NCBI GenBank assembly: GCA_947629485.1
Contig: CANRDX010000011.1
Span: 1 to 45,065 of the forward strand
Reading direction: 5' to 3'
Length of the DNA stretch: 45,065 bases
Origin: an uncultured Clostridia bacterium
GTDB lineage: Bacteria > Bacillota > Clostridia > Christensenellales > Borkfalkiaceae
A model generated the notes under the pieces. It saw only the letters and a list, made by a program, of their open reading frames with translations. It was not told the origin of the DNA and did not search any database. A program made the translations under genes and the position numbers. Below, in pieces: positions 1 to 45,065 of the stretch (positions within the stretch are counted from its first letter, which is position 1; every line of letters begins with the position of its first letter).

Positions 1-45
1 CAAAGGAGTTTTACTTTCAATACTTTTCGGTAAACCTCTCCCGAA

Positions 46-70
46 CCCCCGGACTATCCGGGGGTTTTCT
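46..70 (+). terminator. Intrinsic terminator of an upstream gene outside the window
   Basis: A perfect 8-bp GC-rich stem (46-53 with 57-64), 3-nt loop and T-rich tail. It probably ends a plus-strand gene lying before the window. Nothing codable is seen in bases 1-45. Confidence 0.75.
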
Positions 71-119
71 TATACAAGAAAACAGACCCCCTCTTTTCGA
101 GGGAGTCTTGCATTTTGCG

Positions 120-560
120 GGGTATGATTCTGATTCGTCATGTTGCCCCGTCCGCACCCATTCTAATTACGTCATGTTGCCCCGCCCGCACGTTCTATGT
201 TGTCGAAGGGCGGCACGAGGAGCGTAGCGACGAAGTAGCGGAGGCGAAGCCGTAGTCGAAACATCACCGCATTGTAATAAGGTGATAGCTCGGGGGACTT
301 CGTATGAGGGGATTCACTCGGGCTGCGCCCTCGGAATGACGCGGGGAACGGGGCGGCTCGGAGGCGGTGATACTTCGACTGCGCTACGCTCCGCTCAGTA
401 TGACGTATTTGGAATGACACCCCTTCCGTCGCCGAAGGCGACACCCACCCCTCCGAGGGGTGGGCAAGACGCGGGGGACGGGAGAAGCCTTGCGGACTGC
501 GTATGGGGGGATTCACTCAGGCTGCGCCCTCGGAATGACGCGGGGGCGGAAGGAACTTCG
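120..560. repeat. Mosaic intergenic repeat cluster R1
   Basis: This 440-base stretch has no convincing gene. It is made of short modules that recur elsewhere in the window. Bases 170-275 match the reverse complement of about 30566-30655 at roughly 90% by eye. Others are a 'cttcgactgcgctacgct' module (375-407, again at 1677), a 'ccttccgtcgccgaaggcga' module (421-470, again at 1617 and 18273) and a 'cggaatgacgcgggg' module. Many are internally palindromic. Open frames crossing it are not conserved between copies, so I treat it as non-coding repeat DNA. Confidence 0.75.
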
Positions 561-565
561 AGCGG

Positions 566-1288
566 TTACAGAAGCTCTTTCTTCTTGCGTTCAAACTCCT
601 CTTGCGTGATGACGCCGTTATCGAGGAGACGCTTGTAGCTTTCCAACAGGGCGATGGAAGCATTCTGCTGTTCCACCGTCTTGGGAGCAGGTACGGGGGC
701 GGGTGCGGGCGGCAAATTTGCAGGCTCTGCGGCCGCGGGCGGCAAATTTGCAGGCTCTGCGGCCGCGGGCGCAAGCTCTTCCGCCACTCCTCCCTGCACA
801 GAAGGGCTGCCAAACGAAAGCGGCTTCTCTTGGAGCTTTACCTCGCAGATGACGGAGGCGATCATCGAAAGTGCGATGATGAGGAAGGGAATGAAGGCGA
901 TCGTCGTGAGATAGCCGTTATTCATGAGCGAGACGTAGTACGCGCCGCAAACCATGTATGCAAAGGAAAGGAGCGTCGCTACGATGTTCGTAGCCATGCA
1001 AACGTTCTTGTTCCTGCGGCTATCGAACCGAATGAAGGAAACGGGCACCAAAATGACGGTAACGATTCCGAAAAACATCATTAAGAATGAAAAAATCAAA
1101 GAGGCAATATCTGCCGGGATAAATTCGGCTTTGCCGATCTGCCCGATGATGGCATAACCGCCCGCGCCGGCTGTCGCGCCCGAAACACGGGCATGCAAAA
1201 GATCGAATCCCGGCCCCGCCAGCGTGAAAACGGCAACGATAAACGCGAGTGAACAGAGCACGATCTTTTTCACAGAGAGATCTTTCAT
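566..1288 (-). CDS. Four-helix membrane protein with C-terminal SHOCT domain
   Basis: 240 residues. About four hydrophobic helices fill residues 8-155, followed by an Ala/Pro-rich linker with a tandem 10-residue repeat (AAAEPANLPP) and a final ~30-residue SHOCT-like domain (short C-terminal domain, with the pattern L.. LLDNGVITQEEFE..K). SHOCT domains occur at the ends of many unrelated bacterial proteins and probably mediate oligomerisation; the function here is unknown. The start is supported by a GGAGGAG ribosome binding site 7 nt upstream. It is monocistronic, flanked on both sides by repeat-rich DNA. Family assignment rests only on the C-terminal domain. Confidence 0.85.
   Translation of the reverse strand: MKDLSVKKIVLCSLAFIVAVFTLAGPGFDLLHARVSGATAGAGGYAIIGQIGKAEFIPADIASLIFSFLMMFFGIVTVILVPVSFIRFDSRRNKNVCMATNIVATLLSFAYMVCGAYYVSLMNNGYLTTIAFIPFLIIALSMIASVICEVKLQEKPLSFGSPSVQGGVAEELAPAAAEPANLPPAAAEPANLPPAPAPVPAPKTVEQQNASIALLESYKRLLDNGVITQEEFERKKKELL
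711..770. repeat. Exact 30-bp tandem duplication inside the SHOCT gene
   Basis: Two identical 30-bp units (711-740 and 741-770), each with a GCGGCCGC core, encode the duplicated Ala/Pro linker. Exact identity implies a recent slippage or expansion event. Confidence 0.95.
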
Positions 1289-1417
1289 GCTTCCACTCCT
1301 CCCTCATGGACTTTTTTCTTCATTTTACGGGTTTTCGCCGATATTGTCAAGCGTTTCGCGCAGGCGCGCACCCATTTTGCAGAAGAGCGGGGTGGGAGGC
1401 TTGTCGCCCCTGCAAGG

Positions 1418-1549
1418 GAAAATTTTGCTTTTCTGTCAAAGATTGATAATCTTTGGCGCAAAATTTTCTTGGCGTTTGCGCATATGCCCGCGCAAACGCT
1501 GACCGAACGCGGGGTTCTACCCGCGTGAGACAGATGTCATGAAGTGACA
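1418..1549. other. Stack of inverted repeats, possible structured RNA or miniature element
   Basis: Region 1289-1899 has no gene. Within it lies a nested dyad: perfect 11-bp outer arms (1418-1428 with 1458-1468) around perfect 7-bp inner arms (1438-1444 with 1448-1454). Next come a perfect 10-bp dyad (1472-1481 with 1490-1499), a CGCGGG/CCCGCG hairpin near 1508-1525 and a TGTCA/TGACA hairpin near 1535-1549. No promoter or T-run clearly frames it. Structured RNA, a MITE-like element, or part of the neighbouring repeat cluster are all possible. Confidence 0.55.
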
Positions 1550-1860
1550 GAGGGGTTTAACCCTTTCCCCCGCTTCGCGGGTACTTTCCCTAAAAGGGAC
1601 AGCGAGAAATTCAACCCCCTTCCGTCGCCGAAGGCGACACCCACCCCTCCGAGGGGTGGGCAAGAATAAGGTGATACTTCGACTGCGCTACGCTTCGCTC
1701 AGTATGACGGGATTTGGAAGTGCAACCCCCATCAGTCACCTGCGGTGACAGCTTCCCCCCGTAGACGGGGGAAGCCTTATGGACTTCGTATGAGGGGATT
1801 CTCTCGCTTCGCTCGGAATGACGCGGGGAACGGGGGCAGCTCGGGGGCGAGGGAGGGATT
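1535..1860. repeat. Mosaic intergenic repeat cluster R2
   Basis: Shares modules with R1 (1617-1666, 1677-1708, 1769-1830) and with the cluster at 18.2 kb. It includes an internal hairpin at about 1754-1775 (GCTTCCCCC with GGGGGAAGC). It sits upstream of two divergent genes. No coding signal seen. Confidence 0.75.
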
Positions 1861-1864
1861 TTTC

Positions 1865-1900
1865 TTTACATTCCTCGAAAGTTGCGCTATAATAGGGGCA
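1865..1900 (+). promoter_or_regulatory. Near-consensus sigma-70 promoter reading into the start codon
   Basis: TTTACA (1865-1870), 17-bp spacer, TATAAT (1888-1893), then 6 nt to the ATG at 1900. The expected transcription start falls on the A of the start codon, so the mRNA should be leaderless. An in-frame TTG at 1882 lies upstream of the -10 box and cannot be the start. Confidence 0.85.
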
Positions 1901-3072
1901 TGGCGTACGAAGTTTTCTTAAAAAAGGGCGAAGAAAAACGCATTTTAGCGGGGCACCCGTGGGTGTATGCAAACGAGGTCGCCCGCATCGAGGGCAAGGA
2001 CAAGAACGGCGCTCTCGCGACGGTGCGCGCCTTCGACGGGCGATATATCGGAAAGGGCTACATCAACCATGCCTCCAAAATTTTGGTGCGCATCTTTCTC
2101 CGCGGGAACGAGGAGGACGACGCTTCCCTATACCATGCCCGCATTCATGCCGCAAATTCCTACCGCAAGGCGCTCGGCTACGAAAGCGCCTACCGCGCCG
2201 TATTCGCCGAGGCGGACGATCTTCCCGCCCTCATCGTCGATAAATACGGCGACTATCTTTCGGTGCAGTTCCTCTCGCTCGGGGTGTATCTCCGCAAGGC
2301 GCTCATCGTGAAGGCGCTCGTCGAGGAGTTCGCCCCCAAAGGGATCTGGGAGCGTTCCGACGTCGCCGTGCGCAAAAAAGAGGGCTTGCCCGAGGAAACG
2401 GGCCTGCTCTTCGGGGAAGTGCCCGATTGGGTGGAGATCGAAGAAAACGGGCTGAAAATGGCCGTCGATCTCAAAAACGGGCAGAAAACGGGGTATTTTC
2501 TCGACCAAAAGGAAAACCGCGCCGCCGTGCGCCGCTATGCCCGCGGGGAAGTTTTGGATTGCTTCTGCAACAGCGGAGGGTTTTCGATGAACGCCGCGAC
2601 CGTAGCCGACCGTGTGACCGCGCTCGACGCCTCCCCCTTCGCCCTCGAAAACGTGAAGCGCAATGCCGCGCTCAACGGATTCGGCAACATCGAGACGGTG
2701 TGCGGCGACGCCTTTGAGCTTCTGCGGACATACCATGCCCAAAAGAGGAGCTTCGATTGCGTGATTTTGGATCCGCCTGCCTTCTGCAAATCCGCCGCCG
2801 AAGCGCAGGACGCCTTGAAGGGCTACCTCGATATCAACCTTTTGGGGATAAAACTCGTGAAGTGCGGCGGCTTTCTCGTGAGCTGTTCCTGTTCTCACTT
2901 TGTGACCGCCGCCATGTTTGAAAAAATGCTGACGGAGGCCGCGCGGCGCGCGGGAAGAAGGGTGCAGTGCGTGGAGACGCGCTCGCAAGCGCCCGACCAC
3001 CCCTCTCTGCTCGCCGCCGACGAGACGCACTATTTGAAATTTTTCGTCCTTCGGGTGACGGAAAAACTATGA
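1900..3072 (+). CDS. Class I rRNA large-subunit methyltransferase, RlmI family
   Basis: 390 residues. An N-terminal PUA-like domain (about residues 1-80, GHPWVYANEV) is followed by an EEHEE-like linker and a Rossmann methyltransferase domain. Visible motifs are the SAM-binding D(C)FCNSGGFS near residue 220, the catalytic DPPAF near 287 and SCSCSHF near 327. RlmI-type enzymes methylate a cytosine of 23S rRNA at C5; the exact target base here is not provable. The start at 1900 is set by the promoter position; the mRNA is predicted leaderless with no Shine-Dalgarno. It ends in its own terminator, convergent with the next gene. Confidence 0.9.
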   Translation: MAYEVFLKKGEEKRILAGHPWVYANEVARIEGKDKNGALATVRAFDGRYIGKGYINHASKILVRIFLRGNEEDDASLYHARIHAANSYRKALGYESAYRAVFAEADDLPALIVDKYGDYLSVQFLSLGVYLRKALIVKALVEEFAPKGIWERSDVAVRKKEGLPEETGLLFGEVPDWVEIEENGLKMAVDLKNGQKTGYFLDQKENRAAVRRYARGEVLDCFCNSGGFSMNAATVADRVTALDASPFALENVKRNAALNGFGNIETVCGDAFELLRTYHAQKRSFDCVILDPPAFCKSAAEAQDALKGYLDINLLGIKLVKCGGFLVSCSCSHFVTAAMFEKMLTEAARRAGRRVQCVETRSQAPDHPSLLAADETHYLKFFVLRVTEKL

Positions 3073-3079
3073 CAATATG

Positions 3080-3103
3080 AAAAAACCGCGAATATTTCGC
3101 GGT
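3080..3103 (-). terminator. Terminator of the minus-strand lipoprotein gene
   Basis: 8-bp perfect stem (3085-3092 with 3096-3103) followed on the minus strand by a T-run (the A-run 3080-3085). It lies beyond the plus-strand terminator, so the two convergent transcripts overlap and each uses its own hairpin. Confidence 0.75.
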
Positions 3104-3118
3104 AAAACGTAATGTGTG

Positions 3119-3142
3119 CCCCCGCTTTTGCGGGGGTTTTTT
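3119..3142 (+). terminator. Terminator of the rRNA methyltransferase gene
   Basis: CCCCCGC stem (3119-3125 with 3130-3136), TTTT loop and six T residues. The T-run abuts and overlaps the stop codon of the convergent lipoprotein gene at 3141. Confidence 0.9.
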
Positions 3143-3869
3143 ACGAATTCTGTTCTTCCGCCGTCGGGATCCCTTCGGGCAGGGTCACCGTTTGCCCGCC
3201 GTAGGTCAGGTGCAAGTTTACTCCGTTTCCTGCATAATAGCCACCGCCACCCCCGCTGATAAACGCATATCCATCCGCATTGACATTGACGACCTTCCCG
3301 CCCTTGATTTTGATTAAACACATTTCGTTGCTCTCCTCTCCACCGTCCACTTCATACAAATAGCCGCCTCTTTTCGTATCGTAAGAAAACATCTCCTCGG
3401 AATCCTTAAAGCTACAAACTAATCCTAAAAGGCCATCCATCCTGTACATCTCGAATTCGAAGTCCTTCGGATCGAAAACGACCCATTTCCCGCTTTTTTT
3501 CATATAAAATACCTCACCGTTGAAGTAATACTCGCCCTGCCGCGGGAACTCATACTCATCCACACCATCGTCGCCTACTTTTACGTTTGCAGACCACTTT
3601 CCGTATTCGAGCCCATCCGCCCGGATGCAAGTAATGGAATAGTCCACATCCCCAGACACTGTGCCGTCAATTCCCCAAGTTTTTTCTGTCAATGATGCCG
3701 TAACCTTAACATTCTCGAAGTGCGCCTCGTCGAAGGCCGCCGCCCACGCCTCTTCGAAATTTTCCGAGGGAAGCTCTTCTCCCTTGATGTCTCCGCCGCA
3801 GGCCGTAAGGCCGAGACACATAATGCCCGCAAGGGCAGTTGCCGCAATGCCAATAGAAAGTTTCTTCAT
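3141..3869 (-). CDS. Predicted lipoprotein of unknown function, XRE-linked
   Basis: 242 residues. It has a signal peptide ending in a lipobox (LTAC near residue 23), so it should be lipid-anchored on the outer face of the membrane. The mature part is acidic with many aromatic and glycine residues and looks like a beta-rich, LolA/LppX-like fold, but I do not recognise a family. The start at 3869 has AAGGAG upstream (3879-3885). It is divergent from a small XRE regulator, and its promoter is occupied by a perfect dyad. Repression or switching by that regulator is inferred. Its ligand or target is unknown. Confidence 0.85.
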   Translation of the reverse strand: MKKLSIGIAATALAGIMCLGLTACGGDIKGEELPSENFEEAWAAAFDEAHFENVKVTASLTEKTWGIDGTVSGDVDYSITCIRADGLEYGKWSANVKVGDDGVDEYEFPRQGEYYFNGEVFYMKKSGKWVVFDPKDFEFEMYRMDGLLGLVCSFKDSEEMFSYDTKRGGYLYEVDGGEESNEMCLIKIKGGKVVNVNADGYAFISGGGGGYYAGNGVNLHLTYGGQTVTLPEGIPTAEEQNS

Positions 3870-3887
3870 AAAATTTTTCTCCTTTGC

Positions 3888-3941
3888 ACAGGTTGAAACT
3901 GTACTTTCCTTATTATACAGTTTCAAACTGTATAATGTCAA
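3888..3941. promoter_or_regulatory. Divergent promoter region with two XRE operator candidates
   Basis: Minus-strand promoter: TTGACA (complement of 3936-3941), 18-bp spacer, TATAAT (complement of 3912-3917). A perfect 21-bp dyad, TATACAGTTT-C-AAACTGTATA (3914-3934), spans the -10 box and spacer. It also overlaps a plus-strand TATAAT at 3931-3936. A second copy of the 15-bp core (3888-3902, ACAGGTTGAAACTGT) differs at 2 positions and lies 29 bp away centre to centre. Two spaced copies fit cooperative repressor binding. Confidence 0.8.
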
Positions 3942-3960
3942 GTGTTTGGAGAGAAAAAAA

Positions 3961-4167
3961 GTGAAAGAATTATACCATTTGGCAAAGAATTTGAAAATGC
4001 TGCGAGAACAATACGGCTATACGATGAAATACGTTGCAAATCAACTCGGAATCGCATATCAATCCTATCAATGCTACGAGCGCGGGCTGACCGTACCAAC
4101 GCTGCAAAATTTTATCAAGCTCGCAAAACTGTACGACGTCTCTTTGGACGACTTGATAGAAGAATAG
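3961..4167 (+). CDS. XRE-family helix-turn-helix regulator
   Basis: 68 residues, essentially a lone HTH_3/Cro-CI domain: helices around LAKNLKMLREQYG, the HTH TMKYVANQLGIAYQSYQCYERG, and a C-terminal LAKLYDVSLDDLIEE typical of the family. I chose the GTG at 3961 because GGAGAG lies just upstream (3949-3954) and translation from there gives exactly one domain; longer frames run through the divergent promoter. It is placed to bind the dyads at 3888-3934, regulating both itself and the lipoprotein. The presence of only a minimal DNA-binding domain gives no clue to an inducer. Confidence 0.9.
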   Translation: MKELYHLAKNLKMLREQYGYTMKYVANQLGIAYQSYQCYERGLTVPTLQNFIKLAKLYDVSLDDLIEE

Positions 4168-4197
4168 ATCCCCGCGCAGAAAGCGCGGGGATATTTG
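4168..4197 (+). terminator. Hairpin after the XRE gene
   Basis: Perfect 10-bp stem (4168-4177 with 4183-4192) starting at the base after the stop codon. The T-tail is weak (ATATTTGG), so termination may be incomplete. Confidence 0.6.
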
Positions 4198-4308
4198 GTC
4201 TCCACCTTTTTTTTGAGAGTTCTCCATTTCGTTCGCCTTGCTCACTTCGGTCGAAATAGCAAAACTGTCATGTCGCCCCCCCCCGAGGGAGGGGGCATGA
4301 AAGGCGTC

Positions 4309-5925
4309 TCACTCTTTTTGCGGTCTATCTTCCGCCGCGACGTCCGAAAGGATCTCGCCGACGGTATCGCGGAGCGCCTCGCAGAATTCGCGAAGATCCG
4401 CCGCCTCCCCTTCGACGGTGAGGATATCCCCTTCGTGTAAAACAGTGGAGCCTTTGGGAGGAAGGGTCTGCCCGCCGCGCACCACTTCGGCGACGAGCGC
4501 GCCGCCCGGCCACAGGATATCGCGGATGGCTTTCTCGGCGGCGAACGGAGCCACGCGCACCCGTACCGTCTCCTTCTTCCGCTCGCCCTGCTCCGCGAGA
4601 AGATCTTCGAGCAGTCTCTCGTAGAGTGGCTCCGTGCGAAACATGCTTCCCAAAAAATACCCGACGGCGACGGAGAGCACGACGGGCAGAAGGAAGGTGA
4701 ACCCGCCCGTAAGCTCCACCGTCATGATGATCCCCGTAAACGGCGCTTTGACTACGGTGGCGAAGAACGTTGCGAGCGAGATGACGATCACGGTATCCGC
4801 AAGCGCGGGATCCATTCCCATCTGTTCAAAGAGCAGGGAAAGAAGGGCGCCCGCGCCCGCGCCGATCGCGAACATGGGCAGCGAGGAACAGCAGGGGACT
4901 TCCGCCCCGATATTGACGGCGGTCGCGACGATCCGAAAGAGAACGATTATGAACAGCGTGACCCAAAGAGGCGAAGAAAAAACGCGGGATACGCCCTCTC
5001 CCCCGCCCGCGAGCGAGCGGATAAAATGCGTTCCCCCGCCGATCGCGTTCAACGTGAGCAGCCCGAACACGCCCGCAAGCAAAAACGGGACCGCCATTTT
5101 GAGGGCATGGACACCCCGTTTGAGGCGGATCTTCGCAAAGAGCCGCTTGGAGAGCAGGGCGAGGAAATAGAACGCGATCCCGAGCAGAGAGACGATGGCC
5201 GCGGCAAGAAGCGTGTAGGGAAGGAAAGAGACGGACGTCGCCCGAAAGATGAAATTGCCGAAGATCGGCTCGTTGAACAGCCCGAGACGGGGCGCGAGGA
5301 CACTCCGTATGAGGACGGCGACGACGACAGACGTAAAGGAGCTTGCAAAGACTTCGGGCGTAAAGCGTTTGTGCGTCTCCTCATAGGCAAAGACGATGCC
5401 CGTGAAGGGGGCGTTCAGCGCCACCGCAAGCCCCGCGCACGCGCCGCCCGTGATCTGATACCGCCGCACCACCGCGTTTCTCTTCAAGAGGGAGGAAAGC
5501 CCGTCGCCGCACGCCGCGCCCATCATGAGGCTCGGGCCTTCGCTTCCCGCCGAAAGCCCGAAGAAGACGGCAAGAAGGCTCGCCGCAAACATTCCCGTGA
5601 GAACTTTATACCACTTGAACCGCAACAGACCCTGCGCCGCCCCCTCCGTCTGCGGGAAGCCGCTCCCGCGGATAATGGGAAGCGCGCGCACGAACCCGCC
5701 CACGACGACGGCGCCCAAAAGCAGCCCCAAAAAGAGGAGGGGGATAAAGGCGGGGTGATCGAGAAAATACTTGTAGTATCCCCTTGCGAACTCCTCGGTG
5801 AGTTCGATCAGCGCGTTGTAAAGCGTCACGATGACGCCGGCGAACGCGCCCGTCAGCACGCCCACCGCCACGATCTGGATCCCGCGATTGAATTGTCTGC
5901 GCAGAGACTGCGGTTTTCCGCTCAT
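4309..5925 (-). CDS. ClC-family chloride channel/antiporter with C-terminal RCK_C domain
   Basis: 538 residues. A ClC core of about 10-12 helices carries the anion-binding motifs GSGFPQ (near residue 88), GSEGPS with the gating glutamate (near 125), and FAYEETHKRF with the internal proton glutamate. Both glutamates point to a Cl-/H+ antiporter rather than a channel. The last ~75 residues (RVRVAPF...EGDILTVEGE) form a TrkA-C/RCK_C-like regulatory domain. I start at MSGKPQ (5925); an upstream TTG-type start would lie before the -10 box. Predicted leaderless. It is monocistronic; the repeat-like sequence at 4262-4300 follows it. Confidence 0.92.
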   Translation of the reverse strand: MSGKPQSLRRQFNRGIQIVAVGVLTGAFAGVIVTLYNALIELTEEFARGYYKYFLDHPAFIPLLFLGLLLGAVVVGGFVRALPIIRGSGFPQTEGAAQGLLRFKWYKVLTGMFAASLLAVFFGLSAGSEGPSLMMGAACGDGLSSLLKRNAVVRRYQITGGACAGLAVALNAPFTGIVFAYEETHKRFTPEVFASSFTSVVVAVLIRSVLAPRLGLFNEPIFGNFIFRATSVSFLPYTLLAAAIVSLLGIAFYFLALLSKRLFAKIRLKRGVHALKMAVPFLLAGVFGLLTLNAIGGGTHFIRSLAGGGEGVSRVFSSPLWVTLFIIVLFRIVATAVNIGAEVPCCSSLPMFAIGAGAGALLSLLFEQMGMDPALADTVIVISLATFFATVVKAPFTGIIMTVELTGGFTFLLPVVLSVAVGYFLGSMFRTEPLYERLLEDLLAEQGERKKETVRVRVAPFAAEKAIRDILWPGGALVAEVVRGGQTLPPKGSTVLHEGDILTVEGEAADLREFCEALRDTVGEILSDVAAEDRPQKE

Positions 5926-5960
5926 AGGACGATTGTACCACACCGCGGGGAAAAAGTAAA
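5923..5960 (-). promoter_or_regulatory. Promoter of the ClC gene, -10 six bases before ATG
   Basis: TTTACT (complement of 5955-5960), 17-bp spacer, TACAAT (complement of 5932-5937), 6 nt, ATG at 5925. The predicted transcription start coincides with the start codon. Confidence 0.8.
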
Positions 5961-6036
5961 GAAAATAAGCCCCTTCGCCGCAAACGCCCCCGACGAAGAT
6001 TTTTCGGATTTTTTCGAAAAATTTTTCCCAAACCCC

Positions 6037-6064
6037 TTGACAGATCGGGATTCTATGCTATAAT
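6037..6064 (+). promoter_or_regulatory. Strong promoter of the orphan 6.07-6.52 kb transcript
   Basis: TTGACA (6037-6042), 16-bp spacer, TATAAT (6059-6064), both perfect consensus. Start predicted at about 6071. It points away from the ClC gene into a region with no recognised gene. Confidence 0.85.
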
Positions 6065-6081
6065 GTAGATGAAAAAAGAAA

Positions 6082-6144
6082 ATGACTAACAAAAAAAGAC
6101 ATTTTCTAACAAGGCGGGATACTCCGATGGACAGGGAAAACTGA
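6082..6144 (+). CDS. Putative 20-residue basic peptide
   Basis: First of three same-frame mini-ORFs in the orphan transcript: 20 residues rich in Lys/Arg, starting MTNKKRH and ending MDREN. It begins about 11 nt after the predicted transcription start, with no clear Shine-Dalgarno; its first bases lie in a small hairpin. Translation is speculative. Confidence 0.25.
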   Translation: MTNKKRHFLTRRDTPMDREN

Positions 6145-6192
6145 ACGCGGAAAACTGAAAGCGGGAGAAACCGCGATCGCAGGGGAGCCGAG

Positions 6193-6273
6193 ATGAAGAA
6201 CGGCAAGGTTCCCGCAAAAAATTCATATCGGAGGTACAACGATATGAGACTTCGGTGCTTGAAGATCAAGTAG
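6193..6273 (+). CDS. Putative 26-residue basic peptide
   Basis: ATG at 6193 preceded by AGGGGAG (6181-6187) at good spacing. 26 residues, strongly basic, starting MKNGKVPAKN and ending LRCLKIK. An internal in-frame ATG at 6244 has its own GGAGG-like site (6229-6234), so an N-terminally shorter 9-residue product is possible. An A-AAA-AAT heptamer at 6216-6222 is a possible -1 slip site into a frame that stays open past the terminator. Confidence 0.35.
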   Translation: MKNGKVPAKNSYRRYNDMRLRCLKIK

Positions 6274-6288
6274 AAGGAGGAAAGACCA

Positions 6289-6321
6289 ATGTACACTTAT
6301 ATGATAGGGGCGGAAGCGTAA
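6289..6321 (+). CDS. Putative 10-residue peptide with very strong ribosome site
   Basis: ATG at 6289, preceded by AAGGAGG (6274-6280) at 8-nt spacing; encodes MYTYMIGAEA then TAA. The ribosome site starts just 3 bases after the stop of the 26-residue ORF, so translational coupling or a stalling/attenuating leader peptide are possibilities. No product is known. Confidence 0.35.
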   Translation: MYTYMIGAEA

Positions 6322-6488
6322 CGATCCCCCATTCGCGCGGCAGAGAACAGTTCCCGCGCAGGACAGAGATCCGCAGGGAGATCTCAAACGCCATCCATTC
6401 CGCGGAAGGGCTTATAGGCAGATCCGAGAAGATCTTGCCGCAGAGCGGCCGGCGCGGAATGGCGCTCCCAAGACAACAGAATAGCGAT

Positions 6489-6520
6489 ACCCCCGTGCGG
6501 TTGCGCGGGGGTTGTTTTTT
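6489..6520 (+). terminator. Terminator of the orphan transcript
   Basis: 10-bp stem with one T-G pair (6489-6498 with 6503-6512), GGTT tetraloop, then TTGTTTTTT. No plus-strand gene follows, so this ends a stand-alone transcript. Confidence 0.9.
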
Positions 6521-6538
6521 GCCGCCGCCTGCGGGCGG

Positions 6539-7123
6539 TCATAATTTATATTTTGCGGTCATTTTGAGAACGGAGGCGAGGCAGTCGTTGAGGGCGTGCG
6601 TCTCCCCCTCGGAGAGCGGAGCCTTTCGGTATCCGTTCAGCGCATGGCATAAAACGTCGAGTTCGAGGCGGTCGGAAGCGGCAAGCGACGCCTTTTTGAG
6701 GCGGGCGATCAGTTCGTCGGCATACCGAAGCTGCGTTTCGCTCTCCGCGGCGGGGCGTTCTTCCTCGAAGCGGCAGATTTTGGGCGGCGCGGGCGTTTGG
6801 GCAAGGGGAGAGGCGAACTTGCGGTACATGCGCGCGTCCTTCCCCTCCTTCTTCTTCCGCGCGGGGATAAAATAGAGGAGCCGAAGCGCCGCGGCATACA
6901 GCGCGTACAGCCCCGAAAAGACCGCCGCCGCCTGCAACGATTTACAGCACAGCACGGAAAAGGACGCGAGCCAAAGCCCTGCGGCGACATAGGGATACGC
7001 CTTCCTTCCCCCGAAGAAAAAGGAGAACAGGACGTAGACCGCGTCGAGGGCGGGAAGAAGAAGCAGTGGCGCCCAATCGGGGATCTGCCCGAGCGCGCCG
7101 ATGATCGAGCCGAAGATTTCCAT
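6539..7123 (-). CDS. Small membrane protein of unknown function
   Basis: 194 residues. Three to four hydrophobic segments lie in residues 15-90 (around LLLLPALDAVYVLFSFFF, YVAAGLWLASFSVLCC, AAVFSGLYALYAAALRLLYF). A basic stretch (ARKKKEGKD) and a charged cytoplasmic tail of about 100 helical residues follow. I recognise no family. It is 72 bp downstream of addA on the same strand; the start lacks a Shine-Dalgarno, and a TATTCT 6 nt before the ATG is a weak leaderless candidate. It could be co-transcribed with addBA, but nothing suggests a repair role. Confidence 0.75.
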   Translation of the reverse strand: MEIFGSIIGALGQIPDWAPLLLLPALDAVYVLFSFFFGGRKAYPYVAAGLWLASFSVLCCKSLQAAAVFSGLYALYAAALRLLYFIPARKKKEGKDARMYRKFASPLAQTPAPPKICRFEEERPAAESETQLRYADELIARLKKASLAASDRLELDVLCHALNGYRKAPLSEGETHALNDCLASVLKMTAKYKL

Positions 7124-7195
7124 ATTAGCAGAATAAAGATAGACGATATCTGCCGTCGAAACAGGAAAAGTTGTGCCGAAAAAGGGCGGAAAAGA

Positions 7196-10100
7196 TCAGA
7201 GAGGGACTTCGCGCCCCAGCGCGATGTTCACGAGCGTTGCGCGGACGGCGCTCTCCTTCACCTTTAAGATCTTCGCCACCGCCTTGCGATACAGCTTGAT
7301 CTGCGGCGCGTAGTGCTCTTTGAGGTCGGCGTCGTTGCGCGAGGAGTACTTATAATCTATGATATGGCACCCCTCGCCGTCGAACACGAGAAGGTCGAGC
7401 GCGCCCTGAAAGAGGATCTCCTCGTTTGAATCCGTCTTGTAGATCTCCTCAAAGTCGCAGGCGGGCAGGAGAACGAGGAACTTCTGCTCGCGCAGGATAT
7501 GCTTTTCTTTGAGCGAGCAAAGGCAGGGCATATGAAGAATGGCTTCGAGCCGCGCGGGATCGAGAAGAGCGATCTCCTCCTTTGAGAGAATGCCCTCCCG
7601 CCGCATGCGCGAAAGCTCTTCTTCCGCCCCCTCTCCGAAGCGCACATGTTCGAGAAAGGCGTGATAGGCAAGCCCCTCTTCGACGGAATGCGGGCTATCC
7701 ATGTCTGAAATAAGGCGTTCATCTTCTTCGATCGCGCGGTACGTTTGGGCATGGGCGCGCTTCATGAGATTGGTCGCCGAATCCTTTACGGGGATCGCCG
7801 TCGCCCCCTCGAACGCATACGGAAGCGCCGCGCGCTTTATGGCTTCGAGAAGGGCGGGATCGCTCCTGTACGCGAGCATGTGCCGCTCCGCCGCGCCCTC
7901 TTCCAACGGCGCGTTCGGCGCTTCGAGATCCGCCATATCCCCCCGCGGGATAAAATCGGAGAGCCTGCGGGCGCGCGCGGGAAGATAGCGCACGTCGGCG
8001 GCGCCGCCGATCTCCGCCGCGCGGTCGAACACCATGTGCAGGCGATAGCGGGCGCGCGTCATGCCGACATAGAGAAGGTTCCTCTCCCCCTCCGTCTCCT
8101 CGCGCTCCATCTCCGCTTCGGCGGCGCGGCGCGCGAGCGTCTCATAGAACGTCTTGGTCTCAAAATCGAAGCTCTTGGGCGCGATCTTGAATTCGTCCGT
8201 CCACATCGTCTCGTCCTTCGTCGCGCCGTGGAAGGGGACGTCCAGCTCGGTGAGAATGACGACGGGGAATTCCAGCCCCTTCGAGGCGTGCATCGTGATG
8301 ACGCGCACCGCACCCTCTCCCCCGCTCTCGGAGAAGTCCACGCGATACTCCGCCGCGGCAAGCCGCTTCAAAAACGCGTGCGCGCTCGGGCAGTCCGCGC
8401 TCTCGGAGAGAAGGCGCCGCACCCGCGCGAGGCGGTTCTTCACGTCGCCCTTCGCCGCGATCTGCGCTTCCAGCCCGTCGGCGAGCAAAAGAGAGAGCAT
8501 CTCGGGGGCGGACTTCACCTGCGCGAACGTGCGGTATGTTTCTGCGCGGGCGAAAAACGCCTCCATTTTTCGGCAGAGCGGGTCGTTGCCCTCTCTGTAT
8601 CCCTCGATATACGCCCGACATGCGGCGCGGAAGGTGAGTTTATAGCGTTTGAGCGTGCGCTCCGTTTTGAGGCGGATGAGTGCGAGTTCCCGCTCCTCAA
8701 ACCCGCCCAAAGCGGAGAGCATGGCGGAGGCGAGCGGGATATCCTGCTCCGCGTTGTCGAGGAAGGAGAGCCAGTCGATGAGCAGCCGCACCTCGAAGAA
8801 ATCGCAGATGTTGACTTCCGCCGTTGCGGTGACGGGAATGCCCCGCTCCGAGAGGAGGCGCACCACCGCGCCCGCGATCCCCGAATTCTTCCTGACGAGC
8901 ACGGCGATATCGCCGTAGCCCACTTCCCTCATCTCTCCCTTCTCGGAATCGAACCACTGTTTGCCGAACTCGCCCCTTCTTCCGCACTCCTCTTCTATCA
9001 GTGAGAGCACTTCGCGCGCCGCCGCGTTCTCCGTACTGCGCTCCCGCGCGCTGACGACGGAATAGACGCCGCGCGGCTCCTTCTCCCCCTTTTCGCTCTC
9101 CGCGGTGTGGAAGAACACTTCGCCGCGGTGCTCCCCGTAGCCCTCGCCGCCCTGCATGGGGACATAATCGGGCATCGCCGCCGCAAAGACGCGGTTGACG
9201 GCGTCGAGCACGGCGGGGGAACAGCGGAAGTTGCAGTCGAGGGCAAGCCCGCCGCCCAGCGCTCTTTCCCTCTCCGTGAAGAAGCGGGAACGGCTGCCGC
9301 GGAACCCGTAGATCGCCTGCTTTTTATCGCCGACAAGGAACTGTTCCTCCCCCGAGACCGCTTCGAGAATGGCGTTTTGCATGGAGTTGACGTCTTGGAA
9401 TTCGTCCACGAACACATAGCGGTATCTTGCGCGGACGGCGCTGCGCGCCTCGTCGTTTTTCAGCACTTCGAGGGCGAGATGTTCGAGATCGCCGTAGTCG
9501 AGCGCGCCCGCCTCCCGCTTGGCGCGGGAATAGGCTTCGTCGTATAAAAGGAGCAGACGGGCGAGCGCGCTTGCGCGCTTCCTGCCGTCGAGATAGCGGG
9601 CGAACTCCTCCCGCCACCCTGCGGCGCGTTCTGCGATCTCCCCGCACAGCTCTTTGAGCTGTTTGGAAAGCGCCTGTACCTGCCCGATCGCATACGCCGT
9701 TTCCGCAGACGAACGGGCGGTGCGCGCGGGATTGCGGGGAAGGGCGAGCGCGCGCGCGGCTTCGCGCATGGCGAAAAGATCGGGCGCGCGCCCCACTTCT
9801 TCGGCGGCGGCGGCGATGGCGTTCAGCGCCGTAAGCCCGCCCGGGGCGGCCTGCGAAACGAGGGGAAGTATGCCCTTTGCGCGCCCTTCGATCTCCTCCG
9901 CGCGGCCGCGGTATTCCCCCTCCAAAAAGGAGAGCACGGCGGAAAGCTCCTTCTTCGCGGCGTCCCTGCCGACTTCCTTCAAAAACGACGGCGCGTCGGA
10001 AGCGGCGTCGAGATCCCATGCAACGTCGCCGCCCTCCGCATACGCTTCGAGCAGTGCGCCGTAGCCCGCGAGATTGCGGACGCTGTCGTACAGCGTCTTT

Positions 10101-10621
10101 ACAATCTCCCTGAGCCGCTTATCCTTTTTCTTGCGAAAATAAGCGGAGAGAAGCTCGCCGAACCATGCGCCGCCCTCCTCGTACGCCTGTTCGAAGGCGG
10201 CGTCGAGCGCGCGCGCCGAGAGCGCCTTCCCCTCGGCATGCTCCCCGTCTACGATCTGAAAGCGGGGATCGACGCCGACGAGATAGAAGTATGTGCGCAC
10301 CAACTTCCCGCAGAAGGCGTGGATGGTGCTGATATCGGCGATGGGCAGATCTTTGAGCTGCTCCGCAAGACGGGGGCGATCGTTCGGCGAAGCGGCGCGA
10401 TAGGCTTCCGTCAGCTTTTGGCGCGCACGGTCGCGCATCTGCTGCGCCGCCTTGTTGGTGAACGTCACGGCGAGAAGCTCGGTGACATCCGCCTCCCCAC
10501 GCGCAATGATGGAGACGAACCGTTCGATCATGACGCGCGTCTTCCCGCTGCCCGCCGAGGCGGAAACGATGACTTTTCCCCGCGCTTCTACCGCGCGTTG
10601 CTGCTGCTGTGTAAGGCTCAC
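7196..10621 (-). CDS. addA: Helicase-exonuclease subunit AddA (RexA)
   Basis: 1141 residues, the usual AddA length. UvrD/Rep superfamily 1A helicase: Walker A SASAGSGKTR at residues 20-29, FVDEFQDVN, GDKKQAIYGFRG, and VRVITMHASKGLEFPVV for motif V/VI regions. The C-terminal RecB-type nuclease has GALDLLVF..IIDYKYSS near residues 1075-1095 (motif D..DYK). With AddB it processes double-strand breaks and pauses at Chi in Gram-positive bacteria. The start is a GTG overlapping the addB stop (GTGA), with AAAGGAG upstream, so the two are translationally coupled. Confidence 0.97.
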   Translation of the reverse strand: MSLTQQQQRAVEARGKVIVSASAGSGKTRVMIERFVSIIARGEADVTELLAVTFTNKAAQQMRDRARQKLTEAYRAASPNDRPRLAEQLKDLPIADISTIHAFCGKLVRTYFYLVGVDPRFQIVDGEHAEGKALSARALDAAFEQAYEEGGAWFGELLSAYFRKKKDKRLREIVKTLYDSVRNLAGYGALLEAYAEGGDVAWDLDAASDAPSFLKEVGRDAAKKELSAVLSFLEGEYRGRAEEIEGRAKGILPLVSQAAPGGLTALNAIAAAAEEVGRAPDLFAMREAARALALPRNPARTARSSAETAYAIGQVQALSKQLKELCGEIAERAAGWREEFARYLDGRKRASALARLLLLYDEAYSRAKREAGALDYGDLEHLALEVLKNDEARSAVRARYRYVFVDEFQDVNSMQNAILEAVSGEEQFLVGDKKQAIYGFRGSRSRFFTERERALGGGLALDCNFRCSPAVLDAVNRVFAAAMPDYVPMQGGEGYGEHRGEVFFHTAESEKGEKEPRGVYSVVSARERSTENAAAREVLSLIEEECGRRGEFGKQWFDSEKGEMREVGYGDIAVLVRKNSGIAGAVVRLLSERGIPVTATAEVNICDFFEVRLLIDWLSFLDNAEQDIPLASAMLSALGGFEERELALIRLKTERTLKRYKLTFRAACRAYIEGYREGNDPLCRKMEAFFARAETYRTFAQVKSAPEMLSLLLADGLEAQIAAKGDVKNRLARVRRLLSESADCPSAHAFLKRLAAAEYRVDFSESGGEGAVRVITMHASKGLEFPVVILTELDVPFHGATKDETMWTDEFKIAPKSFDFETKTFYETLARRAAEAEMEREETEGERNLLYVGMTRARYRLHMVFDRAAEIGGAADVRYLPARARRLSDFIPRGDMADLEAPNAPLEEGAAERHMLAYRSDPALLEAIKRAALPYAFEGATAIPVKDSATNLMKRAHAQTYRAIEEDERLISDMDSPHSVEEGLAYHAFLEHVRFGEGAEEELSRMRREGILSKEEIALLDPARLEAILHMPCLCSLKEKHILREQKFLVLLPACDFEEIYKTDSNEEILFQGALDLLVFDGEGCHIIDYKYSSRNDADLKEHYAPQIKLYRKAVAKILKVKESAVRATLVNIALGREVPL

Positions 10622-13600
10622 GTTTCCTCTCCTTTGGCGCGGGCGATCGCGGCGATCTCCTTACAGCCGATCTTTTCCTCTTTGCGGGGCGCGCCCGAGA
10701 ATGCGCACATGCCGAGCAGTTTGCAGTATTCGCACGCGCCCTCGTAGGGGGAGGGGCGGATGTTCCCCGCGCGCATCTCGCGCTCCGCCTGCTCCGCCAC
10801 GATCTCGGAGTAGGCGAGGAAATCTTCGAACTCCTCGCGGGGCATGCCCTTATCCGAACGGCTCCCGCTCTCGAAAAACTCGCTCTTCTTCCCCTCTTCG
10901 CGCATAGGATCGAGCGATCTTACGACGTCCTCATCCGAGCAGTAGAAGCCCTTCATGCGGAATTTCCCCTCCCGATCTTCGGGACGGGTAAAATCGTCTG
11001 CGGCGGGGAAATAGAACGCCGCTGCCGCGCGCTTGCCCTGCGAGGCGGCGAGAAGGTAGAGCTGCGTCTGCAATTTGCGCCCCGTGTAGTAGGCGACGGG
11101 GGAATCGTCGATATTGCCCGTCTTGTAGTCGATGATGCGCACGCAGTTTTCAGCCTCGTCCACGCGGTCTGCCTTGCCCTTCATCTTTAACTTCGGAAGT
11201 TCGATCTCCGCCTCTGTCGCCCGCACGCAAAAATCCGAGCGGACGAGCTGGCGGTATGCGGCGACGGCGACCGCCGCCGCCTCCTCTTTGAGACAGCCCG
11301 CGGTGTACGTTCCCGCCGCCGAACCCGTAAGAGAGGAGAATGGCGGCCCGCCGAGCAGTTCCTCCGCGACGGCGAGCGTGTGCGCTCTGCACTCTTCCTC
11401 CCCCGAGAACTCATGAAAACGTTTGGCGGTGCGTTCCAGCACGGTATGAACGAAGGTGCCCGCGTCCGCCGAGCCGAGCAGGGCGCGCTCATCCTGTTCC
11501 GAGACGCGCAGGGCGCGCATGGCAAAGCTCTTGTAGGGGCACTCGAACCAATCTTCGAGAAGGGTCGGAGAGACCGCCCTGCCGAAATACAGCTCCCCCG
11601 CCTCCGAGACGGCGGGCTTTTCCCTGCGGCGCACCTCTTCGGGATCTACGATAGCACCATGTCCGAAAACGCCCCCCTTCAAAGCCTCTCTCAACGTGGA
11701 GCACTCGGCGGCGAGACGCTCCGCGTTTTGCGACGTCTTCCACCCCTCCGCCTCGTCGCACCCCTCGAAATAGGCGAGGAGCGCGGGGCCGTAGCGCGTG
11801 CAGGTGTAGGGAAACAGCGGGGGAAGCTCTTGGAGCGTAAACAGTTGCCGCACCAGCGAGAGGATCTCGCTCGGCGCGCATTCCGCGCCGCCCTTGCGGG
11901 CGGGACAGCTCAGATAAAGCTCCTGCGTGAAGGCGCAAAGGTTGAGCGCGGGCGCCTCCTTTGCACGGGCGTTGACGACGGCGATCGCCGGCTCGATCTC
12001 CACCCGCAATTCTTTGAGCCTTCCGATCTCCCGATCGGTGATGACGGCGGTATCGTGGCAGACGCGGGGCACTTCGTCGGTCAGCCCCGCCGCAAAGACG
12101 ACGGGACAGCGGGCGACGCGGCTCTCGGTGATATCTCCCACGAACACGGCGTCGCGGCTGCGCGGGAGCATCGAGACCTCCGCCCCTTCCAGCCCGCTTT
12201 TGAGGAGCGCGGAAAATTCGCGCGCCGTAAACGTCCGCTCGCCCACGATCTCCTTCGTCTCTTCGAGGATATCCCACAGCCGTTTCGTTTCGAGAAACGC
12301 CGCTTCCTCTCCGCCCACCGCCTTTTGCAGGGCGGAGGTCACGTTCTCCCCGTCCACCAGCTCGTATAATTTGGCGACGCCGTCCGCATAGGCGGCGCCC
12401 CTGTCTTTGGGGCGGAAGAGGGCGAGGATCGAGAGCATTTTTTGGCGGCACGCCTCCAACTTCCCGCGAAGAGGCGCGGGGATATCCTGCGGGATCTCCC
12501 GCCGCACGGCGCCCCTTCCCACAAGTTTTATGAGATAATTTCTGTATTCGCCGCCGTCGCCGAAATACACGCTTGCCGCCACGTCGTCCGCCGCCTCGGG
12601 CGAGGAGACCGCTTCGAGCGCGCTGAGCGCGAAGGCGCAGAAGGGATGTTCGGCATAGGCGCGTTTTTTATCCGCATAGAAGGGGATCCCGTGCGCCTCG
12701 AACGCTTTGAGCGCGGGAAGAAAGTAGCTCTTATCCCCCACGAGGACGGAGAAATCGCGGTATCGCATGCCCTCCGCCGTCTTTTTCCGTATGATCGCGG
12801 CAACGGTGTTCATCTCCTCCGCTTCGTCCGCGGCGGAGAAGCCGAAAACAGAGCGGGCGGGCGCGCGTTCCGAGGGCGCGTCGGGAGAAAAGAGGTGCGC
12901 CTGCAAGAGGGCGGCCTCCCCTTCGAGCGAACTTTTCAGCTGCCGTATCTCGGGCTTTTCAAACTCCTCCGCAACGGAGCGGAAGACGCGCGCGGCTTCG
13001 TTCGTGTAGTAGGCGCTCCGCCCCGCGAGAAAGATCCCCGCGACCGAGCGCGCGTTGCCGATCGCCGCGCGGATCCCCTCCTGTGCCTGCCGTGTGAAGG
13101 AGGTGAACGCGAAGAACACTACGTTGACTTCCGCGACCGCCGCGCCGAGACGTTCGGGGAGCAGGGCGAGATAGCCGTTTTCGTCGAGCAGCCCCCGCTC
13201 GGAGAGGAATTCCTCGTACTTTTCGTATAAGAGGGCGAGGTCGAGCAGTTTGAAGCGCAAAACGCCCTCCGCCCTCTCCGCGCTCTCCCGCAGCATGGCG
13301 GGCGCCACGCGCGAGGCGAAGAGCTGGGCGACCGTCTCGTAGACCGCTTGCGCGGCGGAGGCGCCGAAGCAGACGAGTTCCTCTTTCAGCGAGGCGAGAA
13401 GGGAGGAAAATTCGAGGATCGAGCCGTGTTTGGAGAGCACGCGCGTGTCGCTCCGCAGAAAGCGGGCGAAGGACGTGACCTCTGTGAGAAATGTTCCCCC
13501 CGCGGGAAGCACCGCGCGTTCGGCGAGGAGGGTGAGCCTGTCCTCGCAGAATACGATCGTGCGTTCGCCGCGCGCCTCGTTTGCGGCGGCGACGCTCCCC

Positions 13601-13650
13601 AGCGCGGAGAGCGCGTCGTCCAAAGTGGGCGCTCCGATGATTTTCGTCAT
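10618..13650 (-). CDS. addB: Helicase-exonuclease subunit AddB (RexB)
   Basis: 1010 residues from ATG 13650; longer upstream frames cross the promoter. The N-terminal part is an inactivated helicase-like region. The C-terminal nuclease has VRIIDYKTG. The iron-sulfur cluster cysteines of the family are visible: one near residue 704 (FECPYKS) and three near 970-985 (CEYCKLLGMC). AddB scans for Chi in the AddAB complex. A TATAAT lies at the complement of 13673-13678 with a poor -35; a GGAG site precedes the ATG. It forms a two-gene operon with addA. Confidence 0.95.
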   Translation of the reverse strand: MTKIIGAPTLDDALSALGSVAAANEARGERTIVFCEDRLTLLAERAVLPAGGTFLTEVTSFARFLRSDTRVLSKHGSILEFSSLLASLKEELVCFGASAAQAVYETVAQLFASRVAPAMLRESAERAEGVLRFKLLDLALLYEKYEEFLSERGLLDENGYLALLPERLGAAVAEVNVVFFAFTSFTRQAQEGIRAAIGNARSVAGIFLAGRSAYYTNEAARVFRSVAEEFEKPEIRQLKSSLEGEAALLQAHLFSPDAPSERAPARSVFGFSAADEAEEMNTVAAIIRKKTAEGMRYRDFSVLVGDKSYFLPALKAFEAHGIPFYADKKRAYAEHPFCAFALSALEAVSSPEAADDVAASVYFGDGGEYRNYLIKLVGRGAVRREIPQDIPAPLRGKLEACRQKMLSILALFRPKDRGAAYADGVAKLYELVDGENVTSALQKAVGGEEAAFLETKRLWDILEETKEIVGERTFTAREFSALLKSGLEGAEVSMLPRSRDAVFVGDITESRVARCPVVFAAGLTDEVPRVCHDTAVITDREIGRLKELRVEIEPAIAVVNARAKEAPALNLCAFTQELYLSCPARKGGAECAPSEILSLVRQLFTLQELPPLFPYTCTRYGPALLAYFEGCDEAEGWKTSQNAERLAAECSTLREALKGGVFGHGAIVDPEEVRRREKPAVSEAGELYFGRAVSPTLLEDWFECPYKSFAMRALRVSEQDERALLGSADAGTFVHTVLERTAKRFHEFSGEEECRAHTLAVAEELLGGPPFSSLTGSAAGTYTAGCLKEEAAAVAVAAYRQLVRSDFCVRATEAEIELPKLKMKGKADRVDEAENCVRIIDYKTGNIDDSPVAYYTGRKLQTQLYLLAASQGKRAAAAFYFPAADDFTRPEDREGKFRMKGFYCSDEDVVRSLDPMREEGKKSEFFESGSRSDKGMPREEFEDFLAYSEIVAEQAEREMRAGNIRPSPYEGACEYCKLLGMCAFSGAPRKEEKIGCKEIAAIARAKGEET

Positions 13651-13719
13651 ACCATGCTCCGTATTTTTTTCTATTATATCATATTTCGGAAATTTTTCCG
13701 CGGATTTGAGCGTTTTATT

Positions 13720-13748
13720 TTTACAAAAGGAAAAAAATGTGCTATAAT
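13720..13748 (+). promoter_or_regulatory. Promoter of the 13.8-kb lipoprotein gene
   Basis: TTTACA (13720-13725), 17-bp spacer, TATAAT (13743-13748). In contrast to the leaderless class, a ~25-nt leader with GGAGGAG (13770-13776) precedes the ATG. Confidence 0.85.
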
Positions 13749-13780
13749 GGAAAAATCCAAGAACACACGGAGGAGTTTCT

Positions 13781-14758
13781 ATGAAAAGACGCTTTGCCCC
13801 TCTGCTTCTCATCGCGCCTCTCGCGCTGCTCGCGGCGTGCGGCGGAGGGACCCCGGCGCTCACCCTGAATGCGAATTGGTATTCCGATCCCACGCACAAC
13901 ATCATCACAGGCACGTTGGAAGAACTCACCTACACCGTCGCCCAAAAGGAGCCTTCAAAGGCGCAGGCGCTGCGCTTCGTCTATAACCCGGGCACCTATA
14001 CGACCCGCCTCGAAGACTGCCCGCTCAACGCCTACGGCGTGGACGCCGTGGGATACCATTACCACACCGAACTTGCGATCACGGGCACCTATTTTTACAA
14101 CGGCGTGGGGACTTCTTTCTCGGATTCCGTCGTTTCCGACGTTTGGTTTTTGGATGTCCACAGCGCCCTTCGCCCCGTGCGGAGCGAAAAACGGGTGCAG
14201 GCGACCGTCGCCAATATCTATGCCGACGCTTCGACGAACAAACTCGTCGACCGCTATCGCTACGACATCATCGCGAACTATAACTCCACGAAGGACAAGA
14301 ACCCCACCAAGACGGAGGTCACGTTTACCGATCACGCATCGGGCGGGGACAAGACGGAGGAATATTCACTCAGCCTGAGCGGAAGCTCCACTTTCTTCGA
14401 CAACGAACAGATCCTCTTCGCCCTCCGCGCCGTGGACGTGAGCAAGGCCTTCGCCTTCCGCACCGTCAATCCCATCCAGCGCGCCAAGATGGACGTCTCC
14501 TCTGCTTCCGAAGCGCAGACCGTGCAGCTCACCCCGCGGTTCACCGTGGGCGGCGTTGCGCAGACGGGCGACATCCCCGCGCGCAAGATCTCCATCGGCT
14601 ACACGGGCACCCGCGGCGGAAGGCAGCAGACACTCTGGTATGCCGCCGCGCTCGACAATGTGCCCTACCGCGCCGTACTTCTCCGCATGGAAGTCGAACT
14701 TCCCGAAGAACTCGGCGTTTTGAGCTACGATCTCTCCGAGGCGAAATTCGCCAAATAA
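13781..14758 (+). CDS. Predicted lipoprotein of unknown function
   Basis: 325 residues. Signal peptide with lipobox LAAC near residue 20, followed by GGGTPAL. The mature domain is rich in Thr, Tyr and alternating hydrophobics and is probably all-beta. I recognise no family; similar orphans are common beside cell-surface genes in gut clostridia. The start is set by GGAGGAG at good spacing. It is monocistronic, with its own promoter and a bidirectional terminator shared with hpt. Confidence 0.85.
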   Translation: MKRRFAPLLLIAPLALLAACGGGTPALTLNANWYSDPTHNIITGTLEELTYTVAQKEPSKAQALRFVYNPGTYTTRLEDCPLNAYGVDAVGYHYHTELAITGTYFYNGVGTSFSDSVVSDVWFLDVHSALRPVRSEKRVQATVANIYADASTNKLVDRYRYDIIANYNSTKDKNPTKTEVTFTDHASGGDKTEEYSLSLSGSSTFFDNEQILFALRAVDVSKAFAFRTVNPIQRAKMDVSSASEAQTVQLTPRFTVGGVAQTGDIPARKISIGYTGTRGGRQQTLWYAAALDNVPYRAVLLRMEVELPEELGVLSYDLSEAKFAK

Positions 14759-14785
14759 AAGAAGAATGTTATAACGTCATAAAAA

Positions 14786-14818
14786 AACGGTTTGGATCCG
14801 CCAAACCGTTTTTTTTGT
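14786..14818. terminator. Bidirectional terminator between lipoprotein and hpt
   Basis: Perfect 10-bp stem (14786-14795 with 14801-14810) flanked by an A-run on the left and T-run on the right, so it can stop both converging transcripts. Confidence 0.9.
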
Positions 14819-14838
14819 TCCGAACAGCGCGCCGCGGG

Positions 14839-15378
14839 TCATTTTTCGTAGACGGAGCGTTTTAAGATCCCGATATAGGGCAGGTTGCGGTATTTTTGAT
14901 CGTAATCCAAGCCGTACCCCACGACGAACTCGTTTTCGATGTTGAAACAGTTGTAATCGGGTTCGATCTCGTATTCCCTCCGCCCGATTTTATTGAGAAG
15001 GGTGACGACGGCGACCGATTTTGCGCCGCGCTCCGAAAGAAGCGCCTTGAGATTGGCGAGGGTGAAGCCGCTGTCGATGATGTCCTCGACGATGATGACG
15101 TCCCGCCCCGCCACGTCGCGGTCGATGTCCTTTTTGATGCGCAGGTTTCCCGACGAAACGGAGCCGGAGCCGTAGGACGAGACCGCCATGAAGTCAAGCT
15201 CCACGGGACAGGTGAGCAGGCGGATGAAGTCGGAGAAGAAAATGATGCTCCCCTTCAGGATCCCGATGATGAGGGGAGTTTTCCCCGCGTAATGCGCGTC
15301 CACGGCTTTTCCCACCTCCGCCACACGCCGCGCGATCATCTCTTGGGTCAACAAAATTCGTTCGCAGTCCTGATGCAT
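14839..15378 (-). CDS. hpt: Hypoxanthine phosphoribosyltransferase
   Basis: 179 residues. Purine salvage enzyme converting hypoxanthine (and guanine) plus PRPP to the nucleotide. The PRPP-binding loop VIIVEDIIDSGFTL, the early flexible-loop SSYGSGS and the C-terminal VVGYGLDYDQKYRNLPYIG are diagnostic. I start at ATG 15378 with GAGGA just upstream; the TTG at 15396 has no ribosome site. It is 30 bp downstream of tilS, reproducing the classic tilS-hpt pair of Firmicutes. Confidence 0.95.
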   Translation of the reverse strand: MHQDCERILLTQEMIARRVAEVGKAVDAHYAGKTPLIIGILKGSIIFFSDFIRLLTCPVELDFMAVSSYGSGSVSSGNLRIKKDIDRDVAGRDVIIVEDIIDSGFTLANLKALLSERGAKSVAVVTLLNKIGRREYEIEPDYNCFNIENEFVVGYGLDYDQKYRNLPYIGILKRSVYEK

Positions 15379-15408
15379 AATCGTCCTCTGTATCAATATT
15401 TTCCGCTA

Positions 15409-16779
15409 TCAGCGGATGCAGCCGCACCGCACCGTAGACGGGGTCACTTTTACGCTGTCTGCGATCTCCACGCCCACGACGGCGTAGACCTCGCTCCCCT
15501 TTGCGATGACGGGCAGTTTCCGCGAAAGCCGCGCGGAGATCTTTCTGTCCGTCAGAAACTTTTTGAGCGTCTTTCTCGGGGCATGGTATGGGGTGATCAT
15601 GTCTCCTTCCCTTCTTGTGCGCACTACACAGCCGTCGGGGAAGGCGTCGAGATCGACGAAAAGTTGTTTGCGCTTCATGCCGTGATCGGGCGAAAAATAC
15701 TCATCGACTTCCCGCACCGAAAAGGGAGAGGGCGCCGTGTATAGCCCCATCTCGAGCGGCGTCGCGGGCAGGTGATCCATGTTCCGCCGCCCCGCGACGA
15801 AGGGGATCTCCTCGGGCTGCGGGGAACTTTCCGCATATTCCCGATCAAAGACGATCTCCTTCCCCTCGCGGAAGGCGTAGAGGGTCGAAAACCCCTTACA
15901 ATCGTCCGAGACGGGCAGGGCGACCTTCTTCCCGCTCTGCAGCGTTTTGAGCTTTCCGATCTCCCCGATGTTGGCGCGGGTGTAGCCGCCGCCCGGCGCA
16001 TACTGCCGCATACAGAAGAGACAGGCGCGGGCGAAGAGGACGTCGGGCAGGTCGACGGGCACCCGTTCCTCCCCCGCAATGCGCACGATTTTTTCTTCCG
16101 CCATCTTTTGGAGGAAGTCGTCCTCCTCGGCGGCGAGGGCGGCGAACTCCACGAGGTGCTTCGTCGCGTTCCCGTGGATGCCCGCAAAGGCGGGGAGCAC
16201 GGTCTTTCGGATATAATTTCGGGTGTAATTTTCGTCCCCGTTCGTCGAATCCTCGACATGGGGCAGGTGATTTTCCGCCGCATACGCCTCGATCTCGGCG
16301 CGGGTGCGGGCAAGGAGGGGGCGGACGATCCCTCCGTACTCCATGATCGCCTTCATGCCCGAAACGCCCGTTCCGCGGGCGAGGCGAAAGAGCACCGTCT
16401 CCGCCACGTCGTCCGCATGGTGGGCGGTCGCGACAAGGTCGGCTTCGTCGTCTTCGAGAAGAGAATGAAAGGCGCCGTAACGCACGGCGCGGGCGGCTTG
16501 CTCCAAATTTCCGCCGTGCTCCCTGACAAGATCGGGGACTGCGACCTGTTGAATTTTCAGCGGGATCCCCCATTCCTCGCACAGCGTGCGGCAAAATTGC
16601 ATGTCGCGGACGGATTCCTCCCCGCGGATGCCGTGCTCGACATGGAGCGCGGAGAGCGCAATTTCACACGCCGCGGCCTGCTCCTTCAACGCGTGCAGAA
16701 GGCACACGGAGTCGATGCCGCCCGAGAGGGCGACGCAGACCCGTTTCCCCCTGTATTGTTCCGCGGAAAAGAGTTTCAT
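15409..16779 (-). CDS. tilS: tRNA(Ile)-lysidine synthetase
   Basis: 456 residues. It converts C34 of the CAU-anticodon tRNA-Ile to lysidine, so that the tRNA reads AUA. The PP-loop SGGIDS is at residues 19-24, with the N-type ATP pyrophosphatase fold, HHADDVAETVLFRLARGTG, and the C-terminal TilS_C domain (RTRREGDMITPYHAPRKTLKKFL). The start at 16779 is favoured because the -10 box lies 7 nt upstream; longer frames cross the promoter. Predicted leaderless. It is essential in most bacteria and divergent from the sigma factor gene. Confidence 0.95.
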   Translation of the reverse strand: MKLFSAEQYRGKRVCVALSGGIDSVCLLHALKEQAAACEIALSALHVEHGIRGEESVRDMQFCRTLCEEWGIPLKIQQVAVPDLVREHGGNLEQAARAVRYGAFHSLLEDDEADLVATAHHADDVAETVLFRLARGTGVSGMKAIMEYGGIVRPLLARTRAEIEAYAAENHLPHVEDSTNGDENYTRNYIRKTVLPAFAGIHGNATKHLVEFAALAAEEDDFLQKMAEEKIVRIAGEERVPVDLPDVLFARACLFCMRQYAPGGGYTRANIGEIGKLKTLQSGKKVALPVSDDCKGFSTLYAFREGKEIVFDREYAESSPQPEEIPFVAGRRNMDHLPATPLEMGLYTAPSPFSVREVDEYFSPDHGMKRKQLFVDLDAFPDGCVVRTRREGDMITPYHAPRKTLKKFLTDRKISARLSRKLPVIAKGSEVYAVVGVEIADSVKVTPSTVRCGCIR

Positions 16780-16815
16780 CACGACAAGTATACCATGTTT
16801 CGGCAAGGAATGCAA
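16779..16815 (-). promoter_or_regulatory. Promoter of tilS-hpt, -10 seven bases before ATG
   Basis: TTGCAT (complement of 16810-16815), 17-bp spacer, TATACT (complement of 16787-16792), 7 nt, ATG at 16779. The leader would be zero or one base. Confidence 0.7.
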
Positions 16816-16889
16816 CGCCTCTTGAAGGGGATTTTGAAAAAGGCGTGACTTTCCCGCGCGGAAATGGTAGAATATTTACGAAGGTAAAG

Positions 16890-17444
16890 ATGGACGACGA
16901 ACGCATCATACAACTGTTCTTTGCGCGCGACGAGCTTGCGCTCTCCGCGCTCAGAGAGAAATACGGCGGGATCTTTCAGAGGATCGCCTTCAACATCACG
17001 CGCTCCGCGCCCGACGCGGAAGAGGTGGTGAGCGACGCCTACCTCGGCGCATGGAGAAGCATCCCGCCCAATCATCCAGATCCCCTTCTTCCCTATATCG
17101 CGGGCATCGTGCGCAACCTCGCGCTCAAAAAGACGAGGTATAACCGCGCGGGGAAGCGGCGGGGTGCGAGGCTCCCCCTCTATGAGCTGGAAGAGTGCCT
17201 TTCCGCCCCCTGCCTCACGCAGGACGACTTCGACGGAGAGGAGCTTGTCCGCCTCATCAACGGATTTTTGGAAGGGCTGGATCGAACGACGCGCGTCGCC
17301 TTCGTCAGAAGATATTGGTATTGCGACCCCGTGAAGGAGATCGCTTCCGCGCTCGGCATGCGGGCGCACGCGCTCACGATGCGCCTTGCACGCACGCGGG
17401 AAAAACTCGCGGCTTATCTCATGGAGGAGGGTATCACGGTATGA
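16890..17444 (+). CDS. ECF-type RNA polymerase sigma factor
   Basis: 184 residues. Sigma-70 region 2 covers residues about 10-90 (DAEEVVSDAYLGAWRSIP, YIAGIVRNLALKKTR) and region 4 about 125-180 (LDRTTRVAFVRRYWYCDPVKEIASALGMRAHALTMRLARTREKL). Regions 1 and 3 are absent, as in extracytoplasmic-function sigma factors. The ATG at 16890 has AAGG upstream and gives the usual N-terminus; the earlier start at 16845 overlaps a probable TAGAAT at 16868. Its stop overlaps the next gene by 4 bp, so the two products should be made together. Confidence 0.92.
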   Translation: MDDERIIQLFFARDELALSALREKYGGIFQRIAFNITRSAPDAEEVVSDAYLGAWRSIPPNHPDPLLPYIAGIVRNLALKKTRYNRAGKRRGARLPLYELEECLSAPCLTQDDFDGEELVRLINGFLEGLDRTTRVAFVRRYWYCDPVKEIASALGMRAHALTMRLARTREKLAAYLMEEGITV

Positions 17445-18127
17445 AGGAAAGTTTGTTTGAAGCGATCGCAAAGATCGACCCCAAATTTATCGAGGAAGCC
17501 GCCTCTCTTCCGCCCGCGCAGACGAGACGGTTCCCCCGCGCCGCGTTCGCAGGCATTGCCGCCGCCGCGCTCGCGGCGGCGATCCTCCCCACCGCGCTTC
17601 TGATCTCCTCCCACGGAAGCTCCGTCGCGGACGATACGCCCCCTTCTTACGTCACTCCGGGCGAGGAACCGGGCAAGGAGCCGGGCGGGGATCCGAGCGG
17701 CAGCGGCGATCCCGTCGACCCAGGCGGCGATACGGACATCTCGGACGGCCCCGGCGAGGGCGCGCAGACGGGCGCGCCTATGAGCCTCGGCGAAACGCGC
17801 ACCCTTCCCTCGGGTACGGAGATCGAATATCGGAGCAAGACCGACCATTCCATCACGATCTACATCAAAAAGGCGGACGACGCACCCGTCTATGTGCGGC
17901 TCACGGGGCGCAGCGGCACCGACTCTTACTACGCCTCCACCGACCCCCGCTATTCTGCGAACGGCATGCGCGTGGAAAACGGCATTACCATAACCGTGAA
18001 CGGAGAGAAGGGCGACTTCCCCTCCGCCGCGGGGCAGTATGAGATCGTCATCGATTTCGCCCCCCTGCGCACGCTGTGCAGCTCTTTGGACGACCTCTAT
18101 ACTTCCCTCGGCGCATTCTTCCTGTGA
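17441..18127 (+). CDS. Single-pass membrane protein, probable anti-sigma factor
   Basis: 228 residues. A ~30-residue cytoplasmic N-terminus (ESLFEAIAKIDPKFIEEA), one membrane helix near 32-52, a Gly/Pro/Asp/Glu-rich linker (GEEPGKEPGGDPSGSGDP) and a ~110-residue extracellular beta-rich domain. The zinc anti-sigma motif HxxxCxxC is absent. The anti-sigma role is inferred from the ATGA overlap with the sigma gene and the topology; the N-terminal segment resembles the DxxxI-x-VD-x-KFI-EEA start of clostridial sigma partner proteins. The ATG at 17441 follows GGAGG by a suitable gap. Longer frames overlap the sigma gene and are not real. Confidence 0.8.
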   Translation: MKESLFEAIAKIDPKFIEEAASLPPAQTRRFPRAAFAGIAAAALAAAILPTALLISSHGSSVADDTPPSYVTPGEEPGKEPGGDPSGSGDPVDPGGDTDISDGPGEGAQTGAPMSLGETRTLPSGTEIEYRSKTDHSITIYIKKADDAPVYVRLTGRSGTDSYYASTDPRYSANGMRVENGITITVNGEKGDFPSAAGQYEIVIDFAPLRTLCSSLDDLYTSLGAFFL

Positions 18128-18164
18128 GGGAAAGCTGTTCATGAAAGGGAAAGTATTCGCCTAC

Positions 18165-18345
18165 GGGGGAAAGGGTTTTAACCCCTCTGTCACTTCGTGA
18201 CATCTCCCCTTTCAGGGGCGACAAGAATAAAGTGATACTTCGACAAGCTCAGTATGACGTATTTAGAATGACACCCCTTCCGTCATGCCGCTCGCGGCAT
18301 GACACCCACCCCTCGAAGGGGTGGGCAAGGGTTTGCCCCCACCTG
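18165..18345. repeat. Mosaic intergenic repeat cluster R3
   Basis: Convergent gap of about 300 bp. It holds 'tgtcacttcgtgacatct' (18189 on, again at 42851), a shortened 'tacttcgacaagctcagtat' module (18237 on) and a 'ccttccgtcatgccgctcgc' module ending in a palindromic CACCCCTCGAAGGGGTG. No gene seen. Confidence 0.7.
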
Positions 18346-18367
18346 TTGCGGGCGGAGAGGATAAGAA

Positions 18368-18408
18368 AAGGCTTCCCGGGGAAAGGGGAAGCCGTTTTTT
18401 TGAGATGG
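18368..18408. terminator. Terminator hairpin between the sigma operon and trkA
   Basis: GGCTTCCC with GGGAAGCC stem near 18371-18395, a T-run on the plus side and TTTT on the minus side; it may serve both strands. Confidence 0.6.
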
Positions 18409-18424
18409 CAAAAATCGGGGCGCG

Positions 18425-19078
18425 TTACTTTTGTTTGTTCGTAAAGTTGAGAATGGTGACGGTGTTGCCGAACACGACGAGCTGGTCGCCTTCCTCAAAG
18501 ACGTATTCGCCGTCGAGCGAGGAGATGACTTCCCGCCCCTTTTTGATCGTGAGAATGTTCATGCCGAACTTCTTTCTCGGGTTGATATCCACGAGCTTCT
18601 TCTTGATCCATTTATCGGGGCAGGCGATCTCGAAGATGGAATACTCCGAATCGAGGTCGATATAGTTGATGACGTTGCTCGAATTGAGGCGGATCGCGAG
18701 TTTTTCGGCGATATCGTTATCGGGATAGATCACTTCGTCGGCGCCCGAGCGCATGAGGAATTTGCTCTGAATGCTCGTCGCCGCCTTTGAAATGACGCGC
18801 TTCGCCCCCAGATCGTGCAGATTGGAGGTGATTTCGAGGGAGGATTGGAAGTCCTCCCCGATCGCGACAATGCAGGCGTCGTATGAGGGAATATCCATCT
18901 TTTTGAGATTGTCGATATTCATGCAGTTGGCGATGAGCGCGTCGGTATATTTGGAGGCGAGCGAATTGACGATATCCTCGTTTTTATCGACGATCGTCAC
19001 CTCGTCGCCCATGCCGAGCATCTTTTCGCCCAGCGTGCGCCCGAATTTCCCCATACCGATGAGAAGAAAGGATTTCAT
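18425..19078 (-). CDS. Potassium uptake regulatory subunit, TrkA/KtrA family
   Basis: 217 residues. An N-terminal RCK/TrkA-N Rossmann domain has the nucleotide-binding GMGKFGRTLG at residues 8-17 and VDKNEDIVN; a C-terminal TrkA-C domain covers about 140-217. It forms a cytosolic ring that gates the KtrB/TrkH channel in response to ATP/ADP or NAD(H), and in some species c-di-AMP binds the C-domain. The ATG at 19078 has TAGGAG 8 nt upstream. It follows the channel gene by 28 bp, so the two form an operon. One RCK module matches KtrA rather than the duplicated TrkA. Confidence 0.93.
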   Translation of the reverse strand: MKSFLLIGMGKFGRTLGEKMLGMGDEVTIVDKNEDIVNSLASKYTDALIANCMNIDNLKKMDIPSYDACIVAIGEDFQSSLEITSNLHDLGAKRVISKAATSIQSKFLMRSGADEVIYPDNDIAEKLAIRLNSSNVINYIDLDSEYSIFEIACPDKWIKKKLVDINPRKKFGMNILTIKKGREVISSLDGEYVFEEGDQLVVFGNTVTILNFTNKQK

Positions 19079-19106
19079 GGTGTTCTCCTAATATTTTTTC
19101 GGCGGA

Positions 19107-20465
19107 TCAGCCGATGTAGAACATATCGACGGGACGGCGGATCTGCGCCGTGTCCCGCTTGCGCGAGAAGGCATAGGCGAGCGTGAACACGCCCACTCTC
19201 CCCGCATACATGAGCAGCATCAAAACGATCTTGGATACGACGCCGAGCGTCGGCGTGAAGTTCATCGAAAGCCCCACGGTGCCGATCGCGGAGACCGCCT
19301 CGAAGAGCGCCCTGCGGAACACGTCGCCGCCCGCGGGATCGGGTTCGACGGCGCAGATGATGACCGTCGCCGTGAGGATCATGAAGAGGTATGCCGCGAA
19401 GATCGCAAGCGCGCGCCCGAGCAGTTTTTTGTCGATGCGCCGTTTGCCGAGAACGATGTCGTCGGAGCTGCGGAATACCGCGATCATGCCCATGATGATC
19501 ACGGTGATCGTGCCCACCTTGATACCGCCCGCCGTGGAACCCGAGGAGCCGCCGATGAACATGAGCATGATCGTGAGCATGCTCCCGCTGCTCGAAAGCG
19601 TCGAGGGATCGGTGGTGGAGAATCCCGCGGTGCGCGCCGTCGTCGCGTTGAAGAAGGCGGAGAGCATCTTCTCCCCGAAGGAATACCCCGCATACGAGGG
19701 ATTGTTCCGCTCGAAGAGCAAAAAGAGCATCGTCGAAACGAACAGAAGCGCCGTGTTCACGCCGATGATCACCTTCGTGTAGAATTGGAATTTCTTGGGA
19801 TTGAAGCGGCAGTTGAGCACGTCGCCCCACACGCAAAATCCCACGCCGCCCACGATGATGAGCGCGCAGATGGTGAGAGAGACGAGGGGATCCGTCGCAT
19901 AGTGCATGAGAGAGGCTTCCGCGACCGCCGCGCCCCCCATGATATCGAACCCCGCGTTGCAGAAGGCGGAGACGGCGTGGAATACCGCATACCATATCCC
20001 CTTTGCGGCGCCGAAATCCCCGATAAAGCGAATGGAGAGAACTCCCGCGCCGAGCAGCTCGAAGCAGAGCGTTCCCACGACGATGCGCCGCACGAGCGCC
20101 CTCACTTCGCTGTACGTACCCCCCACGGACTGCATGACGGCGCGGCGTTCGTACTGCCCGAGATTGCGCCTTACGGCGATGAGGAGCAGGGAGATGAAGG
20201 TCATAAACCCCAGCCCGCCCAGCTGAATGAGGCAAAGCAGTACGATCTTGCCGAACAGCGTCCAATGCGTGCCCGTGACGACGGGCGTAAGCCCCGTGAC
20301 GCAGGTGGCGGAGACCGACGTGAAGAGCGCGTCGATATACGCCGTCCGCTCCGTCGAAGCGAAGGGCAGAATGAGAAGAATGCTTCCCGCGGCGATCACG
20401 GCAAGGTAGCCGAGCGCGAGATACATCCATACGTTCATTCTGTTTTTGATCCTCGGAAATTTCAT
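19107..20465 (-). CDS. Potassium transporter membrane subunit, TrkH/KtrB family
   Basis: 452 residues. Four M1-P-M2 repeats with the filter glycines visible in SVSATCVTGLTP, AFCNAGFD, ARTAGFSTTD and SAIGTVGLSM. I start at MKFPRIKNR (20465): the -10 box lies 10 nt upstream, and the longer frame runs through the -35. The first hydrophobic helix follows directly. It moves K+ (or Na+-coupled K+) with its RCK partner downstream. It is predicted to have a 3-4-nt leader. Confidence 0.93.
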   Translation of the reverse strand: MKFPRIKNRMNVWMYLALGYLAVIAAGSILLILPFASTERTAYIDALFTSVSATCVTGLTPVVTGTHWTLFGKIVLLCLIQLGGLGFMTFISLLLIAVRRNLGQYERRAVMQSVGGTYSEVRALVRRIVVGTLCFELLGAGVLSIRFIGDFGAAKGIWYAVFHAVSAFCNAGFDIMGGAAVAEASLMHYATDPLVSLTICALIIVGGVGFCVWGDVLNCRFNPKKFQFYTKVIIGVNTALLFVSTMLFLLFERNNPSYAGYSFGEKMLSAFFNATTARTAGFSTTDPSTLSSSGSMLTIMLMFIGGSSGSTAGGIKVGTITVIIMGMIAVFRSSDDIVLGKRRIDKKLLGRALAIFAAYLFMILTATVIICAVEPDPAGGDVFRRALFEAVSAIGTVGLSMNFTPTLGVVSKIVLMLLMYAGRVGVFTLAYAFSRKRDTAQIRRPVDMFYIG

Positions 20466-20504
20466 CGTCCTGCGAATTTTATCACTTCTTCTATGGTTTG
20501 TCAA
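20465..20504 (-). promoter_or_regulatory. Promoter of the potassium uptake operon
   Basis: TTGACA (complement of 20499-20504), 17-bp spacer, TAAAAT (complement of 20476-20481), 10 nt to ATG 20465. This leaves about 3 nt of leader; the AGGA before the ATG is too close to act as a ribosome site. Confidence 0.8.
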
Positions 20505-20521
20505 ACGATTTTCCGTTCTTT

Positions 20522-23500
20522 CTATGCGAGGGAGATCCTATCCGAAACGGAGCGGACGAACAGCCCCTTCTCCTCGCCGTAGGCGACGCAGTTGCGCAGA
20601 TACGCTTCTCCCCTCTCCCCGCTCATGCCTGTAAAGACCGCCGAGACGAGGGCGTAGAGTTCGTCCATATACAGGGCGACCCTGTCTTCGAGGGCGCATT
20701 TGACGAGGGAGACCACCTCGTAGACGGTGTAATCTTCCTCCGACTTGCGGACGGCGGGAGAAGGCTCGGCGCGGAACTTGCCGATCTGCAACGCGGCGGG
20801 CCTCTTGTAGTAGTAATCCACGCCCATCACGCGGTCGCGGGAGAAGGCGCACGAGCCGATGAGCGCGTCGAGGCGGGCGTCTACCCGCGTGCCGCTCTTG
20901 GCGACGCCGAAGCTCGCAAGGCACCGCTTGCGCAGGAAGGCGTGCGAGATCGGCTCCTCCGCCGCCACGATCTCTTTGAGACGGGCGACGATCGCCCCGT
21001 CGTTTTCCCCGCCCGTGACGAACGCCGCGGTCTCTCCGCCCTCCGACGCGATCGCGCGGTAGGGCTTTTTATATTTGGAGATCCACGCGTCGCCGTGCTT
21101 TTCGGCGCCCGTGAGACGATCCAAAACATCCTTGATCCGCTTGATCTCGCGCTTGGGGTTGTTGTAGTAATTGACGGTGTTCACGCGAACGATGTGCCAA
21201 TTCCCGCGTTTGAGCGTCTGCACCTGCAAGATGTTTCTATCCTTTACCGAGAAAGTATCGGCGCCGTCGCACAGGATCCCCAGCACAAAGCGGCGCTTGT
21301 TGTTGGGATCGACGACGGCGACATCCACCTTAAAGTCGGAGGCGCCCACGTCGTAGCGGCAATCGAATCCGTATGCCGAGAGGTCGGCTGCGATGAATTT
21401 CCCGATCCCCGCGCCGCCGCGCACGAAGCCCGACTTCACCGCCAGCGTCGTCCTGCCCTTTTCGGCAAATTCGAGGAAGGCTTTCAGCCCCGCCACGCCC
21501 TTCGACGAGGTCTTGGAGAGGTCGATCATGGCGGACGTCATCGTGGAGAATACGAGCATCTCCTCCCTTGCGCGGGAGACGGCGACGTTGAGCCGCCGCC
21601 AGCCGCCCGCCTGATTAAGGGGTCCGAAGTTGAGGGAAAGGCGCCCCATTCTGTCCGGCCCGTAGCAGACGGAGAAAAGAATGACGTCGCGCTCGTCGCC
21701 CTGCACGTTTTCGAGGTTCTTGACGAAGAGCGGTTCCTCGCGGTCGTAGGCGGCGGAGTCGAGTTTGAGCCGCAGGAGTTCTTTGGACAAAAGCCGTTCG
21801 ATATCCTCCTGCTGGGCGCTCGAAAAGGTGACGATCCCCATGCTCGAACGGGAGAGGACGGGATCGGAGAGACGGCGCACCACCTCTTTGACGAGCGCCT
21901 CCGCCTCGGCGCGGTTGCGCTTGGTGAAGCCGCGGTCGTACACCCCGTCTACCAAGACGAGTTTGACCTTGCTTTCGAGCGCGTCGGGCGAGGGGAAGGT
22001 GCAGAGGCGGTTGTCGTAGTACATGCTGTTGGAGAAGGCGATCAGGCTCTCGTGCTTGCTCCGATAGTGCCAGAGTAGATGGCGTTCGGGCATGCCGAGG
22101 GCGAGACAGTCGTCGAGCACGCTTTCGAGATCCTCGTTTTCGAGGTCCTCTTCGTCGGTATAGGCGCTGTGGAAGAACGCCGTGGGCGGGAGCTGTTTGG
22201 GATCGCCCACGACGATCGCCGCCTTCGCCCGCGCGATCGCGCCCACCGCCTCGGCGGTGGACATCTGCGACGCTTCGTCGAAAATGACCATGTCGAAGAC
22301 GTTCGCCGTCGGCGCGAGATACTGCGCCGCCGTAATGGGGCTCATGAGAAGGCAGGGGCAGACCGCGGCGGAAAGCGTGGGGATCTCGGAAAGGAGACTG
22401 CGGATCCCCGAGCCGCGCAGATTGCTCTTGGAGAGCCGCGTGAACGCCGCAAGTTCGAGGGCGAGGCTGCCCTCTTCGTCTTGCTTGGGAAGGCGGGAGA
22501 TGAGTTTGGCGCGGATATAGGCGCGGGTGAGCTTGGCGTATTCCTCCCACGCGAGGCGGAATTTTTCCACCGTGTCTTCGAGGGTACCCACCGTCATGCG
22601 GGAGAGGGCGGGATCGGAGGGGATCGCGATTTCGAGGAAGTTCTTATAGACGTTCTTCTCGAAGCCCGCGAGCACGTTCTCCACTTTGAGCCTTCCGCTT
22701 TCGAGGGCGTCTGTGATGAAATTCAGCCCGCACGAGGAGAGTTTCTTTGCCGTCGCCTTGTACATGCACCAATTCGGGAGCATATCCACGTTGTCGATGA
22801 GGGCGGAAGCCTTTGAATAGAAGTAGTCTAAAACATCCTCTCCGCGGATCTTCTCCCGCACGCCGCCCGTGACTTTGAGGAAGCTCTCCTCGGCGGCGAA
22901 ATAGCTCTCCGTCGCCTTGATGTAGCCGTCGAGCACGGGCATGGTATAGCCGTTTGCCGCGCGAATGCACATGCCGTTGAAGGCGTCTGCATTGTAGTCG
23001 AGAAAGGCGGATGCGCAGTCTGTGTGCAGGGAATAGAGATCGGCGAGGAATTCGTTGCGCTTTTTGAACACGATCCGCCCCGCGCGGTCGGTGAACGCCG
23101 CGGAGAGCGTTGTGTTCTCTTTGATCCGGCGGATCGCGCCGTCGATATCGGCGAGCGTGCGGAGGAATTTGGGGTAGTCCTCCTCCGCGATCTCGTGGAG
23201 CGCGACCTTCTGCAACTGCTTTGCCGCGGCACGCGCGGTGCGCGAGAGCCGCCAATCGCCCCCCTGTTCGAGATATTTGCCGATCTCTTCGCATTCCTCC
23301 GTATCCACAAGGGTGCGGAAATGGCGGTAGTAGTAGGCGAGGCAGGCATCTAACCTTCTGTTGGCGTTGTAGAAGAGGTAGAACGCGCCCTCTTCCACGC
23401 CCGCAAAATATTTATCGCACACGCCCGTAAGGAGCCTGCGCGCGATGTCCGCGACGGTGACGATCTTCTTGCGCGTGAGCGTGGAGACGCGCTGGCGGTA

Positions 23501-26104
23501 GAATTCGAGGAAGAGCGCCAAGAACGAGCGCAGATGCTTGATCTCCGCGAGCACGACTTCGGACGCACAGAACACGCGGTCTCTGATCGTCTGCGAATAT
23601 TCCGTGAGATTGACGTTTTCAAAGGGGGAATTGCAGACGCCGCCGCATTCCTTCGCCGCCGCCGCAGCCGAGAGGATCATGCTCTTGTATTCGGAGAGCT
23701 TCTGCTCGGTGAGCGTATCGTAGAAGGCGCTCTCGATATCGAGGATATCGGGCGCGCTCTTGTTTTCGAGATAGCCGAGGACGGCGCCGTAGACGGAGAT
23801 GCCCAATCTGCGCTTCTTGTGGAGGGCGCGCATCGGCTCTTTCAGCTCCTCGCGAAGGGCGACAAGCTCGCGCGTGCGCTCCCCGAAGGAGACTTCCTCC
23901 TCCCCCGCGAGGGAGAGCGTGTGCTCCATTCTGCGCAGGACGTCTGCCTTGTCCGTTTTGTTGGAGTGCAGTTCGAGGCAGAAATCGCCGATGCCGATGC
24001 CGTCGAGACGCTTCTTCACGACGTCGAGCGCGGCCTTCTTCTCCGCCACGAAGAGCACCCTTTTGCCCGCGGCGAGCGCGTTTGCGATCATGTTCGAGAT
24101 CGTCTGGCTCTTGCCCGTTCCGGGCGGGCCGTGGAGCACAAAGGAGGCACCCGTGCCCGAGAGAGATACCGCGCTGAACTGCGAACTGTCGGCGGGAAGG
24201 GGCAGCAGGACCTCGGAGGGATCCCCTTCGTCCTCCTCCGCCGCGGCGACCGCCTCCCGCCGCTCCGCGCGCCCCGAGAGGAGCGCCGCGATGTTGGCGT
24301 TCTTCTTGAATTCGTCGATGTGATATCTGACGTCGTTCCAGAGCAAAAATCTCTGGAAGGAGAAGGCGGAGACGTAGACGTCTTCGACCACCTCCCATCC
24401 GCGCATGTTCGCCGTCTCCGCGCGCACCATCGCGAGGATCTCGGCGATTTTGAGCGAGGAGACGTCGCCCCCCAGCCCGCGGATATCGATGTTGAATTCC
24501 TGTTTGAGATATTCGAGCAGCGTCGCGTTGACCGAATAGCCCTCTTCCCCCGCCGCGAGGGAGAACGCCTCGTTCCCCTTTGCGCGGGAGAGCCGCACGG
24601 GTGCGAGCACGAGGGGCGCGAACTTCCGCCCGCCGTCTTCCTTGCTCACATAGCGCAAGAATCCGTAGGCGAGATAGAGGATGCGCGCGCCCGCCTCTTC
24701 CTGCGCTTCGCGGTTGCGGCGAAGGAGTTTGAGGGCGGTCTCGGAGAGCGTCTTTGCGTCGGTGAGAACGCGGAGCGTCCCCTTTTGCTGTTCGAGCGTG
24801 ATGAGGGCCTTCTTCTGCGGGGTATTCTCGGCGCCGAACTTCTCTTCCGTGCCGCCCGCGCGCAGTTTCATGCCCCCGCTCTCGACGAGGCGCGCCTGCA
24901 TCGCGTCGGCGTCCGCACAGGCGAGGTGCAGGGCGTTCTTCCCCGTAAAGGCGAGCAGGGCGTTCTTCCCCGTGAGATCGAGGAGCCGCCTCTCCCACTG
25001 CTTGTTCTTGGGCTGTTTGCCACCGAGTTTGAGGTTTTTGAAGAGGGGCAGGGGGGCGGGAGAACCCTCTTCGCTCTCCTCGCGGTAGACCTCGTACCCT
25101 TTCAGCCCCTTGCCGCGCATGGGGCATACCGCCACGCCGCCCAGCCTGCAACGGCGGATATCGACGAAGCTCTCGAACCACCCCTCTTTGAGCTTGGCTT
25201 TGAAGTGATTTTCCGAGGGCGTGAAGAGGGTGTTGCGGTCTACGAACAGATCTTCCGCATCGAAAAAGGTGAGGTTGTTGATCCCGTCCGCCGTGTATTT
25301 GGAGATGATATCCGCGTCGTCGAAGGCGGTATCGAGGAAACAGCTGTCGTACAGCCACACGCCCACGCCCACGCCGTTCTTCCCGAGCGCAAGCACGGGA
25401 TGAAGGCGCGCCGCTTCCAGACAGGACGCGGCGAAGAGGGCGAGTTGAAAGACGGTCGCGTTCTTCTCCTTCAAAAGCGCCTCGCGCGAGGCGGAGAGAG
25501 GCGCGGAGAGATCGCACGGGTCGTTCCGTTCGATCCCGCACGCCTTGATCGCGGCATAGACGGCGGCAATGATCTGCCGCACGGCGTTCTTATCCGTGCC
25601 CGCATAGCCGTAGAACTCCGCGTCCGCTTTCCACCGTTTGAGGCGTTTGCCCGCGTCCGCCAGCACGACGGAACAATCGGGCAGACGGGGGCGGACAAAG
25701 GCGGCGACGCGCTCGCTGTTGCCCGAAAGCCCCTCCCACCAATCGAAGGGAAGCGCGGTGATCTCGCAGGTCTCCGAGGCGACCTCTTTGCCCTCGTGCT
25801 TTGCCGTCACTTTGACCGCGATCTGTTTGAGCGCGTCGTTCTCGGCAAGATAGAGCGGCGAGAAAATGTTGCTCACTTCGAGGCGCACGGCGCTCTCGAA
25901 GGGGACGGACACCTCTTCCTCGAAGGGAACGATCAGCCCCTCCGTCCCCACGGCGGAGACGGTGAGCTGCGCGGCTTCTTCAAAACCGCTCCTGATCTTG
26001 ACGGAAGCCGACGTTTTGAGAATGTAATCGAGATACCCCGCATACTTCGGGAAGCGGGGTTCCAGCTTGAATTTTTCCGTTAAATTGCGTTTTTTGGGTG
26101 CCAT
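20522..26104 (-). CDS. Giant superfamily 1 helicase, DUF4011/DUF3320 type with C-terminal nuclease-like domain
   Basis: 1860 residues. Order: an N-terminal beta-rich region; DUF4011 beginning RRLLDLTGKNALLAF near 376; Walker A HGPPGTGKSQTISN near 660; a long helical insertion; Walker B VIFDEASQMS near 1276; GDPKQLPPT near 1303; VQGDERDVILFSVCYG and LNVAVSRAREE near 1508; a Vsr-like PD-(D/E)XK domain near 1580-1680; and DUF3320 near 1720-1860. Family members are DNA2/NAM7-like and of uncertain role, some suspected in defence or DNA maintenance. The nuclease motif reads GILCDG where relatives usually have GIECDG, so cleavage may be lost. Start MAPKKRN has AAGGA upstream. It stands alone between ktrB and yraN. 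Confidence 0.9.
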   Translation of the reverse strand: MAPKKRNLTEKFKLEPRFPKYAGYLDYILKTSASVKIRSGFEEAAQLTVSAVGTEGLIVPFEEEVSVPFESAVRLEVSNIFSPLYLAENDALKQIAVKVTAKHEGKEVASETCEITALPFDWWEGLSGNSERVAAFVRPRLPDCSVVLADAGKRLKRWKADAEFYGYAGTDKNAVRQIIAAVYAAIKACGIERNDPCDLSAPLSASREALLKEKNATVFQLALFAASCLEAARLHPVLALGKNGVGVGVWLYDSCFLDTAFDDADIISKYTADGINNLTFFDAEDLFVDRNTLFTPSENHFKAKLKEGWFESFVDIRRCRLGGVAVCPMRGKGLKGYEVYREESEEGSPAPLPLFKNLKLGGKQPKNKQWERRLLDLTGKNALLAFTGKNALHLACADADAMQARLVESGGMKLRAGGTEEKFGAENTPQKKALITLEQQKGTLRVLTDAKTLSETALKLLRRNREAQEEAGARILYLAYGFLRYVSKEDGGRKFAPLVLAPVRLSRAKGNEAFSLAAGEEGYSVNATLLEYLKQEFNIDIRGLGGDVSSLKIAEILAMVRAETANMRGWEVVEDVYVSAFSFQRFLLWNDVRYHIDEFKKNANIAALLSGRAERREAVAAAEEDEGDPSEVLLPLPADSSQFSAVSLSGTGASFVLHGPPGTGKSQTISNMIANALAAGKRVLFVAEKKAALDVVKKRLDGIGIGDFCLELHSNKTDKADVLRRMEHTLSLAGEEEVSFGERTRELVALREELKEPMRALHKKRRLGISVYGAVLGYLENKSAPDILDIESAFYDTLTEQKLSEYKSMILSAAAAAKECGGVCNSPFENVNLTEYSQTIRDRVFCASEVVLAEIKHLRSFLALFLEFYRQRVSTLTRKKIVTVADIARRLLTGVCDKYFAGVEEGAFYLFYNANRRLDACLAYYYRHFRTLVDTEECEEIGKYLEQGGDWRLSRTARAAAKQLQKVALHEIAEEDYPKFLRTLADIDGAIRRIKENTTLSAAFTDRAGRIVFKKRNEFLADLYSLHTDCASAFLDYNADAFNGMCIRAANGYTMPVLDGYIKATESYFAAEESFLKVTGGVREKIRGEDVLDYFYSKASALIDNVDMLPNWCMYKATAKKLSSCGLNFITDALESGRLKVENVLAGFEKNVYKNFLEIAIPSDPALSRMTVGTLEDTVEKFRLAWEEYAKLTRAYIRAKLISRLPKQDEEGSLALELAAFTRLSKSNLRGSGIRSLLSEIPTLSAAVCPCLLMSPITAAQYLAPTANVFDMVIFDEASQMSTAEAVGAIARAKAAIVVGDPKQLPPTAFFHSAYTDEEDLENEDLESVLDDCLALGMPERHLLWHYRSKHESLIAFSNSMYYDNRLCTFPSPDALESKVKLVLVDGVYDRGFTKRNRAEAEALVKEVVRRLSDPVLSRSSMGIVTFSSAQQEDIERLLSKELLRLKLDSAAYDREEPLFVKNLENVQGDERDVILFSVCYGPDRMGRLSLNFGPLNQAGGWRRLNVAVSRAREEMLVFSTMTSAMIDLSKTSSKGVAGLKAFLEFAEKGRTTLAVKSGFVRGGAGIGKFIAADLSAYGFDCRYDVGASDFKVDVAVVDPNNKRRFVLGILCDGADTFSVKDRNILQVQTLKRGNWHIVRVNTVNYYNNPKREIKRIKDVLDRLTGAEKHGDAWISKYKKPYRAIASEGGETAAFVTGGENDGAIVARLKEIVAAEEPISHAFLRKRCLASFGVAKSGTRVDARLDALIGSCAFSRDRVMGVDYYYKRPAALQIGKFRAEPSPAVRKSEEDYTVYEVVSLVKCALEDRVALYMDELYALVSAVFTGMSGERGEAYLRNCVAYGEEKGLFVRSVSDRISLA

Positions 26105-26163
26105 AACCATCCTTATGCCCGCGCGCGCAACGCAGGTCAAAATTATTGCGTAGAATCTTTTTT

Positions 26164-26192
26164 ATTATACCATTCCTCCGCAAAAAAAGCAA
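26164..26192 (-). promoter_or_regulatory. Probable promoter of the giant helicase gene
   Basis: TATAAT (complement of 26164-26169) with a 17-bp spacer to a poor TTGCTT -35. This gives a leader of about 50 nt. A second option, TTGACC-17-CATAAG ending 7 nt before the ATG, cannot be excluded. Confidence 0.45.
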
Positions 26193-26220
26193 CGTCCGCC
26201 GCGCGCTTGCGGAAAATTTT

Positions 26221-26258
26221 TCCGAAAAAGAAAAACGCGTTTCAAATGAACGCGTTTT
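26221..26258 (-). terminator. Terminator of the tmk-yraN operon
   Basis: Perfect 10-bp stem (26232-26241 with 26249-26258), 7-nt loop, then a T-rich tail on the minus strand. The yraN stop codon lies in the loop and stem edge, so the hairpin overlaps the coding end. Confidence 0.85.
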
Positions 26259-26604
26259 CAAAATATTCAAGCTCGCCCTCCCAAACCGAGGCGACGTCGA
26301 ACCGTATGGGAACTTCCCTTTTGAGCATTGTGCACCAATACTTCGCCATCATGCGGTATTTTCGCTGTTTCTCCCGCGTCACTGCCTCGGCGGGCAGCCC
26401 GAACGCGTCCGATTCGCGCGTTTTGACCTCCACGAAGCAGGTGTAGCCGTCTTTGCTCATGGCGACGATATCCGCCTCGCCGAATGGCGTCTTATAGTTG
26501 CGCTCCAAAATGCGGTAGCCGCGGCGTTTCAGATATTTGCAGGTCAGCGCCTCTCCCTTCCGTCCCAAAAGTTTGTTACGAAAGTCCTTCTGTGAATTCT
26601 GCAT
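26242..26604 (-). CDS. YraN family protein (UPF0102), endonuclease-like
   Basis: 120 residues. Family signature GRKGEALTCKYLKRRGYRILERNY and the restriction-endonuclease-like GEADIVAMSKDGYTCFVEVKTR, with acidic and EVK residues in place. The cellular role is poorly defined; genes of this family follow rnhB in many bacteria. Its ATG at 26604 has a very good GGGAGGTG site, yet lies 61 bp inside the 3' end of rnhB in another frame. I keep this start because of that site; a TTG further in has none. Confidence 0.88.
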   Translation of the reverse strand: MQNSQKDFRNKLLGRKGEALTCKYLKRRGYRILERNYKTPFGEADIVAMSKDGYTCFVEVKTRESDAFGLPAEAVTREKQRKYRMMAKYWCTMLKREVPIRFDVASVWEGELEYFENAFI

Positions 26605-27164
26605 ATCCCCACCTCCCTGATCGCGGCGATGTGCTGCGGCGTTCCGTAGCCCGCGTTGCGTTCAAAGCCGTATTCGGGAAATTCCTCCGCATAGCGGCGC
26701 ATGAGCGCGTCGCGGTATACCTTTGCGAGAATGCTCGCCGCGCCGATGGAATAGACGAGCGCGTCGCCCTTGACGATACTGCGCTGCGGCGCCGAGATAT
26801 CGAGGGTCATGGTGCCGTCTGTGAGTACCATGTCCGCGGGAAGAGACAATTTTTCGACGGCGCGCTTCATGCCGAGGCGGGTCGCCTGCAAGATGTTGAT
26901 CGCGTCGATCGTGCCCTCGTCCACCTCTTCCACGGCGTATGCGCGGGCGACTTCCCTGATGCGTTCGGCGAGAAATTCCCGCTTCTTCGCGGAGAGTGCC
27001 TTGCTGTCGTCGACGCCCGCGACGAGGCGCTCCTCTTCGATGGGCATGATGACCGCGGCGCACACCACGGGACCCGCGAGAGGGCCTCTGCCCACCTCGT
27101 CTACGCCCGCGACGGCGCAAAAACCCGCCTTGAAGTACTCTCTTTCGTATGTAGGAATGTCCAT
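26544..27164 (-). CDS. rnhB: Ribonuclease HII
   Basis: 206 residues. It removes RNA, including single ribonucleotides, from DNA-RNA hybrids. Hallmarks: VAGVDEVGRGPLAGPVV (catalytic Asp-Glu) near residue 20, DDSKALSAKKRE, VLTDGTM, and SIGAASILAKVYRD, with the closing HRRTF. About 15 residues follow HRRTF, encoded within the yraN overlap. It starts 9 bp after rbgA in the conserved rbgA-rnhB order. Confidence 0.95.
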   Translation of the reverse strand: MDIPTYEREYFKAGFCAVAGVDEVGRGPLAGPVVCAAVIMPIEEERLVAGVDDSKALSAKKREFLAERIREVARAYAVEEVDEGTIDAINILQATRLGMKRAVEKLSLPADMVLTDGTMTLDISAPQRSIVKGDALVYSIGAASILAKVYRDALMRRYAEEFPEYGFERNAGYGTPQHIAAIREVGICRIHRRTFVTNFWDGRERR

Positions 27165-27173
27165 TTCCGCCGT

Positions 27174-28040
27174 TTACCCCGAAATCAGCCCCGAAAGTTT
27201 CAAGTCGTCGCCGCCGTCGAAGCACACCCTTCCGAGTTTCCCCTTTCTCAAATCGTCTATCACCGCGCGTACGCCGCGCTCATAGTCGAATTCGCCGCCT
27301 TTGAGCACGAAACCGCGCTTCAAACACACCGCGCCGAGCAATTCAAGCGGGGTGCCTTCGCACGTTCCATAACGCTCTTTTAAGGACATGGGGTACCTCG
27401 ATTGCATGAATTCGAGAAGGGCGAGCGCGATTTCGTCGATGGCGAGGATATCGTCGTTGATGCTCCCGACGAAGGCGAGGCGCTGCGCGAACGTCTGATT
27501 CTCGCATGCGGGCGGCATGGTGCCCGGCGTATCCATCAGCTCGAAAGAGCCGCACTTGACCCACTGCTTCCCGCGCGTGACGCCCGCCTTATCGCCCGTC
27601 GTCGCCTTTTTCGCGCCCGCGAGCAAATTGATGAGCGTGGATTTCCCCGTATTGGGGATCCCCGCGATCATGACGCGGAGGGGCTTTTTGCTACCCCGCT
27701 CCCTCAGGCGCGCCGCCTTTTCAGAGACGAGTTCTTCGAGCGCATCCCGAAGGATCCGCGCGGAGGAGGGCGCGCTCGCGGTGAGTTTGATCGCACGGAC
27801 GCCCCCTTCCGCCAGAAGGGAAAGATGAGCTTCGGTGGAGACGGGATCGGCGAGATCCGCCTTGTTCAGAATAAAGAGCTGGGGCTTGACGCCTGCAAGC
27901 GCGCGAAGCCGCGCGTTGAAACTCGCCGCGGGGCAGCGCGCGTCGAGCACGGCCGCGACCGCGTCGCACAGTTTGAGATTTTCCTCCATCATGCGCATGG
28001 CCTTTGCCATGTGCCCGGGGTACCATTGGATCTGTTTCAT
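27174..28040 (-). CDS. rbgA: Ribosome biogenesis GTPase YlqF/RbgA
   Basis: 288 residues. A circularly permuted GTPase: G4 NKADL comes first (near 60), then G1 GIPNTGKST (near 125) and G3 DTPGTMPP (near 170). The N-terminus MKQIQWYPGHMAKAM is diagnostic. It drives late assembly of the 50S subunit in Firmicutes. The ATG at 28040 is 13 bp after the trmD stop and has no recognisable Shine-Dalgarno, so translation may depend on coupling. A longer frame that overlaps trmD is not real. Confidence 0.95.
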   Translation of the reverse strand: MKQIQWYPGHMAKAMRMMEENLKLCDAVAAVLDARCPAASFNARLRALAGVKPQLFILNKADLADPVSTEAHLSLLAEGGVRAIKLTASAPSSARILRDALEELVSEKAARLRERGSKKPLRVMIAGIPNTGKSTLINLLAGAKKATTGDKAGVTRGKQWVKCGSFELMDTPGTMPPACENQTFAQRLAFVGSINDDILAIDEIALALLEFMQSRYPMSLKERYGTCEGTPLELLGAVCLKRGFVLKGGEFDYERGVRAVIDDLRKGKLGRVCFDGGDDLKLSGLISG

Positions 28041-28053
28041 AACGGAATTGAGA

Positions 28054-28716
28054 TCAGAGCAGATCGGGGCGGTTCTTTGCGGTGATCGCCCGCGCCTGTT
28101 CGCGGCGCCATTTGTCGATCTCGGCATGATTCCCGCTTCGGAGCACTTCGGGAACGACAAGCCCGCGATACTCCACGGGACGGGTGTAGTGGGGATATTC
28201 CAAAAGCCCCTCGGAGAAGCTCTCGTCCACGAGCGACTGCGGGGAAAGAACGCCCTCCACATAGCGCGAAATGCAGTCGGTGAGCACCATCGCGGGGAGT
28301 TCGCCGCCCGTGAGAACATAGTCGCCGATGCTGATCTCCTCGTCGATGAAGAGATCGACGGCGCGCTGATCGACGCCCTCGTAGTGCCCGCACAAAAGAA
28401 CGAGGTCGCCCCCCTCCGCAAGACGGATCGCCGTCTCCTGATCGAGGCGCTTCCCCTTCGGGGACAGATAAATTCTGCGGGCACCATGTTCGGGATCGAC
28501 GGCTTCGATCGCGCTTCCGATGGGCTGCGCCATCATCACCATGCCCGCGCCGCCGCCGAAGGGATAGTCGTCGCATTTGAGGTGCTTATCCTCGGTATAA
28601 GCGCGGATATCGACGATCTCGATCTGAATTTTTTTCTCCCTCTGCGCCCTGCCGAGAATGCTCGCTTCCAACGCGGAGAACATCTCGGGGAAGAGGGTGA
28701 GTATGGTGATCTTCAT
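28054..28716 (-). CDS. trmD: tRNA (guanine-N1-)-methyltransferase
   Basis: 220 residues, slightly shorter than usual. It makes m1G37 next to the anticodon to prevent +1 frameshifts. SPOUT knot motifs are visible: LTLFPEMF at the N-terminus, DDYPFGGGAGMVMMAQP, LLCGHYEGVD, IGDYVLTGGELPAMV. Its ATG overlaps the rimM stop (ATGA). Confidence 0.96.
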   Translation of the reverse strand: MKITILTLFPEMFSALEASILGRAQREKKIQIEIVDIRAYTEDKHLKCDDYPFGGGAGMVMMAQPIGSAIEAVDPEHGARRIYLSPKGKRLDQETAIRLAEGGDLVLLCGHYEGVDQRAVDLFIDEEISIGDYVLTGGELPAMVLTDCISRYVEGVLSPQSLVDESFSEGLLEYPHYTRPVEYRGLVVPEVLRSGNHAEIDKWRREQARAITAKNRPDLL

Positions 28717-29210
28717 AATACGGCAACTTCCGAAAAACGGGTCTTATCGACGACAATGCGCCTGTTTTCGACGTCCACTTCCCGCACGACGCCCTGTGCG
28801 GCGGGGAAAAGGATCTCCTTCCCCTCCCGCTCGACGGTGTAGATATCCGCCGCGGCGGGGGTGATATCTTTGAGCACGCCCAGCGTTTCGCCCTCTTCGG
28901 TGACGACTTCGCTCCCGAGAAGATCGGCGATGTAGTAGCTGCCCTCGGGAAGGGCGGGCGCCTCTTCGCGAAGAATGGCGGCCTCTTTGCCGCGCAAAAG
29001 CTCCGCGGCGTTGCGGTCGGGCACGCCGCGCAGACCGAGATAGACGGCTCCCTCCCCCGTGCGCACGGAGATCACCCTGTACTCCTCGCCGTCCAAAAAG
29101 ATCTTCTTGAACTGTTTGAACGTTTCGGGCGCGTCGGTAAAGGGTTTGATCTTGATTTCGCCGCGGATCCCCTGCGGTTTGAGCACCACGCCGACGACGA
29201 GTTCCCTCAT
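28713..29210 (-). CDS. rimM: 16S rRNA processing protein RimM
   Basis: 165 residues. It assists 30S maturation and binds S19. N-terminal RimM barrel (LVVGVVLKPQGIRGEIKIKPFTD) and C-terminal PRC-like barrel (YYIADLLGSEVVTEEGETLGVLKDI). I start at MRELVVG (29210) because GGAGG lies just upstream and the ATG overlaps the tmk stop. The usual preceding rpsP gene is absent. Confidence 0.93.
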   Translation of the reverse strand: MRELVVGVVLKPQGIRGEIKIKPFTDAPETFKQFKKIFLDGEEYRVISVRTGEGAVYLGLRGVPDRNAAELLRGKEAAILREEAPALPEGSYYIADLLGSEVVTEEGETLGVLKDITPAAADIYTVEREGKEILFPAAQGVVREVDVENRRIVVDKTRFSEVAVL

Positions 29211-29836
29211 AAACTCCCTCCGAAACATTCCTCGACGGCGCGGCGCACGAGCGCCTGCGTCGCCTCCCGCTCGGGCTGACTTTCTATCACGGCGACGCGT
29301 TCCTCGGGGAACTTTTCAAACAGCTTGAAGTAATTCGCGCGAATGATCTTCTGCCGCTCCCGTTCCTCGTAGCGCTCTTGCGCGGCGCGATGACCGACGC
29401 GCGCCATGCTTTCCTCGACGTTGACGTCGAGAAAGATCGTGAGGTCGGGACGAAGGGTCTCCATCGCGGAGCGGTTGAGTTCTATCACCCAATCGAGGGG
29501 GACAAACCCGCCGTTGTAGGCAAACGAGGAGAGATAATAGCGGTCGCACAGCACGGTGACGCCTTCTTCCAATTTGCGCAGGATGCCGTCTGCGGCGTTG
29601 CGGATATGATCGGAGCGATCCGCCGCGAAGAGGAGCGCGATCGTGTACTCGTCCGTTTCGAGACGGCCCTTCATACAATCGTGCAGGATCGTGCCGAAGG
29701 GCGAATATGTCGGTTCGCGCGTTTCGAAACACGCGATGCGCTTTTCTCTCAGATAATTGGCGAGAAGGCGGAGCTGGGTGGATTTTCCGCTGCCGTCCGT
29801 CCCCTCGAATACGATAAATTTTCCCTTGTTTGCCAT
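29207..29836 (-). CDS. tmk: Thymidylate kinase
   Basis: 209 residues. dTMP to dTDP kinase. P-loop FEGTDGSGKST near residues 8-18, TREPTYSPFG, and CDRYYLSSFAYNG. The family's usual REPGGT is replaced by REPTYSP. I start at MANKGKF (29836): the -10 box ends 9 nt upstream, and the longer frame runs through the promoter. It is first gene of the operon tmk-rimM-trmD-rbgA-rnhB-yraN. Confidence 0.94.
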   Translation of the reverse strand: MANKGKFIVFEGTDGSGKSTQLRLLANYLREKRIACFETREPTYSPFGTILHDCMKGRLETDEYTIALLFAADRSDHIRNAADGILRKLEEGVTVLCDRYYLSSFAYNGGFVPLDWVIELNRSAMETLRPDLTIFLDVNVEESMARVGHRAAQERYEERERQKIIRANYFKLFEKFPEERVAVIESQPEREATQALVRRAVEECFGGSL

Positions 29837-29874
29837 AGCCTTTCTATTATAACAAATTTCACGGCGGCTGTCAA
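29836..29874 (-). promoter_or_regulatory. Promoter of the tmk-rimM-trmD operon
   Basis: TTGACA (complement of 29869-29874), 17-bp spacer, TATAAT (complement of 29846-29851), 9 nt, ATG. Both boxes are perfect; leader of about 2-3 nt. The AGAAAGG between -10 and ATG would lie mostly upstream of the transcript start. Confidence 0.85.
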
Positions 29875-29889
29875 TCGTAAAATTTTTTG

Positions 29890-29918
29890 TTGACATCGGC
29901 GGGGAAGCGTGGTAAACT
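29890..29918 (+). promoter_or_regulatory. Promoter of the structured leader RNA
   Basis: TTGACA (29890-29895), 17-bp spacer, TAAACT (29913-29918). Predicted start at 29925, the first base of the long hairpin. GTGGTA near 29910 and TACCAC at 29924-29929 also form a small dyad over the -10 box. Confidence 0.8.
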
Positions 29919-29924
29919 GAACCT

Positions 29925-30058
29925 ACCACACGTTTTTAATATCCTGCAAATGGGAATGCTCGGTAAAAACGCATTCTCTCTACTCATTTGCGGGTAAAAA
30001 TGTGTGGTAACATGGGGAGAAACGTTTTTCGTGCGTCTCTTCATGGGACGCACTTTTT
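29925..30058 (+). ncRNA. Structured leader RNA with terminator; riboswitch-like, family unknown
   Basis: Bases 29925-30008 fold into one long hairpin with 30 pairs in three helices: 14 bp (29925-29938 with 29995-30008, one G-U), 10 bp (29943-29952 with 29985-29994, one U-G), 6 bp (29954-29959 with 29971-29976). A 4-nt bulge and an 8-nt bulge separate them. Loop bases AAAAAC (29965-29970) can pair with GTTTTT at 30024-30029 just before the terminator, a possible pseudoknot or switch. An intrinsic terminator and then a ribosome site for a membrane protein follow. Conserved cores of purine, c-di-GMP, ZTP or SRP RNAs are not apparent. Confidence 0.65.
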
Positions 30059-30061
30059 ATT
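30031..30061 (+). terminator. Terminator/attenuator ahead of the small membrane protein
   Basis: 9-bp stem (30031-30039 with 30045-30053, including a T-G pair), 5-nt loop, then TTTTTATTT. The ribosome site of the next gene starts right after (30062), the layout of transcriptional attenuation. Confidence 0.8.
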
Positions 30062-30076
30062 TCGGAGAGAAAAGCA

Positions 30077-30418
30077 ATGAAGGAAAGGATCAAAATTTGG
30101 GCGTATCGCTTGATTTGGACGATTCTGCTCGCAACCGTCGTACTGCTCACGATTTTTTTGAAGGTCGAGGGGAAGGAGAACATTGCGCTGAAAGTTTGCA
30201 TAGGAGTTATCGTGGGCTTGTTTGTTTTCGCGTTCTGGCTCGATGCCTTCCTTGTCAACTATAAGACATACTGCATCGGTCAGATCGTCATCCTTGTCTA
30301 TGCGGGATATTTTCATCACTATATCAAGGTGAACGGCACCATATACGACGAGCACAACACCCTTGTGTATCTGACGCCGATCGTGCTCTCTACGACAGTG
30401 AACGGAATGGATATATAG
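30077..30418 (+). CDS. Small membrane protein of unknown function under leader RNA
   Basis: 113 residues. Three membrane helices (residues about 9-28, 38-58, 66-82) followed by a hydrophobic C-terminal stretch. No recognised family; there is an N-terminal basic MKERIKIW. The start has GGAGAG (30063-30068) at good spacing. Codon and base use are more AT-rich than neighbouring genes, hinting at a different origin. It can only be reached by transcription through the terminator at 30031-30058, so expression is probably conditional. Confidence 0.75.
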   Translation: MKERIKIWAYRLIWTILLATVVLLTIFLKVEGKENIALKVCIGVIVGLFVFAFWLDAFLVNYKTYCIGQIVILVYAGYFHHYIKVNGTIYDEHNTLVYLTPIVLSTTVNGMDI

Positions 30419-30484
30419 GCGACGATCAGCTTGATGAACCGCATTGCCGTAAAGAAAGATAACGTGCTCATTCGTCCGAGAAAA

Positions 30485-30800
30485 ATAAAGTGACGCCCCC
30501 ACTCGTCACGGCGGAGCCGTGACACCCTCCCCCTCGCTTGCGAGGGGGAGGGCTTGCTGCGGTGATGTTTCGACTGCGGCTTCGCCTCCGCTACTTCGGG
30601 GCGTTGCCCCTCGTGCCGCCCTTCGGCAACATAGAACGTGCGGGCGGGGCAATACGACGGATTGGGAATGGCAACCCCCACCTGTCACGGCAAAGCCGTG
30701 CCACCCGCCCCCTTCAAAGGGGGCAGGTCTACCCCCCCCCACCTGTCTCACTTCGTTCGCCACTCGCCCCCTTAAAAAGGGGGCAGGTCTACTAAAATCG
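30485..30800. repeat. Mosaic intergenic repeat cluster R4
   Basis: Convergent gap between a membrane-protein gene and mutY. Bases 30566-30655 are an inverted copy of R1 170-275. Two copies of a 'cccacctgtc.c' module (about 30680 and 30740) recur at 42690 and 43010. 30535-30551 contains CCCTCGCTTGCGAGGG. No gene seen. Confidence 0.75.
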
Positions 30801-30808
30801 TCATACAA

Positions 30809-30838
30809 AAAAACCATCGGGTGAGACGATGGTTTTTT
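30809..30838. terminator. Bidirectional terminator beyond mutY
   Basis: AACCATCG/CGATGGTT stem (30812-30819 with 30827-30834) flanked by A-run and T-run. It serves the fhs-mutY transcript and possibly the plus strand. Confidence 0.85.
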
Positions 30839-30864
30839 GTTTGCCGAATATTTACGAAAAACGG

Positions 30865-31866
30865 TCATTTTATCCACGCCGTGAACGCCTTGAACGCCGA
30901 GGGCACGGCGTAATTTCTTTCGATCTCCTTCGCGGTCGCCCAAACGTATTGCGGGCATTCCTCTTTTACTTCGATGAGATATCCCGTCATATGCCATTCG
31001 ACGTGGGTAAAGATGTGCTTCGCCTCCCTGCGCGCCAAGATCGTTCCGCGGGCGCACGCTTCGGCGCCGCCCGAGCGAGGGAAGTTCGGAAATTCCCAAA
31101 GCCCCGCGAGCAGACCCTTTCCGCGCTTTTTGAGGGCGTATTTTTCCCCGCATTTGAGCACGCAGACCTCGATCTCCTCCACCCTGCGCTCCCTCTTTTC
31201 GCTCCGCACGGGAAAGCGCACTTCTTCGCCCGCGAGATGCGCTTTGCACAGCCCGTTCCACGGACATGCCCCGCACATCGGCGCTCCGTTGGGCACACAG
31301 ACGATGGCTCCAAGCTCCATGAGCGCCTCGCAGAATTCGCCCGTTTCGGGGGGATATGCCGCCTTCAAAAGGGCGGAAAACCGCTTTTTCGTGCCCGTTT
31401 CGCCGATATTTGCGGGGTCGGCGTACAGACGGGCGAGAATGCGGAGCACGTTGCCGTCTACCGCCGGCTCGTTCAGCCCCAGCGCGATGGAACAGATCGC
31501 GCCCGCGGTGTAATCTCCCACGCCCGGCAACGCTCTCACCCCTACCCATGTCTGCGGGAAGCCCTCTCGGGCGATGATCTTCGCCGCCTGATGAAGATGG
31601 CGCGCGCGGGAATAATATCCCAGCCCTTCCCACATTTTGAGCACTTCGTCTTCGGACGCGGCGGCAAGCGCCTCCGCCGTCGGAAAGCGCCGTAAAAATT
31701 CCCCGTAGCGCTCCTTTACCGCCTCTACGCGCGTCTGTTGGAGCATGAGTTCGGCGACGAGCGTCGAATAAGGCGTGCGGCCGTGCCGCCACGGGAGATC
31801 GCGCTTGTTCGCGCGGAACCACGCCAATAGGGGCGGCGCCGCGGTTTTGAGCAACGTTTCCTCCAT
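30865..31866 (-). CDS. mutY: A/G-specific adenine glycosylase
   Basis: 333 residues. It removes adenine mispaired with 8-oxoguanine. Helix-hairpin-helix LPGVGDYTAGAI with the catalytic Asp in VDGNVLRI; the iron-sulfur cluster loop is C-x7-C-x2-C-x5-C (near 190-208, as in clostridial relatives); the C-terminal NUDIX-like domain carries GLWEFPNF. The ATG is 1 bp after the fhs stop and lacks its own ribosome site, so it is translationally coupled. Confidence 0.95.
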   Translation of the reverse strand: MEETLLKTAAPPLLAWFRANKRDLPWRHGRTPYSTLVAELMLQQTRVEAVKERYGEFLRRFPTAEALAAASEDEVLKMWEGLGYYSRARHLHQAAKIIAREGFPQTWVGVRALPGVGDYTAGAICSIALGLNEPAVDGNVLRILARLYADPANIGETGTKKRFSALLKAAYPPETGEFCEALMELGAIVCVPNGAPMCGACPWNGLCKAHLAGEEVRFPVRSEKRERRVEEIEVCVLKCGEKYALKKRGKGLLAGLWEFPNFPRSGGAEACARGTILARREAKHIFTHVEWHMTGYLIEVKEECPQYVWATAKEIERNYAVPSAFKAFTAWIK

Positions 31867-31867
31867 T

Positions 31868-33532
31868 TCAGAACAACCCTGTGATCTTCCCGCTTCCGTC
31901 TACGTCGATATTCTCCGCGGCGGGCTTTTTGGGAAGCCCCGGCATCGTCATGATATTCCCCGTGAAAACGACGGCGAATCCCGCGCCTGCGGCGATCTTC
32001 ACGCTGCGGACGGTGACTTCAAAATCCTTCGGAGCGCCGAGCTTTTCGGCGTCGTCGGAGAAAGAATATTGCGTTTTTGCGATACAGACGGGCGTTTTTC
32101 CGAAGCCGAGCGCTTCGAGGCGGGCGATCTCCTCCTCCGCTTCGGGGGTATAGCGCACCCCCCTGCCGCCGTAGATCTTGGTGACGACGGCGCGGATCTT
32201 CTCCTTGATGGGAAGCGTCTCCTCGTAGCAGAAGCGAAAATCGCTCTTCTCCTCGCACAGGCGGACGACTTCCTCCGCAAGCTCCACGCCGCCCTTGCCG
32301 CCCTCCGCCCAAACGGTGGAAAGGCACACGTTCACGCCGAGCGCGCGGCACCGCTCTATGATCAGCCCGATCTCCGCGTCGGTATCCGCGGAGAAGCGGT
32401 TGATCGCGACCACCGCGGGAAGCCCGAATACGTTTTTGATGTTCGAGACGTGGCGCAACAGGTTGGGAAGCCCCCGTTCGAGCGCGCCGAGATCTTCGCC
32501 GCAAAGTTCCGTCTTGGCGAGGCCGCCGTGCATTTTCAGCGCGCGCACCGTCGCGACGACGACGACCGCCGAGGGACGAAGACGGGCGAAGCGGCACTTG
32601 ATATCGAGGAACTTCTCCGCGCCGAGATCGGCGCCGAACCCCGCTTCGGTGACGACGTAATCGCTGAGTTTGAGCGCCGCGTCCGTCGCGGCGACGGAGT
32701 TGCAGCCGTGGGCGATATTGGCGAAGGGGCCGCCGTGTATGAACGCGGGCGTTCCCTCGATCGTCTGCACGAGGTTGGGTCTTATCGCGTCTTTGAGGAG
32801 GGCGCACATCGCGCCCGCCGCTTTCAGATCGCCCGCCGTGACGGGGCTTCCCGCCCTGTTGTATGCGACGACGATACGGGCAAGGCGCGCTTTGAGATCT
32901 TCGAGCGAGGAGGAGAGGCAGAGCACCGCCATGATCTCGCTCGCCACGGTGATATCGAAGCCGTCTTTCCGCGGCACGCCCGACTTGGGGCCGCCCAAGC
33001 CGTCTTCGACGTAGCGGAGCTGCCTGTCGTTCATATCCACGCACCGCTTCCACGTGATGCGCGCGGGGTCGATATCGAGTTCGTTCCCTTGAAAAATGTG
33101 GTTGTCGAGCATTGCGGCGAGCAAGTTGTTCGCCGCGCCGATCGCATGAAAATCTCCCGTGAAGTGCAGGTTGATATCCTCCATCGGGACGACCTGCGCA
33201 TAGCCGCCGCCCGCGGCGCCGCCCTTTATCCCGAATACGGGACCGAGCGACGGCTCGCGAAGCGCGACGGCCGCCTTCTTCCCGATGCGCGAAAGACCGT
33301 CGGCAAGCCCGATGGTGGTCGTCGTCTTGCCCTCTCCCGCAGGGGTGGGCGTGATCGCGGTGACGAGAATGAGCTTTCCCTTCCTCTCTTTCCCTTCGAG
33401 CGCGGAAGGTTCGAGCTTCGCTTTATACTTCCCGTAGTACTCGATGTCCTCTTCGGAAAGCCCCAGCTTCTCCGCAATTTTGAGAATGTGCTCTTTTTTC
33501 GCTTCCTGTGCGATTTCGATATCCGTTTTCAT
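31868..33532 (-). CDS. fhs: Formate-tetrahydrofolate ligase
   Basis: 554 residues, typical length. ATP-dependent formation of 10-formyl-THF from formate, supplying purine and one-carbon metabolism. The nucleotide-binding [18 protein letters not shown] (near 55) and [28 protein letters not shown] region are diagnostic. No acetogenesis genes are nearby, so an anabolic role is likely. The -10 box lies 11 nt before the ATG. It is followed immediately by mutY. Confidence 0.97.
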
Positions 33533-33572
33533 AACTATCCACCATTATAAACTTTTTCGGCGGATCCGTCAA
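33533..33572 (-). promoter_or_regulatory. Promoter of fhs-mutY
   Basis: TTGACG (complement of 33567-33572), 17-bp spacer, TATAAT (complement of 33544-33549), 11 nt, ATG. The GGTGG after the -10 box should fall upstream of the transcript start, leaving a 4-5-nt leader. Confidence 0.8.
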
Positions 33573-33609
33573 GCGGCGCGGAAAAGATCGCCGCAAAAGC
33601 AATTCCCCC

Positions 33610-34362
33610 TCACGGGAGCATGTTGTAATCTTCCGCCGAAACGGGTTCGAGCCATTCGTTGGAAGCGTTCTCCCCCGGAACTTCCACGGCGAGGTGGGAG
33701 AACCAACTGTCTTTTGCCGCGCCGTGCCAATGCTTGACGCCCGCGGGAATGTTGACGACGTCGCCCGCGCGCAGTTCGACCGCCTCTTTGCCCCACTCCT
33801 GATACCAGCCGCGCCCCGCGACGCAGATCAAGATCTGTCCGCCGCCCTTCGCCGCATGGTGAATGTGCCAATTGTTGCGGCAGGCAGGCTCAAAGGTGAC
33901 GTTGAAAATGCCGACCTGCTCTTTGGAGAGGGGGGCGAGGTAGCTTCTCCCGCTGAAATATTGCTTGAATCCGTCGTTGGGCGCGCCGATGGGGAAGATC
34001 ATCGCATTTTCGTGCGCCGCCCGCTCCGTTTCGGCGTCCTCTTCCGCCCAGACTTCCTTCGCCATACGAAAGACAGCCCATGCTTTCGGCCAGCCCGCAT
34101 AGAAACCGACGTGCGTGACGGCGGCGGCGATCTCCTTTTTTGTTACGCCCGCCTTTTTTGCGTTCTCCAAATGGTATTTGAGCGAACTATCCGTAATGCC
34201 CGACGACATGAGCGCGACCACCGTGATGAGACAGCGCGTCTTGCGGTCGATATCTTGGTTGTTCCAATTCTCGCCGAAGAGAACGTCGTCGTTGTAGTGG
34301 GCAAACTCGGGAGCGAACTCTCCGAGCGCCTTTCTTCCCGCGTCCTGTGTGATCTTTTTCAT
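33610..34362 (-). CDS. Carboxymuconolactone decarboxylase-family domain fused to a cupin
   Basis: 250 residues. Residues ~15-110 form a CMD/AhpD-like alpha domain (LITVVALMSSG..SLKYHLENAKKAGVTKKEIAAAVTHVGFYAGWPKAWAVF) without the CxxC of peroxidase members. Residues ~140-235 form a cupin (NNWHIHHAAKGGGQIL, GDVVNIPAGVKHWHG) whose HxH and final His can bind a metal. Such fusions occur in Firmicutes; substrate unknown. AAGGAG precedes the ATG. It is 71 bp after the flavodoxin operon on the same strand and may be its last gene, hinting at quinone or redox-stress chemistry. Confidence 0.88.
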   Translation of the reverse strand: MKKITQDAGRKALGEFAPEFAHYNDDVLFGENWNNQDIDRKTRCLITVVALMSSGITDSSLKYHLENAKKAGVTKKEIAAAVTHVGFYAGWPKAWAVFRMAKEVWAEEDAETERAAHENAMIFPIGAPNDGFKQYFSGRSYLAPLSKEQVGIFNVTFEPACRNNWHIHHAAKGGGQILICVAGRGWYQEWGKEAVELRAGDVVNIPAGVKHWHGAAKDSWFSHLAVEVPGENASNEWLEPVSAEDYNMLP

Positions 34363-34433
34363 AAACAACTCCTTTTTTTGATTTTTATCTCTCATCGAGC
34401 GTATCCGAGGCATCCATGTCTGCGATATAAGCC

Positions 34434-35033
34434 TCAAACCGCCCTTTCCGATTCCAAGCCGCCGATCCATTCCCGAATGGAATCCTGCGAGACTTCGCCC
34501 GAAAACCGCTTGCCCGAAAGCCATGTTGCGCCGCTTGCGAGGGCTTGGATCTCGGGTAGACTTCCGCTGATGGGACTGCTCCCCGACGTGCAAAACGGAA
34601 CAATGGTCTTGCCCGAAAGGTCGTAACTTTCGAGGAAGGTATAGATGATCTTGGGCGCCTTACTGTGCCAGATGGGATAGCCGAGATAGACGACATCGTA
34701 TTCCGCCATACTTTCGACGCTACCTTGAATCGCAGGGCGGGCGGAAGGATCGCTCTGCTCTCTGTCGGCGCGGCAGTCCGTGTAATATTTCAAATCGTCC
34801 TCGGTATAGGGTACTTGCGGCACGATCTCATAGAGTTCTCCCCACGTTGCTTCCGCAATTTTCTCCGCAACGCCCTCCGTCGTCCCCGTTGCCGAAAAAT
34901 ATGCGACGAGGATATTCGATTCCTTTGTGCCATCCAATTTTCCTTTATCGCCGCCTCCGCCGCAAGCCGAAAGAGCAAACGCCAGGCCGCTTACGGCGAG
35001 AATAAGAAGCGACATCCGGTTTATCCTTTTCAT
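34434..35033 (-). CDS. Lipoprotein-anchored flavodoxin
   Basis: 199 residues. A signal peptide with lipobox LSAC (near residue 24) and a GGGG spacer precedes a complete flavodoxin domain: FMN-phosphate loop YFSATGTTEGVAEKIAE, YPIWHSKAPKIIYTFLES, and FCTSGSSPISGSLPE. It would place the flavoprotein outside the membrane. A cytosolic paralogue sits three genes upstream at 35896. Its ATG overlaps the stop of the monooxygenase-like gene (ATGA). The electron donor outside the cell is unknown. Confidence 0.9.
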   Translation of the reverse strand: MKRINRMSLLILAVSGLAFALSACGGGGDKGKLDGTKESNILVAYFSATGTTEGVAEKIAEATWGELYEIVPQVPYTEDDLKYYTDCRADREQSDPSARPAIQGSVESMAEYDVVYLGYPIWHSKAPKIIYTFLESYDLSGKTIVPFCTSGSSPISGSLPEIQALASGATWLSGKRFSGEVSQDSIREWIGGLESERAV

Positions 35034-35335
35034 CTTTTAACCTCTTTGATCTCGCTGAATTTTTGCACGCGCATTTTGAGGTGATATTTTTCGCGAAGGG
35101 CGGAGATTTCCTTCATCATGGGGCTTTTATGGTGAAAGTCGAGGGCTTCCTCGCTTTCCCAAGCGTCGATGAGCAGCACCGTTTCGGGATCGTCTGTCGC
35201 GAGAAAATATTCATAGCGAAGATTGCCCTTTTCGGCGCGGATCCTTTCGACGAGGCCGCTTTCTTTCATCTCTTCCGCAAACTTTCTCGCACTGCCTTCG
35301 CTGCCCGTGTAGTAGATATTGATCGTAAATGCCAT
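35030..35335 (-). CDS. Antibiotic-biosynthesis-monooxygenase (ABM/YgiN) domain protein
   Basis: 101 residues, one ferredoxin-like ABM fold: INIYYTGSEGSARKFAEEM, ENLRYEYFL-type strand (GNLRYEYFLATDDPETVLLIDAWES) and DFHHKSPMMKEI. Relatives are small cofactor-free quinol monooxygenases, or heme-handling enzymes. It starts 3 bp after the reductase stop, with a GGGGTG site. The location between flavoproteins supports a quinone-related role. Confidence 0.88.
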   Translation of the reverse strand: MAFTINIYYTGSEGSARKFAEEMKESGLVERIRAEKGNLRYEYFLATDDPETVLLIDAWESEEALDFHHKSPMMKEISALREKYHLKMRVQKFSEIKEVKR

Positions 35336-35338
35336 GTT

Positions 35339-35899
35339 TCACCCCCGCAAGCTCCTGCCAAGCTCGTAGGCCTGAGCCATGTAGGAAGAGTGCGACGTCA
35401 TCGCGGGCGTTCCGCAACCGCGCCCGAGAATTGTTCCCATGTCTTGAAAATTCAGATACCGCACGAGCGTTTTGTAGTGCGCCGTGAGCGCTTCAAACGT
35501 CCAACTATCTGCATTCCAAGCGGCGGAGATGAGCGCAGACTTCATGCGCTTTTGCTGGATTTCGCCGTTGAACGCGCAGAAGCGGTCGACAACGGTTTTG
35601 AGCTGTGCGGACATTCCGTAGTAGTAGAGCGGCGTGACGAATACGATCATATCCGCGCCTAAAATTTCCGCTTTGATCCCGCGCATTGCGCCGTTTTCCG
35701 ACCCCATATCGTCTTTCTGCGCACAGGGGCCGCCGTATCCGCATCGAACGCACCCCGTGCAGGGGCGGACATTCGCCCGCGCTGCGTCGACGACGGAAAC
35801 GCTGTTGCCCGCCTCGGTTGCGCCTTTGATAAATTGCTCCGCGAGCAAATTGGACGAGCCGTGCTTTTGCGGGCTACCCGCAAGTACGACGATCTTCAT
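35339..35899 (-). CDS. NADPH-dependent FMN reductase-like flavoprotein with Cys cluster
   Basis: 186 residues. Flavodoxin-like fold with FMN loop GSPQKHGSSNLLAEQF and TPLYYYGMSAQLKTVVDRF. The compact cysteine motif C-x2-C-x2-C-x5-C (near 48-60) resembles iron-sulfur flavoproteins. It could supply reduced FMN or electrons to the two flavodoxins. I start at MKIVVLAG (35899): GGAGAG precedes it and the ATG overlaps the upstream stop. Confidence 0.9.
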   Translation of the reverse strand: MKIVVLAGSPQKHGSSNLLAEQFIKGATEAGNSVSVVDAARANVRPCTGCVRCGYGGPCAQKDDMGSENGAMRGIKAEILGADMIVFVTPLYYYGMSAQLKTVVDRFCAFNGEIQQKRMKSALISAAWNADSWTFEALTAHYKTLVRYLNFQDMGTILGRGCGTPAMTSHSSYMAQAYELGRSLRG

Positions 35900-36372
35900 A
35901 ACACACTCTCCGCCCACGATTTAAGGGAGCTTTCGGCGGCGCCGTTTATGAGCTTCCCGCCCTGAAAGACGGCATTCGGAGCGCAAGGCCTTAGCGCACT
36001 CTCCGTTCTTCCAAGCCCGCTGCCGCCGCTCGTCGCGAAGAGGACGATCTTTTTCCCCGAAAAATCGTAACTTTCGAGGAAGGTCTTGACGATGGTCGGC
36101 GCGGTGTACCACCAGATGGGGAAACCGAGAAAGACGACATCGAAGGCACCCATGTCTGCGACGCGGCTCTTGATCGCGGGGCGGGAAGAGGGATCGTTCA
36201 TTTCCAGCGTCGAGCGGCTGTGTTTGTTCGTCCAGTCGAGATCCGCCGCCGTATAGGGCGTTTGGGGTTCGATCTCGAAAAGTTCCGCGTTCGCCGCTTT
36301 CGCGAGGAGCGCCGCCGCCCTCTTCGTCGTCCCGCTTGCCGAAAAATACGCTACCAAAACTTTCTTGCTCAT
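35896..36372 (-). CDS. Cytosolic flavodoxin
   Basis: 158 residues. FMN-phosphate loop YFSASGTTKRAAALLAK, PIWWYTAPTIVKTFLESYDFSGK and FATSGGSGLGRTES. It has no signal peptide, unlike its paralogue at 34434. The sequences share ELFEIEPQ.PYT-DL, the NDPSSRPAI segment and the ES(Y)D(F/L)SGK loop, so one is a duplicate. Start overlaps the marR stop. Confidence 0.93.
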   Translation of the reverse strand: MSKKVLVAYFSASGTTKRAAALLAKAANAELFEIEPQTPYTAADLDWTNKHSRSTLEMNDPSSRPAIKSRVADMGAFDVVFLGFPIWWYTAPTIVKTFLESYDFSGKKIVLFATSGGSGLGRTESALRPCAPNAVFQGGKLINGAAESSLKSWAESVL

Positions 36373-36809
36373 ACTTTATCTCCTTTTGCGGCGATCTTCT
36401 GCATTTTCGCCGCCAGATTTTGCAAAAGGTCAAGAAACTTTTCGGGAGCCTCTATCTCCGAATAAATTTCTTTTTCCCGTTTATAGAGGTCGGATAGAAT
36501 TCCGTCGGCATATTCCCTGCCGCTTGGAGTCAAAGATACGAGCAGTTCCCGCCGCTCCCCCTTGATCTGCGAGAGCGCGACATAGTTTTTGCTCTCCAAA
36601 TCCTTGATGATGGTGTTCGCCGTGCTCCGCGGGATATCCCACTCGCCGCAAATTTGCTTTTGGCTGTGCCCCTTTCCGTCGTTTAAGGCATACAAGATCC
36701 AAAGAAGATTGGGAGAGCCGAGTTTGCACCCCCTGCCATACGCCTCATACGCGCCGTCGATCTGATACACGAGCCTGCCGAGCCTGTAAAAAAAGACGCG
36801 TTCGTCCAT
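36369..36809 (-). CDS. MarR-family transcriptional regulator
   Basis: 146 residues with a winged helix: SQKQICGEWDIPRSTANTIIKDLESKNYVAL and wing SQIKGERRELLVSLTPSGREYAD. As first gene of the flavodoxin operon, it likely represses its own promoter and responds to a redox-active or phenolic ligand, as many MarR proteins do. I start at MDERVFF (36809), preceded by AGAGGCGGA; a longer frame runs into the promoter. Confidence 0.92.
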   Translation of the reverse strand: MDERVFFYRLGRLVYQIDGAYEAYGRGCKLGSPNLLWILYALNDGKGHSQKQICGEWDIPRSTANTIIKDLESKNYVALSQIKGERRELLVSLTPSGREYADGILSDLYKREKEIYSEIEAPEKFLDLLQNLAAKMQKIAAKGDKV

Positions 36810-36817
36810 AAGATCCG

Positions 36818-36872
36818 CCTCTGAAATTCTATTTCGTATTTTAATTATAATTCGACTTCGGATATCTGTCAA
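36818..36872 (-). promoter_or_regulatory. Promoter and operator candidates of the MarR-flavodoxin operon
   Basis: TTGACA (complement of 36867-36872), 17-bp spacer, TATAAT (complement of 36844-36849). A perfect small dyad GAAAT-AGA-ATTTC lies downstream (about 36821-36833), a possible MarR site. The leader is ~30 nt. Confidence 0.75.
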
Positions 36873-36982
36873 ACGTTGCGCCGCTTTTTTTTTGCAAAAA
36901 ATCTTTGAAAAAGAAACGCGGCCTGAAAGACGTTCAGACCGCTTGCACAATAGACCTTTGCGGGGCGCGCGGACGCGCCCGT

Positions 36983-37858
36983 TCACTTTTGATTGAATTT
37001 TTTTCTCACGAACCAATCGGTCACCCGTTCGGGGAGCATTTTCGAGACGTACCGCACGAGATTGTTCTTCCCGCCCACCGCCGTGACGGGCGGGGGATTG
37101 TGCCGTGCGGCAAGTTTCAAGACCGCCTCGGCGACAAGCGAGGGGCTCATGCCGCCCTGTTCCATGTTGGCAAGCGCGGCGGACGCCTTCTTCACCGAAG
37201 GGGAGTAGTTGAGGCTCTCCTCCTCGCCGTAGACGCGGCGGTTGTAGGTGAAATCCGTCGCCGTGCCCCCGGGGAGCAGCGCGCTCACGCGCACGCCGTG
37301 CGGCCTCAGTTCGAGATCTGCCTCGCGCGCAAGCATCGAGAGCGCCGCCTTCGACGAGGAATAGAAGGAATCGTAGGGAATGGGCATATCCCCCGCGAGC
37401 GAACCGACGAGGATCGCCCTGCCCCCTCTCCGTTTGAGAAAGGGAGAAGCCGCGCGCAACGCTTCCACCGCGCCGAAGTAGTTGACTTCAAAGAGATAGC
37501 GATAATCCCCGCTCTTCGCGTATTCTATGGGCGCCGCCATAGAGAATCCCGCGGAATAGACGAAGAGATCGATGGCGCCCGCCTCCTCGCCCGCGGCGCG
37601 CACCGCCTTCGAGAGTTCGCCCTCCCGCGCGGCGTCTGCGGTGAGCGTCTTGACCCGATCCCCCTTGAAGGGCGTGCGGGAGACGTTGTACACGCGGAAG
37701 CCCCGCGAGAGAAGTTTCAGCGCCGTTTCTCTGCCGATCCCCGAGGAGCCGCCGACGACAACTGCGATCCTTCTCGCGGACATGGCATGCTCGTTTTTCG
37801 TGCGTTCCTCATTGGGAGCTTGTTGAGGCTTTTCAGGCTGTTTCGTTTCCGTTTTCAT
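36983..37858 (-). CDS. Short-chain dehydrogenase/reductase
   Basis: 291 residues. Classical SDR: cofactor motif VVVGGSSGIGRE near residue 34, structural YSAGF (NNAG variant), catalytic Ser in ILVGSLAG and YSSSK (Y-x3-K). The long basic/polar N-terminus (about 25 residues, KPQQAPNEERTKNEH) is unusual; the internal MSARRI start would remove it, but neither has a clear close ribosome site. A TTATGA-17-TATAAT promoter lies at the complement of 37887-37915. Substrate unknown; the C-terminus resembles lipid/steroid-type SDRs. Confidence 0.88.
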   Translation of the reverse strand: MKTETKQPEKPQQAPNEERTKNEHAMSARRIAVVVGGSSGIGRETALKLLSRGFRVYNVSRTPFKGDRVKTLTADAAREGELSKAVRAAGEEAGAIDLFVYSAGFSMAAPIEYAKSGDYRYLFEVNYFGAVEALRAASPFLKRRGGRAILVGSLAGDMPIPYDSFYSSSKAALSMLAREADLELRPHGVRVSALLPGGTATDFTYNRRVYGEEESLNYSPSVKKASAALANMEQGGMSPSLVAEAVLKLAARHNPPPVTAVGGKNNLVRYVSKMLPERVTDWFVRKKFNQK

Positions 37859-37926
37859 ACCCGAAGTATGCCACCTCCCGCGCCGGATTATACACGCGGG
37901 AAAAACCTCTCATAAAACGCCCTCGC

Positions 37927-38628
37927 ATGACACAAACTCGTGATATGCAAAGAAGATATATTCGGCTTCTTGTCGTACTGCTTGCGGCATTTTTGGCGTT
38001 CGCCGCACACCTCAGCGGACGCATGGCGGCGGCGCAGCCCGTGTTTTCCTTCGCAGAAGCGGAGCGCGCCGTCTTTCTCACCTTCGACGACGGCCCGAGC
38101 ACCGTCGTGACCAATTCCATTCTCGATACGCTCGAACGGGAGAACGTCAAGGCGACGTTCTTCGTCGTCGGGGAGCGCATCGGCGGGCGCGAAGAGACCC
38201 TCAAGCGCATCGCGGGTGCGGGGCACACGATCGGCGTGCACTCCGATTCCCACCGCTACGGCGAGATCTATGCCTCGAATGAGGCGTTTTTGGAGGACGC
38301 CCTGCGCTGTGCGGAGAAAATCGAGCGCGTCACGGGGGTAAAGCCCTGCCTCTACCGCTTCCCCGGCGGAGGGACGCATGCGGAAAAAGCAAAGCTATTG
38401 GAATCGCTCGGCTATAAGATCGTGGCGTGGAACGCCGTGTGCGGCGACGCAGAGGCGCGGGATGCGGCCCCTTGCGACCTTTTGGAGACCGCCGTAAAGA
38501 CTTCGGAGGGGAAAAAGCGGGTGGTGCTCCTCTTGCACGACGGCGCCTTCAACAAAGCGACGGCGGAGGCGCTCGGCGATATCATCGCGCACTTTCGCGA
38601 ACAGGGCTGCAAGTTTTGCGCCTTTTGA
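37927..38628 (+). CDS. Polysaccharide deacetylase (NodB/CE4), exported
   Basis: 233 residues. Signal anchor at residues ~8-28. CE4 motifs in order: TFDDGPS (metal Asp), GVHSDSH (metal His pair), RFPGGG, and LLLHDG. This set is complete, so it is probably active on peptidoglycan or another N-acetylated glycan, like PdaA-type enzymes. Starts at 37927 or 37948 are equally possible and neither has a Shine-Dalgarno. Its last 47 bp overlap the convergent Ca2+ ATPase gene. Confidence 0.92.
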   Translation: MTQTRDMQRRYIRLLVVLLAAFLAFAAHLSGRMAAAQPVFSFAEAERAVFLTFDDGPSTVVTNSILDTLERENVKATFFVVGERIGGREETLKRIAGAGHTIGVHSDSHRYGEIYASNEAFLEDALRCAEKIERVTGVKPCLYRFPGGGTHAEKAKLLESLGYKIVAWNAVCGDAEARDAAPCDLLETAVKTSEGKKRVVLLLHDGAFNKATAEALGDIIAHFREQGCKFCAF

Positions 38629-41191
38629 GCCGTCTGCGCCCTTCATAACGGGACGTGACGAACTTATAAAGCTCGCCGATGGGGATGATGCCGAGCGAGA
38701 GCGCGAAGACGATCGCCCACTGCGCCGCGCCGAGGGGCGTGAGCGAGAACAGCGCGCAAAGGGGCGGCACGGCGACGAGCAGCACGGAAAGAACAGCCCC
38801 GGCAGCCACGGTCGCAAGTAAGATCTTGTTGGAGAAAAAATCGCGCGGGCGGCTGACATGCTCCTCACAGCGCACGTTGAACGCGTGAAAGAGTTCGAGG
38901 TTGGAGAGGGTGACGAACGCCATCGTCGTCGCTGTGGCATTCCCCGAAGAACGGCACACGGCAATGAACATTCCCACGACGATCGCCGTCTGCACCACGC
39001 CGAAAAAGGCGACGCGCAGAAGGGAACGCCTGGAAAAGATCTCGCGGTCGGAGACGGGCGGGCGGAGCATCGCGCCCTCCGTCCTCTCCGCCCCGAGCGC
39101 CAAGACGGGAAGGGAATCGGTGATGAGATTCACCCAGAGCAGCTGCGTCGAGGTGAGGAAATCGTACTGCCAAAGAAAGAGCGAGACGATGAGCACGCAC
39201 AAAACTTCTGCGAGGTTGGTGGAGAGAAAGAAGGAGATCGTCTTTTTTACGTTGAAAAAGACGTTGCGCCCCTCTTCGACCGCGCGCACCATCGTGGAGA
39301 AATCGTCGTCGGCGAGGACGACGTCTGCGGCGTTTTTGGTGACGTCCGTTCCCGATCCCATCGCGACGCCGATATCCGCCGCTTCGAGCGCGGGCGCGTC
39401 GTTCACGCCGTCGCCCGTCATGGCGACGACCTCGCCCGCACTCTGCAGCGCGCGCACGATTTTGGTCTTGTGCCCCGGGGAGACGCGCGCATATACCGCA
39501 TACTGTTTGGCGCGGCGCGCGAATTCTTCCTCGTCCATTTTGTCGATCTCTTCCCCCGTGACGACGCGATCCTTCGTCTCGGCGATATCGAGCCGCCGCG
39601 CGACGGCGAGCGCCGTCTCTGCGCTGTCTCCCGTGATCATCACCGTTTCGATCCCCGCGCTGCGGCACGCTTGCACCGCTTCCCTCGCGCCCTCTTTGGG
39701 CGGATCGAGCATCGCGGCAAGCCCTACAAACACCATGTCCTCCTCCCGCTCGCCGTAGGAAAAGGCTAAAACGCGCATTGCGCGGGAGGCGTACATGGAT
39801 ACCGTGTGCAAAATTTTTGAACGCTGTTCTTCGGACATGGGTATCTCGTTTTCGTTCACAAGAACCCGACTGCACTTCTTTAAGATCACTTCTGCGCCGC
39901 CCTTTGCATAGAGGCGGGAACCCTCTTTCGTCTGCGCGACGACGCTCATCATCTTCCGCTCGGAGGAAAAGGGCGTGCCGCCCGTGACGCGGCAGGGATA
40001 GTGAAAATCGCAGGAATCGGCATACTCCAAGAGCGCGATCTCCGTCGGGTCGCCGAGATAGCTGCCCGCCGTCCCCTTCACGCTGTTGCAGGCGCAAATG
40101 CAGCGCAGAAGTTCTTCCCGCGCCCCTTTGTTATCGCCGCCCAAGCCCGCCGAGATCTCCTCGACGGTCATTTTATTCTTCGTGAGCGTGCCCGTCTTGT
40201 CCGAGCAAATGACGCTGCAACTCCCCAGCGTTTCGACGGAGGAGAGCTTCCGCATGACGGCGCGATTTTTCGCCATTCGCCTCACGCCCATTGCGAGAAT
40301 GACGGTGACGACGGCACCCATGCCCTCGGGAATGGCGGCGACGGCGACGGCAACGGACGCCATGATGTTATCCAGAAGGCTTGCCCGCCCCGCGATGAGA
40401 CCGCCCGCGAACAGGAGAAGAGCGACGGCGAGAACGGAGACGGTGATGATCTTGCCGAGGCGCGCGATCATCTTATCGAGGGGGGAAGCCACCGGCTTGC
40501 TCTCGCCGAGAAGGGAGGCGATCCGCCCCATCTCGGTATCCTTTCCGCATGCGACGACGACGCACCGCGCCGCGCCGCTCACGGCAAACGTCGCAAGGTG
40601 CGCCGTATTTTTGCGCTCGGAGAGGGCGTTCGACGTCACGAGACAATCGAACTTTTTGACGGGCTTCGATTCGCCCGTGAGTGCGGATTCGTCGCACCGC
40701 AGTCCCTTGCTCGAAAGAATGCGGCAATCGGCGGGGACGCGATCCCCCTCTTCCAGCTCTATCACATCGCCGACGACAAGCTCTTCGGCGTCGATCACGA
40801 ACACCTTCCCATCCCGCACTACCTTCGCCTCGCAGCGCGAGAGCTTTTTCAGCCCCTCGATCGCGGCGTCGGCGCGGTATTGCTGCAAAAATCCCACGAT
40901 CGCGTTGAGAAGAATGACGAACAGGAGAATGCCCGTATCGGTCAGCTCGGCGGCGTCCCCCGTCACGAAGGCGAGGGCGCCCGAAAGCACCGCCGCCGCG
41001 ATGAGAATGAGCGTCATGAGATCCTTGAATTGGGCGAAAAACAGGGCGGCTTTCCCCCGCTTTTTCCCCTCGGGGAGCACATTCCGCCCGTACGCTTTCA
41101 GACGGCGCGCCGCTTCCGAAGAAGATAGCCCCTTTTCCGAACTTTGGATCCGCGCGAGCACTTCCTCGGTTTTCTCTCTGTATTGTTCCAT
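38582..41191 (-). CDS. Calcium-type P-type ATPase (P2A)
   Basis: 869 residues. N-terminal cation ATPase domain; LTGESKP; M4 AIPEGMG; phosphorylation DKTGTLTKNKM near 331; hinge TGDGVNDAPAL near 592; M6 NLITDSLPVLALG. The M4 and M6 motifs match SERCA/PMCA-like Ca2+ exporters. No ribosome site is visible before ATG 41191, and CATACC 8 nt upstream is only a weak -10 candidate, so how it is expressed is unclear. The 3' end overlaps the deacetylase gene. Confidence 0.94.
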   Translation of the reverse strand: MEQYREKTEEVLARIQSSEKGLSSSEAARRLKAYGRNVLPEGKKRGKAALFFAQFKDLMTLILIAAAVLSGALAFVTGDAAELTDTGILLFVILLNAIVGFLQQYRADAAIEGLKKLSRCEAKVVRDGKVFVIDAEELVVGDVIELEEGDRVPADCRILSSKGLRCDESALTGESKPVKKFDCLVTSNALSERKNTAHLATFAVSGAARCVVVACGKDTEMGRIASLLGESKPVASPLDKMIARLGKIITVSVLAVALLLFAGGLIAGRASLLDNIMASVAVAVAAIPEGMGAVVTVILAMGVRRMAKNRAVMRKLSSVETLGSCSVICSDKTGTLTKNKMTVEEISAGLGGDNKGAREELLRCICACNSVKGTAGSYLGDPTEIALLEYADSCDFHYPCRVTGGTPFSSERKMMSVVAQTKEGSRLYAKGGAEVILKKCSRVLVNENEIPMSEEQRSKILHTVSMYASRAMRVLAFSYGEREEDMVFVGLAAMLDPPKEGAREAVQACRSAGIETVMITGDSAETALAVARRLDIAETKDRVVTGEEIDKMDEEEFARRAKQYAVYARVSPGHKTKIVRALQSAGEVVAMTGDGVNDAPALEAADIGVAMGSGTDVTKNAADVVLADDDFSTMVRAVEEGRNVFFNVKKTISFFLSTNLAEVLCVLIVSLFLWQYDFLTSTQLLWVNLITDSLPVLALGAERTEGAMLRPPVSDREIFSRRSLLRVAFFGVVQTAIVVGMFIAVCRSSGNATATTMAFVTLSNLELFHAFNVRCEEHVSRPRDFFSNKILLATVAAGAVLSVLLVAVPPLCALFSLTPLGAAQWAIVFALSLGIIPIGELYKFVTSRYEGRRRLKRRKTCSPVRESAR

Positions 41192-41213
41192 ACGGTTAGG
41201 GTATGAAAGAGAG

Positions 41214-41268
41214 TAAAAAAATAGAACGCCGCCGATCTTCGCCCCGCTTCGCGGCTCCGATCTGCGGC
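41214..41268 (-). terminator. Long hairpin terminator downstream of the PyrR-like gene
   Basis: GCCGC(C)GATC arms (41228-41237 with 41259-41268) and an inner CCGC/GCGG stem, then a T-run on the minus strand (41215-41221). The remaining 41269-41358 is AT-rich with small dyads (TTTTGTC/GACAAAA near 41309-41331) and no gene. Confidence 0.7.
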
Positions 41269-41358
41269 ATTTTTCTTATTTTGATAAAAATCGAAATATA
41301 TCTTTTTTTGTCGGATTTTAAGACAAAATTGCGTTTTTTTGATGATTCTTTGGCGGCG

Positions 41359-41841
41359 CTATGCCTTTCCGCCCGTAATGGCGATCGCATCGGAAGGCGC
41401 GCCGAGTTCGCGCAGGGCGATCTCGACATACTCCGCGCGGGAGGTGGGAACGTTTTTCCCCACAAAGTCGGCGCGGACGGGAAGTTCCCTGCCGCCGCGG
41501 TCGATGAGGGCGAGGAGCTGGATGCGCGCGGGGCAGCCGAAGGAGAAGATCTTCTCGATCCCCTCGATCGCGCTCCTGCCCGTGCGGAGGACTTCCTCGC
41601 AGAGCACGATCGCCTTCCCCTCCACTTCGAGGGGAGCTTCTTCGATCCCCGCGTGGGGGACAACGTCGCCATAAGCGCGGTGATAGTATTCGGAAACGCG
41701 GCGGGCAAGCGCCTTGCCCCCTTCGTCAACGCCAATGAGGACGACGTTCTCCAATCCCTCGTTGCGCTCCTCGATCTCGTGCGACAGGCGCACGATACAG
41801 CGGTGGATCGCCGCCTCGTCCATGATGATATGACCGTTCAT
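41359..41841 (-). CDS. PyrR-like phosphoribosyltransferase-fold regulator
   Basis: 160 residues. PyrR is an RNA-binding attenuator of pyr operons with weak uracil phosphoribosyltransferase activity. The N-terminus (MDEAAIHRCIVRLSHEIEERNEG) and spacing match. The PRPP loop reads VLCEEVLRTGRSA, where PyrR usually has two aspartates (DD). The catalytic competence is therefore doubtful. No pyrimidine genes are in the window. AAGGAGG precedes the ATG. Other type I phosphoribosyltransferases remain possible. Confidence 0.82.
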   Translation of the reverse strand: MNGHIIMDEAAIHRCIVRLSHEIEERNEGLENVVLIGVDEGGKALARRVSEYYHRAYGDVVPHAGIEEAPLEVEGKAIVLCEEVLRTGRSAIEGIEKIFSFGCPARIQLLALIDRGGRELPVRADFVGKNVPTSRAEYVEIALRELGAPSDAIAITGGKA

Positions 41842-41876
41842 AATTTCCTCCTTCGCGCAGAGAACCCTCTCCGTTT

Positions 41877-41905
41877 ATTATAGCATGGCGCAAGCAAAAG
41901 GGCAA
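41877..41905 (-). promoter_or_regulatory. Promoter of the PyrR-like gene
   Basis: TTGCCC (complement of 41900-41905), 17-bp spacer, TATAAT (complement of 41877-41882); ~29-nt leader with a strong ribosome site. Confidence 0.7.
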
Positions 41906-41910
41906 GACGT

Positions 41911-42603
41911 TCAAAGAACTTCGGTGAGAGAAAATTTCGTCTTGTCGCACGAGGTGAGAAAGTACCTGATCCCCTGCTTTTCGCACTTCAAGGGGAAGTA
42001 CCCCGCGCCATGCAGATGGCCGAATACAACGGCGTCCACGCTGTTCTCCTCGAAGAGCGCGGTGAAGAGGGTATCCTCGCGCTTCACGTTGAAGGGCGGG
42101 TAGTGAATGAGCGCGATGAGGGTATCCCCCTCTTTTTTCACCTTTTCCACCTGTTTGAAGGCAAGTTTGAAGCGCTCCGCCTCCCGAAGATAGAGCTTGA
42201 CGTCGTGCTCCGTGAAGTCTGCGCTACCAGGGCATGTCCAGCCGCGGGAGCCTGCGACGACGAGATCGCCCAACCTCACGCAATCGTTTTGCAGAAAGTG
42301 AAAGCGCGGAGGCGCGTCCTGACGCAGGCGCGTGATGCCGTTCCACCAATAGTCGTGATTGCCGCGGACGAACACCTTCTCCCCGGGAAGATCGGAGAGC
42401 GAGAGGACGTCGAAGAACCCGTCTTCGTAACGCATGCCCCACGAAGTATCGCCGCCGATGAGGACGACGTCGTCTTCTTTGACCTTTTCCCGCCAATCGC
42501 GCTTGATTTTTTCAAAATGCCCTTCCCAATCCGTCCCGAACACGTTCATCGGCTTGTCCGAGCGCCCCGAAAGATGCAGATCGCTGATCGCAAACACCTT
42601 CAT
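41911..42603 (-). CDS. Calcineurin-like metallophosphoesterase
   Basis: 230 residues. Dimetal motifs in order: DLHL (near 8), GGDTSWG (near 50), RGNHDYWW (near 75), IHYPP and GHLHG. Members of this family (YmdB/YkuE-like, often annotated as metallophosphatase) vary in substrate, which cannot be read here. I start at MKVFAIS (42603); an in-frame ATG at 42615 overlaps the -10 box itself. The predicted leader is about 3 nt. Confidence 0.92.
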   Translation of the reverse strand: MKVFAISDLHLSGRSDKPMNVFGTDWEGHFEKIKRDWREKVKEDDVVLIGGDTSWGMRYEDGFFDVLSLSDLPGEKVFVRGNHDYWWNGITRLRQDAPPRFHFLQNDCVRLGDLVVAGSRGWTCPGSADFTEHDVKLYLREAERFKLAFKQVEKVKKEGDTLIALIHYPPFNVKREDTLFTALFEENSVDAVVFGHLHGAGYFPLKCEKQGIRYFLTSCDKTKFSLTEVL

Positions 42604-42642
42604 ACTATCTTGCATTATACCACGCCCGCCGCCGAATTGCAA
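42604..42642 (-). promoter_or_regulatory. Promoter of the metallophosphoesterase gene
   Basis: TTGCAA (complement of 42637-42642), 17-bp spacer, TATAAT (complement of 42614-42619), 10 nt to ATG. No ribosome site. Confidence 0.75.
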
Positions 42643-42664
42643 GCAAAAGAAGGCTTTCGCCGCT

Positions 42665-43025
42665 TGGGGGGGGCATGAGGGATCGGGAAATCAACCCCCA
42701 CCTGTCTCACTTCGTTCGACACCCTCCCCCTCAATGAGGGGGAGGGCTTCTAAATAGCGTCATACTGAGCGAAGTCGAAGTATCACCTTATTCTTGCTGT
42801 CCCTGAAAGGGAAAGTACCCGTTTGCGGGGGAAAGGGTTAAAAACCCTTCTGTCACTTCGTGACATCTCCCCTTTCAGGGGCGACAAGGGTTCAACCCCT
42901 TCAAAGGGGGAAGCCTTGCGGACTGCGTATGGGGGATTCTCTCGCTTCGCTCGGAATGACACGGTTTCCGCGGCGGGAGCCGCTCCCTTCAACGGGGGCA
43001 GCTCTACCCCCCCCCACCTGTCACG
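42665..43025. repeat. Mosaic intergenic repeat cluster R5
   Basis: About 500 bp without a gene. It carries the 'cccacctgtctcac' module (42697, also 30740), an inverted 'cgtcatactgagcgaagtcg' module (42760, also 375/1677 in the other orientation), 'tgtcacttcgtgacatct' (42851, also 18189), 'ccttgcggactgcgtatggg' (42913, also 487) and 'cggaatgac' (42953). Confidence 0.75.
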
Positions 43026-43055
43026 CGGGGCGGGCGGGGGAAATTCTGCCCATGC

Positions 43056-43090
43056 AAAAAGCCCTCGTCCCGAACGGGAAGCGAGGGCTT
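43056..43090 (-). terminator. Terminator of the serpin gene
   Basis: AAGCCCTCG-TCCC with GGGA-CGAGGGCTT stem (about 43059-43071 with 43076-43090) and a minus-strand T-run (43056-43060), 15 bp past the stop codon. Confidence 0.85.
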
Positions 43091-43104
43091 TCGATCGATC
43101 GAAC

Positions 43105-44505
43105 TTAAAGGCTTCGCACGACGCCCGAGAAGAGAACGTTCCCATAGGCGTCCGTCAGCAGAAATCCGAACGGGCGATCCACAACGAAATCGGCATACAC
43201 CACATCGACGGGCGGCGCAGCGCCCGCTTCCCCCATCACGGTGACCGCGGCGCCCTCCACGCCCTTTCTATCCACTTTAAGCTTGGCAATATGCCGCACT
43301 TCGTTGCAATACGCCTGCAACCCTTCGAGCAGCGTGGAATTGTCGCAACGGGCGGGATCGAAAAGCTCGTGGACGCCGAGGGCTTTCAGCGTTTTGATGA
43401 GATCGAGATCGCTATCCGCCTCGAATACGGGCAGAATGAGGCGGGTTTGGAAGCGCGTCTCCGTCTCGACGTCGTAGCCGCCATAGTCCTTCGTTCCGTT
43501 GACGCGCGCGAGATTTTCTGCGGTGAAGATCTCCTCCACCGTCTTGCCGTCGTCGGGGAGCAGAACTTTCAGCGTGTATCCGTGCTGCGTCGCCGCGCGG
43601 AAATAGGTGAACCCGTCCCCCTGCGCCGCCACGCCCGCATGATAAGGAGTCTGCATGAAGGGCGCCATGACCGTTTTGCCGTCCGCGTTTCGGAAGTGCG
43701 TTGCGGCAGGGTCGAGTGCCAGCTCTCCCCCGTCGGGAAGCCATACATCTTTGAGATAGAGCGTGTTCACGAGGGCGAAGACGGTTTGGTCGCCGAGGTC
43801 GAAATTTTGGTCGATAAGTCCCTTCGTCTTGTCCTTCACGAAGTCGCGGATGGCTTGATTCGCGCCCGCATTATTCAGCAAAAAGTCCGCCGAAAACGCA
43901 TCGCAATAATAGTTTTCCGCGAGCTTTTTGAGGGATTGATCGCGGACATGGGTGGCATAGGCATCGTCGACCCAGATGGAATTGGCAAGCTGCGCATAGC
44001 CCGTCTGCGCGTCCTCGCGCATGGCCCCGAACATGCGATAGTAGACGGAGAAATTGGCTTCGAGATCGGCAGAAGTCGTGTGGAGCACGGACAAAAGTTC
44101 CTGCTTTGTGTTGCCTGCCGCACACGCCGACGCCGTTGCAAGCGCCGTATAGATCGAGACGGGCGAGAGGACAAAGTTTCCCGTCTTTTCCGCGCGGGAG
44201 AACGCTTCTTCGGAAACGGCTACCGAAAATAGCTCTGTCGAGCTGCGGAACTCGGAAAATTCCCGCGCATTGATCTCCGAACGGGAGACGGGCGCAACCT
44301 CCGCCGACGCGGAGAGCAGGGTCGCCTCCTTCTTATCTTCGATCGGATCGCCGTCCGGATCGGGCTTTCCGACGTCTACGGTCGGATCGCCGTCCGGATC
44401 AAGCGTTCCGACGTCGGGCGCCTTCTCCGGCGCGCAGCCGAACAGCGCCATCGCCGCGAAAGCGCCGAGCAAAACAGAAAACACGCGTATGGACTTCTTC
44501 ATCAT
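43105..44505 (-). CDS. Serpin-family protease inhibitor, lipoprotein-anchored
   Basis: 466 residues. Lipobox LFGC near 22, an acidic linker with two 13-residue DVG..DPDGDP repeats, then a full serpin domain from about residue 90: FVLSPVSIYTALA, NSIWVD, NTLYLKDVW, VDRPFGFLLTD, LFSGVV. The hinge KGVEGAAVT has small residues, as in inhibitory serpins. Counting from the P15 Gly puts Ala-Ala at P1-P1', suggesting elastase-like targets (inference; loop length varies). AGAGG precedes two adjacent ATGs (44505, 44502). A surface inhibitor of host or microbial proteases is likely. Confidence 0.92.
   Translation of the reverse strand: MMKKSIRVFSVLLGAFAAMALFGCAPEKAPDVGTLDPDGDPTVDVGKPDPDGDPIEDKKEATLLSASAEVAPVSRSEINAREFSEFRSSTELFSVAVSEEAFSRAEKTGNFVLSPVSIYTALATASACAAGNTKQELLSVLHTTSADLEANFSVYYRMFGAMREDAQTGYAQLANSIWVDDAYATHVRDQSLKKLAENYYCDAFSADFLLNNAGANQAIRDFVKDKTKGLIDQNFDLGDQTVFALVNTLYLKDVWLPDGGELALDPAATHFRNADGKTVMAPFMQTPYHAGVAAQGDGFTYFRAATQHGYTLKVLLPDDGKTVEEIFTAENLARVNGTKDYGGYDVETETRFQTRLILPVFEADSDLDLIKTLKALGVHELFDPARCDNSTLLEGLQAYCNEVRHIAKLKVDRKGVEGAAVTVMGEAGAAPPVDVVYADFVVDRPFGFLLTDAYGNVLFSGVVRSL
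44343..44420. repeat. Two-copy 39-bp tandem repeat in the serpin linker
   Basis: 'tcggatcgccgtccggatc' begins at 44343 and 44382, then diverges slightly; the unit encodes 13 acidic linker residues. Confidence 0.85.
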
Positions 44506-44525
44506 AATTACCTCTCGATCGTTTG

Positions 44526-44583
44526 AGCGGATCTGCCCGATCCGCTTCACCTATATTCTACCTTTTCGCATAGGAAAGGTCAC
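44526..44583 (-). promoter_or_regulatory. Serpin promoter with 5'-terminal stem-loop
   Basis: GTGACC (complement of 44578-44583), 17-bp spacer, TAGAAT (complement of 44555-44560). The start near 44548 is followed at once by a perfect 8-bp hairpin (44526-44533 with 44539-44546), which could protect the mRNA 5' end or act as an operator. Confidence 0.65.
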
Positions 44584-44630
44584 GCGGCGCCCCCTTTCGC
44601 GAAAAAAATTTATTTTGCAAGCAAAAACAG

Positions 44631-44694
44631 TTGACAAACGCGCGGTATTCGGGTACAATGAATAGGCTATTCGGTGGGAGCCGAATATTTTTAT
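44631..44694 (+). promoter_or_regulatory. tRNA promoter and hairpin leader
   Basis: TTGACA (44631-44636), 17-bp spacer, TACAAT (44654-44659). The transcript starts near 44666. A 6-bp hairpin (44669-44674 with 44681-44686) followed by ATTTTTAT lies between the start and the first tRNA and resembles a weak terminator. Confidence 0.8.
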
Positions 44695-44771
<77 letters not shown>

Positions 44772-44774
44772 TAT

Positions 44775-44851
44775 GGCGATGTAGCTTAGTTGGTTAGAGC
44801 GATCGGTTCATACCCGATAGGTCAGCGGTTCGACTCCACTCATCGCTACCA
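44775..44851 (+). tRNA. Elongator tRNA-Met (CAU)
   Basis: 77 nt with encoded CCA. Anticodon arm CGGTTCATACCCG is elongator-like. The T-stem (AGCGG with CCACT) has a C-A mismatch at 51-63, and the acceptor closes with a G-U pair. A lysidine-type tRNA-Ile is less likely given the anticodon arm. Confidence 0.9.
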
Positions 44852-44887
44852 GAATTTTTCGGCGCATGCCGTCAAAAATATGAATAC

Positions 44888-44962
44888 GGCCCGTTGGTCA
44901 AGAGGTTAAGACATCACCCTTTCACGGTGGTATCGTGGGTTCGATTCCCGCACGGGTCACCA
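44888..44962 (+). tRNA. tRNA-Glu (UUC)
   Basis: 75 nt with encoded CCA. Anticodon loop CCTTTCACGG, T-loop TTCGATT, acceptor GGCCCGT with ACGGGTC (one G-U). Confidence 0.97.
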
Positions 44963-44963
44963 T

Positions 44964-45013
44964 AGTCAGTCTAATCCGAATATTTCACAATGTTCGGTTT
45001 GGACTGATTTTTT
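44964..45013 (+). terminator. Terminator of the tRNA operon
   Basis: TCAGTC (44966-44971) with GACTGA (45002-45007), an inner CCGAA (44976-44980) with TTCGG (44993-44997), and a run of seven T. Beyond it, to 45065, nothing is recognisable. Confidence 0.8.
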
Positions 45014-45065
45014 TGTGCTTTGAAATACTTCGTTTAAGCCCTCTGAAATGCCCTCTGCGGGGTTT

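Follow-up and report, generated by a model that had tools for sequence, protein, structure and literature searches.

In the window, the whole stretch of 45,065 nucleotides of DNA from an uncultured Clostridia bacterium that was analysed, a promoter, a long interrupted hairpin and an intrinsic terminator stand one after another ahead of a gene for a 113-residue protein, which raises the question of what a terminator does between a promoter and its gene, and what might decide whether it forms. The leader belongs to a family of 5' leaders and is likely to act in cis, over its 134 nt, as a transcription attenuator, in which a linker strand that pairs either with the hairpin tip or with the terminator would switch the gene under a putative signal common to the family.

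Anatomy of the leader

All features of the leader lie on the forward strand. The promoter (29890-29918) consists of a -35 box TTGACA (29890-29895), a 17-nt spacer and an extended -10 box TG..TAAACT (29913-29918), and the first base of the 84-nt hairpin P1-P2-P3 (29925-30008) follows 7 nt past the end of that box. The 5' arm of P1 (29925-29937), whose first base is the probable transcription start according to the fold, the register common to the family and P1 covariation, pairs with 29996-30008. A one-sided bulge AATAT (29938-29942), in the family AAUA or CAUA, marks the junction with P2, whose arms (29943-29954 and 29983-29994), like the 3' arm of P1, are supported by both fold and covariation. 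At the tip, the P3 hairpin (GAATGC/GCATTC, 29954-29976) carries the loop TCGGTAAAAAC (29960-29970) with the motif GGYA at 29962-29965. The hairpin is followed by a 22-nt linker, here called J, with AACA at its start (30009-30030), by the intrinsic terminator (30031-30058; stem 30031-30039/30045-30053, U-run 30054-30058), by GGAGA (30064-30068), read from the sequence as the ribosome-binding site, and by the ATG at 30077 of the 113-residue protein (30077-30418), in which hydrophobic segments were recognised by eye.

The promoter, the 84-nt hairpin, the complement between its loop and the 3' side, the terminator and the ribosome site are all where the preliminary description of this locus had put them, and the fold of 29925-30075 (-55.8) lies far below that of shuffled sequences (-31.5, sd 3.15; z -7.7), none of 200 shuffles equalling it. 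Within 1 kb there is no excess of promoter-like sites (2, with 0.8 expected) or terminator-like sites (2, with 1.4 expected), and the promoter and terminator are convincing because the family shares them, not because of such site counts. Near the leader promoter, a perfect 12/12 TTGACA-17-TATAAT promoter (29846-29874) on the reverse strand faces a kinase-like gene, and inverted repeats with a CCCTCCCCCTCGC palindrome lie 3' of the window gene (30507-30700).

J has two possible partners. The loop bases AAAAAC (29965-29970) are the exact complement of GTTTTT (30024-30029), extended by one base on each side to AAAAACG/CGTTTTT, and this pairing grows to about 16 pairs once 29974-29982 joins, so that a tip strand (29965-29982) can pair with J as 29965-29971:30023-30029 and 29974-29982:30013-30021. 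Both this longer loop pairing and an alternative antiterminator hairpin (30011-30045), in which 30011-30020 pairs with 30036-30045, are additions to the preliminary description. In the window, the terminator (-14.7 kcal/mol), the antiterminator (-10.8 kcal/mol) and the tip:J duplex (-15.7 kcal/mol by RNAduplex, a duplex energy that leaves out the pseudoknot cost of a pairing that requires P3 to be broken) are in competition; of the two hairpins the terminator is the more stable, and in the free fold J is not paired with the terminator.

In the proposed mechanism, transcription would begin at the first base of P1 and the P1-P2-P3 hairpin would fold first. If J then paired with the hairpin tip (the loop and 3' arm of P3), the terminator would be free to form and the gene would be off; if J paired with the 5' arm of the terminator, the antiterminator would form and the gene would be on. 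A factor recognising the tip and the conserved unpaired bases (the AAUA bulge, the GGYA loop and the AACA after P1) would shift this balance.

A recurrent leader family and its genes

The window leader is one copy of a leader family that recurs among uncultured gut bacteria of one order. When 61 genomes, its own included, were searched by BLAST, the leader had one near-full-length relative (L003), 76% identical and placed before a different protein of 200 residues; most matches of this first survey had E > 0.1 and were taken as chance, and eight rows besides its own were followed as leaders. At E <= 0.1, a model built from 7 leaders (R1) matched 84 of the genus's 103 genomes; scores exceeded 100 bits at 16 places, and many of the matches listed lay at 47-70 bits. 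At E <= 0.001, R1 matched 54 of 248 genomes across the order, which belong to 28 of its 115 genera, own included. Of 298 genomes drawn from the other parts of the phylum it matched none under stricter filters, 9 of these genomes being of the same class. A second model (R2), for which only type C leaders (41) were used, gave 473 matches in 87 of the genus's 103 genomes (per matching genome median 4, maximum 16). Some near-palindromic leaders are counted twice here, with a match on each strand, as on contig 2 of the window's own genome. In that genome the 9 matches of R2 correspond to 8 leaders, among them the type A leader of the window, which this type C-only model detects at 58.2 bits (E 4.7e-10). 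A candidate second copy in the window at 37788-37820 (a weak own-genome BLAST match at 37792-37815) was rejected: it is 88% like the junction of J and terminator but has no hairpin, no 3' arm of the terminator and no U-run.

Several types can be told apart. Type C, which makes up the lower-scoring group of R1 matches, has the promoter, P1, bulge, P2, P3, J and terminator of type A and differs in its tip (GATACA..GGCAU..UGUAUCC); type B has a P1 of GCCAAAC/GUUUGGC and a length of about 200 nt (L006, L007, L009, L011); and a further type, recognised by eye, combines a GCCAA tip with UUGG in J (e.g. L124, L132). Among one genome each of 84,980 species, the exact type A pattern occurs on 30 contigs, all metagenome-assembled according to title or isolate name, labelled Clostridia, Clostridiales, Oscillospiraceae, Bacillota or uncultured bacterium, and several from goat, sheep, yak, roe deer or chicken. 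Two loci carry tandem leaders, each leader with its own promoter and terminator and with one gene after them (L121 1211-1641, at 1211 and 1501; L123 1278-1642, at 1278 and 1501). In L215, leader matches lie at 150-281 and 365-499.

The promoter stands in a nearly constant register. In 141 leaders with 45 upstream bases, TTG occupies -35 to -33 relative to P1 with frequencies of 0.96, 0.82 and 0.79, TG lies at -15/-14 and the end of a TATAAT-like box falls at -7. Of the 141, 139 have some -10 box (compared with 58% of shuffled sequences), and in 105 the best box keeps to this exact register, which is the commonest and is shared by the window leader. Given this fixed spacing, the first base of P1 is very probably the transcription start, which leaves regulation to the leader. 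On the other side, a Shine-Dalgarno (SD)-preceded ORF of at least 100 codons starts between -3 and +45 nt from the leader end in 108 of the 138 leaders with enough sequence, compared with 1 of 77 on the reverse side and 148 of 1540 random places (9.6%); this controlled count is a fairer test than the ORF caller used on 142 leaders, which favours near starts. The possibility raised at the outset, that the hairpin is a dispersed repeat unlinked to the gene, thus holds for its dispersal and fails for its linkage to genes in general, as the leader sits between a promoter and the start of some same-strand gene. Four leaders (L121, L123, L125 and L126) have an AAGGAG-like site within the terminator, in its loop or on its 3' side, and the start of the gene falls in the U-run, so that the terminator hairpin would hide the ribosome site as well. 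The gene of these four has a TTG start and 148-152 residues and opens with MIITFCGH or similar; the L121 protein has no Pfam match.

The strong promoter and terminator of the leader itself, together with neighbouring copies that each bear a promoter (L121, L123), would also suit a terminated 134-nt product that acts elsewhere as a stand-alone small RNA, the gene behind being incidental. This is improbable: neither a gene start right behind the leader at the frequency just given nor the excess of lipoproteins among those genes would be expected, and a conserved antiterminator would serve no use.

The 113-residue protein of the window had zero matches in a Pfam scan. A protein search of 100 other genomes gave three strong relatives, all of which carry the leader (L033/L069, L034/L073 and L035/L074), and two more were reached via their leader, making five leader-borne relatives of 141-231 residues with 23-48% identity. 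The gene neighbours in L033 are those of the window gene, with flanking ORFs alike, which we take by eye to be a thymidylate kinase and an adenine glycosylase. The window protein lacks the middle part of the longer relatives, as do L073 and, mostly, L118 (2 of the 5), and it stops about 20 residues short of them, the frame past the stop still looking relative-like by eye. It may therefore be a shortened target, although the absent middle by itself is not unusual. The expected recurrence of the leader with this gene is thus found in five relatives, but the same kind of leader also heads many unrelated genes, and the idea that it is specific to an orphan membrane protein has to be given up.

Lipoproteins are prominent among the genes behind leaders. 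A home-made lipobox rule assigns 58 of 133 distinct downstream ORFs to them, whereas among 190 background genes it picks out 5 (odds ratio 28.6, p 5.6e-21), where the ORFs include related paralogues behind leaders drawn from the top of match lists, and the background, taken from the window and 32 other loci, is non-random, every locus being leader-bearing, and could include a downstream gene called with another start. The 133 ORFs derive from 142 leaders after removal of 8 with an uncut ORF of less than 60 residues or none and the merging of one duplicate. In Pfam, 10 lipoprotein or lipoprotein-like proteins showed BspA-type leucine-rich repeats (5), DUF6273 (2), Listeria-Bacteroides repeats (2, one also with leucine-rich repeats), a solute-binding domain (1) or no match (1). 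A joint scan covered 64 of the 72 listed non-lipoprotein ORFs, with L069, L074, L093 and the window protein scanned separately and L073, L076, L123 1414-1641 and L199 312-794 left out. The 25 of 42 Pfam families considered for these 64 ORFs include zinc-ribbon (11), APH-type phosphotransferases (4), ABC ATPases (3), LRR_5 (3), DUF4236 (2), an EcoRI-type methylase (L078 1675-2730) and an Mrr-type nuclease (L149 1089-2324), the last two each behind a leader. In PADLOC, single members of the same set matched UzuA, a type II methylase and a type IV nuclease, among other matches, and ABC-type models were matched in 3; the UzuA-like defence gene behind a leader is L006 633-1484 (E 1.2e-49). Of the 8 leaders of the window's own genome, five precede lipoproteins, recognised by rule on contigs 13 and 36 and by eye on contigs 2, 48 and 15. 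The leader on contig 34 stands before a zinc-ribbon ORF of 40 residues, that of the window before the window protein and that on contig 25 before repeats followed by an ORF. Repeated TGTCATGTTGAGCGGAG-like units lie between leader and next ORF in L224, and L119 holds a Gut-1 RNA above the cut-off and a second one below it (2421-2490 and 2141-2214).

Covarying helices and the two partners of J

Covariation of the helices, which the preliminary description had proposed as a check, is present. RNAalifold on a MAFFT alignment (A1) placed J with the tip and missed P1 and P2 because of misalignment, and a column-by-column pairing scan of another alignment (A7) gave noisy output and was not used as such. 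A1 was replaced by hand-set structures with model-fitted alignments, and in these, which favour the given structure, the 42 distinct type A leaders show double changes in 27 of 37 pairs of P1, P2, P3 and the terminator, with 246 double-change cells compared with 68 in shuffles and with 95.9% of helix cells paired compared with 29-57% for slid partners. Similarly, 41 type C leaders, with P1, P3 and the terminator modelled, show double changes in 11 of 25 pairs and 96.6% of cells paired (32-54% when slid). These two-sided changes, which keep the pairs in P1, P2, P3 and the terminator, together with the fixed promoter register, the single orientation to the gene and the absence of matches in viral contigs for each of two exact leader patterns, make it very improbable that the leader is a mobile palindromic (MITE-like) repeat or a recombination site that stands before genes by chance, as its up to 16 matches per genome, its long near-palindromic hairpin and the accessory genes behind it might otherwise suggest.

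Across the family, J is complementary both to the hairpin tip (the loop and the 3' arm of P3) and to the 5' arm of the terminator. In type A, 96.2% of tip:J cells are paired (36-68% slid), with double changes in 2 of 15 pairs, a number matched by 188 of 500 shuffles; the pairing is mostly invariant, and this invariance is partly selected because 30 of the 55 rows came from a pattern that fixes the letters of J. The clearest varying pair is C-G in 21 leaders, U-A in 14 and U-G in 7. Type C tip:J cells are paired at 95.8% (16-56% slid), with double changes in 2 of 7 pairs (matched by 24 of 500 shuffles). The type A antiterminator is paired at 85.7% (28-63% slid) and has double changes in 6 of 15 pairs (matched by 23 of 500 shuffles), a covariation that is not independent of the terminator's own.

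Permutation of J among the 120 distinct leaders gives a further measure. The mean energy of a leader's own tip:J pairing is -15.5 kcal/mol, compared with -11.2 with permuted J, and that of J with the terminator arm is -13.7 compared with -9.2, none of 2000 permutations being as low in either case; for both pairings the result was repeated in the 78 leaders outside the type A alignment. Taken leader by leader in the sets of 42, 60 and 18, z falls below -2 against shuffled J in 42, 42 and 11 leaders for the tip and in 42, 43 and 15 for the terminator arm. At most 1 of 100 J shuffles equals the own tip pairing in 42, 22 and 7 leaders and the own terminator-arm pairing in 40, 31 and 8, and many leaders are thus individually non-significant. 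The antiterminator is within 4 kcal/mol of the terminator in 38, 28 and 11 leaders, and the free fold pairs J with the terminator in 25, 8 and 5. The sequences of tip and terminator differ among the types, and both pairings of J are retained.

As judged from sequence, a J with two mutually exclusive partners is the anatomy of a two-state transcription attenuator. The proposal that the hairpin and its loop pairing could decide whether the terminator forms is thereby strengthened, by the covariation of the helices and, for both the loop pairing and the antiterminator, by complementarity beyond that of shuffles and permutations. From this anatomy we infer that switching takes place during transcription, in the direction set out above and in answer to a signal. 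A constitutive hairpin that shields the 5' end of the mRNA, with a leaky terminator and no switching, would agree with a P1 that starts at the probable first base and with the greater stability of the window terminator over its antiterminator; it is unlikely, as it leaves the pairing of J with both partners and the conserved unpaired bases unexplained. Less likely still is ribosome-coupled attenuation through a leader peptide whose translation would start at an NTG in the 3' arm of P1. Such an NTG lies 9 nt before J in 114 of 120 leaders, and some ORF with SD and start is found in 86 of 120 (61 expected from shuffles), but an SD precedes the start in only 24 of 119 and the stops are scattered (20 before, 26 in, 30 just after and 43 far past the terminator); with a short conserved ORF with SD and fixed stop absent, the leader peptide was rejected as an extremely improbable reading.

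A putative common signal and its significance

The unpaired bases of the attenuator are conserved as well. In the sets of 42, 60 and 18 leaders, GGYA is present in the tip of 36, 52 and 13 (101 of 120; shuffled 6, 9 and 2), the start of J is purine-CA such as AACA in 42, 59 and 12 (113 of 120; shuffled 1.4, 4.5 and 0.8), and the bulge reads [AC]AUA in 31, 45 and 13 (shuffled 5, 13 and 3). The AAUA bulge, the GGYA loop and the AACA hint more strongly than anything else at a recognised core common to the types. Since these bases are common to the types while the helices vary, we infer from them one common signal for the family, either a small molecule or a protein, which would act on a group of genes for surface lipoproteins together with other accessory genes.

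Riboswitches that terminate transcription consist of an aptamer plus an antiterminator and a terminator. The leader family resembles them in its position, in its exclusive antiterminator and terminator, in its conserved unpaired bases and in its covarying stems: a terminator with a U-run lies between promoter and gene, a conserved antiterminator (the weaker partner in the window) excludes it, and a conserved structured domain carries the conserved unpaired bases. It differs from them in its many copies per genome within one order and in that a pathway common to its targets is not evident. T-box leaders likewise choose between antiterminator and terminator and occur in many copies per genome, as the present family does; however, the Rfam scans gave no T-box match, and no amino-acid genes were seen among the targets scanned. 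In the antisense-controlled attenuators of plasmid replication genes, a leader strand has two exclusive partners, as here, but the present leaders are dispersed before unrelated genes.

None of the 4227 Rfam models fits the leaders scanned. At the gathering score, Rfam 15 found only 3 tRNAs in the window and only tRNAs in 10 relatives; with E up to 5, the stretch 29800-30150 gave one microRNA model (18 bits, cut-off 100), and with E up to 2 the best matches over the leader in 8 relatives were a microRNA model (24.7, cut-off 63) and MicX (24.4, cut-off 75). The accessible parts of the literature, including PMC11109978, PMC8632094, PMC6429828 and PMC8040213, contain no account of the leader family that we could find, although it may be among the candidates of PMC8040213, which in its accessible part reports 3161 candidates from human microbiomes. 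The SLH motif riboswitch candidate is described, in the part of the source available, as an orphan leader RNA of Synergistaceae, Clostridia and Negativicutes that lies ahead of surface (S-layer homology) proteins in about 60% of cases (Stav et al. 2019, PMC6429828). Compared by this description, which was used without the motif's structure, the likeness is that of an orphan leader ahead of surface-protein genes. However, the targets here are often lipoproteins, and no SLH domain was found in the Pfam scans of the window protein, of 30 proteins or, among the 25 of 42 families considered, of the 64 proteins.

The best reading is that the leader is a new, riboswitch-like class of attenuator, for which ligand sensing and switching are predicted. 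Its wider form, a riboswitch-like RNA class with one common signal that would control, as a single regulon throughout the order, surface lipoproteins, orphan membrane proteins and certain restriction or defence genes of uncultured gut Clostridia, in place of protein regulators at a near-constant promoter, is tentative and stops just short of an even chance. The effector could instead be a protein or a trans-acting RNA that blocks or promotes tip:J pairing at the hairpin tip, which would make the leader an attenuator and not a riboswitch. This is a serious possibility, though one we would not bet on: the targets are diverse accessory genes in which a shared pathway is not evident, and tips and J strands are very similar within a type, so that terminated leaders might pair mutually in trans.

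Surface proteins and defence genes are among the most variable traits of gut bacteria in answer to hosts and phages. If the riboswitch-like reading is true, one RNA family gating such genes several times per genome would amount to a large regulon under cis-regulatory RNA in organisms that have no known genetics, and the leader family, with 142 distinct natural variants collected, is an orphan element that can be tested directly.
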